Below, piece after piece: positions 1 through 64,000 of a stretch of 64,000 nucleotides of DNA (positions are counted from its first letter, which is position 1; every line of letters starts with the position of its first letter). A model generated the notes under the pieces. That model was given only the letters and a program-made list of their open reading frames with translations, searched no databases and was not told where the DNA came from. The DNA comes from Brachybacterium subflavum. GTDB taxonomy: Bacteria; Actinomycetota; Actinomycetes; Actinomycetales; Dermabacteraceae. Location of the stretch: NCBI RefSeq assembly GCF_009299795.1, contig NZ_VIGP01000004.1, positions 124,001-188,000 of the forward strand. Reading direction: 5' to 3'. The position numbers and the translations under genes are program-made.

Positions 1-148
1 GGTCGACGAGGAAGTCCTGCCCGTCCCGGCGCTCGTGCTCGAGCACCCCGTGATGGCCGCGGGCGCGCAGGCCGATCAGCTCGATCGCGTCGGCCGGCCC
101 CGGGTGCAGGGCCCGCGCGAGCTCCGGGGGGACGACGAGGGCGCTCAT
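1..148 (-). CDS. folB: Dihydroneopterin aldolase, 5' part only (runs off the left edge)
   Basis: Only the first 49 codons lie in the window. The translation starts MSALVVPPELARAL and contains the early FolB signature IELIGLRARGHHGVLEHE, in which the R-x-x-G-x-x-G-V-x-x-x-E pattern binds the pterin substrate. FolB converts dihydroneopterin to 6-hydroxymethyl-dihydropterin plus glycolaldehyde in cytosolic folate synthesis. The ATG overlaps the folP stop codon as ATGA, so the gene is probably translationally coupled and is the last visible member of the leftward fol operon. In related organisms folK follows, but it would lie outside the window. Confidence 0.85.
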   Translation of the reverse strand, partial: MSALVVPPELARALHPGPADAIELIGLRARGHHGVLEHERRDGQDFLVD

Positions 149-1062
149 CGGGCGTCGCCCCTGAGGGAGGGCCCGTCGGCCCGAGGCGACCGGTCCGCAG
201 TCGGCGGGCGGTGCGCCGCGCGCTCGCTCGCGGCCCAGCGCCTCCCGACCTCGACGGCGGCGACGGACGCCGCGACATCGTGCACCCGCACCGCCCAGGC
301 GCCCTCGCGCGCGCACAGGGCGCTGACGGCCGCGGTGGCGACGTCGCGGTCCCCGGGCAGGGTGCTCAGGAAGCGCTTGCGGGAGGCGCCGATGAGGACG
401 GGCAGGTCATGGGCGAGGAGGGCATCCCAGTCCCCCAGGATCTCCCAGTTCTGCGCGCCGTTCTTCGCGAATCCGAGGCCGGGGTCGGCGACCAGCTGGG
501 AGTCCTGGACCCCGGCCTCGCGCAGGGCTGCCAGCCGCGCCCCGAGCTCGCGCTCGACGTCGCGCGGGACATCGGCGTACTCGTCGAGGTCGTTCATCAC
601 GTCGCTGTGGCCGCGCCAGTGCATCGCGATCACCACGGGCGGGGCGCCGAGGCGGGTCCGGGCGCGCGCCAGCAGCCCGGGCATGCTCCGGTCGGCGAGG
701 CCCGCGGAGACGTCGTTGATGATGAGGGCGCCCGCCTTGAGGGATGCCTCCGCGACCGCGGCGCGCATGGTGTCCACGCTGACGACCGCGCCGCGCGCGC
801 TGAGCTCGCGGACCACGGGGACCACACGCCTCAGCTCCTCGGCCTCCTCGACGCGCTCGGCGCCGGGCCGGGTCGACTCGCCCCCGACGTCGATGATCGA
901 GGCTCCCTCGGCGAGCATCCGCTCGGCATGGTCGAGGGCCTGCTCGGGGCTCATGTGCGCGCCGCCGTCGGAGAAGGAGTCCGGGGTGACGTTGAGGATG
1001 CCCATCACCAGGGTGCGGTCCCGCGCGAGGTCCGCGGGCAGTCCGTCGGGGCGCGTCCTCAT
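145..1062 (-). CDS. folP: Dihydropteroate synthase
   Basis: FolP joins 6-hydroxymethyl-dihydropterin diphosphate and p-aminobenzoate to give dihydropteroate; it is the sulfonamide target. The 305-aa protein carries both family signatures: GILNVTPDSFSDGG near residues 21-34 and GGESTRPGA at 60-68, plus the late GASRKRFL loop that binds pterin phosphate. Length is normal apart from a 25-residue low-complexity Arg/Ala/Pro tail. It starts 4 nt after the folE stop and overlaps folB by 4 nt, so it is an internal gene of a compact operon. Confidence 0.96.
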   Translation of the reverse strand: MRTRPDGLPADLARDRTLVMGILNVTPDSFSDGGAHMSPEQALDHAERMLAEGASIIDVGGESTRPGAERVEEAEELRRVVPVVRELSARGAVVSVDTMRAAVAEASLKAGALIINDVSAGLADRSMPGLLARARTRLGAPPVVIAMHWRGHSDVMNDLDEYADVPRDVERELGARLAALREAGVQDSQLVADPGLGFAKNGAQNWEILGDWDALLAHDLPVLIGASRKRFLSTLPGDRDVATAAVSALCAREGAWAVRVHDVAASVAAVEVGRRWAASERAAHRPPTADRSPRADGPSLRGDAR

Positions 1063-1066
1063 GGCG

Positions 1067-1714
1067 TCAGCCCCGCATGATGAGGGACATGGCCTCGGAG
1101 CGCGTGGTGCCCTTGCGCAGGATGCCGCGCACGGCCGAGGTGACGGTCTGCGCGCCCTCGGCGCGCACGCCGCGCATCGACATGCACATGTGCGAGGCCT
1201 CGAGGACCACGATCGCGCCGGCCGCGCGCAGCTCCTCCATGAGGGCGTCGGCGATCTGGGTGGTGATCCGCTCCTGGACCTGGGGGCGACGGGCGTAGAC
1301 GTGCACGAGCCGCGCGATCTTCGACAGGCCGGTGACGCCGCGCGCGCCGGGGATGTAGCCCACGTGGGCCGTGCCGAAGAAGGGCAGCAGGTGGTGCTCG
1401 CACATGGAGTGGAAGCGGATGTCGCGCACCAGCACGAGCTCCTGGTGCTCGATGTCCCCGAAGGTCACCGAGAGGGGCTCGTGGGCGTCCATGCGCATGC
1501 CCTCGAAGACCTCGCCGTACATGCGGGCCACGCGCGAGGGGGTCTGCACGAGCCCGTCGCGGTCGGGGTCCTCCCCGATCGCGGCGAGGATCTCCCGCAC
1601 GGCCGCCTCGATGCGCGGGGCGTCGACGCCGGGAGCCCCGGTCGACGTCTCCGACGACGGGGCGACCGGGGCGTCCGCCGCCCCGGGCTCCGCGGGAGCC
1701 AGCTCCTCGCCCAT
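1067..1714 (-). CDS. folE: GTP cyclohydrolase I
   Basis: Opens the folate pathway by converting GTP to 7,8-dihydroneopterin triphosphate. Zinc ligands are visible: C105 and H108 in [17 protein letters not shown], and C177 in [10 protein letters not shown]. The reading frame stays open upstream to 1897, but that part lies inside ftsH; the ATG at 1714 follows the ftsH stop by one base and gives 215 aa, close to the family's usual length. The first ~30 residues are an acidic Ala/Pro-rich extension without homology to the core. The ftsH-folE-folP-folB order is characteristic of Actinobacteria. Confidence 0.95.
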
Positions 1715-1715
1715 C

Positions 1716-3812
<2,097 letters not shown>

Positions 3813-3813
3813 C

Positions 3814-4365
3814 TCAGTCCTCGTACACGGAGCGCTTCAGGACGCCCACGTAGGGAAGGTTCCGGTAGGACTCGTCGTAGTCCAGGCCGTAACCGATCAC
3901 GAATTCGTTGGGAATGTCGAAGCCGACGTACTTCACGTCGATCTCGACGCGCGCGGCCTCGGGCTTGCGCAGCAGCGCGGCGACGTCCACGCTCTTGGGG
4001 CCGCGCGAGCGGAGGTTGGCCAGCAGCCACTTCAGGGTGAGCCCGGAGTCGATGATGTCCTCGACGATCAGCACCCGGCGGTCGGAGATGTCCGTGCCCA
4101 GGTCCTTGAGGATCCTCACCACTCCCGAGGACTTCGTCCCCGAGCCGTAGGAGGACACGGCCATCCAGTCCATGTCCACGTCGAGGTCGATCGTGCGGGC
4201 CAGATCGGACATGACGATCGCGGCGCCCTTGAGGACCCCCACCAGCAGAGGCGGTTCGTCCGCATAGTCCTCGGCGATCCTGGCCCCCATCTCGCGCAGG
4301 CGCTCGTGGATGGTCTCCTCGTCGAGCAGGACGCGTTCGACGTCCTCATGAGGGTTGACGGACAC
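3814..4365 (-). CDS. hpt: Hypoxanthine phosphoribosyltransferase
   Basis: Purine salvage enzyme making IMP/GMP from hypoxanthine or guanine and PRPP. The PRPP-binding loop is [14 protein letters not shown], the oxyanion region is [11 protein letters not shown], and [11 protein letters not shown] is the usual C-terminal base-binding stretch. I placed the start at the GTG at 4365 because GGAGGAG lies 5-6 nt upstream on the minus strand, giving 183 aa, the usual Hpt size. A longer form from a GTG at 4431, which overlaps the tilS stop as GTGA, is possible and would add 22 low-complexity residues. The tilS-hpt-ftsH order is widely conserved. Confidence 0.93.
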
Positions 4366-4427
4366 GCGGTCTCCTCCGTGGGTCGGCTTCGGCTCGGCGT
4401 CGCGCGGGTTCGGCGCCGGAGTGCTGT

Positions 4428-5528
4428 TCACGCGCGAGTGCTCCCGTCGCGGGAGCGTCGCCACACCAGCAGTCCGTCACGACGAGCGACCTCGATCCTA
4501 CCCGGAAGGGGCGAGGCTGCCTGACCGTGCCATGAGACCACCAGCGCATCGGCCGCGAGCACGTGGCGGCGCAGCAGGGATTTGTCGGACGGGGCGCCGC
4601 CGCGCTGCTCGGCGAGGCGTGACGCATCGCGCAGCACACGGGTGCGCAGGGGCGCCGGCGCCGCGGCGAGGGCGTGCACGTCCAGGGCGAGCACATCGCC
4701 CTCCTCCTCGAGGTCCCCGAGGTCGCGCTCGAGGGATTCGCGCAGCGCGGCCGCGTCGGCGTCGAGCATGTCGGAGTCGGGCCTGACCAGCGTCGCGCTG
4801 CGGGCGAGGTTCTGGGAGATCTGCTCGCCGAGCTCCTCGCGAAGCACCGGCAGCACCCGGTGGCGCACGCGGGCGCGCAGCAGGGAGGTGTCAGCGTTCA
4901 TCGGGTCCTCCCACCACTCCAGGTCGTGCACGCGGCAGATCTCCTCGGTGTCGGCCCGGGAGATCGCCGTCGCCTCGTCGCGGCCGTCGCCGAGGAAGGG
5001 CCGCAGCAGCGGGCCCCGGGCGGCGGGGATGCCCGCGAGCGCGCGCGGCCCGGCACCGCGGGCGAGCGCCATGAGCACCTGCTCCGCCTGGTCGTCGAGG
5101 GTGTGTCCGAGCAGCAGCGCGAGGCCCCCGCGCTCCTCGAGCAGCGTCTCGAGGGCCTCGTGGCGGGCATCGCGCGCGGCGTTCTCGATCCCGCCCGGCG
5201 CCTCGGGATCGACGTGGACGGCGAGCACGTGGACGGCCGACGCCCCGAGGCGCTCGGCCTGGGCGCGGGCGCGCTCGGCGACGGACCCCGACCCCTCCTG
5301 CAGCCCGTGGTCGACGATCACCGCCTCCGTCTCCAGCCCGAGCCTCGCACCGACCCAGCAGGTCGTGGCCAGCAGGGCGAGCGAGTCGGCTCCGCCGCTG
5401 AGGCCGACCAGCACGCGCGGCGAGAGCACGGTCCCGCCGGTCGCGTCGGCGAGCTCCGCCAGGCGCGCGAGAAGGGCGGCGCGCACCGCGCTGCGAGCGC
5501 GTGCGACCACGCGCGGGGGTCCTGCCAT
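4428..5528 (-). CDS. tilS: tRNA(Ile)-lysidine synthetase
   Basis: Converts C34 of the minor tRNA-Ile(CAU) to lysidine, switching its charging from Met to Ile. The PP-loop ATP motif SGGADS is at residues 44-49 in [16 protein letters not shown], followed by VDHGLQ and the [13 protein letters not shown] motif typical of TilS. The 366-aa length is normal for the actinobacterial form, which has a reduced C-terminal region. It lies 12 nt downstream of dacB and upstream of hpt, the conserved arrangement. Confidence 0.94.
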
Positions 5529-5540
5529 GGGGGCCTGCTC

Positions 5541-6962
5541 CTAGCTCCGACGGGCGAGTTCGTAGGCGACGTCGTCCACGGCGGCCTTGGCCTTGTCGGC
5601 ATCGGCCCCGTCGAAGCCGTGGACGACGATGTCGAAGACGACCGTGCGGCCGTCGGGCAGCACGGTCACGCCGGCGAGCGCCGACGTGCCCGCCAGGTAC
5701 CCGGTCTTGCCGCGCACGATGCCGCGGGCGCCGGAGACCTCCTTCGCGCCGAAGCGCTCCTCGAGGGTGCCGGTGAGGCCCGCGATCGGGACGTCGTACA
5801 GCAGTGGCTCGAGCTGCGGCGCGCCGCCCGAGGCCACCTCGCCGAGGATCGCGCTGAGCAGCCGCGGCGGCACGCGGTCGCCCGTCGAGAGGCCGCTGCC
5901 GTCACGGATCATGAGCTCCTCGAGGTCCTTCTGCGGCACGCCGAGCTCCTCGGCGAGGGACCGCACCTCGGTGTCCACGGCCTTCGCGGCGTTCCCCGGC
6001 GTCGGCTCGAGGCCCTGCGCCTTGGCCGTGAGGTGGGCCATCAGCTCGGCGATCGTGTTGTCGGAGGTCTGCAGGGCGTGCTGGACGATGTCGGTGAGCG
6101 GCGCGGAGCGCGTGGCGACCTCGACGACGTCGCCGCCGACCTCGGGTGCCTTCGCCCCCTCGACGTGCGCGTCGGCGCCGCCGGAGACCTTCACCCCGTG
6201 CTTCTCGAGGTCCTTCGCGAAGAGCTTCGCGGCATCGCCCGCGGGGTCCGCGGACTTCTTGCCGTACTGCTCGCCGTCGAGCCAGCCCTCGTCGACCGCG
6301 AGGGCCGCCGTGGGCGTCACCCAGCCGCCCGCGCGGCCGTTGTCTCCCCAGGCCTTGTTCTCCCCGCCGGGCAGGGCGCTGGTGTCCAGGCGCAGGGCGA
6401 CCTCGTCCTGGTCGTGCTCCTTCGCGAGCTTCGCCGCATCCTTCGCGAGGGCGTCCACGCGCTCCCGGGTCAGCGTCATGTCGCCCTCGCCGACGAGGGT
6501 CAGGGTCCTGCCGTCGAGCACGGCGTGCGTGGTGAGGCGCTGGTCGCCGTCGACGCTGCGCAGCAGGGCCGAGGCGGTGAGGAGCTTGAGCGTCGAGGCG
6601 GGGACGCGCGCCGTGTCGCCGTCGCGCTCGGCGATCACGTCGCCGGACTCGGCATCGACCACGGAGTAGGCCAGCCCCCCGTCGATCACCGGATCCTTCG
6701 CGTGGGAGGTCAGGCGGCCCGCCAGGTCCTCGTCGGCGGTCCGCGTCGACGCGGTCGCGGGCGTGGGGACGATCGGGTCGGCCTGCTCCCTGTCGTAGTC
6801 CTCGCCCTGCGCGCGAGGGCCCGCGTTCTCGCCCTGCTGCTCGGTGGAGAGGGTGAGCACCCCCGGGAACGCGTCCGTGAGGTCGCCCACCACGTAGAAG
6901 CTGACAGGCACTGCGGCGCACAGCGTGATGGCGATCGCGCGCCAGAGCTTCTCAGTCCGCAT
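5541..6962 (-). CDS. dacB: D-alanyl-D-alanine carboxypeptidase/endopeptidase, PBP4 (DacB) family
   Basis: Serine penicillin-binding protein of family S13 that trims peptidoglycan stem peptides outside the membrane. One N-terminal hydrophobic segment (about 7-26) serves as signal or anchor. The catalytic motifs are STLK at 123-126, the SDN triad (SxN) in LQTSDNTIAELM, and KTG in GIVRGKTGYLAG. The frame is open to 7169, but the ATG at 6962 directly precedes the signal sequence and gives 473 aa. A -10-like TATCGT sits 7 nt upstream of that ATG, so the transcript is probably leaderless. The gene heads the tilS-hpt-ftsH-fol operon and diverges from ppa. Confidence 0.93.
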   Translation of the reverse strand: MRTEKLWRAIAITLCAAVPVSFYVVGDLTDAFPGVLTLSTEQQGENAGPRAQGEDYDREQADPIVPTPATASTRTADEDLAGRLTSHAKDPVIDGGLAYSVVDAESGDVIAERDGDTARVPASTLKLLTASALLRSVDGDQRLTTHAVLDGRTLTLVGEGDMTLTRERVDALAKDAAKLAKEHDQDEVALRLDTSALPGGENKAWGDNGRAGGWVTPTAALAVDEGWLDGEQYGKKSADPAGDAAKLFAKDLEKHGVKVSGGADAHVEGAKAPEVGGDVVEVATRSAPLTDIVQHALQTSDNTIAELMAHLTAKAQGLEPTPGNAAKAVDTEVRSLAEELGVPQKDLEELMIRDGSGLSTGDRVPPRLLSAILGEVASGGAPQLEPLLYDVPIAGLTGTLEERFGAKEVSGARGIVRGKTGYLAGTSALAGVTVLPDGRTVVFDIVVHGFDGADADKAKAAVDDVAYELARRS

Positions 6963-6969
6963 GGATCCC

Positions 6970-6975
6970 ACGATA
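6970..6975 (-). promoter_or_regulatory. Candidate -10 element of dacB (leaderless)
   Basis: Read on the minus strand this is TATCGT (TANNNT), separated from the dacB ATG by 7 nt. There is no Shine-Dalgarno sequence in the gap, so the mRNA probably begins at or next to the start codon. Confidence 0.5.
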
Positions 6976-7008
6976 TAGAGTGTCGGGAACACTCTCCGCA
7001 TAGAGTGT
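6976..7008. promoter_or_regulatory. Three TAGAGTGT half-sites between dacB and ppa
   Basis: AGAGTGT (6977-6983) and ACACTCT (6989-6995) form a perfect 7-bp inverted repeat with a 5-nt spacer; a third copy, TAGAGTGT, lies at 7001-7008 in the same orientation as the first. The cluster fills the space between the divergent dacB and ppa start regions and overlaps the likely ppa -10 (TAGAGT, 7001-7006). The arrangement suggests binding by a dimeric regulator, but no regulator can be named. Confidence 0.5.
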
Positions 7009-7062
7009 GAGGACCATTGACCGCGCCCACAGGGCGATGAGCACCGCAACGGAGCCGCAGAC

Positions 7063-7575
7063 GTGGAGTTCGACGTCACGATCGAGATCCCCCGAGGGAA
7101 TCGCAACAAGTACGAGGTGGACCACCACAACGGGCGCATCCGGCTGGACCGGATGCTGTTCACCGCCACCCGCTACCCGGACGACTACGGATTCATCGAG
7201 GGGACTCTCGGTGAGGACGAAGACCCACTGGACTGCCTGGTCCTCCTCGAGGAGCCGACGTTCCCGGGCTGCCTGATCCGCTGCCGCGCGCTGGGCATGT
7301 TCCGCATGCGCGACGAGTCCGGCGGCGACGACAAGATCATCGCCGTCCCGGTGGGCGATCAGCGCCAGGTGCGCCGCCAGGAGCTGACCGACGTCTCGGA
7401 GTTCCACCGCCTGGAGATCCAGCACTTCTTCGAGGTCTACAAGGACCTCGAGCCCGGCAAGAGCGTCGAGGGCGCCCACTGGGAGGGCCGCAGCGACGCC
7501 GAGGCGGAGATCCGCCGCTCCTACGAGCGCGCCAAGGGCACCGAGCACGAGAACGAGTTCACGGTCGAGGTCTGA
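7063..7575 (+). CDS. ppa: Inorganic pyrophosphatase, family I
   Basis: Hydrolyses pyrophosphate to phosphate in the cytosol and so drives polymerisation reactions. The 170-aa protein has the family I signature [18 protein letters not shown], whose Asp residues bind Mg2+, and the active-site pieces [10 protein letters not shown] and DYGFIEGT. The start is GTG, preceded by ACGGAG about 8-10 nt upstream. It is monocistronic and is followed by a very strong hairpin at 7621-7682. Confidence 0.96.
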
Positions 7576-7620
7576 CCGCGGCCCGGCGTCCCGCCCCGGC
7601 CCGACGGCCCTCCCGAGCGC

Positions 7621-7682
7621 AGAAGGTATGAGCGTGGCGAACCGGATCCGCTGAGATCCGGTTCGCCACGCTCATACCTTCT
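7621..7682. terminator. 28-bp perfect hairpin, bidirectional terminator between ppa and the next gene
   Basis: Two 28-nt arms (7621-7648 and 7655-7682) are exact reverse complements around a 6-nt loop CGCTGA. The arms contain AAGGTATGAGCGTGGC followed by GAACCGGATC. It sits between convergent genes (ppa ends at 7575, the leftward gene ends at 7774) and can act in both directions. There is no long U-tract; this is common for GC-rich actinobacterial terminators. It is longer and less GC-biased than the other hairpins in the window. Confidence 0.8.
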
Positions 7683-7773
7683 TGTCTGCTCGGCTCTCCT
7701 CGGCCGTCTCGGTGCGCAGCACGCCGCCGCGCACCCGACCACGACACGCGGGCCGCGGCCGCCATCGGCGGAG

Positions 7774-8565
7774 TCAGGCGCTCTTCGCGTCGCCGTCGAG
7801 CGAGGCGTCGACGCGCTTGGGGTTCGGCGCGGACGCGCCGTCCGCCGCCCCCGTGCCGAGCTCGTCGGCGTGGGAGAAGATCTCCCGCGCGGCCTTGATG
7901 ACACCGCCGGCGACGAGGCGGTTGCCGACGCCGCCGATCACCGCGCCGACGCCGAAGGGGATCAGGCGTCCGGCCCAGACGCTGCCCATGCGCGCGGCGA
8001 TCTTGCGGCGGATCCAGCGCTTGATCTGGTTGTTGACGGTCGAGATCACGAAGTCGGGGGCGACGCCGTTGAGGACCGCGCCCCACTGCAGCCCCTGGCG
8101 CCCCAGGGCCTTGGCGACGAGCTCCTCCCCCTTCTCCCCTCCCAGCACGCCGAGCACCACGGTCTTGCGGCTGGCCTGATCACCCATGTCCACACCGCGC
8201 ACGCGCGCCTCGGAGAGGATGAGGAAGGCGCAAGCCTCGGCGAACGCGGCGCCCTCGCCCGAGGTCAGGGCGATCGCCGCCACGGTACCCACACCGGGCA
8301 GGGCCGCGGCGCCGCCGACGCCGGCGCCGGAGACGGTCAGCAGTCGGCGGAACTGCTTCTCGACGTGCCCGACGAGGTCCTCCTCGGACATCTCGGGGTG
8401 CTTTCGCCGCAGCGAGTCCACGTACTTGTCGGCCACGGGCCTCTGGATCCGCAGCGCATGGTCGACGATGCCGAGCACGCGCTCGTCGGGCGCCTGGGGG
8501 CTCTGTGCGTCCTCGCCGCCCTTGCCGCTCTTCGATGCCTTGGACCCACCGTTCGCGTTCGCCAC
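7774..8565 (-). CDS. Conserved protein with glycine-rich hydrophobic segments, EcsC-like
   Basis: The 263-aa protein has a polar N-terminus of ~30 residues, a helical region (LRIQRPVADKYVDSLRRK), a Gly/Ala-rich hydrophobic stretch around LPGVGTVAAIAL, and a second one near RLIPFGVGAVIGGVGNRL. The pattern resembles actinobacterial proteins loosely assigned to the EcsC family; I recognise it from general memory only and cannot give a function. I chose the GTG at 8565 because AAGGGGAG lies 5-6 nt upstream; the frame is open to 8619. It is transcribed alone and converges on ppa across the 28-bp hairpin. Confidence 0.65.
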   Translation of the reverse strand: MANANGGSKASKSGKGGEDAQSPQAPDERVLGIVDHALRIQRPVADKYVDSLRRKHPEMSEEDLVGHVEKQFRRLLTVSGAGVGGAAALPGVGTVAAIALTSGEGAAFAEACAFLILSEARVRGVDMGDQASRKTVVLGVLGGEKGEELVAKALGRQGLQWGAVLNGVAPDFVISTVNNQIKRWIRRKIAARMGSVWAGRLIPFGVGAVIGGVGNRLVAGGVIKAAREIFSHADELGTGAADGASAPNPKRVDASLDGDAKSA

Positions 8566-8678
8566 GTTCAGCTCCCCTTCTGCTGTCCTGCGCGCCGGGA
8601 GACCCCGGTGCCGAGGCACACCATAGCGGGATCACCCGGGCACAGGATGGACACGGTGGCGCGGGAGCGCGCGACCGC

Positions 8679-8702
8679 GGGTCGACGGGTCGACGGGTCG
8701 AC
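8679..8702. repeat. Three tandem copies of GGGTCGAC just after def
   Basis: An 8-bp unit occurs three times without interruption at 8679-8686, 8687-8694 and 8695-8702, ending 3 nt before the def stop codon. It lies in the 140-nt gap between def and the EcsC-like gene, which otherwise shows no clear element. Confidence 0.75.
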
Positions 8703-8705
8703 GGT

Positions 8706-9386
8706 TCAGTCGAGCACCACGGTCCCTGGAGCGAGGCGCTCGATGGGCCCGGTGAGGCCGAGGCCGTCGACGGCCTCGGCGACGTCGGCCCAGCGCGGCG
8801 CGTAGCGGGTGTCGATGATCGAGCGCGGCACGGCCAGGTCGTGGCAGAGCGTGCCGGCGAGGTGGTCGGTCTCGTGCTGGAGGATGCGCGCGGACCAGCC
8901 CTGGTGCTCCTCGTCCACGTCCACGAGCGCGCCGTCCGGCTGCAGGAGGACGCCGGTGAAGCGGATGCTGCGCCCTCGCGGCACGATCGAGCTCAGTCCG
9001 TCGTAGGAGAGGCAGCCCTCCCAGGCGAAGACCTGCTGCTCGCCGAGGATCTCGTAGGCCGGGTCGAGCACGGCGCGCAGCGGGAAGGGGCGACGCTCGA
9101 GCAGGTCGTCCTCGGGGTCCTGGTCGGCCGCGGCGTAGCGGTCCTCGGCCACGAACAGCTGCAGCGGCACGCCGATCTGCGTCGCGGCGAGGCCGACGCC
9201 CGGGGCCTCGCGCATGGTCACCACCATGGCGTCCACGAGCTCGCGCAGCAGCGCGGGGTCGAGGCGGTCCCGCGCCTCGCGCACGGGGCCGCGGAGGGCG
9301 GGATGGCCCGCCTGCACGATGCGCAGGGGGTCCTCGGGGCGGGAGCGGCGGTCCAGGAGGCGCTGTACGTACTCGGTGAGGTCCAC
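8706..9386 (-). CDS. def: Peptide deformylase
   Basis: Removes the formyl group from the N-terminal Met of nascent proteins. All three metal-site motifs are present: GVGLAATQIG (motif 1), EGCLSYDG with the metal-ligand Cys (motif 2), and QHETDHLAG (HExxH, motif 3). The GTG at 9386 is preceded by a run of G (GGGGGGC) that can serve as ribosome binding site and gives 226 aa, slightly long because of an N-terminal helical extension of ~30 residues seen in actinobacterial PDFs. The frame upstream to 9581 has no domain support. Confidence 0.94.
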   Translation of the reverse strand: MDLTEYVQRLLDRRSRPEDPLRIVQAGHPALRGPVREARDRLDPALLRELVDAMVVTMREAPGVGLAATQIGVPLQLFVAEDRYAAADQDPEDDLLERRPFPLRAVLDPAYEILGEQQVFAWEGCLSYDGLSSIVPRGRSIRFTGVLLQPDGALVDVDEEHQGWSARILQHETDHLAGTLCHDLAVPRSIIDTRYAPRWADVAEAVDGLGLTGPIERLAPGTVVLD

Positions 9387-9505
9387 GCCCCCCAGTATCC
9401 CCGCCCACGCCGCCGCGCCGTCGCGATCGGGGCCCGGCGGCCCCGTCGGAGGGGCCCCGCGACGCGACGGTGTGCTCGATGTCCTCCCGGCCCTGAGATC
9501 TGGGA

Positions 9506-9536
9506 TACACTTCCGATCGCCGGTGCGACGTTGCAC
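9506..9536 (+). promoter_or_regulatory. Candidate msiK promoter with imperfect palindrome
   Basis: TACACT at 9506-9511 is a good -10 hexamer; no convincing -35 is seen. Just downstream, GTGCGACGTTGCAC at 9523-9536 is palindromic at 12 of 14 positions, the size and style of LacI-family operators. Transcription from here would give a leader of about 110 nt before msiK. Confidence 0.4.
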
Positions 9537-9628
9537 ACAGCCCTCGGGGGCGGTGCACGGCGGCACCGGTGCTCTCAACACTTCACAACGGATCGTCCGG
9601 CACGTACCTGCCGGTGGAGGGAATCACC

Positions 9629-10708
<1,080 letters not shown>

Positions 10709-10742
10709 CGCGACCCGCCCCGCCGCCGCGCGGGGTCAGCAT

Positions 10743-10779
10743 GGAGCGGGCGCTCGGCCATCGGCCGGGCGCCCGCTCC
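10743..10779 (+). terminator. Hairpin terminator after msiK
   Basis: Arms 10743-10759 and 10763-10779 (17 nt each, starting GGAGCGGGCGC) pair around a 3-nt loop ATC with one T-G wobble. It lies 35 nt after the msiK stop and before the DUF4032 gene. Confidence 0.8.
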
Positions 10780-10936
10780 CGTCTGCGCGGGCGAGGGAGT
10801 GCGGACGCGGAGGGTGCGGCCGCCCGTCCGATTCGCCCGACTGCGCCGGATGCGCCGGTGCTCCCTCCCATGCGTCTGCACACCTCCTGCGCACATCTCG
10901 CTTCACCGCGTGCGCGGGGGAGGGCAGAATGGGCCC

Positions 10937-12178
10937 ATGGCTTCCCTGGAGATCACGGCGTCGCGCCCCGACCCGGCACTGCTCGATCTGCCGTGGGAGA
11001 AGCCTCTCGAGGAGTGGCCCGAGTCGATCCTGGCCACCCTGCCGCGCGGCATCTCACGGCACGTGGTGCGCTTCGTGCGCGTCTCCGGCCGGGTGCTCGC
11101 CCTCAAGGAGATCAACCGCGAGCTCGCCCAGCGCGAGTACGACATGCTGCGGATCCTGCGCAAGATCGGGATCCCCGCTGTCGAGCCGTTCGCCGTGGTC
11201 AGCGGGCGCACCGACACCGACGGCGACCCCCTGGACGCCGTTCTCATCACCCGCCACCTGCAGTTCTCGCTCCCCTACCGGGCGGTCTTCTCGCAGGTCT
11301 CGAGCGAGGAGACGGCCCGGCGCCTGCTCGACGCCCTCGCGGTGCTGCTGGTGCGCCTGCACCTGGAGGGCTTCTTCTGGGGCGACGTGTCCCTGTCCAA
11401 CACGCTGTTCCGCCGTGACGCGGGCGCCTTCGCCGCCTACCTCGTGGACGTCGAGACCGGCACTCTCCACGAGAGCCTCACCGACGGCCAGCGGTCCTAC
11501 GATCTCGACATCGCGCGCACGAACATCATCGGCGAGCTCATGGACCTGCAGGCCGGGGAGCTCATCGACGAGGACTCCGATCCGGTGGAGGTCGGCGACC
11601 AGCTGGTGGCCCGCTACGAGGAGCTGTGGTCCGCGCTCACCGAGCGCGAGAGCTTCTCGGCCGACGAGCGCTGGCGCGTCTCCGCGCGCATCGAGCGCCT
11701 GAACGAGCTCGGCTTCGACGTGGGCGAGCTCGAGCTCACCACGGACCTGGACGGCACCACCGTCTCCATCCAGCCCAAGGTCGTGGACGCGGGCCACCAT
11801 GCGCGCCGCCTGATGCGGCTGACGGGGATCGACGCCCAGGAGAACCAGGCGCGCCGCCTCCTCAACGATCTCGACCAGTACGGCGCGATCACCGACCAGC
11901 AGGCCGAGGACGAGGAGTTCGTGGCCCACGAGTGGCAGCAGGAGCACTACGAGCCGATCGTGCGGGCTATCCCCCGCACCATGCGCTCGAAGCTGCAGCC
12001 CCCGGAGTTCTTCCACGAGGTGCTCGAGCACAAGTGGTTCCTCAGCGAGAAGGAGGGCCGGGACGTGCCGATGAAGGAGGCCGTCCAGGACTACGTCCAG
12101 AACATCCTCCCCCATCGACCCGACGAGAAGTCCCTGGTCACGACCGAGACGTCGGCCCTCCCGATCTTCGAGGGCTGA
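10937..12178 (+). CDS. DUF4032 protein with kinase-like N-terminal domain
   Basis: Recognised as the actinobacterial DUF4032 family: an N-terminal lipopolysaccharide-kinase-like fold (Lys in VLALKEINRELAQREYDML, catalytic-loop-like HLEGFFWGDVSLSNTLF, and DVETGTLHE in place of the Mg-binding DFG) followed by a C-terminal helical domain. The substrate is unknown to me; a small-molecule or envelope-glycan kinase is only an analogy. The frame is open upstream to 10799, but the first credible start is the ATG at 10937 (413 aa), preceded at 6 nt by CAGAAT, a weak -10. It converges with rlmB, only 8 nt apart. Confidence 0.8.
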   Translation: MASLEITASRPDPALLDLPWEKPLEEWPESILATLPRGISRHVVRFVRVSGRVLALKEINRELAQREYDMLRILRKIGIPAVEPFAVVSGRTDTDGDPLDAVLITRHLQFSLPYRAVFSQVSSEETARRLLDALAVLLVRLHLEGFFWGDVSLSNTLFRRDAGAFAAYLVDVETGTLHESLTDGQRSYDLDIARTNIIGELMDLQAGELIDEDSDPVEVGDQLVARYEELWSALTERESFSADERWRVSARIERLNELGFDVGELELTTDLDGTTVSIQPKVVDAGHHARRLMRLTGIDAQENQARRLLNDLDQYGAITDQQAEDEEFVAHEWQQEHYEPIVRAIPRTMRSKLQPPEFFHEVLEHKWFLSEKEGRDVPMKEAVQDYVQNILPHRPDEKSLVTTETSALPIFEG

Positions 12179-12186
12179 CGCCCGCG

Positions 12187-13194
12187 TCAGGCGATGCCCG
12201 TGCCCTCGCGGACCCCGGCGATCTCGTAGAGCGCGATCGCCGCGGCGACGGAGGCGTTCAGCGACTCCGTGCGCTCCCCCATCGGGATCGAGACGACCTG
12301 GTCGCAGGTCTCCCGGGCCAGCCGCGAGAGGCCCTTGCCCTCGGCGCCGACCACGAGCACGACGGGCTCGGTGCCCAGCGAGCGCTCCTGCCTGGCCAGG
12401 TCCCGTGTGGAGACGTCCCCCTCGGCATCGAGCCCGAGGGCGAACACGCCCTGGGACTTGAGTCCGGCGAGGGTGCGATTGAGGTTCGTGACCTGGGCGA
12501 CGCGCACGCGACCCGCGGCGCCCGCCGCGACCTTCCAGACGCTCGCGGTCATCGACACGCTGCGGCGCTCGGGAAGGATCACGCCGTGCACGCCGAAGGC
12601 GCCCGCGCTGCGGAGGATCGCACCGAGGTTGCGGGGATCGGTGATGCCGTCCAGCGCGATCAGCAGCGGCGGCTCGAAGGCGTCGTGGGCGATCTCCAGC
12701 AGCTCGTCGACGTCCGCGTACTCGTACGGCGGGATGGTCAGCGAGACGCCCTGATGGACGGCGTGGTCGGTGATGCGGTCGAGGTCGGTGCGCGTGGCCT
12801 CGGCGATCGGCAGTCCGCGCGCGGTGGTCAGGCGCAGGATCTCGCGCACCCGCTCGTCGCCCTCGATGCGCGCGAGCACCGTGAGCGAGGTCGCCGGGAT
12901 GCCCTCCTGGAGGGCCTCGAGCACGGCGTTGCGGCCGGCGACCTGGTTCTCGCCGGGCGCGGGGGCATCGCCCCGGCGCTGCCTGCCGCCGTGGCCGCCC
13001 TTCCCGGCGCCGCTCCTGCCTCCCTGCCCGGAGCCGCCGGATCCGCCCTGGTAGGCCTTGTGGCCCGGGCGGTCGCTCGCCTTGGGAGTCGGCCCCTTCC
13101 CCTCGAGGCCACGGCGGCGCACGCCGCCGGAACCGGCGGTCGCGCCCTTCTTCGTGCGGCGCATGGCGCCGCGACGGGAGCTGTTCCCTGCCAT
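12187..13194 (-). CDS. rlmB: 23S rRNA (guanosine-2'-O)-methyltransferase, RlmB/TrmH family
   Basis: SPOUT-class SAM-dependent methyltransferase. The first ~100 residues are a basic Gly/Arg/Lys-rich, disordered segment likely to bind RNA. The substrate-binding domain follows (VAGRNAVLEALQEG), then the SPOUT knot motifs: ALDGITDPRNLGAILRSA, VVGAEGKGLSRL and SIPMGERTESLNASVAAAI. The ATG at 13194 overlaps the cysS stop by one base (TGATG), giving 335 aa. The cysS-rlmB pairing is common in Gram-positives and supports an rRNA G2251-type target. Confidence 0.92.
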   Translation of the reverse strand: MAGNSSRRGAMRRTKKGATAGSGGVRRRGLEGKGPTPKASDRPGHKAYQGGSGGSGQGGRSGAGKGGHGGRQRRGDAPAPGENQVAGRNAVLEALQEGIPATSLTVLARIEGDERVREILRLTTARGLPIAEATRTDLDRITDHAVHQGVSLTIPPYEYADVDELLEIAHDAFEPPLLIALDGITDPRNLGAILRSAGAFGVHGVILPERRSVSMTASVWKVAAGAAGRVRVAQVTNLNRTLAGLKSQGVFALGLDAEGDVSTRDLARQERSLGTEPVVLVVGAEGKGLSRLARETCDQVVSIPMGERTESLNASVAAAIALYEIAGVREGTGIA

Positions 13195-14636
13195 CAGGAG
13201 TCCTTCCTGGTCGCGGGTGCGAGGGTCCATCGGGCACCGTCGGCGCCGTCCTCCACCCGGATGCCTGCATGATCGAGGGCGTCACGGATCGCGTCGGCCC
13301 GCGCCCAGTCCTTGGCGGCCCGCGCCTCGGCGCGCGCGGCGAGCTGGCCGCGCACGAGCGCATCGAGGGCCTCGTGCTCGCCGCCGCCCTCAGCGGTCGC
13401 GTCGGTCCAGGACACGGGGTCCAGGCCCAGCACGTCGAGCATCGCGCGGAGCTCGGCGAGCAGCGCGGCGACCGTCTCCGGGGCGGCGCCCCGCTCGGCG
13501 AGAGCCGCGTTCAGCGCGGCCTGCGTGCGGTGCACGGCGGCCATCGCCTCGGGCACGCCGAGGTCATCGTCCATGGCGGCGACGAACGCAGCGGGGAGCT
13601 CGACGGCGCGCAGGTCCTGCGCGAGCAGCGCCTCCTCCCCCAGCAGCTCCTGGGCGCGCTGGACGCTCGCGCCGAAGCGCTCCCAGACCACCTCGGCCTC
13701 GCGCATCGAAGCGGCGTTGTACTCGCTGGTGGCGCGGTAGTGCGCGCCCAGCAGGGCGAGGCGCACGGCGGGGGCGGGATGCGCGGCGAGCGCGTCCTCG
13801 GCGGTGACGAAGTTGTCCAGGCTCTTGCCCATCTTCATGCCGTCCACGGTGAGCACGCCCACGTGCATCCAGGTGCGCGCGAAGCCGTAGCCGGCGCCGT
13901 GGGACTGGGCCTGCTCGTTCTCGTGGTGCGGGAACCGCAGGTCCAGGCCTCCCGCGTGGATGTCGAAGGTCTCCCCCAGGTAGCGGCGGGCCATGGTCGA
14001 GCACTCGAGGTGCCAGCCGGGCCGGCCGCGCCCGAAGGGCGTGTCCCAGGCCGCCGTCCCGGGCTCCTCGGGCTTCGCGGCCTTCCACAGAGCGAAGTCG
14101 CGGGGGTCGCGCTTGCCGGGCTCCGGGGCCTCGCCCGCGTCCTGCATGTCGCCCGGATCCTGATGCGTGAGGGAGCCGTAGTCCGGCAGGGAGCGCACGT
14201 CGAAGTAGACGCTGCCCTGGCCGTCGGCGTAGGCGTGGCCGCGCTCGATCAGGCGCTCCATGAAGGCGATCATCTCGGTGACGTGGCCCGTCGCGCGGGG
14301 CTCGTAGTCCGGGGGGCGGCAGCCCAGGTCGTCGAGGATCTCGTGAAACTCGCGCTCGAAGCGGTAGGACCAGGCCCACCAGGGCACGTCGTTCTGCGTC
14401 GACTTCGCGAGGATCTTGTCGTCGATGTCGGTCACGTTGCGCACATAGGTGACGTCGAGGCCGCTGCGCTCGAGCCAGCGGACCAGCACGTCCACGGCGA
14501 GGAAGGTGCGCAGGTGCCCGATGTGGGGCGCCCCCTGCGTGGTGGGACCGCACGCGTACAGCGAGACCGCGCCCTCTCGCACGGGGCGGAAGGGCGCGGT
14601 CTCGCGCGTTGCTGTGTCGTACAGGTTCAGGCTCAC
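13194..14636 (-). CDS. cysS: Cysteinyl-tRNA synthetase
   Basis: Charges tRNA-Cys. The 480-aa class I synthetase has Zn ligand C29 in [16 protein letters not shown], the HIGH motif at 38-41, zinc-site motifs WHLECS and FPHHENE, and a KMSKS loop present as KMGKS. It starts with GTG at 14636; the minus-strand sequence TACCCT ends 6 nt before it with no Shine-Dalgarno, so it looks leaderless. It is co-transcribed with rlmB. Confidence 0.96.
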
Positions 14637-14642
14637 GGGTCC

Positions 14643-14648
14643 AGGGTA
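14643..14648 (-). promoter_or_regulatory. Candidate -10 element of cysS (leaderless)
   Basis: Minus-strand TACCCT (TANNNT) with a 6-nt gap GGACCC to the cysS GTG. It lies in the 42-nt space between cysS and the next gene's stop codon. Confidence 0.5.
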
Positions 14649-14678
14649 CGTGGCCGCGGGGCCTGTCCGGAACGCGGG

Positions 14679-15164
14679 TCAGTCGGAGACGCGGGCGCTG
14701 ACCTGCTTGCCGTAGAGCTCGTCGAAGGTGTCGTCGTAGGAGACGGAGTTCGCGCGGCGCTTGCCCTGCACGGCGTCGACGGCACCCTTGGCGGTCTCGA
14801 TCGTGGTCTCCGGGGCGCGGATCTTGCGCACCACGAGGAAGGCCACGAGGCCGGCGATCACGGCAAGGACGATGAACACGCCCGCCACGATGAGGAAGGA
14901 CGCCCAGGCCGGCAGACCGGCGGCCTGCAGGCCCCAGGCGGCGGCGAACAGCAGCATCACCCAGGCGGAGAGCAGGAGGAACAGCAGCACGGCCGCGCAC
15001 GCCGCGACCACGCCCGCCTTGACGGCGATTCCCGTGATCTCCTTCTTGGCGATGTCGATCTCGGAGTGCACGACACCGAGCACCTCGTCACGGATCGAGG
15101 CGACGAGTTCGCCGATCGACCGCTGGGTGGGCGGGGTCGTCGGGTCGTTCGTGGTGTTGATCAT
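14679..15164 (-). CDS. Phage-holin-family (DUF1469-type) integral membrane protein
   Basis: The 161-aa protein has an N-terminal amphipathic region (IGELVASIRDEVLGVVHSE) containing the family's conserved helix, then two long hydrophobic segments at about 48-80 and 85-112, and a charged C-terminus. This matches the actinobacterial holin-superfamily III / DUF1469 proteins, which are chromosomal membrane proteins of unknown role and not evidence of a prophage. A minus-strand TAGGCT lies 6 nt before the ATG, suggesting a leaderless mRNA. Confidence 0.75.
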   Translation of the reverse strand: MINTTNDPTTPPTQRSIGELVASIRDEVLGVVHSEIDIAKKEITGIAVKAGVVAACAAVLLFLLLSAWVMLLFAAAWGLQAAGLPAWASFLIVAGVFIVLAVIAGLVAFLVVRKIRAPETTIETAKGAVDAVQGKRRANSVSYDDTFDELYGKQVSARVSD

Positions 15165-15170
15165 GGTCGG

Positions 15171-15176
15171 AGCCTA
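15171..15176 (-). promoter_or_regulatory. Candidate -10 element of the holin-family gene
   Basis: Minus-strand TAGGCT (TANNNT), 6 nt before the ATG at 15164, with no ribosome binding site between. Confidence 0.5.
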
Positions 15177-15303
15177 TCGCAGGAGGGATGCCCGGACACG
15201 CGGTGCGTGCGCGAGCGGGCGGAGGGACGTGACGGGTCAGATGCCCGTGGGGCGGGGCGACCGGGGAGCCGAGGGGCCCGGCGGGTGATCTCGCCCGCGG
15301 CGG

Positions 15304-16470
15304 TCAGTCGACGTGGACGCGCGTGCGGCGCTTGGACTCGGCGCGCGGCCCGGCCGCCGTGCTCTGGCGGGCGACGAGCGACGGCGCGACGGCCACGTCA
15401 CGCGCCTCCTGCTCATGGCCGGAGACGCGGTCCACGAGCAGCTGGGCGGCGAGCGCACCCAGGCGATCGGAGTTCGGGTCGACGCTGGTCACCTGCGTCA
15501 CGCCCGAGGAGGAGAGCGAGGTGTTGCCGTAGCCGGCGACGGCCAGCTGCGTGGGCACCTCGTAGGCGGCGTCGCGGGCGGCAGCGAGCACGCCGAGCGC
15601 GGTGACGTCGTTCGCGCAGGTCACGGCCGTGGGAACCTGGCTGCCGCGCAGCAGCATCGATCCTGCGGTCTGCCCCACCTGCTCGGTGAAGTCCCCGGGC
15701 TCGATGCGGGCGTGGTCGGCGAGGCCGTGGCGCTCCATGGCGAGCTGGAAGGCGTCGGCGCGCTCGCGGGCGACGGTCGAGCCGACGCCGCCCACGTGCG
15801 CGATCTCGGTGTGGCCGAGGCTCACGAGGTGATCGACGAGAAGGCCCTGGCCCACTTCGTCGTCGATGCGGACCGTGTCGAAGCGGCCGACGAAGGAGCG
15901 CGAGCAGCCGATCCCCACGAAGGGGCGGTCGGCGGTGGCCTCGATGACGCTGTCGACGTCATGGAGGTCGGAGACCATGAGGAAGCCGTCGACGCCGAGG
16001 TCGACGAGGGAGCGGATCGCGTCGGTGTCCGCGGCGATCGGGTACTCCGGGACCCGACGACGGGTCGGGACGACGATCGCCGAGCGGCCGGTGGCGGTGA
16101 GCTCGATGCGGATCGCGCGCACCAGATCGGAGATCCAGGTGTTGCGCATCGTGTTGACGAGGACCGCGACCACACCGCGGTGCGAGGTCTCGTCGGCGAG
16201 CTCCTCGAGCGGGAACTGCAGGCGCTCGGCGGCCTCGTGGACGCGCTCGCGCAGGCGGGGCCTGATGTCGGCCTGGTCCCGCAGTGCTCGCAGCGCGACG
16301 GCGCTGGAGATGCCCAGGCTGTCGGCGACGTCGCGGAGGGTGCCGCGGCTGGGACCCTGGTCGGCGGCGATGGACGCGCTCACCGCGTCGCCCTGCTCGA
16401 TCACCTGGTCCGTCGCGCCTGCCCCCTCGGCGCTGTCCGAGTTCGGGTCGATGCTGCCGGCATCCTGCAT
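15304..16470 (-). CDS. LacI/GalR-type transcriptional regulator (orphan)
   Basis: A sugar-binding-domain regulator. The helix-turn-helix is TLRDVADSLGISSAVALRAL, unusual because the recognition helix has SSAVALRAL where LacI proteins have S-x-x-TVSRVL. The periplasmic-binding-like ligand domain covers the last ~290 residues (GVVAVLVNTM, DGFLMVSDLHD, VTCANDVTALGVL, VAGYGNTSLSSSGVTQV). I placed the start at 16470, where GAAGGAG precedes the ATG; this gives 388 aa and leaves ~40 acidic residues before the HTH. ATGs at 16506 and 16524 are alternatives without good ribosome sites. No transport operon adjoins it, so the effector and targets are unknown. Confidence 0.82.
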   Translation of the reverse strand: MQDAGSIDPNSDSAEGAGATDQVIEQGDAVSASIAADQGPSRGTLRDVADSLGISSAVALRALRDQADIRPRLRERVHEAAERLQFPLEELADETSHRGVVAVLVNTMRNTWISDLVRAIRIELTATGRSAIVVPTRRRVPEYPIAADTDAIRSLVDLGVDGFLMVSDLHDVDSVIEATADRPFVGIGCSRSFVGRFDTVRIDDEVGQGLLVDHLVSLGHTEIAHVGGVGSTVARERADAFQLAMERHGLADHARIEPGDFTEQVGQTAGSMLLRGSQVPTAVTCANDVTALGVLAAARDAAYEVPTQLAVAGYGNTSLSSSGVTQVTSVDPNSDRLGALAAQLLVDRVSGHEQEARDVAVAPSLVARQSTAAGPRAESKRRTRVHVD

Positions 16471-16583
16471 GTCGTCCGCTCCTTCGCTGATGAGGTCATC
16501 GCTCATGGACTCATTGAACCGCACCGGAGCCCCGCGGGGCGCACGGCTGCCGCCGTCGGGACAGGTCTCACAGCGTCTCCCGC

Positions 16584-16681
16584 CCGCGGACCGATGCCCG
16601 ATCCGCGGCGCGAGCGGGGGTTATCCCCCGTCGGGCCGGGCGGTCGGCCCGGGTGTGCGCCGCACCGCGCCCGCCTACGGT
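16584..16681 (+). promoter_or_regulatory. Divergent control region upstream of the histidine kinase
   Basis: Contains CCGCGGA (16584-16590) and its complement TCCGCGG (16602-16608), then a second inverted repeat CGGGGG-TTAT-CCCCCG (16615-16630), and finally TACGGT at 16676-16681, a -10 hexamer 6 nt before the kinase ATG. The kinase transcript is probably leaderless. The inverted repeats lie around -35 and upstream, where a regulator such as the operon's own response regulator could bind. Confidence 0.45.
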
Positions 16682-16687
16682 GATCCC

Positions 16688-18241
16688 ATGACCTCCACCA
16701 CGACGCCCGCCGGTCCCGCGCCGGTCCCGCGCCCCGGCGCACCGCGCGCCGGCTCTCCCCCCGACCTCGCGCCCCGCGGCGGCGCACCGCGCACGGACGC
16801 CGCGCGCGGCGAGGACCTGCGACCCCGCTTCCTGACGGGGATGGCGAGCGTGCTGGTCTCCGGCCTGCTGTCGATCACCTGGCTGTGGATCAGCCTGACC
16901 GTCCTGATCACGGGGATCGCCTCCCTCCCCGCGGTCCTCACGGGCCTCCTGCTGCTCGTGCCATGGGTGCTGGCGATGCGCGTGGCAGCATCCTTCGAGC
17001 GCCGACGGGCCCGCGCGGTGCACGGCGTGGACGTCGTGCACCCCGCGCGCAGGGTCTCGCGCGGGACGGGCTTCGGGGCCGCGCTGCAGAACCTCGGGCT
17101 CGACCTCATCTCCTGGCAGTTCTGGCGCTCCGTGCTCCACCACCACCTCACGATGCTCGTGGGCTTCTTCCCGAGCGCCGTCCTCTACTCGGGCCTGTGG
17201 GGCGCGTGGACCGGCGCCGAGCTCGCGATCACGGCGCCCGGCGCCCAGCTGGGACCGTGGCACCCCGGCGCCCTGGTCCTCGCCCTGGGCGCCGTCGCGA
17301 GCCTCGCGATCGGGGTCGGCGCCCTCGCCGCCGGGGTGCTCGCCGAGCGCGGCCTCGCCCGCGTGATGCTCCCCAGCAGCGACGACGGACTGCGCGAAGA
17401 GGTTCACGAGCTCTCGATGCGCCGCCAGGGCGCGGTCGACGCCGCCGAGCAGGAGCGGCTGCGCATCGAGCGGGACCTGCACGACGGCGTCCAGCCGCGC
17501 CTGGTGGCGCTGGCCATGACCCTGGGTATGGCGCGCTCGCGCATCGAGAACGATCCGGTGGGCGCCGCGGAGCTCGTCGACGAGGCGCACGACGAGGCGA
17601 AGGCCGTGATCACCGATCTGCGCCAGCTGGCCCGCGGCATCCACCCGGCCGTCCTCACCGACCGCGGCCTGGATCCCGCGCTCTCCGCCCTCGCGGCCCG
17701 CTCCCCCGTCCCCGTGGACCTGTCGGTCACCGCACCGGAGCGGCTCGGCCGGGAGCAGGAGGCGGTCGCCTACTTCGTGGTCTCCGAGGCCCTCACCAAC
17801 GTCGCCAAGCACGCGGCGGCCTCGCACGTGCGCGTCGAGGTCTCGGTCGCAGGGCCGACGACTCGGCCGGGGGTGCCCGGCGCCGATCGCCGGCTGCCCG
17901 GATCGCCCGCACACGCCGCCCTGCGGGTCCGCATCGAGGACGACGGCCGCGGCGGCGCCAGGGTGCGTCGCGACGGCGTCTCGACGGGCCTCGCGGGGCT
18001 CACCGACCGCGTGCGCGCGACCGGCGGGCAGCTCGTCGTGTCCTCCCCGGCGGGCGGACCGACCGTGCTCGACGCGACGATCCCTGTGCCGACCGACCCC
18101 TCGGGGCCGTCAGGCCCGTCGGACGCCCCGTCGGCCCCGACGGCCCCGACGGGCACCGCCTTCCCGCCGGCTCCCGCCCCCACAGCTGCCGACTCGGATC
18201 CCCGATCGCAGTCCGACTCCGCGAAGGAGACCCGCCGATGA
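16688..18241 (+). CDS. Sensor histidine kinase, NarL-system type (HisKA_3)
   Basis: Membrane sensor of a two-component system. A Pro-rich cytosolic N-terminus (~50 aa) is followed by two close hydrophobic segments (FLTGMASVLVSGLLSITWLW and VLTGLLLLVPWVLAMRV), a loop, two more segments near 155-225, a short coiled-coil, the phosphoacceptor region QERLRIERDLHDGVQPRL (His in RDLHDG), and an ATPase domain with N-box EALTNVAKHA and G-box IEDDGRGGA. The layout resembles kinases with a DUF/Putative_sensor module. Length 517 aa; a Pro/Ser/Thr-rich tail follows the ATPase. It overlaps the response regulator by ATGA. Confidence 0.9.
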   Translation: MTSTTTPAGPAPVPRPGAPRAGSPPDLAPRGGAPRTDAARGEDLRPRFLTGMASVLVSGLLSITWLWISLTVLITGIASLPAVLTGLLLLVPWVLAMRVAASFERRRARAVHGVDVVHPARRVSRGTGFGAALQNLGLDLISWQFWRSVLHHHLTMLVGFFPSAVLYSGLWGAWTGAELAITAPGAQLGPWHPGALVLALGAVASLAIGVGALAAGVLAERGLARVMLPSSDDGLREEVHELSMRRQGAVDAAEQERLRIERDLHDGVQPRLVALAMTLGMARSRIENDPVGAAELVDEAHDEAKAVITDLRQLARGIHPAVLTDRGLDPALSALAARSPVPVDLSVTAPERLGREQEAVAYFVVSEALTNVAKHAAASHVRVEVSVAGPTTRPGVPGADRRLPGSPAHAALRVRIEDDGRGGARVRRDGVSTGLAGLTDRVRATGGQLVVSSPAGGPTVLDATIPVPTDPSGPSGPSDAPSAPTAPTGTAFPPAPAPTAADSDPRSQSDSAKETRR

Positions 18242-18930
18242 GCACGCCCCGATCCCCCCGCCCCGCCCGCGAGAGCCTGCGGATCATCATCGCCGAGGAC
18301 TCCGTGCTCCTGCGGGCGGGCCTCGAGCGCCTCCTCGCCGGGGCCGGGCACGAGGTCGTCGCCTCCGTCGAGGACGCCACCGGGCTCCTGGACGCGGTCT
18401 CGCGCCACGACGTCGACCTGGCGATCGTGGACGTGCGGATGCCGCCGACCTTCACCGACGAGGGCATCCGCGCCGCCGTCCTCATCCGCGCCCAGAACCC
18501 CGGCGTCGCCCTGCTCGTCCTCTCCCAGTACGTCGAGGAGCGCTACGCCTCCGAGCTGATCGCCGATTCGGGCGGGGCGCTCGGCTACGTGCTCAAGGAC
18601 CGGGTGGCCGATGTCGAGGACTTCCTGCGCGTGGTGCGCGCCGTCGGGGACGGCGGGACCGCGCTGGACCCCGAGGTGGTCCAGCAGATCCTCGTGCGCT
18701 CCCGTCGACGCTCGGTCCTCGAGGACCTCTCCCCGCGCGAGAGCGAGGTGCTGCAGCTGATGGCAGAAGGACGCTCCAACGCGGCCATCGCCGAACTGCT
18801 GCATGTCTCGGCCGGGAGCATCGAGAAGCACATCTCCTCGCTGTTCGCCAAGCTCGGGCTGCCGCCGGTCGACGGCGAGAACCGCCGTGTCATGGCCGTG
18901 CTGCGCTACCTGGAATCGGAGGACCGCTGA
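18238..18930 (+). CDS. Response regulator, NarL/FixJ (LuxR) family
   Basis: Cytosolic DNA-binding partner of the preceding kinase. The receiver domain has acidic residues in IIIAEDSVLLRAG, the phosphoacceptor Asp in LAIVDVRMPP, and Lys in GYVLKDRVAD; the C-terminal LuxR-type HTH is LSPRESEVLQLMAEGRSN plus IAELLHVSAGSIEKHISSL. 230 aa, normal for the family. Its ATG overlaps the kinase stop and its own stop overlaps the next start (TGATG), so the three genes form one operon. Confidence 0.93.
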   Translation: MSTPRSPRPARESLRIIIAEDSVLLRAGLERLLAGAGHEVVASVEDATGLLDAVSRHDVDLAIVDVRMPPTFTDEGIRAAVLIRAQNPGVALLVLSQYVEERYASELIADSGGALGYVLKDRVADVEDFLRVVRAVGDGGTALDPEVVQQILVRSRRRSVLEDLSPRESEVLQLMAEGRSNAAIAELLHVSAGSIEKHISSLFAKLGLPPVDGENRRVMAVLRYLESEDR

Positions 18931-19754
18931 TGCCCACCACCCAGCTCCCGCCCCGCCCGCTGCGGGTGGGGACAGGACGCGACCGCACTGTGCGGCGCGT
19001 GCTCGTCCTCATCGCCCTGGCCTGCCTGGTGATCGCCGTCGGGGGTCTCGCCGCGCGCAGCATCGCCGCGGGGATCGAGCAGTCCCGCTTCTCCGAGGTG
19101 CCCTCGGTGCTCGAGGTCGGCGCCCCCTCGTCCCTCGAGGTCACCACCTCCGTCTCCGACGTGACCGTGCGCGAGAGCGACGAGGTCGACCAGGTGACCC
19201 TCGCGCTCGTCGAGGCGGGCGCGGACACCCTGCCCGCAGATCCCGCCCCGGTGAGGGCCAGGTGGGATCGCAGCACGCAGCACGGGACCTCGCGCGTGGA
19301 CGTGCAGCGGCCGCATCTGAGGGCCACGTCGGACTGGTTCGACGACGAGGACCCCGACCTGCTCGTCCTCATCCCCTCGGACGCCGCCGCCGATCTCACG
19401 CTCGCCGTGAGGGTCGACGTCGGGGACCTCACGGCCGAGGGCTCCCTTGCGGGCCTCGACCTGCGGTCCACGACGGGCAACATCGACGCGGACGGCGTCT
19501 CCGCGAGCGGCTCCATCGCCGCACACACCGAGGTCGGCGACATCGACCTCGCGCTCGACGACGGCGGGGCGCGGGAGATCTCGGCCCGCACGACCACGGG
19601 CGACGTGGACATCGCGCTCCCCTGCTGCGAGACCTGGGACGTGGACGCCCGCTCGGACGAGGGCTCGACCGATGTCGACGCCGGCATCCGCGGCGAGGGC
19701 TCCGCGCTGCGCGCGCGCACCGACTTCGGCGACCTGAGCGTCTCCCGGCGCTGA
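18930..19754 (+). CDS. Membrane-anchored DUF4097-like beta-repeat protein
   Basis: 274 aa. A short basic cytosolic N-terminus precedes one membrane segment (VLVLIALACLVIAVGGLAA, about 24-42); the rest lies outside and is made of short beta-strand repeats of the type STTGNIDADGVSASGSIAAH and TEVGDIDLALDDGG, typical of the DUF4097/adhesin-like beta-helix. It probably works with the adjacent two-component system as envelope sensor accessory or target, by analogy with LiaF-type partners; this is inference. The start overlaps the response regulator stop by one base. Confidence 0.75.
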   Translation: MPTTQLPPRPLRVGTGRDRTVRRVLVLIALACLVIAVGGLAARSIAAGIEQSRFSEVPSVLEVGAPSSLEVTTSVSDVTVRESDEVDQVTLALVEAGADTLPADPAPVRARWDRSTQHGTSRVDVQRPHLRATSDWFDDEDPDLLVLIPSDAAADLTLAVRVDVGDLTAEGSLAGLDLRSTTGNIDADGVSASGSIAAHTEVGDIDLALDDGGAREISARTTTGDVDIALPCCETWDVDARSDEGSTDVDAGIRGEGSALRARTDFGDLSVSRR

Positions 19755-19780
19755 GGACGGAGCCCCGGGGCAGAATGCGG

Positions 19781-19819
19781 CGCGGCGCCCCTCACCCGTC
19801 CGGGGTGAGGGGCGCCGCG
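19781..19819. terminator. Bidirectional hairpin terminator
   Basis: 17-nt perfect arms 19781-19797 and 19803-19819 (CGCGGCGCCCCTCACCC and its complement) around a 5-nt loop. It lies between the rightward DUF4097 gene and the leftward acs gene. Confidence 0.85.
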
Positions 19820-19839
19820 TCACGTCCAGGGCCCTGTCG

Positions 19840-19862
19840 GAGCCCGGCCCCGGGCCGGGCTC
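19840..19862. terminator. Second hairpin between DUF4097 gene and acs
   Basis: 10-nt arms GAGCCCGGCC and GGCCGGGCTC with a 3-nt loop, 16 nt downstream of the acs stop on the minus strand. Probably the terminator proper of acs. Confidence 0.65.
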
Positions 19863-19878
19863 CGTCCGGGACGGCCGC

Positions 19879-21855
<1,977 letters not shown>

Positions 21856-22004
21856 CATCGCTCCTGCGTACGGGGTCCCGCGGCGCTGACCGCGGGGCGT
21901 TCGGTCTTCCGCCTCACCGTATCGCAGGAGACCCACGTCACGGGAACGCGCCCACGCGTTCGGATGCCGTGATCGGCGGCCGCCGCGCGCGGGCGCCGAG
22001 CCCC

Positions 22005-22904
22005 TCAGGGCAGCGGATGGATCTCGACCTCGATGCCGTCGGGGTCGGGCACGTGCACCGCACGCACTGCCCCCTCGACGAGGCGCGCGTCGTACCCGGC
22101 GACGCGGAGCCTCGCCGCGAGCGCCTCGAGGTCCTCCGAGGTCTCGAAGCCCAGGCGCACCTGGAGCGTGGGCGGCAGGTCGGGCATCTCCGGCGAGGCG
22201 CGACGCGTGCGCTCACGCCCGGCCATCGGCGCGTGGAGACCGATGATCCCCGCGCTCCCGGGGCCGTGCAGCTCGAGCCACCCGCTGCGCTCGGCGGCGA
22301 CGGGGTCTGGGTCCGCACCCTCGGCCCCGTCTGCTCCGCCGGTCCCGCCCACCCCGCCGACCGCCGCGGGGGCGAAGCCGAGCCGGCCGAGCCAGCGGGC
22401 GTCGGGCGCGAAGGCCTCGCTCGACAGCACCGCGCACACGTGCAGGCGAGGATCCGGGGACGCATCGTGGCCCTCGTAGCCGTAGAGGTCCACCTGGTCC
22501 TCGTTCAGCGAGACGCCCTCGCCGCAGGGCCCGGTGATCATGCCCTGCCGGCCGTAGCTCTCGTCCCAGACCGTGACCTCGATGCCCGCGCGCTCGAGGG
22601 ACTCTGCGGCCTCGTCGGCCGACGGCGCCGCCATGCACAGGTCCGTGGTGCCCGGCCGGGCGCCCGTGGCGCTGCCGGAGGCCGCATGCACCATGACGGC
22701 GCCCGCACCTGCGCGCAGCTCGCCGAAACCGTCGTCGCCGGCGGTGATGCGGCGGGCCATCCCGAGCTCCACGAGGAACGCGATCATCGCGCGCGGATCG
22801 GCCGTGAAGCGCAGCGGGAAGACGGTGAGATCGGGTGCGGCGGCGGGCGCCGAGCCCGTCCCGGCGGCGGGTGCGGCGGTCTCAGGAGTGGTCTCGGGCG
22901 TCAT
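22005..22904 (-). CDS. VOC-superfamily (glyoxalase/dioxygenase fold) protein
   Basis: 299 aa with two betaalpha-betabetabeta modules: the first covers [20 protein letters not shown] to [12 protein letters not shown], the second from [23 protein letters not shown] to [15 protein letters not shown], whose DPDG-x-E-x-E ending is the usual VOC metal-ligand strand. The two halves are joined by a Gly/Ala-rich linker. The substrate cannot be told. It overlaps the upstream ribbon-helix-helix gene by 23 nt, so the pair is co-expressed and probably under that regulator's control. Confidence 0.78.
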
Positions 22905-23085
22905 CCTCGACGCTCCTTCCGAGGTGCGCGCGCAGAGCCGACTCGACGAGCGCGCTGAGGGAGGACGACTCGTCGATCGCGCGATGCTTCACGGCGACCA
23001 CGAGGTCCTTGGGCAGGTAGACGTTGAACTGCACCTTGCGGTCGCTGCCGCCGGCGCCGTCGGTCGAGGAAGAGCTTCCGGGCAT
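22882..23085 (-). CDS. Small ribbon-helix-helix (CopG/Arc-type) DNA-binding protein
   Basis: 67 aa. The core [20 protein letters not shown] gives the beta-strand and first helix, and [13 protein letters not shown] the second helix of an RHH domain, preceded by a Ser/Gly-rich leader of ~15 residues. RHH proteins act as dimers binding short palindromes. Its own ATG lies inside a 30-bp palindrome (23082-23111), which strongly suggests autoregulation. It is translated together with the VOC gene. It could be called an antitoxin-like protein, but the partner is an enzyme-fold protein and no toxin is visible. Confidence 0.8.
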
Positions 23086-23111
23086 GCGAGCATGCTAGCA
23101 TTCTCGCATGC
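23082..23111. promoter_or_regulatory. 30-bp palindromic operator and leaderless promoter of the RHH-VOC pair
   Basis: Outer arms GCATGCGAG (23082-23090) and CTCGCATGC (23103-23111) flank an inner perfect palindrome ATGCTAGCAT (23092-23101); only the single pair 23091/23102 does not match, so 28 of 30 bases are symmetric. On the minus strand the centre reads TGCTAGCAT, an extended -10 (TG-N-TANNNT), 6 nt before the ATG; CTGGCA lies 18 nt upstream as a possible -35. A protein bound here would cover the -10, the transcription start and the start codon together. Confidence 0.75.
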
Positions 23112-23150
23112 TGTCTGCCAGGGCTTTCCACGCCCCGTCCCCGCGCGCCG

Positions 23151-24089
23151 TCACTCCCACTCGAGAACGCAGGTCGCGGCGACGACCTCGGCCATGACGC
23201 TCTGCAGCAGCGCACCGTGCGGCAGGGAGCCCGCATGCACCTCGTCGACGCGCCGCCCGGCGCGCCCCACGGTCGCGACGGTCCTCCGCACGGACCAGGG
23301 GCGCTCACCCTGCGCGGCCCGCTCACCGCGCCCCTCGCGCCGGGGCAGGTGCACCTCCGTGACGGCGAGATCCGCGGGGCGCATGTGCCAGCTGACGAAC
23401 CGCCCGCGCTCCATCGCCCCGGGGAGGGGGAAGGCCAGCTCGAGCACCGCCGCCTCGCCCTCGTCGAGCGGCCGCGGCAGCACGACCTCCACGAGGGTCG
23501 CGCCGCCGGGGAGGGCTGCGCGCCTCCCCAGGTCGGCGCCGAGCACCCGTGCTCCCTCCGAGGCCAGCGAGCCCGGCGACGCCTCGAGCACCGCGAGGAG
23601 CCGGTCCGCTCCACCGCGCTGCGCCGTGAGGACGACGTCGTAGTGCAGGATCGCCTCGCCGCGAGGAGCATCCAGATCCAGCGCCGTGCGCACGTACTCG
23701 CGACGCAGTCCGTCGTCCCAGCGCAGGCCCCACGCGCGCCGAGCGCCCTCCGCCTCCTTCGCGCGCGGGAGCAGCCGTGCGGCCTCCGCCGCGCTGCGGT
23801 AGCGCCAGGTCTCGGCGTCGATGTCCACGAGATCCACGAGCTCGCCGTCCTCGAGGTCGAGGCACTGCTCGAGCGCCTGCACCACGCCCAGGGAGGAGCG
23901 GCGACGGGGCCGGGAGCGGCCGCTCGCCCAGTACGAGAGGGTCGCGGGCGAGGTCGGCGCGCCCGCTCGGGCGAGCATGCCGGCGAGCTCGGCGAAGCCG
24001 ATGCCGCGCGCGATCATGGTCTCCCGCAGCCGCATCGCGAAGTCGCCGCCTGCGCCGAGGCCGCGGCGGCGCGGCACGGTCGCGGTCAT
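23151..24089 (-). CDS. XRE-type HTH protein with uncharacterised C-terminal domain (paralog B)
   Basis: 312 aa. N-terminal HTH of the XRE class: MRLRETMIARGIGFAELAGM then PTSPATLSYWASGRSRPRR, followed by LEDGELVDLV, a linker, and a C-terminal ~200-residue region of predicted beta-strands (AILHYDVVLTAQRGG, ATLVEVVLPRPLDEGE, RFVSWHMRPADLAVTEVHLP) with no motif I know. It is a diverged tandem paralog of the next gene and starts with an ATGA overlap at 24089 (a second ATG at 24101 is possible). Function unknown; DNA binding is inferred from the HTH. Confidence 0.72.
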   Translation of the reverse strand: MTATVPRRRGLGAGGDFAMRLRETMIARGIGFAELAGMLARAGAPTSPATLSYWASGRSRPRRRSSLGVVQALEQCLDLEDGELVDLVDIDAETWRYRSAAEAARLLPRAKEAEGARRAWGLRWDDGLRREYVRTALDLDAPRGEAILHYDVVLTAQRGGADRLLAVLEASPGSLASEGARVLGADLGRRAALPGGATLVEVVLPRPLDEGEAAVLELAFPLPGAMERGRFVSWHMRPADLAVTEVHLPRREGRGERAAQGERPWSVRRTVATVGRAGRRVDEVHAGSLPHGALLQSVMAEVVAATCVLEWE

Positions 24090-25138
24090 GCGGCCCTCCA
24101 TGTCCACCCCAGGCGCACCGAGCCCTCGTCGATGCCGTGGGCGACCACGGCAGCGATGCCGTCCCTGCCCACCTCGACCGGATGCTCGGCGCTCGAGCGC
24201 GCGGCGGCCGCACGCGAGCGCACGAGCGAGGCCGCGGAGGCCGGGACGGCCCCGATCGGGAAGCGGCACTCGAGCACGATCGTCGAGACGGGGAACTCGG
24301 TGTGCACGATGTAGCCGCCGTCGAGCTCGTCCGAGGGGTTCGGGGGCGCGATGGGCCGGACCGTGTAATCGAGCGTGGCGATCCTGCCGGGGACGATCGG
24401 CTCGTCCAGGAGGAGCTCCGAGAAGAGGAGTCCCTGTTCGGGCCACGAGCGCTGCCGCCCGAGACGGCTGCCGTGCCCCGGCACCAGCTCGAGGGGGATG
24501 CCCGCGGCGCCGTTGGAGGTGACGCCGATGCGGGAGACGGTCTCGCGGGTCGAGCGCAGGACGCGGCGGATCCGCACCCCGATGGGCCGATGCTGCGGAT
24601 CGATGTCGATGCGGTGGTGCACCAGCAGCCTCTGCACGGTGTCCCCCTCATCCAGCCCCATCTCCTCGCGCACCCGCTGCACAGGGTCCTCCGACTCCGT
24701 GCGGGCGCTCCAGTGGTGAGCGGGGAGACTGCGCACGAGGGTGTCCAGGAGGTATCCCCGAGGTGTGCGCAGCACGTTCTCGAGCTCCCCGACGGCGCGC
24801 ATGGCCTCGTTCCGGCGCGGCCGGCTGCGGCCGTGCCGCCACAGCGAGAGGGTGGAGGGAGAGAGGGCGATACCGGCTGCGCGCAGCCGCTCGCACACGC
24901 GCTCGAGCGCGAGGCCGCGCGCCGCGAGCGCCGAATCCAGCCGCGCTCCGAAGGTGTCGTCGGGCAGGGGTCCCGGCGGGTCGGGGGCGGGGGCCGACGG
25001 CCGGAGCATCGGGGACACCGGGCTCGCCGGGGTGCGGGGCGACGGGATCCGCGGGGACGGGGGCCGCGCAGACGGAGAGACCCCCGGAGACGGGGACCTC
25101 GTCCCGCCCCGCTCGGCGCCGTGCCCGCTGGATGCCAT
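24086..25138 (-). CDS. XRE-type HTH protein with uncharacterised C-terminal domain (paralog A)
   Basis: 350 aa. A Ser/Pro-rich disordered N-terminus (~60 aa) precedes an XRE HTH (ALERVCERLRAAGIALSPST plus LSLWRHGRSRPRRNEAM) and a beta-rich C-terminal part (YTVRPIAP, YIVHTEFPVSTIVLECRFP, VRLGWTWRA). Shared features with paralog B include the S-P-x-TLS-x-W-x-x-GRSRPRR turn of the HTH, an acidic linker and a C-terminal region ending in an aromatic strand. The start is 3 nt after GGGGAG, which is a short spacing. The two genes overlap by 4 nt and form a two-gene operon. Confidence 0.7.
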   Translation of the reverse strand: MASSGHGAERGGTRSPSPGVSPSARPPSPRIPSPRTPASPVSPMLRPSAPAPDPPGPLPDDTFGARLDSALAARGLALERVCERLRAAGIALSPSTLSLWRHGRSRPRRNEAMRAVGELENVLRTPRGYLLDTLVRSLPAHHWSARTESEDPVQRVREEMGLDEGDTVQRLLVHHRIDIDPQHRPIGVRIRRVLRSTRETVSRIGVTSNGAAGIPLELVPGHGSRLGRQRSWPEQGLLFSELLLDEPIVPGRIATLDYTVRPIAPPNPSDELDGGYIVHTEFPVSTIVLECRFPIGAVPASAASLVRSRAAAARSSAEHPVEVGRDGIAAVVAHGIDEGSVRLGWTWRAA

Positions 25139-25275
25139 CGACTCCCCATCGCGACCGGGGCGCTCCCCCTCGGGGCGCCCGACTCCGCCTCACCCTACCC
25201 ACGCGGAGGAATTCGGAGGAATCGGACACCACGGCCGACGCCACGGCACCGGGATCATGCGACGGGACTCACCCG

Positions 25276-25301
25276 CCTGCGCGCCCTGCAGGGCGCGCAG
25301 G
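25276..25301. terminator. 26-bp perfect palindrome downstream of sdaA
   Basis: CCTGCGCGCCCTG and its exact complement meet at a PstI-like CTGCAG centre. It lies 27 nt past the sdaA stop and 138 nt before the XRE operon, so it most likely terminates the helicase-sdaA transcript; as a symmetric DNA site it could also bind a protein. Confidence 0.7.
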
Positions 25302-25327
25302 ACCGCCGCCGTCCGCTCGGCCGGAGC

Positions 25328-26718
<1,391 letters not shown>

Positions 26719-26722
<4 letters not shown>

Positions 26723-28479
26723 CGTCCGCCCCTGCGCGGGCCCGCTCCCCCGCCGCCACGGCGACCGCCGCGACCGCCCTGAGGGCCGCCGCGTCCCTGC
26801 GAGCCGCCGCGACCACCCTGGCCACCGCGACCGCCCTGGCCGCCGCGCCCGCTGCGCGAGCCGCCGTGCCCGCCCTGGGAGCCGCCGCCGGACCGCCCGG
26901 AGGGAGCATCGCCGCCGGTGCGGGCGCCGCCCTGCCTGCCGCCCGAGCGTGCGCCGCCCGTGCGCCCCTGGCCGGTGCGGCCGCTCGTGCGGCCTCCGCT
27001 GCGCTGGCCGGTCGAGCGTCCTGCACCGGCGCGGCCGCCAGCCCCGCTCCCGCCCGAGCCGCGGCCGCCGGACCCGCCTGCTCCTCGCCGAGCGCCGCGC
27101 CCGGTCGAGGGCCCGCCCTCGGCAGCGGCCTCCTCGTCCCAGGCGGCGCGGAGCTCCTCGTTCGTGCGACGCTCCTCGGCGCGGGCCGCGTTCGCGCCCT
27201 CACCGCCGTTCGCCACGCCGCCGGAGAGGCGGAGCTTGCGCGGGGCGCCCTTGTGCTTGATCTTCGCCGGGTCCGCGGCGGGCTCGCCCGAGGGCGTGCG
27301 ACCGCCCAGGTCGATGAGCGCCTGGGCGTCGGCGCTGCGGGCCTCCTCCCACGTGGGCTCGACCTCGGCCGCCTCGAGCACGGCGCGGGTGCCCCGGGTC
27401 TGGTGCGGCAGCGCGAGGGTGACGACGCTGCCGGCGGCGCCAGCTCGCGCCGTGCGGCCGGAGCGGTGCACGTACTCCTTGGAGTCGGTGGCGGGATCGG
27501 CGTGCACGACCATGCTCACGTCGTCGATGTGCAGCCCGCGGGCTGCGACGTCCGTCGCCACCAGCACCGGGAAGTCGCCCTCGCGGAAGCCGGCCAGGAC
27601 GTTGGTGCGCAGACCCTGCTGCTTGTTGCCGTGCAGCGCCGCCGCCTGCACGCCGACCTCCACGAGCTCCGCCGCGATGCGCTCGGCGCCCAGCTGGGTG
27701 CGCGTGAACACGAGGGTGCGCCCGCGGCGCGCGGCGAGCTGCGCGATGACCTGACGCTTGGCCTTGGGGGCGACCGCGAGCACGTGGTGGGACATGGTCT
27801 TCACCGCGGCGGCCACCGGAGTGGTCTCGTGCTCGACGGGATCGACGAGGAAGCTGTCGACGAGGGTCTCGACCTGGCCGTCGAGCGTCGCGGAGAACAG
27901 CATCTTCTGGGTGCCCATCGGGGTCGCCGCGAGGATCTCCCCGACCTGGTCGAGGAAGCCGAGGTCGGCCATGTGATCGGCCTCGTCCACGACGGTCGTC
28001 TCGATGCGGTCGAGGAACAGGGCGTCGCGCGCGGCGACGTCGAGGAGACGACCGGGCGTGGCGACGACGATCTCCGCGCCCCGGCGCAGGGCCTCGGCCT
28101 GCTTCTCGATGTTCATCCCGCCGGCGACCAGCTGGGCGCGGATGCCCACGGCCCGGGCGAAGGGATGGAAGGTGTCCACGACCTGCACGGCGAGCTCGCG
28201 GGTGGGAACCAGCACGAGGCCGAGCGGGCGACGGCGGTGCACCTTGCGCCCCCGGAACCGGGCGCACATCGAGAGCGCGAAGGCGAGGGTCTTGCCGGAG
28301 CCGGTCTCGGCGCGCGCCATCACGTCGCGGCCGGCGAGGGCGTCGGGCAGGATCGCCTCCTGGATCTCGAAGGCGCGGGTCAGGCCCTGCTCGGCGAGCA
28401 CGGCGAGCAGCTCCTCGCTGAGCGCCATGTCGTCGAAGCGGGACGAGCTGTGGGCGCTGCGGCGGCGTGCCTTGGGCAT
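26719..28479 (-). CDS. DEAD-box RNA helicase with Gly/Arg-rich tail
   Basis: ATP-dependent RNA remodelling enzyme of the RhlE/CsdA group. Motifs in order: Q-region [21 protein letters not shown], Ia PTRELA, Ib [58 protein letters not shown]. The helicase core ends near residue 370; from about 450 to 586 the protein is an RGG/GGR-rich tail that should bind RNA and be disordered. I placed the start at 28479, with AGGAGG 8 nt upstream, giving 586 aa. The frame further upstream has no domain. Confidence 0.92.
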
Positions 28480-28757
28480 CGGGGGTCCTCCTGGGTCGGG
28501 GCGCCCCTCGGGGCCGATCGGTGACCCGATCCGGCCGTGCAACGGGCCTTCGATCGGGTCGTCGATCGGGCGGAGCGCTCCTCCATCATCGCGCACCGCG
28601 CGCTCGCGCGAGGCCGTGCGGGGCATGCGGGTGCGCAATGCCTCCCGTCGGCCGGACATACTCGCCCGCCGTCGGCCCGACGGGGCGCTCGTCACAGGTC
28701 GCGTCACGAGGTGGTCGCGCCTCGCCGGGCCCGTCGGACCGTGGGAGAATGGCCCCG

Positions 28758-29165
28758 ATGATGCGCACACTCATGACCTCGAAGATCCACCGCGCGACCG
28801 TGACCCAGGCCGACCTGCACTACGTCGGCTCGGTGACGATCGACGCGGCGCTGATGGACGCCGCCGGGATCCTCGAGAACGAGCAGGTCTCGATCGTGGA
28901 CGTCACCAACGGCGCGCGGCTGGAGACCTACGCGATCACGGGCGAGCGCGACAGCGGCGTCATCGGCATCAACGGGGCGGCCGCGCATCTGGTGGTCCCC
29001 GGCGACCTCGTGATCATCATCGCCTACGGCCTGTTCGACGGGCAGGAGGCCGCCGGGCACCACCCTTGCGTGGTGCACGTGGACGGCGCGAACCGCGTGG
29101 TGAAGGTGGGCGACGACCCCGCGGAGCCCGTGCCCGGCATGCCCGACCAGCGCACCGGCCGCTGA
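28758..29165 (+). CDS. panD: Aspartate 1-decarboxylase (pyruvoyl-dependent)
   Basis: Makes beta-alanine for pantothenate/CoA synthesis. The precursor self-cleaves between Gly24 and Ser25 in [12 protein letters not shown]; Ser25 becomes the pyruvoyl group. Other conserved parts are [24 protein letters not shown] and [18 protein letters not shown]. The start [11 protein letters not shown] aligns residue by residue with other PanD proteins, fixing the first of two ATGs at 28758 (135 aa). GAGAAT lies 7 nt upstream as a weak -10, with GGGAGA as a possible ribosome site. panB/panC are not in the window. Confidence 0.95.
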
Positions 29166-29188
29166 GCCCCGCACGGGTGAGCTGAGCC

Positions 29189-30115
29189 GTGACAGGGGTC
29201 CTCTCCGGGTTCTTCATCGTCTGGTGCCTGATCGCGATCGGCTGGATCGTCGGACGCACGGGAGTCCTCGGCGAGCAGGGGCGCTTCGTCCTGAACCGCA
29301 CCACGTTCTTCCTGGCCTCGCCCTGCCTCGTGCTCACCTCCCTGCTCGAATCGGACCTGGGGCAGGTGCTGTCCACGCCGATGCTCATCGCCGGGGTCTC
29401 CGGTCTCCTCTCGGGCGGGCTGCTCCTGCTGATCATCCGTGTGCTCACGAAGCGCCGCGGAGCCGAGCTCGTGGTCACCGCGATCAGCGGCTCCGTGGTC
29501 AACGGCGCGAACATGGGCTTCCCGATCGCCGCGTACGTCCTGGGCGACACCTCGCACGCGCTGCCCGTGATCCTCTTCCAGCAGGCGATCTACACGCCGC
29601 TGTACCTGTTCGTGCTGCACGCCGTGACCACGAAGATGCGTCCCTCCCCCGCGGGCGTGCTGCGCAACATCGCCTCGAACCCGACGATCGTGGCCGCCGC
29701 GGTCGGGATCGTGCTCGTCGTGTGCGGGGTGAAGCTGCCGGAGGTGATCCTGCAGCCCTTCGGCTCGATCGCGGACATGGCGATCCCCGCGATGCTGCTG
29801 GCCTACGGGATCTCGCTGATGGGGTCGGCGCCGCTCGCCAAGGACGACGGGTACCGCGGGCTGATCGCGATCGCCACCGTCTTCAAGCTCGCCGTGATGC
29901 CCGTGATCGCCCTCGGCCTGGGACTGCTGCTCGGACTCGACGGGCACGATCTCTTCGCGGTCGTGGTGATGGCCGCGCTGCCGACGGCGCAGAACGTGTT
30001 CGTCGCCGCCTCCCAGTACAAGGCCGCCGAGAACCTCGCCCGCGACACGGTGCTGCTGACGACGGTCGGCACCGTGATCACCCTGCTGATCGTCTCCGGC
30101 GTGATGAGCGCGTGA
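29189..30115 (+). CDS. AEC-family (auxin efflux carrier-like) permease
   Basis: 308-aa integral membrane protein with about ten hydrophobic segments, arranged as two five-helix repeats. It opens with VLSGFFIVWCLIAIGWIVGR and contains the family's conserved N-x-x-FP turn in VNGANMGFPIAAYV, the second-repeat LPEVILQPFGSIADMAIPAMLL segment and LPTAQNVFVAASQY. AEC carriers export or import small organic anions such as malate; the substrate here is not evident. It starts with GTG 23 nt after panD and may be co-transcribed with it. Confidence 0.85.
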   Translation: MTGVLSGFFIVWCLIAIGWIVGRTGVLGEQGRFVLNRTTFFLASPCLVLTSLLESDLGQVLSTPMLIAGVSGLLSGGLLLLIIRVLTKRRGAELVVTAISGSVVNGANMGFPIAAYVLGDTSHALPVILFQQAIYTPLYLFVLHAVTTKMRPSPAGVLRNIASNPTIVAAAVGIVLVVCGVKLPEVILQPFGSIADMAIPAMLLAYGISLMGSAPLAKDDGYRGLIAIATVFKLAVMPVIALGLGLLLGLDGHDLFAVVVMAALPTAQNVFVAASQYKAAENLARDTVLLTTVGTVITLLIVSGVMSA

Positions 30116-30125
30116 GCGGGTCCTC

Positions 30126-30155
30126 CGTGACCCCGGCGACGGGTCGCGATAGGAT
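30126..30155 (+). promoter_or_regulatory. Promoter of the leuS leader transcript
   Basis: GTGACC at 30126-30131 (4 of 6 to TTGACA), an 18-nt spacer, and TAGGAT at 30150-30155 as -10. The predicted start falls at the GTG of the leader peptide, 6 nt after the -10, so the leuS mRNA begins with the leader codons. Confidence 0.6.
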
Positions 30156-30161
30156 CGCCTC

Positions 30162-30188
30162 GTGGCTCGTTCGCTCCTGCTTCCGTAG
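30162..30188 (+). CDS. Leucine leader peptide of leuS (8 codons)
   Basis: GTG GCT CGT TCG CTC CTG CTT CCG TAG encodes (f)M-A-R-S-L-L-L-P. Three consecutive Leu codons sit directly before the end, and a rho-independent terminator lies 60 nt downstream, before leuS. This is the layout of a classical ribosome-mediated attenuator: shortage of charged tRNA-Leu stalls the leading ribosome at codons 5-7 and shifts the RNA fold away from the terminator. Classical leuS attenuators have been predicted in Streptomyces, which supports the reading. The ORF has no Shine-Dalgarno and appears leaderless. Confidence 0.75.
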   Translation: MARSLLLP

Positions 30189-30274
30189 CCGCGCCGGACA
30201 TGCGTCCGCCCCAGCCGTCGGCCCCGGGGACCGGACACCGACGCGGCTCCCCTCGCCTGTGCGGGGGTTTTTTT
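30187..30274 (+). terminator. leuS attenuator: competing stems and rho-independent terminator
   Basis: Terminator: arms 30250-30256 (CCCTCGC) and 30261-30267 (GCGGGGG) with one T-G pair, loop CTGT, then seven T (30268-30274); this is the only such U-tract hairpin I see in the window. Upstream, AGCCGCGCCGG (30187-30197), immediately after the leader stop codon, can pair with CCGACGCGGCT (30238-30248) next to the terminator, with one mismatch; CGGAC-ATGC-GTCCG (30195-30208) forms a local hairpin that excludes this pairing, and GTCGG (30217-30221) can also reach CCGAC at 30238. I could not fold the alternatives, so which stem is the antiterminator remains open. Confidence 0.72.
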
Positions 30275-30326
30275 GTGCCGGAGCGGGCACGGGCCCCAGG
30301 ACCACCACCGAGAAGGACAGACATCC

Positions 30327-33245
30327 ATGAGCGAGGCACCCTTCCGCTACACGGCCGAGATGGCCCGGAGCATCGAGGAGCGCTGGCAGAAGCGCTGGGA
30401 CGAGGACGGCACCTACGACGCCGTGAACCCGGTGGGACCGCTCGCGGACGGCACCGCCCCCGCGGACCTGCCCGAGAAGATGTACATCATGGACATGTTC
30501 CCCTACCCCTCGGGGGTGGGGCTGCACGTGGGCCATCCGCTGGGCTACATCGCGACCGACGTGATCGCCCGCTACCAGCGCACGCTGGGCAGGAATGTGC
30601 TGTACACGATGGGCTACGACGCCTTCGGCCTGCCCGCCGAGCAGTACGCCGTGCAGACCGGCACGCACCCGCGCACCACCACCGAGGCGAACATCGCCAA
30701 CATGCGCCGCCAGCTGCACCGCCTGGGTCTGAGCCACGATGCGCGCCGCTCCTTCGCGACCACGGACCCCGAGTTCGTGAAGTGGACGCAGTGGATCTTC
30801 CTGCAGGTCTTCGACTCCTGGTACGACCCGTCGGCTGCCAACGCCGACGGCGTGCGCGGGCGCGCCCGCCCGATCGTCGAGCTCGTCGAGGAGCTGCGCA
30901 CGGGCGCCGTCGATCCCTTCGCGCTGGCGGAGCGCCAGGGCATCGCCCTGCCCGAGGACTGGGCGGGCCGCAGCGCCGAGGATCTGGCGGGGGCCTCCGA
31001 GACGGAGATCCGCGACCTCGCGGAATCCTTCCGCCTGGCCTTCATCTCCGAGACGCCCGTGAACTGGTGCCCGGGGCTGGGCACCGTCCTGGCGAACGAG
31101 GAGGTCACGTCCGAGGGCCGCTCCGAGCGCGGCAACTTCCCGGTCTTCCAGCGCACGCTGCGCCAGTGGAACATGCGCATCACGACCTTCGCCGACCGCC
31201 TGCTCGAGGACCTGGACCGCGTCCAGTGGCCCGAGGCCGTGCGCTCCATGCAGCGCAACTGGATCGGCCGCTCCCACGGCGCCCAGATCGCCTTCGGCAT
31301 CGAGGGCCGCGACGGGGACGCCGCGGGCTTCGAGGTCTTCACGACCCGGGCGGACACCCTGTTCGGCGCGACCTTCTGCGTGCTGGCCCCCGAGCACGGC
31401 CTGCTGGCCGACGCCGACTCCCTGCCGGAGGCATGGCCCGAGGGCACGAGGGACGCCTGGACGGGCGGCGCCGCGAGCCCGCGCGAGGCCGTGCGCGCCT
31501 ACCAGCAGCGCGCCGCCGCGGCGGGCGAGGAGGACCGCACCGCCGAGGACCGTGAGAAGACCGGCGTGTTCACCGGCCTGTTCGCCGTGAACCCCATGGA
31601 CGGACGCCGCCTGCCCGTGTTCACCGCGGACTACGTGCTCACCGGATACGGCACCGGGGCGATCATGGCCGTCCCCGCGGAGGACGAGCGCGACTTCGCC
31701 TTCGCCGACCGCTTCGAGCTGCCGATCATCCGCACCGTCCAGCCTCCGGCCGACTTCGAGGGCGGCGCCTGGACCGGCGAGGGCGCGAAGATCAACTCGC
31801 GGAACGACGAGCTGGACCTGGACGGCCTGGACAAGGACGAGGCCAAGCGCCTGGCCACCGAGTACGCGACCGCGAAGGGCTTCGGCCGCGCCCGCACCAC
31901 CTACCGTCTGCGGGACTGGCTGTTCTCCCGCCAGCGCTACTGGGGCGAGCCCTTCCCGATCGTCTACGACCCCGCCGATCCGGAGACGCCGATCGCGCTG
32001 CCCGAGAGCATGCTGCCCGTCGAGCTGCCGGAGGTCACGGACTTCTCCCCGAAGACCTTCGACCCGATGGACGCCGAGACCGAGCCGCAGACCCCGCTCT
32101 CGCGCGCGACCGACTGGACGCACGTGACGCTGGACCTGGGCGAGGGCCCCAAGGAGTACCTGCGCGAGACGAACACGATGCCGCAGTGGGCCGGGTCGTC
32201 CTGGTACCAGCTGCGCTACATCGACCCCTCGGACGCCGCCCACGCGGTCGAGCCGGACAACGAGCGCTACTGGATGGGCCCGCGCCGTGAGGGCGACGTG
32301 GGCGGCGTCGACCTGTACGTCGGCGGCGTCGAGCACGCCGTGCTGCACCTGCTGTACGCGCGGTTCTGGCACAAGGTGCTGTTCGACCGGGGTGTCGTCT
32401 CGAGCCAGGAGCCCTTCCACCGCCTCATCAACCAGGGGTACATCCAGGCCTTCGCGTACACCGACGCGCGCGGCATGTACGTCCCGGCCGACGAGGTCGT
32501 CGAGGAGTCCGACGGGACCTTCACCCATCGGGGCGAGAAGGTCTCCCAGGAGTACGGCAAGATGGGCAAGAGCCTGAAGAACGCCGTCACCCCGGACGAC
32601 ATGTACGACGAGTACGGGGCCGACACCTTCCGCGTGTACGAGATGTCGATGGGCCCGCTCGAGGACTCCCGCCCGTGGGAGACCCGCGCCGTGGTCGGCT
32701 CCCAGCGCTTCCTGCAGCGCCTGTGGCGCCTGGTCGTGGACGAGGAGTCCGGCGAGCTGCGCGTGAGCGAGGACCCCGCCGACCTGCCCACGAAGCAGGC
32801 CGTGCACCGCACGATCGACGGCGTGGCGCGCGACATGGAGACCTTCGGCTTCAACACCGCGATCGCGAAGCTCATCGAGCTGGTCAACCAGCTCACGAAG
32901 TCCGGGTCCTCCCCCCGAGAGGCCGTCGAGCCGCTGGTGATCATGCTGGCGCCGTTCGCGCCGCACCTGGCCGAGGAGCTGTGGTCGCGCCTGGGCCATG
33001 AGGGGACGGTCACGCGCGAGCGCTTCCCCGCGGCAGATCCCGACCTGGTGAAGGCCGACGCGGTCACCTGCGTGGTCCAGATCAAGGGCAAGGTCCGCCA
33101 CCGCCTCGAGGTCGATCCCGAGATCGGCGAGGACGCCCTGCAGGAGGCCGTGCTCGCCGAGGCGCGGGTGCAGGAGCTGATCGGCGACGCCGAGATCCGC
33201 AAGATCATCGTGCGCGCACCGAAGCTCGTGAACATCGTCGTCTGA
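30327..33245 (+). CDS. leuS: Leucyl-tRNA synthetase
   Basis: Class I synthetase charging tRNA-Leu, with editing. HIGH-type motif in [17 protein letters not shown], editing (CP1) domain with [19 protein letters not shown] and the T-rich region around [10 protein letters not shown], and KMSKS as [14 protein letters not shown]. 972 aa, the long actinobacterial form with insertions near residues 165-240. The start at 30327 follows GAAGGACAG; the frame is open 54 nt upstream but that lies in the leader. Expression is probably governed by the leucine attenuator immediately upstream. Confidence 0.97.
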
Positions 33246-33251
33246 TCACGA

Positions 33252-33283
33252 CGGGCCGACGGGGCACGATCCCCGTCGGCCCG
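33252..33283. terminator. Hairpin terminator after leuS
   Basis: 13-nt perfect arms CGGGCCGACGGGG and CCCCGTCGGCCCG around the loop CACGAT, 7 nt after the leuS stop and between convergent genes. Confidence 0.85.
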
Positions 33284-33348
33284 CCGCATCGGCGCCCGGG
33301 GCCCGGACGGGCCTCACGGCGCGAGCGCGCCGCGCGGGCCCAGCGTCG

Positions 33349-34737
33349 TCACCGGGTCGCCGTCGACACGCCCGAGGCGCCCTCGACGGAGGCGGAGCCG
33401 ACCTCGCGCAGGTCCTTGCCCCTGGTCTCGGGCAGGCACAGGACGATGGTGAGCGTGGAGATCACGAGCAGCGCTATCGCGTAGATCCCGAAGGCGATCT
33501 GCCCTCCGGTGCCCGAGCCCGCGTGGGTCGAGACGAAGGTGTTCACGTACGGCGCGGTGCCGCCGAACACGGCGATCGCGATCGCGTAGGGGATGCCGAA
33601 GCCGCTCGTGCGCTCGGCGGTCGAGAACATCTCCGCGTACATCGCGGGGGCATGGGAGAGGAAGCCCGCCAGGAGCGCGAGCTGCACGCAGATCGCCACG
33701 ACGAGCTGCCAGAACTCGCCCTGGATCAGCAGCACCAGCGGGATGTAGGCGATAGCGGATCCCAGCAGGGCGATCACCGCGCAGGTCTTCCTGCCCACGC
33801 GGTCCGAGGCGAGGCCCCACAGGGGCAGGGCGATGATGAGCACGATGTTGCCGATCATCGAGGCCTCGAACGCCTCGGAGTCGGAGTAGCCGAGGTTCTG
33901 CTGGGCGAGCGAGGCCATCGAGACCGACCACACGTAGTAGCAGACCGTGAGGCCCGCGGTCATGCCGATGACGATGAGCCCGGTGCGCCAGTTGCGTGCG
34001 AGCGCGAGCCAGACGTTGGCCCTCGAGCCGCTGGCCTCCTGCTGCGCCCTGTTCTCCTCGAACACCTCGGACTCGTCCATGGAGCTGCGGATCCAGAGGG
34101 CGACGAGCCCCAGGACGGCTCCGCCCGCGAACGGGATCCTCCAGCCCCAGGCGCTCATCTGCGTTTCCGTGAGCGCGCCGGAGAGGACCAGGCCGACGAC
34201 GAGCCCCGCGAGCAGCCCCAGCGTGCCCGTGACGTAGATCGAGCTGGCCCAGAGGCCCCTCCGGTTCCGCGGCGCGTGCTCGGCGAGGTAGGTCTGTGCG
34301 CTGGGCAGCTCGCCGCCGTGGGCGAGGCCCCGCACGAGCCGCGCCACGAGCAGCAGGGCGGAGGAGGCGACGCCGATCTGGCTGAAGGTGGGCAGCAGCG
34401 CGATGAGCAGGGAGCCCGCCGAGGCGCACAGCACGGCGATGGTCAGGCCGTGCTTGCGGCCGATGCGGTCGCCGATCCAGCCGAAGACGACGCCGCCGAA
34501 GGGCCGTGCGACGAAGCCGACGGCGAAGATCGCCATGGTCGCCAGGAAGTCCGAGGCCTTGTTGTCCCCGTTGAACGCCTGCGCGGAGAAGTACACCGCG
34601 AAGCTCGCGTAGATGTTCCAGTCGTACCACTCGAGGGCGTTGCCGATCCCCGTGCCGAGCAGGGTCTTCAGCGTGGACTGTGCGGGCTGCGCGGGCCGGG
34701 CGCCGGCGCCTCCCGGTGCCGTGGGGTGCGTGGTCAT
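33349..34737 (-). CDS. MFS transporter, metabolite:H+ symporter (MHS) family
   Basis: Proton-coupled importer of a small organic acid or zwitterion. 461 aa with twelve hydrophobic segments. Family features: NALEWYDWNIYASFAVYF in helix 1, the loop 2-3 motif GWIGDRIGRKHGL, RLVRGLAHGGELPSAQTYLAEH, and SDRVGRKT in the second half. The usual substrates (citrate, alpha-ketoglutarate, proline/betaine, shikimate) cannot be told apart by eye. I took the ATG at 34737 (GGGTGG upstream); an in-frame GTG at 34770 is possible. It diverges from the WXG100-like gene across 164 nt. Confidence 0.9.
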   Translation of the reverse strand: MTTHPTAPGGAGARPAQPAQSTLKTLLGTGIGNALEWYDWNIYASFAVYFSAQAFNGDNKASDFLATMAIFAVGFVARPFGGVVFGWIGDRIGRKHGLTIAVLCASAGSLLIALLPTFSQIGVASSALLLVARLVRGLAHGGELPSAQTYLAEHAPRNRRGLWASSIYVTGTLGLLAGLVVGLVLSGALTETQMSAWGWRIPFAGGAVLGLVALWIRSSMDESEVFEENRAQQEASGSRANVWLALARNWRTGLIVIGMTAGLTVCYYVWSVSMASLAQQNLGYSDSEAFEASMIGNIVLIIALPLWGLASDRVGRKTCAVIALLGSAIAYIPLVLLIQGEFWQLVVAICVQLALLAGFLSHAPAMYAEMFSTAERTSGFGIPYAIAIAVFGGTAPYVNTFVSTHAGSGTGGQIAFGIYAIALLVISTLTIVLCLPETRGKDLREVGSASVEGASGVSTATR

Positions 34738-34888
34738 GCCACCCAGGGAAGCACGGGCGATGGGCGGCACGCGGAGTCTCCTGCCCTTCGGACCCGCGGA
34801 CGCGGAGCTCCTCGATCCCCACGAGTCCTCCCCACCGCGAGTTCTCCACAGCGGCGCCGCTCCCCCGGCGTCCGCGGCCGCTTCTGCG

Positions 34889-34894
34889 TAGCGT
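34889..34894 (+). promoter_or_regulatory. Candidate -10 element of the WXG100-like gene
   Basis: TAGCGT, 7 nt before the ATG at 34902, with no Shine-Dalgarno between. The gene is probably leaderless. Confidence 0.5.
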
Positions 34895-34901
34895 CCGCGG
34901 C

Positions 34902-36203
34902 ATGAGTGGATTCCTGGGATGCGACACGGTGCAGATGCAGCAGCTCGCCCGACGTTTCGAGAGTGCCGCCTCGGGACTGCAGACGCGGGCCGGCGTGCTC
35001 GATGCCGCCGGAGGTCTGCGGTGGGAGGGGCCCGATGCGGAGAGCTTCCGCGCCGCTGCGGCGAACGCGGGGCGGCAGCTGTGCTCGCACAGCGCGAGGC
35101 TGCGCGCCCTCGCCGATGACCTGCGCTCCCAGGCCGATGAGCAGGAGCGGGTGAGCTCCGCGCCGGGAGCGGGCGGGGCGGAGGCGGCGGCGATCGGGCC
35201 GGCGGCCGGCGGGGCGCAGATCGGCCCGGGCTCCGGTGACGACGGCCTCGATCTCGGCGCGATGGCTCGCCATGGCCTCTTCGACCTGTTCGAGGACGCG
35301 ACCGGGCTCGACGAGGACGATGTGCACGGTCTCGTCGAACCGCATCCGCTGGGATACGACGATCCGGAGGGCATGAGCCGCTGGGTGAACGAGACCTCCT
35401 CCAAGCTCGCGAAGAAGCTCTTCGAGCTCACCCAGCGCCCGGTCCCCGGCTGGCTGGCTCCCGGGAAGCCCTTCGCCCATCCGATCGGCCCCGGTCTCGC
35501 GGATGCGGTGCGGGAGCGCGCGGCGGCGCTCGACGCACCGGTGCGCCCCCATGATCCGTCCTTCGACCTCGATGCGGCCTATGAGCAGCAGGGGTCCGAG
35601 CTGCGGCACTCGCTGCTCGCGCGCGTTCCCTATGCCGGCGAGGCCCAGGCCGCGCTGGACGCCCGGGACCGCGTCGAGGCGATGCGCGGGCGCTTGGAAA
35701 CGTTCGCGACCGAGCACGGCCTCGGCGAGGAGACGGCACCGCTGTTCGCCGCCATGCGGCTCTCCCATGCACCTGACGAGGCGCTGTTCGGCGAGAAGTC
35801 CTCCGTCGGCTCGATGCTGTCGGGCACGGATCAGCTCCTCGGCGGCGCCCTGCAGACGAAGGACGAGGTGGGCGGAGCCCTGGGCGAGGGGGATCTCCAG
35901 GGCGCGGCGCGGGCCATGGAGACCGGCGCCTACCGCGAGCTGGGGATCGCCGCGCACACCGCGACATCCACGCCGATCTCCTCCTTCGGCCCGATGGTCT
36001 CGACCCAGCTGGAGGCGGAGGCCGACATCCTGGACTCCCCGGTCTTCCGGGGCACGGGCATCGACGGCGATGCGCTGCGCGCCCGCCAGCGAGAGGTCGA
36101 CGGATTCGTGGAGGACTTCGAGCGCCGCAGGGCCAACCTCACCGACACCGAGCCGCTGCTGGAGATGCGCCGGAAGGTCGCCCCCATGCCCTGGGACGAG
36201 TGA
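34902..36203 (+). CDS. Orphan protein with WXG100-like N-terminal domain
   Basis: 433 aa. The first ~90 residues form two helices around LRWEGPDAESFRAAAANAG, whose W-E-G turn is the WXG signature of ESX (type VII) secreted proteins; MQQLARRFESAASGLQTRAG precedes it. The rest is helical and acidic with no toxin, hydrolase or membrane motif that I recognise (e.g. VHGLVEPHPLGYDDPEGMSRW, VSTQLEAEADILDSP). No EccC-type ATPase or WXG partner is nearby. It could be a type VII substrate secreted by a system elsewhere. The start is fixed by the ATG at 34902 next to the -10 element; the upstream open frame is a shadow. Confidence 0.65.
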   Translation: MSGFLGCDTVQMQQLARRFESAASGLQTRAGVLDAAGGLRWEGPDAESFRAAAANAGRQLCSHSARLRALADDLRSQADEQERVSSAPGAGGAEAAAIGPAAGGAQIGPGSGDDGLDLGAMARHGLFDLFEDATGLDEDDVHGLVEPHPLGYDDPEGMSRWVNETSSKLAKKLFELTQRPVPGWLAPGKPFAHPIGPGLADAVRERAAALDAPVRPHDPSFDLDAAYEQQGSELRHSLLARVPYAGEAQAALDARDRVEAMRGRLETFATEHGLGEETAPLFAAMRLSHAPDEALFGEKSSVGSMLSGTDQLLGGALQTKDEVGGALGEGDLQGAARAMETGAYRELGIAAHTATSTPISSFGPMVSTQLEAEADILDSPVFRGTGIDGDALRARQREVDGFVEDFERRRANLTDTEPLLEMRRKVAPMPWDE

Positions 36204-36219
36204 GGAACGGCCCCGGACG

Positions 36220-36262
36220 CCGCAGGGCCCCGTCCACCACGATGGCGGATGGGGCCCTGCGG
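36220..36262. terminator. Hairpin terminator between the WXG100-like gene and clpB
   Basis: Arms 36220-36235 and 36247-36262 pair over 16 bp with one G-T (CCGCAGGGCCCC against GGGGCCCTGCGG at the base), loop 11 nt. It separates convergent genes. Confidence 0.8.
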
Positions 36263-36294
36263 ACCGGGGGTTCATCGCCGCGGAGCGCGGGTGC

Positions 36295-39045
<2,751 letters not shown>

Positions 39046-39177
39046 AGTCGCTGCCTCCGGTTCGTGGATGGTCGATTCCGGGCCGCTGCGACGATCACGC
39101 CCGCACACGCGCTCTCGATGAGGCGCATTGCGGGGCACGATCCCTCGCGACCCGACATGAGATGCAACGTCAGGGAA

Positions 39178-39198
39178 GTTGAGTCTATTCCGCTCAAC
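39178..39198. promoter_or_regulatory. HAIR-like HspR operator upstream of clpB
   Basis: GTTGAGT-N7-GCTCAAC, matching the HspR consensus CTTGAGT-N7-ACTCAAG at 11 of 14 arm positions, located 133-153 nt before the clpB start in the 322-nt clpB/PrsW divergent gap. On the minus strand it contains TTGAGC, which could be a -35, and TAGACT, which could be a -10, so a bound repressor would block clpB. HspR control of clpB through HAIR is established in Streptomyces and mycobacteria. Elsewhere in the gap I see only a weak GAGGA site before the PrsW ATG. Confidence 0.78.
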
Positions 39199-39367
39199 CC
39201 TGGTCTCCCCGTGGCCTGCCTCACGATACTCGCGCAGGGTGTCGGGGCAGCCGCCGTCGTCCACAATCGTCGGCCCTCCCCCGTGACGGAATCCCCCTCC
39301 CGGTAGCATCGGCACTCCGGCGCCTCCTCGGCTCCCGCCCGCCGTTCCCGTTCCCCGCGAGGACCCC

Positions 39368-40780
39368 ATGACGCATCCGCCGTCCGCACCGCAGCCCCCG
39401 CAGCAGCCTCCGCAGCGGCGCCCCCTCCAGCCCCCGCCGCGGGAGCAGCAGCCGGTCCCCCAGCAGCAGCCGGCGCCCGCGCAGCAGGCCGGCGACCAGT
39501 ACGTCCATTACGAACTGCCGCGCCTGTACGACACCTCGAGCCGTCCCGCAGGTCCGCTGACGCGCGCCCGCTTCGCTCCCGCACCGGCGCAGCGCCCGCA
39601 GCAGGAGCAGCCGGATTCGGCGTGGGCGACGCAGACCCGCCGCATCCAGGAGGTCCAGCAGCAGCCGAAGGCGGGCATGCCGCTGCCGATCGTGCTGGGC
39701 TGGATCCTCGCGGTGCTCCTGGGACTCGGGCTGCTCGTGCTCCTCACCCTGCTCTTCCTCCTGTACGTGCTGGAGGGCTCGAGCCCCGGCGCCTGGGTGC
39801 TCGAGGCCGTCCTCGCCTCGTTCTCCCTCGTCGTCATCGTCGGCGTGATCGTGCTCGCGGACCGCTGGGATCCGCAGCCGATCCCCCTGCTGATCAGCGC
39901 CGTGCTGTGGGGCGCGGCAGCCGCCGCGGGCACGGCGTACGTGGTCAACACGGTCGTCTCGATCCTCGCCTACCAGGTGACGGGCGATGAGGGCGCCGCG
40001 TCGTTCGTGGGGGCCGTGATCAGCGCGCCCTTCACCGAGGAGAGCGCAAAGGGCCTCGGCCTGGTGGTGCTGTTCCTGGTGGGACGGCGCTACTTCAACG
40101 GCCCGCTCGACGGACTCGTCTACGGGGCCCTCATCGGCGGCGGATTCGCGTTCACCGAGAACATCACCTACTACGGGAGCGCCTGGGACCACGGCGCCGT
40201 CACGACCGTCGCGTCGACCGTGGTGATCCGCGGGATCATCGGCATCTTCGGCCACGCCATCTACACCTCGCTGACCGGCGTGATCATGGGACTCGTCGCG
40301 CGCAAGTGGGGCACCGTGCCGGGTGCGCTCGTCTACCTCGTGGCGACGTGGCCGGGCATGTTCCTGCACTGCATGTGGAACCTGTCCTCGTTCCTGTTCC
40401 CCGACCTCGAGGGCCTGATCATCATGCTGCTGCTGGAGTTCGTGCTCTCGGCCCTGTGGCTCGGCCTGATCGCCGTGCTGGTCTGGGACGAGTCGCGCCT
40501 GACGCGCGTGCGCCTGGGCGAGTACGCGAACCTCGGCTGGCTCACGCACGAGGAGGTCACGATGCTGGGCACCTGGAAGGGACGTCGGGAGGGCCGCTCC
40601 TGGGCGCGCACGATGGGCGCCCTGCCCGTCATGAAGCGCTTCATCCGGGAGTCGGCGGAACTGGCCGCTACCCGCCAGCGACTGCTGGCCGACGGGGCGA
40701 GCCCGAAGGCCACCGCGCACGAGAGGCAGCTGCTGGACCGTCTCACGGTCAATCGCCGCGCGCTGCTCTCCCGGGCCTGA
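39368..40780 (+). CDS. PrsW-family intramembrane protease
   Basis: 470 aa. A Pro/Gln-rich cytosolic N-terminus (~105 residues, with repeated QQP) is followed by about eight membrane segments. The PrsW signatures are present: [14 protein letters not shown] (the E-E-x-x-K motif), [28 protein letters not shown] and [11 protein letters not shown], supplying the conserved Glu and His residues proposed as catalytic. The C-terminus is basic and cytosolic. PrsW proteases cleave anti-sigma factors in Bacillus; no such partner is next door. Its 3' end overlaps the convergent S4 gene by 32 nt. Confidence 0.87.
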
Positions 40781-41225
40781 GGTCGACGGAGCTCTCGCCG
40801 AGGGCGTCGACGGGATTTGCCCCGCGACCGCGCAGGCGGTCCATCTCCCGTCGATCCTTCTTGGTGGGCCGGCCGGCGCCGCGGTCGCGGCGGGGCGGCG
40901 CCGCGAGCAGCTGCGGCGCGGGCTCGGGCGAATGGTCCTCGTAGGCCTCGCGGGCGACGGGCGCGCCCACCCGCTTCTCGAGCAGGCGGGTGACCACGAT
41001 GATCCGCTCGCGTCCGGGACGCCGCACTCGCAGCTCGTCGCCCACGGAGATCCGCTGCGAGGCCTTCACGAGGTCGCCGTCGCGGCGCACGTGGCCGCCG
41101 CGGCAGGCCGCCGTCGCGGCCGAGCGGGTCGGGAACAGGCGCACGCTCCACAGCCACACGTCCACGCGCACCGCCGTCGGACCCGTCGGGCCCGACGCCC
41201 CGATCGGCCCCTGCCCGCCGCTCAT
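40749..41225 (-). CDS. S4-domain RNA-binding protein, Hsp15-like
   Basis: 158 aa. The S4 domain is VRVDVWLWSVRLFPTRSAAT, then CRGGHVRRDGDLVKASQRIS and VGDELRVRR, as in Hsp15, which rescues stalled 50S subunits carrying peptidyl-tRNA. A basic C-terminal tail follows (GRPTKKDRREMDRLRGRG). The ATG at 41225 overlaps the amidase stop (ATGA). The 3' end runs 32 nt into the opposite-strand PrsW-like gene. Confidence 0.85.
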   Translation of the reverse strand: MSGGQGPIGASGPTGPTAVRVDVWLWSVRLFPTRSAATAACRGGHVRRDGDLVKASQRISVGDELRVRRPGRERIIVVTRLLEKRVGAPVAREAYEDHSPEPAPQLLAAPPRRDRGAGRPTKKDRREMDRLRGRGANPVDALGESSVDLRPGRAARGD

Positions 41226-42715
41226 GGGACGTCGACCTCGCGCACGAGCGGCCAGGGATCGGCCTGCTCCAGCTGGGCGGCGAGCGCGAACAGCAGCTCT
41301 TCGTCGCCGCCGCGCACAGCGCCCAGCTGCACGCCGAAGGGCAGCTCGATGCCGTCGATCTCCTCGCGGTGCAGAGGCACCGACATCGCCGCGCGCCCGG
41401 TCATGTTCCAGGTGCTCGTCCACGGCGTGAAGGCGCACTGGGCGTCGAAATCCGCCTCGGGATCCTCGAGCTGGAGCTCCGCGGGGAACGCGGGCGGCGC
41501 GGCGAGGGACGGCGTGATCACGACGTCGAGGCCGTCGAAGGCCTCCCCCACCTCCCGGGCCAGCATCTGCATCCCCGCGAGCGCGCCGGTGACGGCGCGG
41601 CCGTCGTACTCGCGCCCGCGCTCGCGCAGCCAGCGGGTGAGCGGCAGGAGCAGCGCCTCGGCCTCGGGCGGGAGGTCCAGGGCGGCGGCGCCGACGGTCC
41701 ACAGCGGCATGAACGTGCGCCAACGCGTGGTGTCGAAGGGCGCGGGCACCGCCGTGACCTCGTGTCCGAGCGCGCGCAGCAGAGCGCTCGCGCGCTCGAC
41801 GGCGCGCAGCGCCGCCGGGTGCACGTCGGTCGCGATCGCGAGGGGCTCGGTGAGCACGCCGATACGCAGTCCCGTCCCGCTCCCGCCCGCGCCGGGGAGC
41901 CCGCCTGCGGCCTGCTCGAGCGGTGCGAGATAGCCCCCGCGAGGGGCGCGTCGGCCCCAGGCGTCGCCGGGACGCACACGGGCGATCAGATCGAGCCCGA
42001 GGGCCGCGTCGCGCACGGTGCGGGCGAGGATGCCATCGGTCACCAGCCCCGGCCCCTCGGCGCCGTGCGGCCCCGGGGACACGAGTCCGCGCGAGGGCTT
42101 GATCCCCACGATGCCGCAGCAGGCGGCGGGGATGCGTATCGAGCCGCCGCCGTCGGATCCCTGGGCGATCGGCACGATGCCGCTGGCGACGGCCGCGGCC
42201 GCTCCCCCGCTCGAGCCGCCGGCGGTGCGGCGGGTGTCCCAGGGCGTGCGGGCGGGCGCCGTGGTGGCGGGCTCGGTGTAGCAGGGCAGTCCGAACTCGG
42301 GGGTCGTCGTCTTCCCGATGGTCACGGTGCCCGCGTCGAGGATGTCCTGGGCGACGCCGTCGGTGACGTCAGCGCGGGTGCCGGCGAGGACCGCGCTGCC
42401 GGCCTCGAAGGGCTCGCCCTGGATCCGGGTGAGGTCCTTGATGGGCAGCGGCACGCCGAGCACGGGACGGGACCTCGCGAGCTCCTCCCGGGCGGAGCCG
42501 CTGCGTGCGGCGGCGAGCTCCCGGGCGGCGGTCTCGGCCTGGGTGCGGCTGCGCTCCTCGAGAAGATGTGCGAAGGCTCCGACACGGGGGCCGACGGAGC
42601 GCGCCTGCGCGAGGACCCTCTCGGTGTGCTCGCGGACGTCGACCTCGCCGTCGCGCAGCGCGCGGGCGAGCGCGAGGGTGTCGAGGCGGAGGGGGTCCGC
42701 CGTGGGCATGGTCAT
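41222..42715 (-). CDS. Amidase (amidase-signature family)
   Basis: 497-aa serine hydrolase with the Ser-Ser-Lys triad: Lys in LGVPLPIKDL, cis-Ser in the signature TAGGSSGGAAAAVASG and nucleophile Ser in QGSDGGGSIRIPAACCG. Substrate unknown; GatA is unlikely since no gatB/gatC adjoin and the C-terminal part lacks GatA features. GGAGGAG 5 nt before the ATG supports the start at 42715. It is coupled to the S4 gene downstream. Confidence 0.9.
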   Translation of the reverse strand: MTMPTADPLRLDTLALARALRDGEVDVREHTERVLAQARSVGPRVGAFAHLLEERSRTQAETAARELAAARSGSAREELARSRPVLGVPLPIKDLTRIQGEPFEAGSAVLAGTRADVTDGVAQDILDAGTVTIGKTTTPEFGLPCYTEPATTAPARTPWDTRRTAGGSSGGAAAAVASGIVPIAQGSDGGGSIRIPAACCGIVGIKPSRGLVSPGPHGAEGPGLVTDGILARTVRDAALGLDLIARVRPGDAWGRRAPRGGYLAPLEQAAGGLPGAGGSGTGLRIGVLTEPLAIATDVHPAALRAVERASALLRALGHEVTAVPAPFDTTRWRTFMPLWTVGAAALDLPPEAEALLLPLTRWLRERGREYDGRAVTGALAGMQMLAREVGEAFDGLDVVITPSLAAPPAFPAELQLEDPEADFDAQCAFTPWTSTWNMTGRAAMSVPLHREEIDGIELPFGVQLGAVRGGDEELLFALAAQLEQADPWPLVREVDVP

Positions 42716-42800
42716 CGGAGCTCCTCCTGCATCGCGGGATGCCAGGGTCTCACGCGGGCGCCTCGTCCGGTGCGCCCGATGTCCGGCGCGGGGAGGGCGC

Positions 42801-43289
42801 TCAGCCGCGGGCGGGGAGGTGTCCGCGCACGTGCTCGACGATGCCGCGGGAGGCGGCCTCGATCTTGCGGGCGGTGTCCTCGAAGTCGCTGCTGTCGCCG
42901 TACCAGGGGTCGCGGATGCCCAGGTCCTCCGGGGCCTCGGGATCGAACTCGCGCAGCATGCGCAGGCGCTCGGAGACGCCGCGCCCGCCGATCCGCTCGA
43001 GCGGCCCGACGTGATCGTGGTCCAGGGCCAGCACCAGGTCGACCTCGCGCAGCTCCTCAGGCGTGACCTGCCGCGCCCGGTGGCCGGAGGGGTCGAATCC
43101 GAGCTCGCGCAGCTTCGCCCCGGCCCGAGGATCGATGGGTTCGCCGGTCTCCCAGCTCGTGGTGCCCGCGGAGGAGATCTCGACCTGGTCCGCCAGGCCC
43201 TCGTCCTCGAACGCGCCGCGCAGCATGTACTCCGCCATCGGCGAGCGGCAGATGTTGCCGGTGCACACGGTGATGATCCTGAAGGTCAC
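42801..43289 (-). CDS. Low-molecular-weight protein-tyrosine phosphatase
   Basis: 162 aa. The P-loop C-x5-R is CTGNICRS with Cys9 and Arg15 in IITVCTGNICRSPMAEYM; the general acid Asp is in IRDPWYGDSSDFEDT. This is the bacterial/PtpA-like class acting on phosphotyrosine in the cytosol or after secretion. The GTG at 43289 overlaps the upstream GNAT stop (GTGA); the longer open frame upstream is not coding in this frame. The target kinase is not in the window. Confidence 0.92.
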   Translation of the reverse strand: MTFRIITVCTGNICRSPMAEYMLRGAFEDEGLADQVEISSAGTTSWETGEPIDPRAGAKLRELGFDPSGHRARQVTPEELREVDLVLALDHDHVGPLERIGGRGVSERLRMLREFDPEAPEDLGIRDPWYGDSSDFEDTARKIEAASRGIVEHVRGHLPARG

Positions 43290-43639
43290 GCGTCGCCCTC
43301 CTGCGGCTCGGGGCCGACCTCGTCGGTGGGACGCTGCGTGGAACGGGGCCCTGCGGGATGACGTTCGAGGTAACCGCGGGCGAACCAGCAGGTCGCCTCG
43401 ACGTCCAGGCCCTCCTCGGCGGTCTCGGCGAGGGCCTCCTGCACGAGCGCGGTGCCGATGCCCTGGCCGCCGTGCTCCGGGGAGACGACGGTCGAGCGCA
43501 GATCCCGCACGCCCTCGGCACTGCCCGGACCGTACTGGAGGACGCCCACCAGGCGGTCGTCCAGCAGCGCCTCGAATCTCTCCCGGTCCGCCGCGTGCGC
43601 GATGCGCAGTCCCTCGACGATCCGTCCCCGTGCTCCCAT
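43286..43639 (-). CDS. Small GNAT-type acetyltransferase
   Basis: 117 aa. Acetyl-CoA-binding motif A is STVVSPEHGGQGIGTALVQE (V-x-P-x-x-x-G-x-G-x-G/A), followed by ATCWFARGYLERHP, the ending typical of the short YjdJ/GTP-independent GNAT group. Substrate unknown. It is followed by the phosphatase in a two-gene operon and starts only 25 bp from a divergent gene. A minus-strand TACCGT lies 8 nt before its ATG. Confidence 0.83.
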   Translation of the reverse strand: MGARGRIVEGLRIAHAADRERFEALLDDRLVGVLQYGPGSAEGVRDLRSTVVSPEHGGQGIGTALVQEALAETAEEGLDVEATCWFARGYLERHPAGPRSTQRPTDEVGPEPQEGDA

Positions 43640-43647
43640 GGGGCATC

Positions 43648-43657
43648 ACGGTACACT
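43648..43657. promoter_or_regulatory. Overlapping divergent -10 elements in a 25-bp gap
   Basis: The start codons of the GNAT gene (43639, minus) and the DUF952 gene (43665, plus) are separated by 25 bp. Plus-strand TACACT (43652-43657) and minus-strand TACCGT (43653-43648) share two bases, so the two RNA polymerase sites exclude each other and both -35 regions fall within the opposite coding sequence. Both mRNAs would be leaderless or nearly so. Confidence 0.55.
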
Positions 43658-43664
43658 GCCGGTC

Positions 43665-44030
43665 ATGCCCGCGCCCCTGATCTGGCACATCACCGAACGC
43701 TCCTCCTGGGACGCGGCGGTGCCCACCGGGCGCTACACGTGCTCCACCCGCGGCCGCAGCCTCGCCGAGGTCGGCTTCATCCACGCCTCCTGGCCCGAGC
43801 AGATCTCGATGGTCGCCAAGCGCGTCTATCCGGATCGGCCGACGGACCTGGTGATCCTCGAGATCGACGTGCAGCGCGTCGAGGCCGCGGGCATCGCCGT
43901 GGACGTGGAGGAGGACTCCCGCGGCACCGGCCGCTCCTATCCGCACATCCGCGGTCCCGTGCCGATCAGCGCCGTGGTCCGCCTGCGCCGCACCAAGTGG
44001 CTGGGTCGGGAGTTCGTGGTCGTCGCCTGA
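43665..44030 (+). CDS. DUF952 protein
   Basis: 121 aa, recognised by IWHITERSSWDAA, GFIHASWPEQI, LVILEIDVQRV and SYPHIRGPVPISAVV, which define the DUF952 fold, a small glutathione-S-transferase/ART-like alpha-beta domain of unknown function. The ATG at 43665 is the only start supported by a promoter-like element; the longer frame upstream is antisense to the GNAT gene. Followed 61 nt later by the Sua5-like gene. Confidence 0.85.
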   Translation: MPAPLIWHITERSSWDAAVPTGRYTCSTRGRSLAEVGFIHASWPEQISMVAKRVYPDRPTDLVILEIDVQRVEAAGIAVDVEEDSRGTGRSYPHIRGPVPISAVVRLRRTKWLGREFVVVA

Positions 44031-44080
44031 GCGGATCGCGCGAGAACTTCCTGTCCCTCCCCCTCGGCCCCCGCCGGACG

Positions 44081-44086
44081 TAGCAT
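44081..44086 (+). promoter_or_regulatory. Candidate -10 element of the Sua5/YciO-like gene
   Basis: TAGCAT, 5 nt before the ATG at 44092, with no ribosome binding site. Confidence 0.5.
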
Positions 44087-44091
44087 CGGGC

Positions 44092-44712
44092 ATGGCCCGA
44101 TATCTGGACATCCATCCCGTGGACCCGCAGCCGCGCCTCATCGAGCAGACAGTGCGCGTGCTGCGCGACGGCGGGCTGATCGCCTACCCCACCGACTCCT
44201 GCTACGCACTGGGCTGCGCGCTCGAGGCGCATGAGGGGCTCGAGCGCATCCGCCGCATCCGGCAGGTCGGCTCCGACCACGACTTCACGCTCGTCTGCGC
44301 GGACTTCGCGCAGCTCTCGCAGTTCGTGCTGGTCTCCAACCCCACGTTCCGCCTGGTCAAGAACCTGACCCCGGGGCCGTACACGTTCATCCTGCGGGCC
44401 ACCAAGGAGGTGCCCCGCAGGATGGCCCATCCGAAGAAGAAGACCGTGGGGGTGCGCATCCCCGACAGCCGCGTGGACCGGGCACTCGTGGAGGCCCTCG
44501 GCGAGCCGATCGTCTCCTCGACCCTGCTGCTGCCCGGCGAGGAGACCCCGCCCTCGCAGGGCTGGCAGGTCCAGCAGGCGCTCGACCACCAGCTCGACGT
44601 CATCATCGACTCGGGCGACGTGGGCACCGAGCCCACGAGCGTCATCGACCTCACCGGGGATCTCGCGGAGATCCGGCGCGAGGGCGCGGGGGATCTCTCG
44701 CTCCTGCAGTGA
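44092..44712 (+). CDS. Sua5/YciO/YrdC-family protein
   Basis: 206 aa with the YrdC dsRNA-binding-like fold: GGLIAYPTDSCYALGCAL, ERIRRIRQ (in place of the K-R-x-x-x-x-K pattern), GPYTFILRATKEVPRRM, KTVGVRIPD and EPIVSSTLLLPGEE. Full-length Sua5 makes threonylcarbamoyl-AMP for tRNA t6A; this short form, with Ser-Ser-Thr-Leu in the second ATP region, is closer to YciO, whose role is less certain. No linked tsaB/D/E genes. Confidence 0.85.
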   Translation: MARYLDIHPVDPQPRLIEQTVRVLRDGGLIAYPTDSCYALGCALEAHEGLERIRRIRQVGSDHDFTLVCADFAQLSQFVLVSNPTFRLVKNLTPGPYTFILRATKEVPRRMAHPKKKTVGVRIPDSRVDRALVEALGEPIVSSTLLLPGEETPPSQGWQVQQALDHQLDVIIDSGDVGTEPTSVIDLTGDLAEIRREGAGDLSLLQ

Positions 44713-44772
44713 GTCGACGCGGCGGGCCCGGCCCCGGCCGACGTCAGTACCGGGCTGCCTGATCCCGGGCGC

Positions 44773-44828
44773 GTCAGCTCCGGCCTCGTCAGCTCCGGCC
44801 TCGTCAGCTCCGGCCTCGTCAGCTCCGG
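44773..44828. repeat. 15-bp tandem repeat covering the 3' end of the MFS gene
   Basis: GTCAGCTCCGGCCTC occurs three times exactly (44773-44787, 44788-44802, 44803-44817) and an 11-nt fourth copy (44818-44828) lies inside the gene. On the minus strand each copy carries TGA in the same frame, so the MFS gene has its stop codon at 44821-44819 and three further in-frame stops at 15-nt steps. The unit looks like repeated duplication of the last codons. Confidence 0.85.
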
Positions 44829-46174
44829 GCGGCCTCGGCCTGCGCCCGCGTGCGCGGCGAGAGCACGCCGGAGAACACGAGGATCCCCACGGCGTAGACG
44901 GGCACGAGCCAGAGCGCGTAGCGCAGGGTGAGGGCGTCGGCGAGGGCACCCACGATCGGCGGCGTCACGAAGAAGCCGATGCGGGCGAACCAGCCGACCA
45001 CGGTGATGCCGAGCCCGTGCGGAACGCCCTCCATCTCGTCGGCGGCGCGGAAGGCCGCGGGGAACAGCGTCGCGATCCCCCAGCCCGCGCACGCGAAGCC
45101 GATCAGCGCCGTCGCCGGATGCGGGAAGACCAGGGCCATCGCCATGCCCGCCCCGCTGAGGAGCGCGCCGATCCGTGCGGTGAGGCGGTCGCCGAGGCGG
45201 TCCACCACTCCGTCCCCCAGGAAGCGGCCGACGGTCTGCGCGCCCTGCAGGGCGACGAAGGCGAGGCCCGCGAGGAACGGCGTCGCGTCGAAGGTGTCCC
45301 GCATGAACAGCGCTCCCCAGGTGTTGCCCGCATCCTCCGTGGCGCCGGCGAAGACGAGCACGAGCCCGAGCGCGGCGATCAGCATCAGGCCGCGCGTGGT
45401 GCTCGCACGGGTCACCGACGACGCGCCCACGCCCGGGGCGCCTGCGCTCTGGGCGCCGTCCGCGACGACCTCCTCCTCGGCCCCGGGTTCCGGAACGCCC
45501 GCGGAGGCCGCGGAGGGAGCGGCGAGGCCCGCCTCGAGCGCCGCCGGGCGCCGTTCCGTCGAGTCGTGCCCCGTGAGCAGGAAGCGCCTGCCGCCCACGG
45601 CGAGGGCGCCGAAGACCACGAGGCCGACGATGCCCTGGAGCCACAGGGGCACCGCCAGCTGGGCGCACACCGATCCCAGGATGCCGCCGGTCACGGCCCC
45701 GAGCGACCACCAGCCGTGGTAGCTGTTGAGGATCGAGCGCCCGTAGCGGCGCTCGACGCGCATGCCGTGGGAGTTCATGGAGACATCGGTGATCGAGTCG
45801 CTCGCGGCCGCGAGGAAGAGCGCGACGGCCAGCCACAGCCAGCTGGCTGCGGTGTACACGAGCAGATGCACCGTGCTCGCGATGATCTGGAACGCCACCG
45901 CGACCCGCGCCGATCCGAAGCGCGCCATCAGCGGGGCCGCGAGCAGGCCCGCCGCGAGCCCGCCGATGGGGCCGAGGCCGACGGCGAGCCCGAAGGACCC
46001 GTTGGACAGGCCGATGGACTCCACGAGCTGGGGGTACCGCGGCAGGATCGCGCAGAACGATGCCCCGTTGAGGAAGAAGATCAGCGAGACCGCCCAGCGC
46101 GCGTGCCGGGCATCGGCGGCGATGGGGGCGCGGACGGGTCGCGGCGAGCGGGACGAGGAGTGGGCGGAGGACAC
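44819..46174 (-). CDS. MFS transporter (12 membrane segments)
   Basis: About 451 aa. The N-half starts ARWAVSLIFFLNGASFCAIL and has LPRYPQLVESIGLSNGSFGL; the middle loop (about residues 205-260) is long, acidic and Ala/Glu-rich; the C-half contains RDTFDATPFLAGLAFVALQG and GDGVVDRLGDRLTAR. The pattern fits MFS_1 exporters or sugar-type permeases related to YbjJ; substrate unknown. GTG at 46174 (GGAAG about 10 nt upstream) is preferred over GTG at 46180; the frame upstream to 46375 is low-complexity. The gene ends in the 15-bp repeat tract. Confidence 0.85.
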   Translation of the reverse strand: MSSAHSSSRSPRPVRAPIAADARHARWAVSLIFFLNGASFCAILPRYPQLVESIGLSNGSFGLAVGLGPIGGLAAGLLAAPLMARFGSARVAVAFQIIASTVHLLVYTAASWLWLAVALFLAAASDSITDVSMNSHGMRVERRYGRSILNSYHGWWSLGAVTGGILGSVCAQLAVPLWLQGIVGLVVFGALAVGGRRFLLTGHDSTERRPAALEAGLAAPSAASAGVPEPGAEEEVVADGAQSAGAPGVGASSVTRASTTRGLMLIAALGLVLVFAGATEDAGNTWGALFMRDTFDATPFLAGLAFVALQGAQTVGRFLGDGVVDRLGDRLTARIGALLSGAGMAMALVFPHPATALIGFACAGWGIATLFPAAFRAADEMEGVPHGLGITVVGWFARIGFFVTPPIVGALADALTLRYALWLVPVYAVGILVFSGVLSPRTRAQAEAARS

Positions 46175-46300
46175 GTGCACCAGGCTTCCGGGAGGTGAGC
46201 GGCGGTGGTCTGCGGTGGAACGCGGTGATGCGGAGGGCCGCCCGTGCGGGCGGAGGACCGGTCGGGGCCGGTCGGGCGGCCCACGCGCTGCGGAGCGAGA

Positions 46301-46338
46301 ACGGGCCCCGCTCTCCGGCGGCGGAGAGCGGGGCCCGT
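46301..46338. terminator. Hairpin terminator downstream of the small membrane-protein gene
   Basis: 17-nt perfect arms 46301-46317 and 46322-46338 (ACGGGCCCCGCTCTCCG and complement) with a 4-nt loop. It lies in the 226-nt gap between the MFS start and the leftward small gene, 63 nt after that gene's stop. Confidence 0.82.
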
Positions 46339-46400
46339 CGGCGCGATGCGGAGCCCGTCGTCGGGCGCCGCTCACGATCAGCGGTGGCGCGGCTGCGGAC

Positions 46401-46637
46401 TCAGCGCAGCAGCGCGGGTATCGCCTGGAAGGCGAGGAACAGGGAGAGGATGCACATGAGCAGCCCGATCACGAAGAGGAACCACGCGATCGTGTAGAGG
46501 CTCATGACCCACAGGCCGGCGATGAACAGGCCGAACACGACGATGAACAGCACCCAGGTCACCACGGGGTTGTGGGTGGAGGGGGTGCTGGTCTCCTCAC
46601 GGGGCTGCTGCGTGTGCGGGTCGGTGGCGGAGCTCAT
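46401..46637 (-). CDS. Small integral membrane protein, function unknown
   Basis: 78 aa. A polar N-terminus (DPHTQQPREETSTPSTHNP) precedes two or three closely spaced hydrophobic segments: VVTWVLFIVVFGLFIAGLWV and TIAWFLFVIGLLMCILSLFL. No family known to me. Two ATGs are adjacent; I used the second (46637), 3 nt after GGAGGA, since the first is immediately next to it. It is followed by a hairpin terminator. Confidence 0.7.
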   Translation of the reverse strand: MSSATDPHTQQPREETSTPSTHNPVVTWVLFIVVFGLFIAGLWVMSLYTIAWFLFVIGLLMCILSLFLAFQAIPALLR

Positions 46638-46669
46638 CATTCCTCCAGGGGGTACGGCGGGGACATCCC

Positions 46670-47416
46670 TCATCCTAGACCAGCACGGGCCCCGTCCGCG
46701 CAGGAGTGCACGCTGCCGATCGCGGTGACGAGCGCCTCGAACAGGCCATCGCCCTCGCGGTCGAGCTCGGGGTGCCACTGGACGGCCAGGACCGGGGAGC
46801 CGGCGGTCGCCTCGAGGGCGAGCGGGAGGCCGCTCGCATGGTGTCCGACGGCGCGCAGGCCCTCGCCCACGGTGCGCACGCCCTGGTGGTGGAACGCGGT
46901 GACCTCGGGACGGGTGCCCACGGCGAGCGCCGTGTCGCTCGCGGCATCCACCTCGACCTCGACGCGGGTGGGACGCTGCCCGGTCACCGGGTGCTGCGGG
47001 AGGTCCGCGGGAAGGTGCTGGTGGAGGTCGCCGCCCTCGGCGACGGTGATGACCTGCAGACCGCGGCAGATGCCCAGGACCGGCAGGCCCACGCGGCGGG
47101 CGGCCCGATAGAGCGCGGTCTCGAAGGCGTCGCGCTCCGGGGCGGGCGTCATGTCGGTCTCCCGGGCCTCGGCGCCGTACAGCGCGGGATCGAGGTCGGC
47201 GCCGCCGCTGAGGACGATGCCGTCGAGCTCGGCGAGCTCCTCGTCGGTCCACGCGTCCTGCGGGGCGAGGATCACCGGCCGGGCACCCGCGCGGCGGATC
47301 GCCTCGACGTAGTGCTCGGTGAGAACCACCGCCTCGTGGCCCTCCCAGGCGCCGGACATCAGGCGGGACGTCCCAGCGGTCACGCCGATGAGCGGGCGAC
47401 GAGTGCGCTCGGCCAT
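46670..47416 (-). CDS. Gamma-glutamyl-gamma-aminobutyrate hydrolase-like peptidase C26
   Basis: 248-aa class I glutamine amidotransferase fold. Nucleophile Cys in LPVLGICRGLQVITVAEGG, substrate region LDGIVLSGGADLDPALYG, and the catalytic His-x-Glu in VLAVQWHPELD. The extra motif FHHQGV is typical of the PuuD group that cleaves gamma-glutamyl-GABA in putrescine breakdown, though no other puu gene is present. AGGAAGG lies 6-8 nt before the ATG at 47416. It diverges from another class I amidotransferase at 47567. Confidence 0.88.
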   Translation of the reverse strand: MAERTRRPLIGVTAGTSRLMSGAWEGHEAVVLTEHYVEAIRRAGARPVILAPQDAWTDEELAELDGIVLSGGADLDPALYGAEARETDMTPAPERDAFETALYRAARRVGLPVLGICRGLQVITVAEGGDLHQHLPADLPQHPVTGQRPTRVEVEVDAASDTALAVGTRPEVTAFHHQGVRTVGEGLRAVGHHASGLPLALEATAGSPVLAVQWHPELDREGDGLFEALVTAIGSVHSCADGARAGLG

Positions 47417-47566
47417 GAGAGGTCCTTCCTGTTCGATGCCGGTGTCCGGCGGGTGCGGTGCTGTGGCGCCGGTCCCGGTCGGGCCGACGGAGTCCATATC
47501 ACTCCCCCGCGCGGTGCCCGGTCCACGTGTGTGGCCGAATGTGACGGGCTCTGGTAGGAATCCCCC

Positions 47567-48307
47567 ATGTCGCCCGAGAACCCGGACCCCTCCCCCGCCC
47601 TGGACCTGCCGGAGGTGCTCGTGATCGAGCACGAGGCGGACTGCCCTCCCGCGGTGCTCGCCGAGGTGCTCGACGCCGAGGGCGTGACGCTGCGTCTCGT
47701 GCGCGCGCACCGCGGCGAGCAGGTGCCGGACGATCTGCGAGGCGTCGAGGGGCTCGTGGTGCTCGGCGGCGGCATGGACGCCGACGACGACGCCGGTCAT
47801 CCCTGGTTCCCGGCGGTGCGGGCGCTCGTGCGCACCGCGCGCGACCGCCGCGTGCCCACCTTGGGCATCTGCCTGGGCGCGCAGCAGCTCGCCCTCGCGC
47901 TCGAGGGCGCCATGGGCCGCCGCGCGGTCGCGGAGGTCGGGATCCTGCCCGTCGTGCCCACCGCCGAGGGCGGGGAGGATCGATTGATCGCCGCGCTCGG
48001 CGCGGAGCCCCGGGTGCTGCAGTGGCATCAGGATCAGATCACCTCGCTCCCGCCTGCCTCCCGTCTCCTCGCTTCCGGGACCGACGGCGCCGTGCAGGCC
48101 TTCGTCACCGAGGACCTCGCGTGGGGCGTGCAGTTCCACCCCGAGGTGACACCGGGGGTCGTGGCCCGCTGGGCGGAGTCGAGCGACCTGCTGCCCGAGG
48201 GCGTGACGCCCGCGCAGGCCGCAGCGGCCGTCGCGGAGGCCGAGGCCCCGCGCGAGAGCTGGCGGGCGCTGCTCGCCGCCTTCGCCCGTATCGTCCGCGG
48301 CGACTGA
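47567..48307 (+). CDS. Class I glutamine amidotransferase (GuaA-N-like)
   Basis: 246 aa. Catalytic triad: Cys in PTLGICLGAQQLALAL, His and Glu in WGVQFHPEVTPG; GLVVLGGGMDADDD supplies the oxyanion strand. This stand-alone type is often annotated as GMP-synthase glutamine-hydrolysing domain, but the acceptor reaction is unknown. A TAGGAA sequence lies 6 nt before the ATG, giving a possible leaderless start. Its C-terminus has an Ala/Glu-rich helix of ~45 residues beyond the core. Confidence 0.86.
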   Translation: MSPENPDPSPALDLPEVLVIEHEADCPPAVLAEVLDAEGVTLRLVRAHRGEQVPDDLRGVEGLVVLGGGMDADDDAGHPWFPAVRALVRTARDRRVPTLGICLGAQQLALALEGAMGRRAVAEVGILPVVPTAEGGEDRLIAALGAEPRVLQWHQDQITSLPPASRLLASGTDGAVQAFVTEDLAWGVQFHPEVTPGVVARWAESSDLLPEGVTPAQAAAAVAEAEAPRESWRALLAAFARIVRGD

Positions 48308-48348
48308 CGGCGCGCCGTCGCGCCGTCGCGGGCATTCGCCCCGCGCGC

Positions 48349-49494
48349 TCACCCCAGGGCGAGCACTCCGGCGTTGGCGAGGATGGCCTGCTCGTAGTGG
48401 CCGCGCAGCTGTTCGGCGAGCGCGCTCCAGGAGCGCCCTCGCACCGAGTCGAGGGCGGCACGGCCCATGGCCTCGCGCTTGGCGTCGTCGAACAGCAGAT
48501 CGGCGGTGCGGGCACGCAGCTCGGCGAGGTCGCCGGGCGCGTACAGCCATCCGGTGCGGCTGGGGTCTATGAGGTCGATCGGGCCCCCGGCGCGCGGGGC
48601 GATCGCGGGCAGGCCGGAGGCCATCGCCTCCTGGATGGTCTGGCAGAAGGTCTCGTGCTCACCGGGGTGGATGAACAGGTCGGCGCTCGCGAGGTGCGCG
48701 GCGAGGTCGGCGCCGCGGCGGAATCCCACGAAGCGGGCACGCGGCATGGACCGCTCGAGATCGGCGCGCTCCGGACCGTCGCCCACGATCACCACGCGCA
48801 CCCCGGGCATGTCGTGGACGACGCGCAGGTCGCGCACCTGCTTCTCGGGCGCCAGGCGCCCCACGTAGGCGACGATCCGCTCTGCGGGGTCGGCGAGCTC
48901 GTCGCGGAGGGCGCGGGAGCGCGCCGTCGGACGGAACTGCTCGGTGTCCACGCCGCGGCCCCAGAGACGGATGCGCGGGATCTGATGGGAGGCGAGCAGG
49001 TCGCGGGAGGCGGTCGACGGGGCGAGGGTGAGGGTCGCGCGCTGGTGGAGGTCGCGCAGGATCTGCCAGCAGGCGTTCTCGAGGAACGGCAGCCCGTAGG
49101 CGGCGGCGAAGCCGGGCACGTCGGTCTGGTAGACGGCGACCACGGGCAGGTCGAGCTGGCGGGCGGCGATCGCGGCGCGTCCGCCCAGCACGATCGGGGA
49201 GGCGAGATGGACGACGTCGGGTGCGTGGGCGGCGATGGCGCGTCGCAGGGACGTCGCGCTGACGGTCGCCACGCGGATCCCGGGGTAGCCCGGGAGCGGC
49301 AGGGACGGCACCTCGTGGATGGGCACCCGCGCACCGCAGGCAGTGGTCAGGGCCTCCGGCGCGCCCGCGTGGTGGGGCGCGATCACGGAGACGTCGTCCC
49401 CGCGGGCGGTCAGCTGGTCGGCCATGTGCAGGACGGAGCCGGTCACGCCGCTCATGTGCGGCAGGAACGTCTCGGCGATGACGAGGATCCTCAC
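48349..49494 (-). CDS. GT4-family glycosyltransferase
   Basis: 381-aa retaining GT-B enzyme. The N-terminal domain has RILVIAETFLPHMSGVTGSV, with G-V-x-G-S in the acceptor site, and HLASPIVLGGRAAIAARQ; the C-terminal donor domain has VAYVGRLAPEKQV, VIVGDGPERADLE and the E-x7-E motif HPGEHETFCQTIQEAMASG. It resembles actinobacterial mannosyltransferases acting on phosphatidylinositol mannosides or related lipids; the exact acceptor is unknown. The start is GTG at 49494; no Shine-Dalgarno is evident. Confidence 0.88.
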   Translation of the reverse strand: MRILVIAETFLPHMSGVTGSVLHMADQLTARGDDVSVIAPHHAGAPEALTTACGARVPIHEVPSLPLPGYPGIRVATVSATSLRRAIAAHAPDVVHLASPIVLGGRAAIAARQLDLPVVAVYQTDVPGFAAAYGLPFLENACWQILRDLHQRATLTLAPSTASRDLLASHQIPRIRLWGRGVDTEQFRPTARSRALRDELADPAERIVAYVGRLAPEKQVRDLRVVHDMPGVRVVIVGDGPERADLERSMPRARFVGFRRGADLAAHLASADLFIHPGEHETFCQTIQEAMASGLPAIAPRAGGPIDLIDPSRTGWLYAPGDLAELRARTADLLFDDAKREAMGRAALDSVRGRSWSALAEQLRGHYEQAILANAGVLALG

Positions 49495-49550
49495 GCGCTC
49501 AGCGTGTCCCGCAGCGGGATACCGCAGGACACGCCGGCGTGACGTGTCGG

Positions 49551-49604
49551 CGACGTTCGTGCGAACGTCGGCCGAGGATCGGACCGGTCCGGACCGGTCC
49601 GATC
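49551..49604. repeat. Two palindromes between the MetE-like gene and the glycosyltransferase
   Basis: First, 9-nt arms CGACGTTCG / CGAACGTCG around TG (49551-49570). Second, a 28-bp perfect palindrome at 49577-49604 built as GATC, two copies of GGACCGGTCC, GATC; each 10-mer is itself palindromic. They lie in the 167-nt gap after the MetE-like stop (49662, leftward) and before the glycosyltransferase GTG (49494), so they may act as terminator, operator or both. A further GC-rich GGCCGGCCGG stretch follows at about 49614-49623. Confidence 0.75.
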
Positions 49605-49661
49605 GGGCAGGCTCCGGCCGGCCGGTCCGAGCCGGGTCGGGCGGATCGGTCCGGGTGGTCC

Positions 49662-50873
49662 TCAGAGCCTCGCGGAGGCGATCGCGGCGCCCTGCACGAG
49701 GGAGTCGAGCTTGGCCCAGGCGATGTCCGGGTGGATGCGCCCGCCCAGCCCGCAGTCGGTCGAGGCGATCACGCGCTCGGGGCCCACGACCTTCGCGAAG
49801 CGCTCGATGCGCTGCGCGACGAGCTCGGGGTGCTCGACCACGTTGGTGGAGTGGGAGACGATGCCGGGGACGATGACCTTGTCCGCGGGCAGCTCGAGGT
49901 CCTCCCACACGGTCCACTCGTGCTCGTGGCGCACGTTCGCGGCCTCGAAGCTGAAGTACTTGGCGTCGATCTCGAGCATCGTGGGCGCGAGGTGCGCGAA
50001 CTCGAGGTCGGTGGTGTGGGGACCGTGCCAGGAGCCCCAGCACAGGTGGAACCGGACCCGCTCGGCGGGGATCCCCTCGAGGGCGCGGTTGACCGCGTCG
50101 ACGCGCTTGCGGGTGAAGTCGAGGTAGTCCTCGACGGTGGGCTCGGGGTTGATCTGGTCGAAGTTCTCGGCGATCGAGGGGTCATCGATCTGCAGCAGCA
50201 GCCCGGCGTCGGCGATGGCGCGGTACTCCGGGCGCATGACCTCGACCCACGCGTCGAGGAAGGCGTCGACGTCGCCGTAGTGGTCGTCCTGGATGCGGCT
50301 GCCCGATCCCGGCGAGAGGGTGTTGAGGAACCCCTGCTCGATGCCGTGCGCGTCGAGCGCGGCCTGCAGGTTCGCGGCGTCCTGGGCGACCAGCTCGCGT
50401 CCGAGCTCGGTGAAGGCGACCTCGCCGGTCGCCGCGGGGAACACGTGCTGCTCGCCGAGCGAGATCCCGGAGGCCGGGTCGGCGTAGGCGTCGGCGAAGC
50501 GCACCCAGTCGCGGCGGTCCGCGAAGGAGGTCAGGCGCACGTCGCCCGGCGCGGAGCGCACGGGCTCCTGGCTGCGATGGTCCACGCCCGTGATCTGCAG
50601 TCCGCTCACGCGGTCGAAGACGTAGCTCCACCAGGTGCCGTAGTTGTAGGCCGATCCCATGGCGTGGCCGTACTCGCCGTCGTTGGGCACGGAGATGCCC
50701 ACGCGCTGCTGGCGCGCGACGATGTCGTCGACCGCGGAGGCGAGGATCTGGCGGAACTCGTCGGTGATGATCGGCGTGACGCCGTCATCGGCGACCTCGC
50801 GGCGCGCGTTGGCGTCGATGAGCTCGGGCGTGCGCGGGAGGGAGCCGGCGTGGGAGGTGAGGATCTCGGTCAT
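49662..50873 (-). CDS. Cobalamin-independent methionine synthase II-like protein
   Basis: 403 aa, corresponding to the C-terminal catalytic barrel of MetE or to the stand-alone epoxyalkane:CoM transferase-like group. It opens with ILTSHAGSLPRTPELI; zinc ligands appear as His and Cys in RVRFHLCWGSWHGPH and Cys in VIASTDCGLGGRIHP; VPNDGEYGH and QIDDPSIAENFDQ are further conserved barrel-loop motifs. It lacks the N-terminal half of MetE, so it probably transfers a methyl or alkyl group to or from a thiol but need not use folate. Monocistronic. Confidence 0.82.
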   Translation of the reverse strand: MTEILTSHAGSLPRTPELIDANARREVADDGVTPIITDEFRQILASAVDDIVARQQRVGISVPNDGEYGHAMGSAYNYGTWWSYVFDRVSGLQITGVDHRSQEPVRSAPGDVRLTSFADRRDWVRFADAYADPASGISLGEQHVFPAATGEVAFTELGRELVAQDAANLQAALDAHGIEQGFLNTLSPGSGSRIQDDHYGDVDAFLDAWVEVMRPEYRAIADAGLLLQIDDPSIAENFDQINPEPTVEDYLDFTRKRVDAVNRALEGIPAERVRFHLCWGSWHGPHTTDLEFAHLAPTMLEIDAKYFSFEAANVRHEHEWTVWEDLELPADKVIVPGIVSHSTNVVEHPELVAQRIERFAKVVGPERVIASTDCGLGGRIHPDIAWAKLDSLVQGAAIASARL

Positions 50874-50936
50874 GACCGCAGGCTACGGGGGTCCACGCCC
50901 CCGTCCGAAACCGGATGACACGCGGGTTCATGCGGC

Positions 50937-50977
50937 CGGGCCGGGCCGGGCCGGCGGGATCGGCCCGGCCCGGCCCG
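50937..50977. terminator. Hairpin terminator downstream of gcvP
   Basis: 17-nt perfect arms 50937-50953 and 50961-50977, a run of GGGCC repeats and its complement, loop GCGGGAT. About 53 nt after the gcvP stop. A weaker inverted repeat (CCGACGC ... GCGTCGG) follows between it and gcvP. Confidence 0.82.
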
Positions 50978-51029
50978 CGCCCGACGCGTCCGCTGCGGAG
51001 CGCGGCGTCGGACGCGGGACCACCGCGCC

Positions 51030-54000
51030 TCAGGACTCCGCGTACGCCTCGGGGCTCTGGCAGGTGCACACGAGGTTGCGGTCGCCGAAGGCCTGGTCGA
51101 CGCGGCGCACCGGGGGCCAGTACTTCGCGGCGATCCGCATCTGCACGCTGTCGTGGCGACGGCCCCGCGCGATGCTCTCCCGCGAGGCATGCACGCCCGG
51201 GTAGACCGCGATCTCCCGCGAGTAGGGGTGCGACCAGTCCTCCCGGGCGATCGCCTGCGCGGTGTGCGGCGCGTTGACCAGCGGGTTGTCGTCCTTCGGC
51301 CAGGCGCCGGAGGCGACCTGCTCGGCCTCCTCGGCGATCATCAGCATCGCGTCGACGAAGCGGTCCAGCTCGGACAGGTCCTCGGACTCGGTCGGCTCGA
51401 CCATGAGCGTCCCCGCCACGGGGAAGGACATGGTGGGCGCGTGGAAGCCGTGGTCGATGAGGCGCTTGGCGACGTCGTCGACGGTGATCCCGGTGCGCGC
51501 CGTGAAGGGGCGCAGATCCAGGATGCACTCGTGCGCGACGAGCCCGTTCTCCCCGCGGTAGAGGATGTCGAAGACGTCCTTCAGGCGGGCGGCGATGTAG
51601 TTCGCGGCGAGCACCGCCGAGGCCGTGGCGTGGCGCAGCCCGGCCGCGCCCATGAGGCGGATGTACGCCCACGGGATCGGCAGGATCGACGGGGAGCCGT
51701 AGGGAGCCTGGGACACCGGCGCGCCGCCGTGCACGGTCGCGGGGTGCCCCGCGACGTAGTGCTCGGGGTCCTGCATGAGCGGGTGGCCCGGCAGGAAGGG
51801 CGCGAGGTGCGCCTTGGCCGCGACGGGGCCGACGCCCGGGCCGCCGCCCCCATGGGGGATGCAGAAGGTCTTGTGGAGGTTCAGGTGCGAGACGTCGCCG
51901 CCGAACTCGCCGGGGCGGGCGACCTCGACCATGGCGTTCATGTTCGCGCCGTCGACGTAGACCTGGCCGCCCGCGTCGTGCACGAGCTCGCAGACGGTGC
52001 GCACCTGCTGCTCGTAGACGCCGTGGGTGGAGGGGTAGGTGATCATGATCGCGGCGAGCTCGTCGCCGTGGTCCTTGATCTTCTGCTGGAGGTCGTCGAC
52101 CTCCACGTTGCCCTCGGCGTCCGAGGCCACGACCACGACGCGCAGACCCGCCAGGACCGCGGAGGCGGCGTTGGTGCCGTGGGCGCTCGCGGGGACGAGG
52201 CACACGGTGCGCTCGGAGTCGCCGCGCGAGAGGTGGTAAGCGCGGATCGCGAGCAGCCCCGCGTACTCGCCCTGGGAACCGGCGTTGGGCTGCAGGGAGA
52301 CGGTGTCGTAGCCGGTGATGTCGGCGAGGAAGCGCTCGAGGGAGTCGATGAGCTCGAGATACCCCTCGACGTCCTCGCGCGGGGCGAAGGGGTGCACGGC
52401 GGCGAACTCCGGCCAGGTGATCGCGCTCATCTCGACGGCCGCGTTGAGCTTCATGGTGCACGAGCCCAGCGGGATCATGCCGCGGTCCAGCGCATAGTCC
52501 TGGTCGGAGAGTCGTCGCAGGTAGCGCATGAGGGCGGTCTCGGAATGGAAGGAGGAGAACACCGGATCGGCGAGGTAGGCGCTCGTGCGGTGCAGCTCGG
52601 CCGGCCAGCCCGCGCCGATCTCCGGGAGCCCGTCCTCGTCGGCGCCCTCCGAGGGGCCCGACCCGTCGGTCGCCGCGTCGGACACGGCCCCGTCGGCCGC
52701 GATCCCGCCGGGGACCGAGGACTCCGCAGGTGCGAAGCCGTCCATGACGCCGACGAGGGCCTCGAGATCGCCGGCGTCGGTGGTCTCGTCGAGGCTCAGG
52801 CGCAGGGTGTCCGCGTCGACGATGCGGATGAGATAGCCGGTCTCGGCGAGCGCCGCGGCGATCTCCTCGGCCCGGCCGGGGACGGCGACGGTGAGGGTGT
52901 CGAAGAAGGCGTCGTGCGCGAGGGGGAAGCCGCTGCGGGTGAGCGCGGAGGCGAGGTCCGCGGTGCGCGCGGCGACCTGCCGGGCGATGCGGCGCAGCCC
53001 GTCGGGTCCGTGGTGGACCGCGTACATCGAGGCCATCACGGCCAGCAGCACCTGGGCCGTGCAGATGTTGCTGGTGGCCTTCTCACGGCGGATGTGCTGC
53101 TCGCGGGTCTGCAGGGCCAGGCGCAGCGCGGGATTCCCCTCGGCGTCCTGGGAGACGCCGACGAGACGGCCCGGCAGCTGGCGCTCGAGCCCCTTGGCCA
53201 CGGACATGAAGCCCGCGTGGGGGCCGCCGAAGCCGAGCGGCACCCCGAAGCGCTGGGAGGAGCCGACGGCGACGTCCGCGCCGAGCTCGCCGGGCGGGGT
53301 GAGCAACGTGAGGGCGAGCAGGTCGCTCGCGAGGATCATCTTGCCTCCGGCGGCGTGGACGGCCTCGGCGAGGGGCTGCGGGTCCCACACCAGGCCCGAG
53401 GCGGCGGGATACTGTGCGAGCACGCCGAAGGCACCGTCCTCGAGGGCCGCTGCGGCGGAGGCCGGGTCCTTGAGGTCTGCGCTGACGAGCTCGATGCCCA
53501 CGGCCTCGGCGCGGCCGCGGACGACTGCCTCGGTCGCGGTGAACATGTCCTCGTCGATGACGAAGCGCGCGACCTTCGCGCGGGTCGCCCGGCGGGCCAG
53601 GAGCATCGCCTCGGCGGCGCTCGTGGCCTCGTCGAGCATCGAGGAGTTCGCGATCGGCAGGCCGGTGAGGTCGGCGACCACGGTCTGGTAGTTCAGGAGC
53701 GCCTCGAGGCGGCCCTGGGAGATCTCCGGCTGGTAGGGCGTGTAGGCGGTGTACCAGGCGGGGTTCTCCAGCACGTTGCGCTGGATGGCCGCGGGGGTCA
53801 CGGTCCCGTAGTACCCCTCCCCCAGCAGCGGAGTGCGCACCGTGTTGGCGCGCGCGAGCCCGCGCAGCTCGGAGAGCACCTCGGCTTCGCTCGCCCCGTC
53901 GCCGAGGGCGTCGTCGGTGCGGGGATCCAGCAGGATCGTCCCGGGCACGGCGGCCTCGAGCAGGGCGTCGAGGTCCTCGACGCCGACGGCCTCGAGCATG

Positions 54001-54080
54001 CGGCGCTGGGCATCGGGGTCCGTCCCGACGTGGCGGTGGACGAAGGCGTCGTGGGGGAACGGGCTGGCGGTGCTGGTCAT
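51030..54080 (-). CDS. gcvP: Glycine dehydrogenase (decarboxylating), P protein
   Basis: PLP enzyme that decarboxylates glycine and passes the aminomethyl group to lipoyl-GcvH. One chain of about 1016 aa holds both halves: the first, inactive fold begins [12 protein letters not shown] and includes [15 protein letters not shown]; the second carries the PLP Lys in [19 protein letters not shown], with [10 protein letters not shown] and [10 protein letters not shown]-like [12 protein letters not shown]. Between the halves is an acidic low-complexity linker of ~45 residues not found in typical GcvP. I used the ATG at 54080; another at 54098 is in frame and neither has a strong ribosome site. Confidence 0.95.
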
Positions 54081-54249
54081 CGACGTGGGTCGCCTCATCG
54101 GGTGTCGCGGATGGGAGGGGTTCTGCGGTGCGGCCGGACCCTGTGCGGCGAGGGTCCCGGCCGGAGCGGCCGACGGGCGGACCGAGGTCTCGGACGGCCC
54201 GTGGCCAGGGGGGTGACGGGGTGGCGCGGACGCGGGCCCGTCCGCCCGG

Positions 54250-54621
54250 TCACTCGCCGACGGAGTCCTTGTACTCGGACTCCTGCATGAGGTCCGGAGG
54301 CAGGGAGAGGAAGGAGGCCTTGACGAGCCACCCGTCCTCGAACGGGGAGGAGTTCACGAGCTCCGGCGAGTCGACGACGGCCTGGTTGACCTCGGTGACG
54401 GTGCCGTCGAGCGGGGCGAACAGGTCGGAGACGGACTTCGTAGACTCGATCTCGCCCATCTCGGTGCCGGCGCTGATGCTCGCGCCGATCTCGGGCAGGT
54501 CCACGTAGACGACGTCGCCGAGCTGGCCGGCGGCGAAGTCGGTGACGCCGATGACGGCGATGCCGTCCTCGCCGACGCGGACCCATTCGTGGTCCTTGCT
54601 GTAGAGGAGTTCGTTGCTCAT
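54250..54621 (-). CDS. gcvH: Glycine cleavage system H protein
   Basis: 123-aa lipoyl carrier shuttling intermediates between GcvP, GcvT and the L protein. The lipoylated Lys is K62 in [28 protein letters not shown] at the start and [15 protein letters not shown] near the end are the usual flanking strands. It lies between gcvT (50 nt upstream) and gcvP (169 nt downstream); the latter gap has GC-rich inverted repeats that could lower gcvP expression or end some transcripts. Confidence 0.96.
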
Positions 54622-54671
54622 GGTCGGTCCTTCCGGGACGGGGCGATGACGGGCAGGGTCGGGAGCGGAGG

Positions 54672-55796
54672 TCAGGAGCGGCGGTAGAAGGGCAGGGCGG
54701 TGACGGTCGCGGGCAGGTCCTTGCCGCGCACGTCGATGACGACCTCTGTGCCCTCGGCGGTGGCCGACGGGTCGAGGTAGGCCATGGCGATGGGGTGTCC
54801 GAGCGTCGGGGAGAGCACGCCCGAGGTGATCTCGCCCAGGTCCTGGCCCTGCGCGTCGCGCACGCGGGCGCCCGCGCGCCCGGCCCGTCGGCCCTCGGCG
54901 ACCAGGCCCACGAGCACGGGTCTCCCGCTGGGGTCCGCGGCCTCGATGGCCGCGCGGCCCACGAAGTCTCCCTTCGAGGTGAGGGCGACGACGCGCCCCA
55001 TGCCCGCCTGGGCGGGGAGGGTGTCGCGGCCCAGCTCGTGGCCGTACAGCGGCATCCCCGCCTCCAGGCGCAGCGTGTCGCGGCTGGCGAGGCCGCAGGG
55101 GGTGAGCTCGGCGCCGCCGGCGGCGACGACCGTGTCCCACAGCGCGCGTGCGTGGGAAGAGGGGACGTACAGCTCGAAGCCGTCCTCGCCGGTGTAGCCG
55201 GTGCGGGCGACCAGCAGCTCCTCGCCCTCGAAGGTCCCCGCGAGCACGCGGTAGTACTTGAGCTCGGCGATCTCCTGGACGCTGACGCCGGTGCGCGCCC
55301 CCACGAGGGCGCGGGTGACGATGTCGGCGCTCGCGGGGCCCTGCACGGCGATGAGGGCGACGTCGGCGGAGCGGTCCTCGACCTCGACGTCGAGCCCCGC
55401 GCTGCGCTCGCGCAGCTGCTCGGCGACGACGTCGGCGTTGGAGGCGTTGGCGACCACGAGGAAGCGCTGCTCCCCCAGGCGGTAGACGATGAGGTCGTCG
55501 ACGAGCCCGCCGTCCTCGGTGAGCATGAGCGAGTACTTCGCGCGACCTTCCGAGATGCCGGACAGCTTGCCCGCGAGGGCCCGGTCCAGGGCCTCTCCGG
55601 CGCCGGGGCCGACGAGCTCGATCTCCCCCATGTGGCTGAGGTCGAAGATGCCCGCGTGCTCGCGCACCGCCCTGTGCTCGGCGAGATCGGAGCTGTAGCG
55701 CACGGGCATCTGCCATCCCGCGAAGTCCGTGAACGTCGCGCCCAGCTCCTCGTGCACCGCGTGCAGCGGGGTGGTGCGCTCCATGGCCTCGGGCAT
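54672..55796 (-). CDS. gcvT: Glycine cleavage system T protein (aminomethyltransferase)
   Basis: Transfers the methylene group from aminomethyl-GcvH to tetrahydrofolate and releases ammonia. 374 aa with FAGWQMPVRYSS, FDLSHMGEIEL, YSLMLTEDGGLVDDLIVYR, ARTGYTGEDGFELYVP and LASRDTLRLEAGMPLYG, covering the folate site and the catalytic Asp. AGGAGA 5 nt before the ATG fixes the start. First gene of gcvTHP. The 122-nt upstream gap has TACAGT on the minus strand as a possible -10, and no recognisable glycine riboswitch. Confidence 0.96.
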   Translation of the reverse strand: MPEAMERTTPLHAVHEELGATFTDFAGWQMPVRYSSDLAEHRAVREHAGIFDLSHMGEIELVGPGAGEALDRALAGKLSGISEGRAKYSLMLTEDGGLVDDLIVYRLGEQRFLVVANASNADVVAEQLRERSAGLDVEVEDRSADVALIAVQGPASADIVTRALVGARTGVSVQEIAELKYYRVLAGTFEGEELLVARTGYTGEDGFELYVPSSHARALWDTVVAAGGAELTPCGLASRDTLRLEAGMPLYGHELGRDTLPAQAGMGRVVALTSKGDFVGRAAIEAADPSGRPVLVGLVAEGRRAGRAGARVRDAQGQDLGEITSGVLSPTLGHPIAMAYLDPSATAEGTEVVIDVRGKDLPATVTALPFYRRS

Positions 55797-55906
55797 CTGC
55801 TCTCCTGTTTCGTGCGGGGCTCTCCCTCGCAGGTGGGAGGGCTGAGCCGGGAGACTCGCGGCCGCGTCCTCGCGGCGCGGATCTCACTGTACCGGGGCGG
55901 GACGGG

Positions 55907-55912
55907 TAGGCT
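55907..55912 (+). promoter_or_regulatory. Candidate -10 element of the 55919 GNAT gene
   Basis: TAGGCT, 6 nt before a GTG start, without Shine-Dalgarno; a leaderless GTG transcript is likely. Confidence 0.5.
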
Positions 55913-55918
55913 GGCACG

Positions 55919-56494
55919 GTGACTCGGGAAGGTACGTGGGAATGGCCGATCACGATCCGCGGGCAGCGAGTCGTGATCCGCGCCCCGCACGACGGCGACC
56001 GCCCGGAGATGATCCGGCTGATGACCGACCCGATCACCCGCGAGTACCTCGGAGGGTCCGTCGACTACGCGTCCCGCCAGGCCCTCGAGCTGTCGCCGCT
56101 GGGGCTGAGCTGGGGGCACTGGGTGATCGACCGGGCCGACGACGAGGACCGCATGATCGGGTCCATCACCCTGGACTACGACCGCGGTGAGCTCGAGCTC
56201 TCCTACGCCCTGCTGCCCGAGGCCACCGGCCAGGGCCTCGCGGCGGCCTCGTGCCGCCAGCTGCTGGCCTGGGCGCAGGAGAACCTCGAGGACGACCACG
56301 TCATCGCGGTCACGCAGACCCGCAACAAGCGCAGCGTGGCCCTGCTGCAGCGCCTGGGCTTCACGGTGCGCCGCGGACTCGAGGAGTTCGGCTCCCAGCA
56401 GCTGATGATGGAGCGCTCGCTGGAGACCGCCCTGCCCAGTGCCGAGGAGATCGCCGCCTTCGTCCCGCCGCACGCCCCCGCGTCCTGGCGCTGA
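55919..56494 (+). CDS. GNAT acetyltransferase, RimJ/RimL-like
   Basis: 191 aa. RGQRVVIRAPHDGDRPEM is the usual N-terminal strand of RimL-type enzymes; IGSITLDYDRGELELSYALL leads to motif A LPEATGQGLAAASCRQLLAW, in which Gln-Gly-Leu-Ala replaces the tighter Gly loop; NKRSVALLQRLGFTVRRG is motif B. It probably acetylates an N-terminal amine or a small molecule. Divergent from gcvT. Confidence 0.85.
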   Translation: MTREGTWEWPITIRGQRVVIRAPHDGDRPEMIRLMTDPITREYLGGSVDYASRQALELSPLGLSWGHWVIDRADDEDRMIGSITLDYDRGELELSYALLPEATGQGLAAASCRQLLAWAQENLEDDHVIAVTQTRNKRSVALLQRLGFTVRRGLEEFGSQQLMMERSLETALPSAEEIAAFVPPHAPASWR

Positions 56495-56593
56495 GCGCCG
56501 AGGCCCACTCTGCCGTCCGCCGCTCCGCGCAGCACTCGCTCGACAGCATCTCGAAGCACAGCACTGCACGACCCATCGACCCAGGAGGTCCCC

Positions 56594-57451
56594 ATGACCG
56601 CGTCGTCCGCAGCAGCCGCTCCGTCGGCCCCGACCCGCACCCTCGCCGACGGGACCGAGATCCCGCTCATCGGCTTCGGCACCTCCTCGACCAAGGGCGT
56701 CGAGGGCGCCGAGGCGATCGCCGCGGCACTGCGCGGCGGCTACCGTCTCATCGACACCGCCGCCCAGTACGGCAACGAGGCGGCCGTGGGCGAGGGCCTG
56801 CGCGCGAGCGGCCTCGATCCGGCCGAGGTCTTCATCACCACGAAGGTCGCCGGGGGCGACCAGGGCCGTGAGGCCGCCCGGGGCGGAGTGCTCGAGTCCC
56901 TGCGCCGTCTGGGCCTGGACAGCGTGGACCTGGTGCTCATCCACTGGCCGAACCCCTCCCGCGGTCTGGCCGTGGACACCTGGCGCACCCTGCTGGACCT
57001 GCGCTCCGAGGGCCTGATCCGCCACGCGGGCGTCTCGAACTTCCGTCCCGGTCAGCTGCAGGAGCTCTTCGACGCGACCGGCGAGTGGCCCGAGGTCAAC
57101 CAGATCCAGCTGTCCCCCGCTCTCCAGCGCCGCGAGGCCGTCGCCTTCCACGACGACCACGGCATCGTCACCGAGGCGTGGGGACCGCTCGGCGGCCGCG
57201 AGGGCCTCGGCGAGCAGTTCGCGATCCGCAAGGTGGCCGACAAGCACGGCGTCGCCGTCGCGCAGATCGCCCTGCGCTGGGCCGTCGACCAGGGCATCGT
57301 CGTGATCCCGAAGTCCGCGAATCCCGAGCGCCAGCGCGCCAACCTCGACCTGGGTTCCGTGGCGCTGGACGACGAGGACCGCGCCCTGCTCGCCACGCTG
57401 GACCTCGGCGAGGACGCCGCCTGGGACTCGAGGACCCACGAGGAGTGGTGA
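56594..57451 (+). CDS. Aldo/keto reductase
   Basis: 285-aa NADPH-dependent (beta/alpha)8 reductase. Catalytic Asp and Tyr lie in LIDTAAQYGNEAAVG, Lys in VFITTKVAGG, His in VDLVLIHWPNPS; the C-terminal NADPH site is VVIPKSANPERQRANLDL. It belongs to the AKR5-like group whose members reduce 2,5-diketo-gluconate or methylglyoxal; the substrate is not certain. CAGGAGGT lies 5-6 nt before the ATG. Its stop overlaps the sirtuin GTG (GTGA). Confidence 0.93.
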   Translation: MTASSAAAAPSAPTRTLADGTEIPLIGFGTSSTKGVEGAEAIAAALRGGYRLIDTAAQYGNEAAVGEGLRASGLDPAEVFITTKVAGGDQGREAARGGVLESLRRLGLDSVDLVLIHWPNPSRGLAVDTWRTLLDLRSEGLIRHAGVSNFRPGQLQELFDATGEWPEVNQIQLSPALQRREAVAFHDDHGIVTEAWGPLGGREGLGEQFAIRKVADKHGVAVAQIALRWAVDQGIVVIPKSANPERQRANLDLGSVALDDEDRALLATLDLGEDAAWDSRTHEEW

Positions 57452-58218
57452 GCCCCCGGTTCCGTCCGGACCCCTCGCAGCGGCTCGTCGTCCTCACGGG
57501 GGCGGGGCTCAGCGCGCGCACCGGGGTCGGCACCTTCCGCGGGCCCGCCGGGCTCTGGGCGCTCTCGCCCGACCTCGAGAGCGCCATGCACGCCGACGCC
57601 CTCCCCGGCTCCCTGCCCGCGCTGTGGCGCGTGTGGGGCGGGATGGCGAAGGTCGCGGCGGATCACGGTCCGACGCCCGGTCACTACGCGATCGCCCGCA
57701 TGGGTGCGCCCGTGATCACCCAGAACGTGGACGGCCTGCACCAGGCGGCGGGGTCCCGCGACGTCAGCGAGCTGCACGGCCGCGCGTACACGGCGGTCTG
57801 CACCGATCCGGACTGCACGTGGGAGGCCCCGCTGACCCCGGGCGAGGGCGATCGCGCCGAGGATCACGGCGCGCCGTCCGTCTGTCCCGTCTGCGGGAGC
57901 CCGACCCGGCCCGACGTCGTGCTGTTCGACGAGATGCTCCCCGAGGCCGCCCTCTCGCGCGCGCAGGCCCTCGCGATCTCGGCCGACGTGTTCGCGGTGG
58001 TCGGCACCAGCGGCACCGTGTTCCCGGCCGCGGCGCTCGCGCCGCTCGCGCGCGAGCACGGCGCGACCACGGTGCTCATCGACATCGATCCTCCGCGCGA
58101 CCCGTTCGTGCGCGCCGCCTTCGATCATGTGATCGCCGAGGACGCCCACCAGGTGCTTCCCGACTGGGAGCGCCATCGCGACGGCGCGACGAACCCCTTC
58201 CTCGAGCCCTTCGGCTGA
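57448..58218 (+). CDS. NAD-dependent protein deacylase (SIR2 family)
   Basis: 256-aa sirtuin. [18 protein letters not shown] is the NAD-binding GAG-x-S motif with Thr-Gly-Val-Gly in place of Ser-Gly-Ile-Pro, [12 protein letters not shown] the NID/H motif (Asn, Asp), ELHG the catalytic His, zinc Cys pairs in CTDPDC and CPVCG, and [12 protein letters not shown] the C-terminal Rossmann motif. GTG at 57448 overlaps the reductase stop and is preceded by GAGGAG. A role in reactivating acetylated Acs (encoded at 19.9 kb) is plausible by analogy with CobB but not shown here. Confidence 0.9.
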
Positions 58219-58289
58219 GCGCGGCCCCGCACCCGGCGACTGCGCGCGGAGACTGCGAGGCGCGGCGCACCCGGGCACGCGGCCGCGGC

Positions 58290-58889
58290 TCAGATCCAGA
58301 TGGCGGGGTCGACGAGCTCCTCGGGATGGGCTCGCTCGCGGCGCACCCGCGCGGGGACCCCGACGGCGGTCGCATGCGCGGGCACGTCGGCCACGACCAC
58401 CGCGTTGGCACCGACCTGCGCCTGATCGCCGATCGCGACCGGGCCGAGCACGCGTGCGCCCGCCCCGATGACGACGCCGTCGCCCACGGTGGGGTGGCGC
58501 TTCGTGCGCTCCATGGACCGGCCGCCCAGGGTCGCGCCGTGGTAGAGCATCACGTCGTCGCCCACCTCGGCGGTCTCCCCGATGACCACGCCCATGCCGT
58601 GGTCGATGAAGAAGCGCCGACCGATGCGCGCGCCCGGATGGATCTCCACGCCCGTGACCGAGCGGGTGGCCTGGGCGAGCAGGAGTGCGGGCAGCCGCGC
58701 CCCGCGTCCCGCGCCCCAGAGGCGGTGGGCGAGGCGGTGCGACCAGATCGCGTGCAGGCCCGGGGAGGTCAGCAGCACCTGCAGGTCGGAGGTCGAGGCG
58801 GGGTCGCGGTGACGCGCGGCGGTCACGTCGTCGCGGACGGCCGCGAGCGCGCCGCGTCGGCCGCTGCGGACGCGGGACAGGAGGCCCAC
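58290..58889 (-). CDS. cysE: Serine O-acetyltransferase
   Basis: Makes O-acetylserine from serine and acetyl-CoA, first step of cysteine synthesis. 199 aa of left-handed beta-helix hexapeptide repeats (IGRRFFIDHGMGVVIGETA, VGDDVMLYHGATLGG, VGDGVVIGAGARVLG); His in FIDHGMG and YHGATLGG are catalytic. The short N-terminus lacks most of the enteric helical domain, as in other Gram-positive CysE. Starts 7 nt after cysK. Confidence 0.95.
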   Translation of the reverse strand: MGLLSRVRSGRRGALAAVRDDVTAARHRDPASTSDLQVLLTSPGLHAIWSHRLAHRLWGAGRGARLPALLLAQATRSVTGVEIHPGARIGRRFFIDHGMGVVIGETAEVGDDVMLYHGATLGGRSMERTKRHPTVGDGVVIGAGARVLGPVAIGDQAQVGANAVVVADVPAHATAVGVPARVRRERAHPEELVDPAIWI

Positions 58890-58896
58890 GCGGGCC

Positions 58897-59826
58897 TCAG
58901 TCCATGTACTCGGCGTACAGCGGGGTCGTGAGGTAGCGCTCGCCGAAGGAGGGCACGATCACGACGATCCGCTTGCCCGCGAACTCGGGGCGCGAGCCGA
59001 CGCGCACGGCGGCCTCGATCGCAGCGCCCGAGGAGATGCCCACGAGCAGGCCCTCGCTGCGGGCGATGGAGCGGGCGCGCTCCATGGCCGTCTCCGCATC
59101 GATGTCGATGACCTCGTCGTACACGTCCGTGTCCAGCAGCGCGGGCACGAAGTTCGCGCCGAGGCCCTGGATCTTGTGAGGGCCAGGCTGGCCGCCGTTG
59201 AGGATCGGGGACTCCGCGGGCTCGACCGCGACGATCCGCACGCCGGGCCGACGCTCCTTGAGGACCTGGCCGACGCCCGTGATCGTGCCGCCGGTGCCGA
59301 TGCCGGCGACGAGCACGTCGATCTCGCCGTCGGTGTCCTCCCAGATCTCCTCCGCGGTGCTGCGGCGGTGGATCTCCGCGTTGGCTTCGTTCTCGAACTG
59401 CTTGACCTGGACGCCGCCGGTCTGCTCAGCGACCTCCTGTGCCTTCTCCACGGCGCCCTTCATGCCCTTGGAGGCCTCGGTGAGGACCAGCTCGGCGCCG
59501 AAGGCGCGCAGCAGCGCACGCCGCTCCTTCGACATGGACTCGGGCATGGTCAGCACGACCCGGTATCCGCGCGAAGTACCGATCATCGCGAGCGCGATGC
59601 CCGTGTTGCCGCTGGTGGCCTCGACGATCGTGCCGCCCTCCTGAAGGGCGCCGGAGCGCTCGGCCGCGTCGATCATGGCCACACCGATGCGGTCCTTCAC
59701 GGAGGCGGCGGGGTTGTAGAACTCGAGCTTGGCGACGACGTCGGCGACGACCTCGTCGCCCAGGTGGTTCAGGCGCACGAGCGGGGTGCGGCCGACGAGC
59801 TCGGAGACGTTCTCGAAGATGGGCAT
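58897..59826 (-). CDS. cysK: Cysteine synthase A (O-acetylserine sulfhydrylase)
   Basis: PLP enzyme forming cysteine from O-acetylserine and sulfide. PLP Lys is K44 in [26 protein letters not shown] binds the substrate carboxylate; [17 protein letters not shown] holds the phosphate; [10 protein letters not shown] follows. The CysE C-terminus ends in Ile (DPAIWI), the residue that docks into CysK to form the cysteine synthase complex. GGAAGGGAA lies upstream of the ATG at 59826; 309 aa. Confidence 0.96.
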
Positions 59827-59888
59827 GCGTGTTCCCTTCCGTCCGGGGCGGCGGTCCCGGCGCACCGGCCCCGCCACCCAAAGGTCTG

Positions 59889-59905
59889 CTTAAGGTGAGT
59901 ATAAG
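59889..59905 (-). promoter_or_regulatory. Candidate cysK promoter with CTTA-N9-TAAG inverted repeat
   Basis: Minus-strand TATACT (59903-59898) is the best -10 hexamer in the cysK upstream gap and lies inside the inverted repeat CTTA-N9-TAAG (59889-59905). Transcription would give a leader of about 65 nt. The symmetric flanks could bind a regulator of cysteine synthesis. Confidence 0.45.
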
Positions 59906-59968
59906 GGCGCTCCCTGCGCGGGTGCAGGGACCGACGATCGACGGATCCGCCGCGCGCTCGGCGCTCCG

Positions 59969-59974
59969 TAGCGT
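59969..59974 (+). promoter_or_regulatory. Candidate -10 element of the DUF5129 gene
   Basis: TAGCGT, 6 nt before the ATG at 59981; same sequence and spacing as the WXG100-like gene promoter. Confidence 0.5.
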
Positions 59975-59980
59975 GGGGCC

Positions 59981-61612
<1,632 letters not shown>

Positions 61613-61634
61613 ACCGTGGCCGTCGGCCGACGGG

Positions 61635-62753
61635 TCAGTAGACCATCCCCATGACCTCGCGCACGTGGGCGAGGGTCTCGTCGGCCGCGGCGTTCGCGCG
61701 CTCGTTGCCCGCGCGCAGCACCGAGAAGAGGTAGCCGGGGTCCTTCTCGAGCTCGGCGCGGCGCTCGCGCAGGGGCGCCAGGTGCTCGTTGAGGACCTCG
61801 GCGGTCATCACCTTGAGGGTGCCCGCGCCCTTGTCGCCGATCTCGGCGGCGATCTCCTCGGGGCTGCGCCCCGTGGACAGCGAGGCGATGGTCAGCAGGT
61901 TCGCGACCTCGGGACGGTTCTCGGGATCGAAGGTGATCTCGCGCTCGGAGTCGGTCTTGGCCTTCTTGATCTTCTTCGCTGTCTCCTCGGGGCTCATGCG
62001 CAGCATGACCGTGTTGCCCAGCGACTTGCTCATCTTGTGGCTGCCGTCGAGCCCCAGGATCGTGGGCGCCTCGGAGAGCAGCGCGTCGGGCTCGGGGAAG
62101 AACTGCTCCCCTCCCGCGTAGCGCTCGTTGAAGCGGCGGGCGACCACCCGGGTCTGCTCGATGTGGGGCAGCTGGTCCTTGCCCACCGGCACCAGGTTCC
62201 CGTGGCAGAACAGGATGTCCGCCGCCTGATGGACCGGGTAGGTGAGCATGAGCCCGCCCATCGCCGACTTGCCGGCGGCGGCGAGCTCGGCCTTCACGGT
62301 GGGGTTGCGCTCGAGCTCGGGCTGGGTGACGAGCGAGAGGAACGGCAGCATCAGCTGGTTCAGCGCAGGCACCGCGGAGTGCGTGAAGATCGTGGCCTGC
62401 TCCGGGTCGATGCCCGCGGCCAGGTAGTCCGTGATCAGCTCGCGCACCGAGCCCCGGATGTCGCCGAGCACCTCGCGGTCGGTGATGACCTGGTAGTCCG
62501 CGACGATCAGCCAGGTCTCCACGCCCGCCTGCTGCAGCCGCACCCGGTTGCGCAGGGAGCCGAAGTAGTGGCCGATGTGCAGCGCGCCCGTGGGGCGGTC
62601 CCCTGTGAGCATCCGCAGCCCGCTGGGGTTCGTGCGGATCTTCTCCCACAGCGCGTCGCTGCGGGTCTGCGCGCGGCGGTAGCTGGCATCGCTGATGCCG
62701 GCGGCGTCGGGGTTCTCGGTGGTCTGGGCCGTCTCGGTGGTCTCGGTGGTCAC
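61635..62753 (-). CDS. trpS: Tryptophanyl-tRNA synthetase
   Basis: 372-aa class I synthetase. HIGH-type motif in DRPTGALHIGHYFGSL, GKDQLPHIEQTRVVARRFN, and KMSKS in GSHKMSKSLGNTVML. The N-terminal ~20 residues are Thr/Glu-rich. It starts with GTG at 62753, 9 nt after the lacI-type gene's stop; minus-strand TAGCAT ends 6 nt before the GTG, so it is likely leaderless with its own promoter. No Trp leader peptide or U-tract hairpin is seen, in contrast to leuS. Confidence 0.96.
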   Translation of the reverse strand: MTTETTETAQTTENPDAAGISDASYRRAQTRSDALWEKIRTNPSGLRMLTGDRPTGALHIGHYFGSLRNRVRLQQAGVETWLIVADYQVITDREVLGDIRGSVRELITDYLAAGIDPEQATIFTHSAVPALNQLMLPFLSLVTQPELERNPTVKAELAAAGKSAMGGLMLTYPVHQAADILFCHGNLVPVGKDQLPHIEQTRVVARRFNERYAGGEQFFPEPDALLSEAPTILGLDGSHKMSKSLGNTVMLRMSPEETAKKIKKAKTDSEREITFDPENRPEVANLLTIASLSTGRSPEEIAAEIGDKGAGTLKVMTAEVLNEHLAPLRERRAELEKDPGYLFSVLRAGNERANAAADETLAHVREVMGMVY

Positions 62754-62759
62754 CGATCC

Positions 62760-62765
62760 ATGCTA
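62760..62765 (-). promoter_or_regulatory. Candidate trpS -10 overlapping the stop codon of the upstream repressor gene
   Basis: Minus-strand TAGCAT, 6 nt before the trpS GTG. Its first three bases are the TAG stop codon of the LacI-family gene, so the terminal codon and the promoter share sequence. Confidence 0.5.
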
Positions 62766-63812
62766 TCGGCCCGGGGCACCGGTCCCGACGTCGGCCCGGG
62801 ACGTCCGTCGGGTCACGCTCTCGGGTGCCGCACCCGTGCTCGCGCGGACGACGAGCTGGGGCTTGACCTCGAGCTCGGTGCGCAGCGGGCGCCGGCTCTC
62901 CTCGCCGCCGCGCAGGGCGACGCGCACCGCGGCCCGCGCCATGGCGTCCACGCCCTGTCGCACGGTGGTCAGGGGCGGTGTGGTGAGAGCCGCCCAGGGG
63001 ACGTCGTCGTAGCCGATCACGGAGACGTCCTCGGGCACGGAGAGCCCCACCGAGGCGAGGCCCTCGAGGGCACCGGCCGCCATGACGTCGGAACCGCAGA
63101 TGATCGCCGTCGCCCCCAGCCGCACGAGCTCGACGGCAGCCTCGTAGCCGCCGCCGTAGGAGAAGTCGGTGAAGGCGATCGGGCGCTCGACCGCGCTTCC
63201 CGAGGCCTCGAAGGCGGCGACCTTGCGGCGCACGGGCCAGGTGTGCTCGTCCCCCACGGCCAGACCGATCACGCGGTGGCCGAGCTCGCGCAGATGGTGC
63301 ATCGAGACGTCGATCGCGTGGGCGTCGTCGGAGGAGACGAAGGCGGCGTCGATGTCGTCGCGCACGCCGTTGACCAGCGCGAGGGGGATTCCGGCTCGGG
63401 TCACGTCACGGTACGCCTCGAGCGGGACCTCGGCACGCGCATGGAAGCCGCTGACCATGATCACCCCGTTGACCCCGGCCAGAAGGAATCGGTCCAGCGT
63501 CTCGCGCTCGCGCTCCGGGGTGCGCGCGCGCATGCCCACCAGCAGCGCGGCTCCGCTCGCATGCAGGTGCGCCTCGATCCTCTCCAGCCATACCGAGAAC
63601 ACCTGGTTGTCGAGATCGGGGACCATCACGCCCACGGTGCGCTCGTGGGAGACGGCGGGCTGGCGGGCCGAGAGGCGTCCTCGGCGTCGCGCGATCTCCA
63701 GGACGCTGCGGCGCGTCTCCTCGTTCACTCCCCCGCGACCGTTGAGCACTCGCGAGACCGTCGCCTCGCTGACGCCCGCCTCGTCGGCGATGTCGATGAG
63801 CCTGCTTCCCAC
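62763..63812 (-). CDS. LacI-family transcriptional repressor
   Basis: 349 aa. The HTH is LIDIADEAGVSEATVSRVLN, a textbook LacI domain with hinge helix RRSVLEIARRRG. The ligand domain follows from TVGVMVPDLDNQVFSVWLE through GVIMVSGFHA, AIICGSDVMAAGAL and VIGYDDVPWAALTTPPLTTV. GTG at 63812 has GGAGGGGA 6 nt upstream; the longer frame to 63992 would run into the operator region. It is divergent from a gene starting at 63976, probably its target sugar transporter, with TTGCA repeats between. The TAG stop also serves the trpS promoter. Confidence 0.92.
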   Translation of the reverse strand: MGSRLIDIADEAGVSEATVSRVLNGRGGVNEETRRSVLEIARRRGRLSARQPAVSHERTVGVMVPDLDNQVFSVWLERIEAHLHASGAALLVGMRARTPERERETLDRFLLAGVNGVIMVSGFHARAEVPLEAYRDVTRAGIPLALVNGVRDDIDAAFVSSDDAHAIDVSMHHLRELGHRVIGLAVGDEHTWPVRRKVAAFEASGSAVERPIAFTDFSYGGGYEAAVELVRLGATAIICGSDVMAAGALEGLASVGLSVPEDVSVIGYDDVPWAALTTPPLTTVRQGVDAMARAAVRVALRGGEESRRPLRTELEVKPQLVVRASTGAAPESVTRRTSRADVGTGAPGR

Positions 63813-63855
63813 GTGCCGTCCCCTCCGTCGTGACCTGCACCATCCAGCCGCGCCG

Positions 63856-63901
63856 ACTGTACGCGATTGCAAGTTCTTGCACAAGCTTGCATTCGGTTGC
63901 T
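63856..63901. promoter_or_regulatory. Helically phased TTGCA repeats and repressor-gene promoter
   Basis: TTGCA occurs at 63867, 63877 and 63887, with TTGCT at 63897: four half-sites spaced exactly 10 bp. The first two also form the 14-bp palindrome TGCAAGTTCTTGCA (63868-63881). Minus-strand TACAGT (63861-63856) with TTGTGC 17 nt upstream is a plausible promoter of the repressor gene, so the sites overlap its -35 and spacer. The pattern fits cooperative LacI-type binding on one face of the helix. Confidence 0.65.
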
Positions 63902-63923
63902 GAGTGCATGTACCTTCATGCAC
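63887..63923 (+). promoter_or_regulatory. Promoter of the rightward gene with an inverted repeat around its -10
   Basis: TTGCAT (63887-63892), 18-nt spacer, TACCTT (63911-63916). The -10 is exactly the spacer of the inverted repeat GTGCATG-TACCTT-CATGCAC (63904-63923), so repressor binding would mask it. The -35 is also the third TTGCA repeat. Confidence 0.6.
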
Positions 63924-63975
63924 GCAGGTGGCACGGTCGCCTCTCTGCCTGATCCACCATTCGAAGGAGAATCCG

Positions 63976-64000
63976 GTGCTCATCCGTCGCAAGTCCTTTC
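63976..64000 (+). CDS. Start of a divergent gene, possibly a sugar ABC transporter binding protein (partial)
   Basis: GTG at 63976 with GAAGGAGA 5 nt upstream; only eight codons (M/V-L-I-R-R-K-S-F) are in the window. The basic beginning could open a lipoprotein signal peptide, and divergence from a LacI repressor suggests a sugar importer component. The identity is inference from context alone. Confidence 0.4.

Follow-up and report, generated by a model that had tools for sequence, protein, structure and literature searches.

In the trp-type attenuator of enteric bacteria, the ribosome on the control codons decides on termination, with the antiterminator and the terminator sharing a strand. 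In actinomycetes, attenuators have been predicted before the leucyl-tRNA synthetase gene leuS of Streptomyces avermitilis and Streptomyces coelicolor, according to the accessible text of Seliverstov 2005. The 2021 reannotation of Streptomyces lividans TK24 (PMC8079986), in its accessible part, places before leuS the leader peptide leuL2 (MRAVRLLLSEPR), which has a leaderless transcript, with a hairpin and a U stretch after it; seven of the eight leader peptides of that work are called leaderless. For leuS leaders outside Streptomyces, no literature was found in a search that mostly excluded subscription papers, and leuS is not named in the accessible text of a survey of premature terminators (PMC2965389).

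Leader peptides of other actinomycete genes offer further points of comparison. The reporter of the Mycobacterium tuberculosis ilvB1 leader rises upon inhibition of IlvB1, a rise that is abolished when the control codons are changed to Ala, and a mutually exclusive terminator and antiterminator are proposed for it (PMC13236596, accessible text). For S. coelicolor, the accessible portion of PMC1262725 reports control-codon changes that were without effect for ilvB and had an unclassical effect for leuA, and it also describes the LEU element of leuA, with a pseudoknot and Leu codons pairing with the ribosome binding site of the gene. The mycobacterial leaderless polycysteine attenuators (termed so in the title of Canestrari 2020) resemble the locus treated here in that a leaderless leader peptide—putatively so in our case—would sense an amino acid; they differ in that this amino acid is cysteine, in being termed translation attenuation in the available part of PMC13236596, and in having no conserved terminator hairpin in what is accessible of the 2005 analysis.

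Here, we discuss the leuS upstream region of Brachybacterium subflavum, contained in a contiguous stretch of 64,000 nucleotides that was analysed as a whole (“the window”). This region is, with good confidence, a leader-peptide transcription attenuator of leuS, and its leader ORF would start right where the mRNA does. A leaderless leucine attenuator before leuS is supported; it is not new, since the Streptomyces leuS case had been predicted in 2005, and a leaderless leuL2 of S. lividans followed in 2021 (PMC8079986, accessible text), by which an earlier note on this DNA, made from the sequence alone, was anticipated in the novelty that it implies for the leaderless leader peptide. What we describe belongs to an attenuator that is already known, but it is spread more widely and does not fold as the textbook has it.

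Architecture of the leuS upstream region

The elements of the locus are, in window coordinates:

29189–30115, + strand: membrane transport protein gene (Pfam Mem_trans), upstream neighbour of leuS on the same strand
30127–30132, + strand: weak -35-like element GTGACC, 17 nt 5′ of the -10, as read from the sequence
30150–30155, + strand: -10 element TAGGAT (TAnnnT), gapless in a 30-row genus alignment
30162–30188, + strand: leader ORF GTG-ARSLLLP-TAG, from sequence and translation
30174–30182, + strand: control codons CTC CTG CTT, the last of which (CTT) is rare
30187–30197, + strand: region 2, 5′ arm of the 2:3 helix (inverted repeat, 91%; covariation), overlapping the leader stop codon
30198–30237, + strand: variable loop with its own hairpin predicted by folding; its length differs among species
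30238–30248, + strand: region 3, 3′ arm of the 2:3 helix (inverted repeat), ending 1 nt 5′ of the terminator stem
30250–30267, + strand: terminator hairpin of 7 bp, loop CTGT
30268–30274, + strand: T7 tract TTTTTTT, as read from the sequence
30327–33245, + strand: leuS, leucyl-tRNA synthetase of 972 aa (domain match), the putatively controlled gene

Several readings of the earlier note hold. TAGGAT at 30150–30155 is separated from the GTG at 30162 by a spacer of 6 nt, and the ORF beginning there (GTG GCT CGT TCG CTC CTG CTT CCG TAG) comprises eight codons plus stop, ending with Leu-Leu-Leu-Pro-stop. The hairpin with the 7-T tract, said to be unique, is the sole terminator-like site in 29000–31500 (one found, 0.3 expected), and apart from the T run at 30268, the entire 64 kb contains no stretch of at least six T or six A. 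The gene that follows is indeed leuS, as the domain search found the LeuRS editing and anticodon-binding domains in its product. The spacing typical of leaderless transcripts, with the -10 about 6–7 nt 5′ of ATG or GTG, is found in the window and conserved in the genus; judged from this spacing, the predicted transcript start is the G of the GTG at 30162, i.e., the transcript would be leaderless. A strict sigma-70 promoter scan of 29000–31500 found no promoter. The composite of TAnnnT, a spacer of 6 or 7 nt, RTG, one to six codons and LeuLeuLeu occurs once in the window with both strands scanned, and in none of 20 first-order Markov windows.

The 114-nt leader fold is not in excess of shuffled sequences in its stability (z −0.84), and the window's own minimum-energy fold pairs the ORF start with the ORF end and not the 2:3 helix. 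Rfam 15 over the window at gathering score matched no T-box; its only match there is an msiK RNA (RF01747, 60 bits) at 9570–9629. Over the leader, there is a sub-threshold Rfam match only, on the opposite strand, and a search of four related loci (L081, L056, L197, L040) gave no match.

The likeness to the Streptomyces leuS attenuator comprises the gene, the leucine run (MRAVRLLLSEPR there, MARSLLLP here), the leaderless start as it is predicted here, and the hairpin with the U tract. In contrast to leuL2, the window peptide is shorter, and its stop lies one codon after the Leu run, inside region 2.

Distribution of the leader

The leader is present in all 37 readable Brachybacterium leuS upstream regions; a 38th genome of the genus was left out, as its leuS match, located at a contig end, covers the protein only from residue 415. 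An alignment of 30 genus sequences has no gap in the -10, in the six-base spacer, in the start codon or in the Leu codons, while the DNA farther upstream has diverged. The -10 spacing is 6 nt in 36 of the 37 members and 7 nt in one. Just 3′ of the T tract, 32 of the 37 genus leaders carry CATGTC or CATGCC, a motif that is absent from the window itself.

For the wider survey, 161 loci were considered, in which 145 leuS genes were placed by tblastn; one of them (L080) is without upstream DNA, which leaves 144 actinomycete leuS upstream regions, and two more have less than 300 nt. Of the 16 unplaced loci, two (L002 and L003) are not leuS; the others are 14 leuS regions which were searched by covariance model only, with one match (L103). 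Many genomes of the order and the class are outside the 144, as they gave no match to LeuS at the strict E-value. A strict rule—TAnnnT 5–7 nt 5′ of ATG, GTG or TTG, three consecutive Leu codons and a distance of at most 260 nt from leuS—retrieved leaders in 75 of the 144 regions. TAnnnT at 5–7 nt being part of that rule, the spacing is 6 in 63 and 7 in 12 of these leaders; they start with GTG (48) or ATG (27).

A covariance model built on 43 sequences (alignment A1, 43 of the 72 sequences with a terminator defined below) adds 7 of the other 69 regions and raises the total to 82 of 144, counts which do not represent independent events since the sequences are related; the remaining 62 regions have neither a strict leader nor a model match. 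At the conserved position, the seven, like L103 from outside the 144, carry a single Leu codon or two in succession. In one family member (L034:1221–1402), the loop of the 2:3 helix is enlarged by an insertion of about 75 nt. When the model was run against 296 genomes of the class, 107 had a match at E 0.01 or better, representing 39 of 105 genera; one genome (G130) has a chance match only, so that the reach of the element is up to 106 of 296 genomes and up to 38 of 105 genera. Of 20 match places that were examined, 15 precede leuS, two precede ilvB (L197, L200) and three (L198, L199, L203) were discarded as chance matches inside unrelated sequence. Most of the checked leuS genes downstream of model matches are of a LeuS type that is only about 40% identical. 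The genome of the window has one significant match (E 7.4e-16); a second copy was rejected, since the next match (L163, E 0.31) lies in a stretch without a Leu leader.

Altogether, the Leu codons, the -10, the RTG spacing and the terminator are kept in the genus and beyond, which is the conservation that the reading of the earlier note calls for. One locus (L081) encodes a peptide identical to leuL2, has TACCCT 6 nt before its ATG and is matched by the model. Given that one alignment and one covariance model cover both the window and this locus, the element is homologous to that of Streptomyces; the Leu-run ORF, the hairpin with U tract and this homology place it among the actinobacterial leuS leader-peptide attenuators.

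The 2:3 helix and its position at the terminator

In the 43-sequence alignment, 92.8% of the cells of the 2:3 helix (30187–30197/30238–30248) are paired. Sliding the partner by 1–3 columns reduces whole-structure pairing from 88.3% to 53.7% or less, and none of 500 shuffles attains the observed values for paired cells, for doubly changed cells or for the covariation score. Compensating changes, which the earlier note had proposed to look for, are found on both sides in 5 of the 11 helix pairs, but 59 of the 500 shuffles had at least as many doubly changed pairs (8), and 227 at least as many further pair types (19). RNAalifold proposed nine of the pairs of the 2:3 helix on the same alignment. 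The first helix pair (30187–30248 in the window) is formed in only 22 of the 43 sequences, the window's own strain has a C–A mismatch within the helix, and the terminator arms are out of register across clades in this alignment.

The position of the helix was examined in 72 sequences, i.e., the 75 strict leaders minus L027, L042 and L133, which have no terminator by rule. Counted from the first of the final three Leu codons, its start lies 13–14 nt downstream in 69 of the 72. At its other end, with overlap allowed, the gap to the terminator is 0, 1 and 2 nt in 27, 37 and 7 sequences, respectively, the one exception being L054, the terminator of which was misplaced by the search; overlap occurs in none. 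Since the best helix also ends within 0–2 nt of the terminator in 46% of shuffled sequences, such an abutment is not improbable for a single sequence, though over the whole set it is closer than chance would give. The helix scores 28.7 versus 15.8 in shuffles, with 46 of the 72 sequences above all of their 40 shuffles and 26 not.

These data bear on the textbook attenuator, in which the antiterminator shares a strand with the terminator. This choice was implied by the earlier note, and Seliverstov 2005, in its accessible text, describes the leuS attenuator of Streptomyces as classical and assigns to its Fig. 4 an antiterminator hairpin and a terminator hairpin. The open helix search, however, found no strand shared with the terminator in any of the 72 sequences, overlap being permitted, and the search of 31 sequences for a partner of either terminator arm, upstream or downstream, using duplex energies, returned none that was better than shuffles (mean z −0.60 to +0.41). 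The strongest tendency was that of the terminator 3′ arm towards the leader (mean z −0.60), with 10% of the sequences at p 0.05 or less. For this family, a trp-type arrangement is, therefore, highly improbable; from the alternative stems of the earlier note, the stem 30187–30197/30238–30248 remains, whereas no conserved partner competes with the terminator.

Masked folding with ribosome positions was done for 20 sequences. Among the sequences listed, the terminator forms with or without a ribosome (P 0.61–1.00), with the exceptions of L006 (0.00) and L024 (0.11) for a ribosome at the stop; hence, thermodynamics alone reveals no switch. With the 2:3 helix formed and the second terminator arm not yet made, the first arm is mostly free in those listed, being paired at 0.00–0.21 (L070 0.41, L072 0.49). 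If region 2 is masked, this first arm pairs upstream with a probability of 0.15–0.85, again among those listed, which is no better than in shuffles.

Two features of the terminator may be added. Its loop (30257–30261 and relatives) is CTGYG in 63 of the 72 leuS leaders, which is unusually conserved for a loop and could possibly mark a pause site of RNA polymerase. In L027, L071, L072 and L133, the hairpin is without a clear T tract, though the leader and the 2:3 helix are kept.

Leucine codons and leader stop

The run of three Leu codons closes with CTT in 70 of the 75 strict leaders; CTT is likewise the last Leu codon in all eight extra model matches, several of which lack the first Leu codon. 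CTT is rare: of the 5970 Leu codons counted in 79 leuS genes, it accounts for 52, and of the 74 in the leuS of the window, for none; it may have been retained for slow decoding or for its bases. In the window, CTT (30180–30182) lies 7 nt 5′ of the helix, and the distance is 7–8 nt in the family.

The place of the leader stop is less uniform. In 53 of the 75 strict leaders, the stop follows 0–5 codons after the Leu run, and in 21 of the 75 it comes 13–14 codons later. In the genus, 21 of the 37 leaders are without an early stop—differing in this from the window peptide—and run 13–14 codons past the Leu run into the loop hairpin (e.g., L008, L010, L016, L024, L087). By geometry, a ribosome at such a late stop would leave region 2 uncovered. 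Toeprint positions, which are general knowledge, entered into this estimate of the ribosome edges. They were combined with a ribosome footprint of 26 nt, centred on the codon, which is quoted in the accessible text of PMC13236596.

A conserved leaderless small ORF followed by a constitutive terminator, with no leucine response at all, would agree with the S. coelicolor ilvB codon mutants that were without effect (PMC1262725, accessible text). It would leave unexplained, however, why a Leu run with the rare CTT is held at a fixed distance from a covarying helix and why 15 of the 20 checked model matches precede leuS in many families, and we regard it as improbable.

Proposed mechanism

With ample charged tRNA-Leu, the ribosome would pass the Leu codons and leave, and transcription would end at the T7 terminator; with scarce charged tRNA-Leu, it would stall on the Leu codons, and leuS would be read through. 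For this organism, we infer the transcript start, ribosome stalling, termination and the direction of the response, the last by analogy with the M. tuberculosis ilvB1 leader reporter.

For the inner working of the switch, we prefer a helper helix, a proposal for which belief and doubt are nearly balanced, with doubt slightly the heavier. The 2:3 helix would stack on the short terminator and aid it, and a ribosome stalled at CTT would cover the first part of region 2, so that the helper could not form; the lone 7-bp hairpin would then terminate poorly. This version is favoured because of the late stops in 21 of the 37 genus members, because it is the last Leu codon that is kept constant, and because a gap of 0–2 nt suits stacking. 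That neither terminator arm had a competing partner in the 31 sequences also speaks for it. Downstream of gyrA of Mycobacterium smegmatis, two tandem hairpins are stated to terminate better than single ones (PMC8355165, accessible text). Against the helper version, a GC-rich 7-bp hairpin with T7 may work unaided, and the published ilvB1 model has an antiterminator and no helper helix.

The same helix could act in the opposite sense, as a steric antiterminator. A ribosome at the first Leu codon would leave region 2 just free, and the 2:3 helix, abutting the terminator base, would prevent zipping of the terminator in the exit channel of RNA polymerase, with read-through into leuS. The helix start at 13–14 nt past the first Leu codon (69 of 72) approximates the edge of a stalled ribosome, a ribosome at the stop would by geometry cover region 2 in the 53 of 75 leaders with an early stop, and the published mycobacterial ilvB1 model likewise has stalling lead to antiterminator formation. 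In 21 of the 75 leaders, however, the stop 13–14 codons later leaves region 2 amply free; several extra members are without the first Leu codon, yet CTT, 7–8 nt from the helix, is kept in all eight; moreover, the reading depends on a putative steric effect. We consider it somewhat unlikely and retain the helper helix as the preferred version.

Relation to ilvB leaders and implications

The actinomycete ilvB attenuators (ilvL; M. tuberculosis ilvB1) are similar to the leuS element in having a short ORF with control codons and a helix that extends from just past these codons to the terminator base. They differ in their Ile/Val/Leu codons and, in many cases, in a longer terminator loop with an inner hairpin, and TAnnnT at leaderless distance is found in few (5 of 42). 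Of 50 ilvB upstream regions examined, 49 have a terminator by rule, and in 37 of the 49 the best helix ends from 1 nt inside to 2 nt before it; this is the freer test of the layout, since abutment was required as a condition when a leader was found in 42 of the 50, which, hence, does not test it. The helix starts 6–8 nt after the last Ile/Val/Leu codon in 28 leaders, and this last codon is CTT in 20 of the 42. The ilvB leader of the window's own genome (L327:359–465; MQTIILVLPERG) has TAnnnT 7 nt before its ATG and contains a GC helix that is immediately followed by a terminator.

Like the enteric trp-type attenuator, the leuS element would leave the decision to a ribosome on the control codons; unlike there, helix and terminator abut and share no strand. 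It is conceivable, with the balance tilting against it, that actinomycete leaders of leuS and ilvB make up an attenuator class of their own with reversed logic, without an antiterminator, in which the stalled ribosome would itself block a helper helix that has to stack on a short terminator for termination to work, and in which CTT, 7–8 nt before the helix, would serve as a ruler. Such a class, if true, could explain the unclear control-codon results in S. coelicolor; that the abutting layout is perhaps the reason why those leaders behaved unclassically is a guess.

The switch predicted in Streptomyces is, hence, extended to as many as 38 of the 105 actinomycete genera sampled, with 20 match places checked singly, and a covariance model is supplied for an element that was unrecognised by the Rfam searches of the window and four related loci. 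Added to what was known are the rare CTT as the last Leu codon, a covarying helix that abuts the terminator without a shared base, and the same layout in many ilvB leaders. Together, they make it testable how attenuation works in actinomycetes, given the unclassical ilvB and leuA leader mutants of S. coelicolor (PMC1262725, accessible text). In B. subflavum, the leader most likely switches leuS on at leucine shortage.
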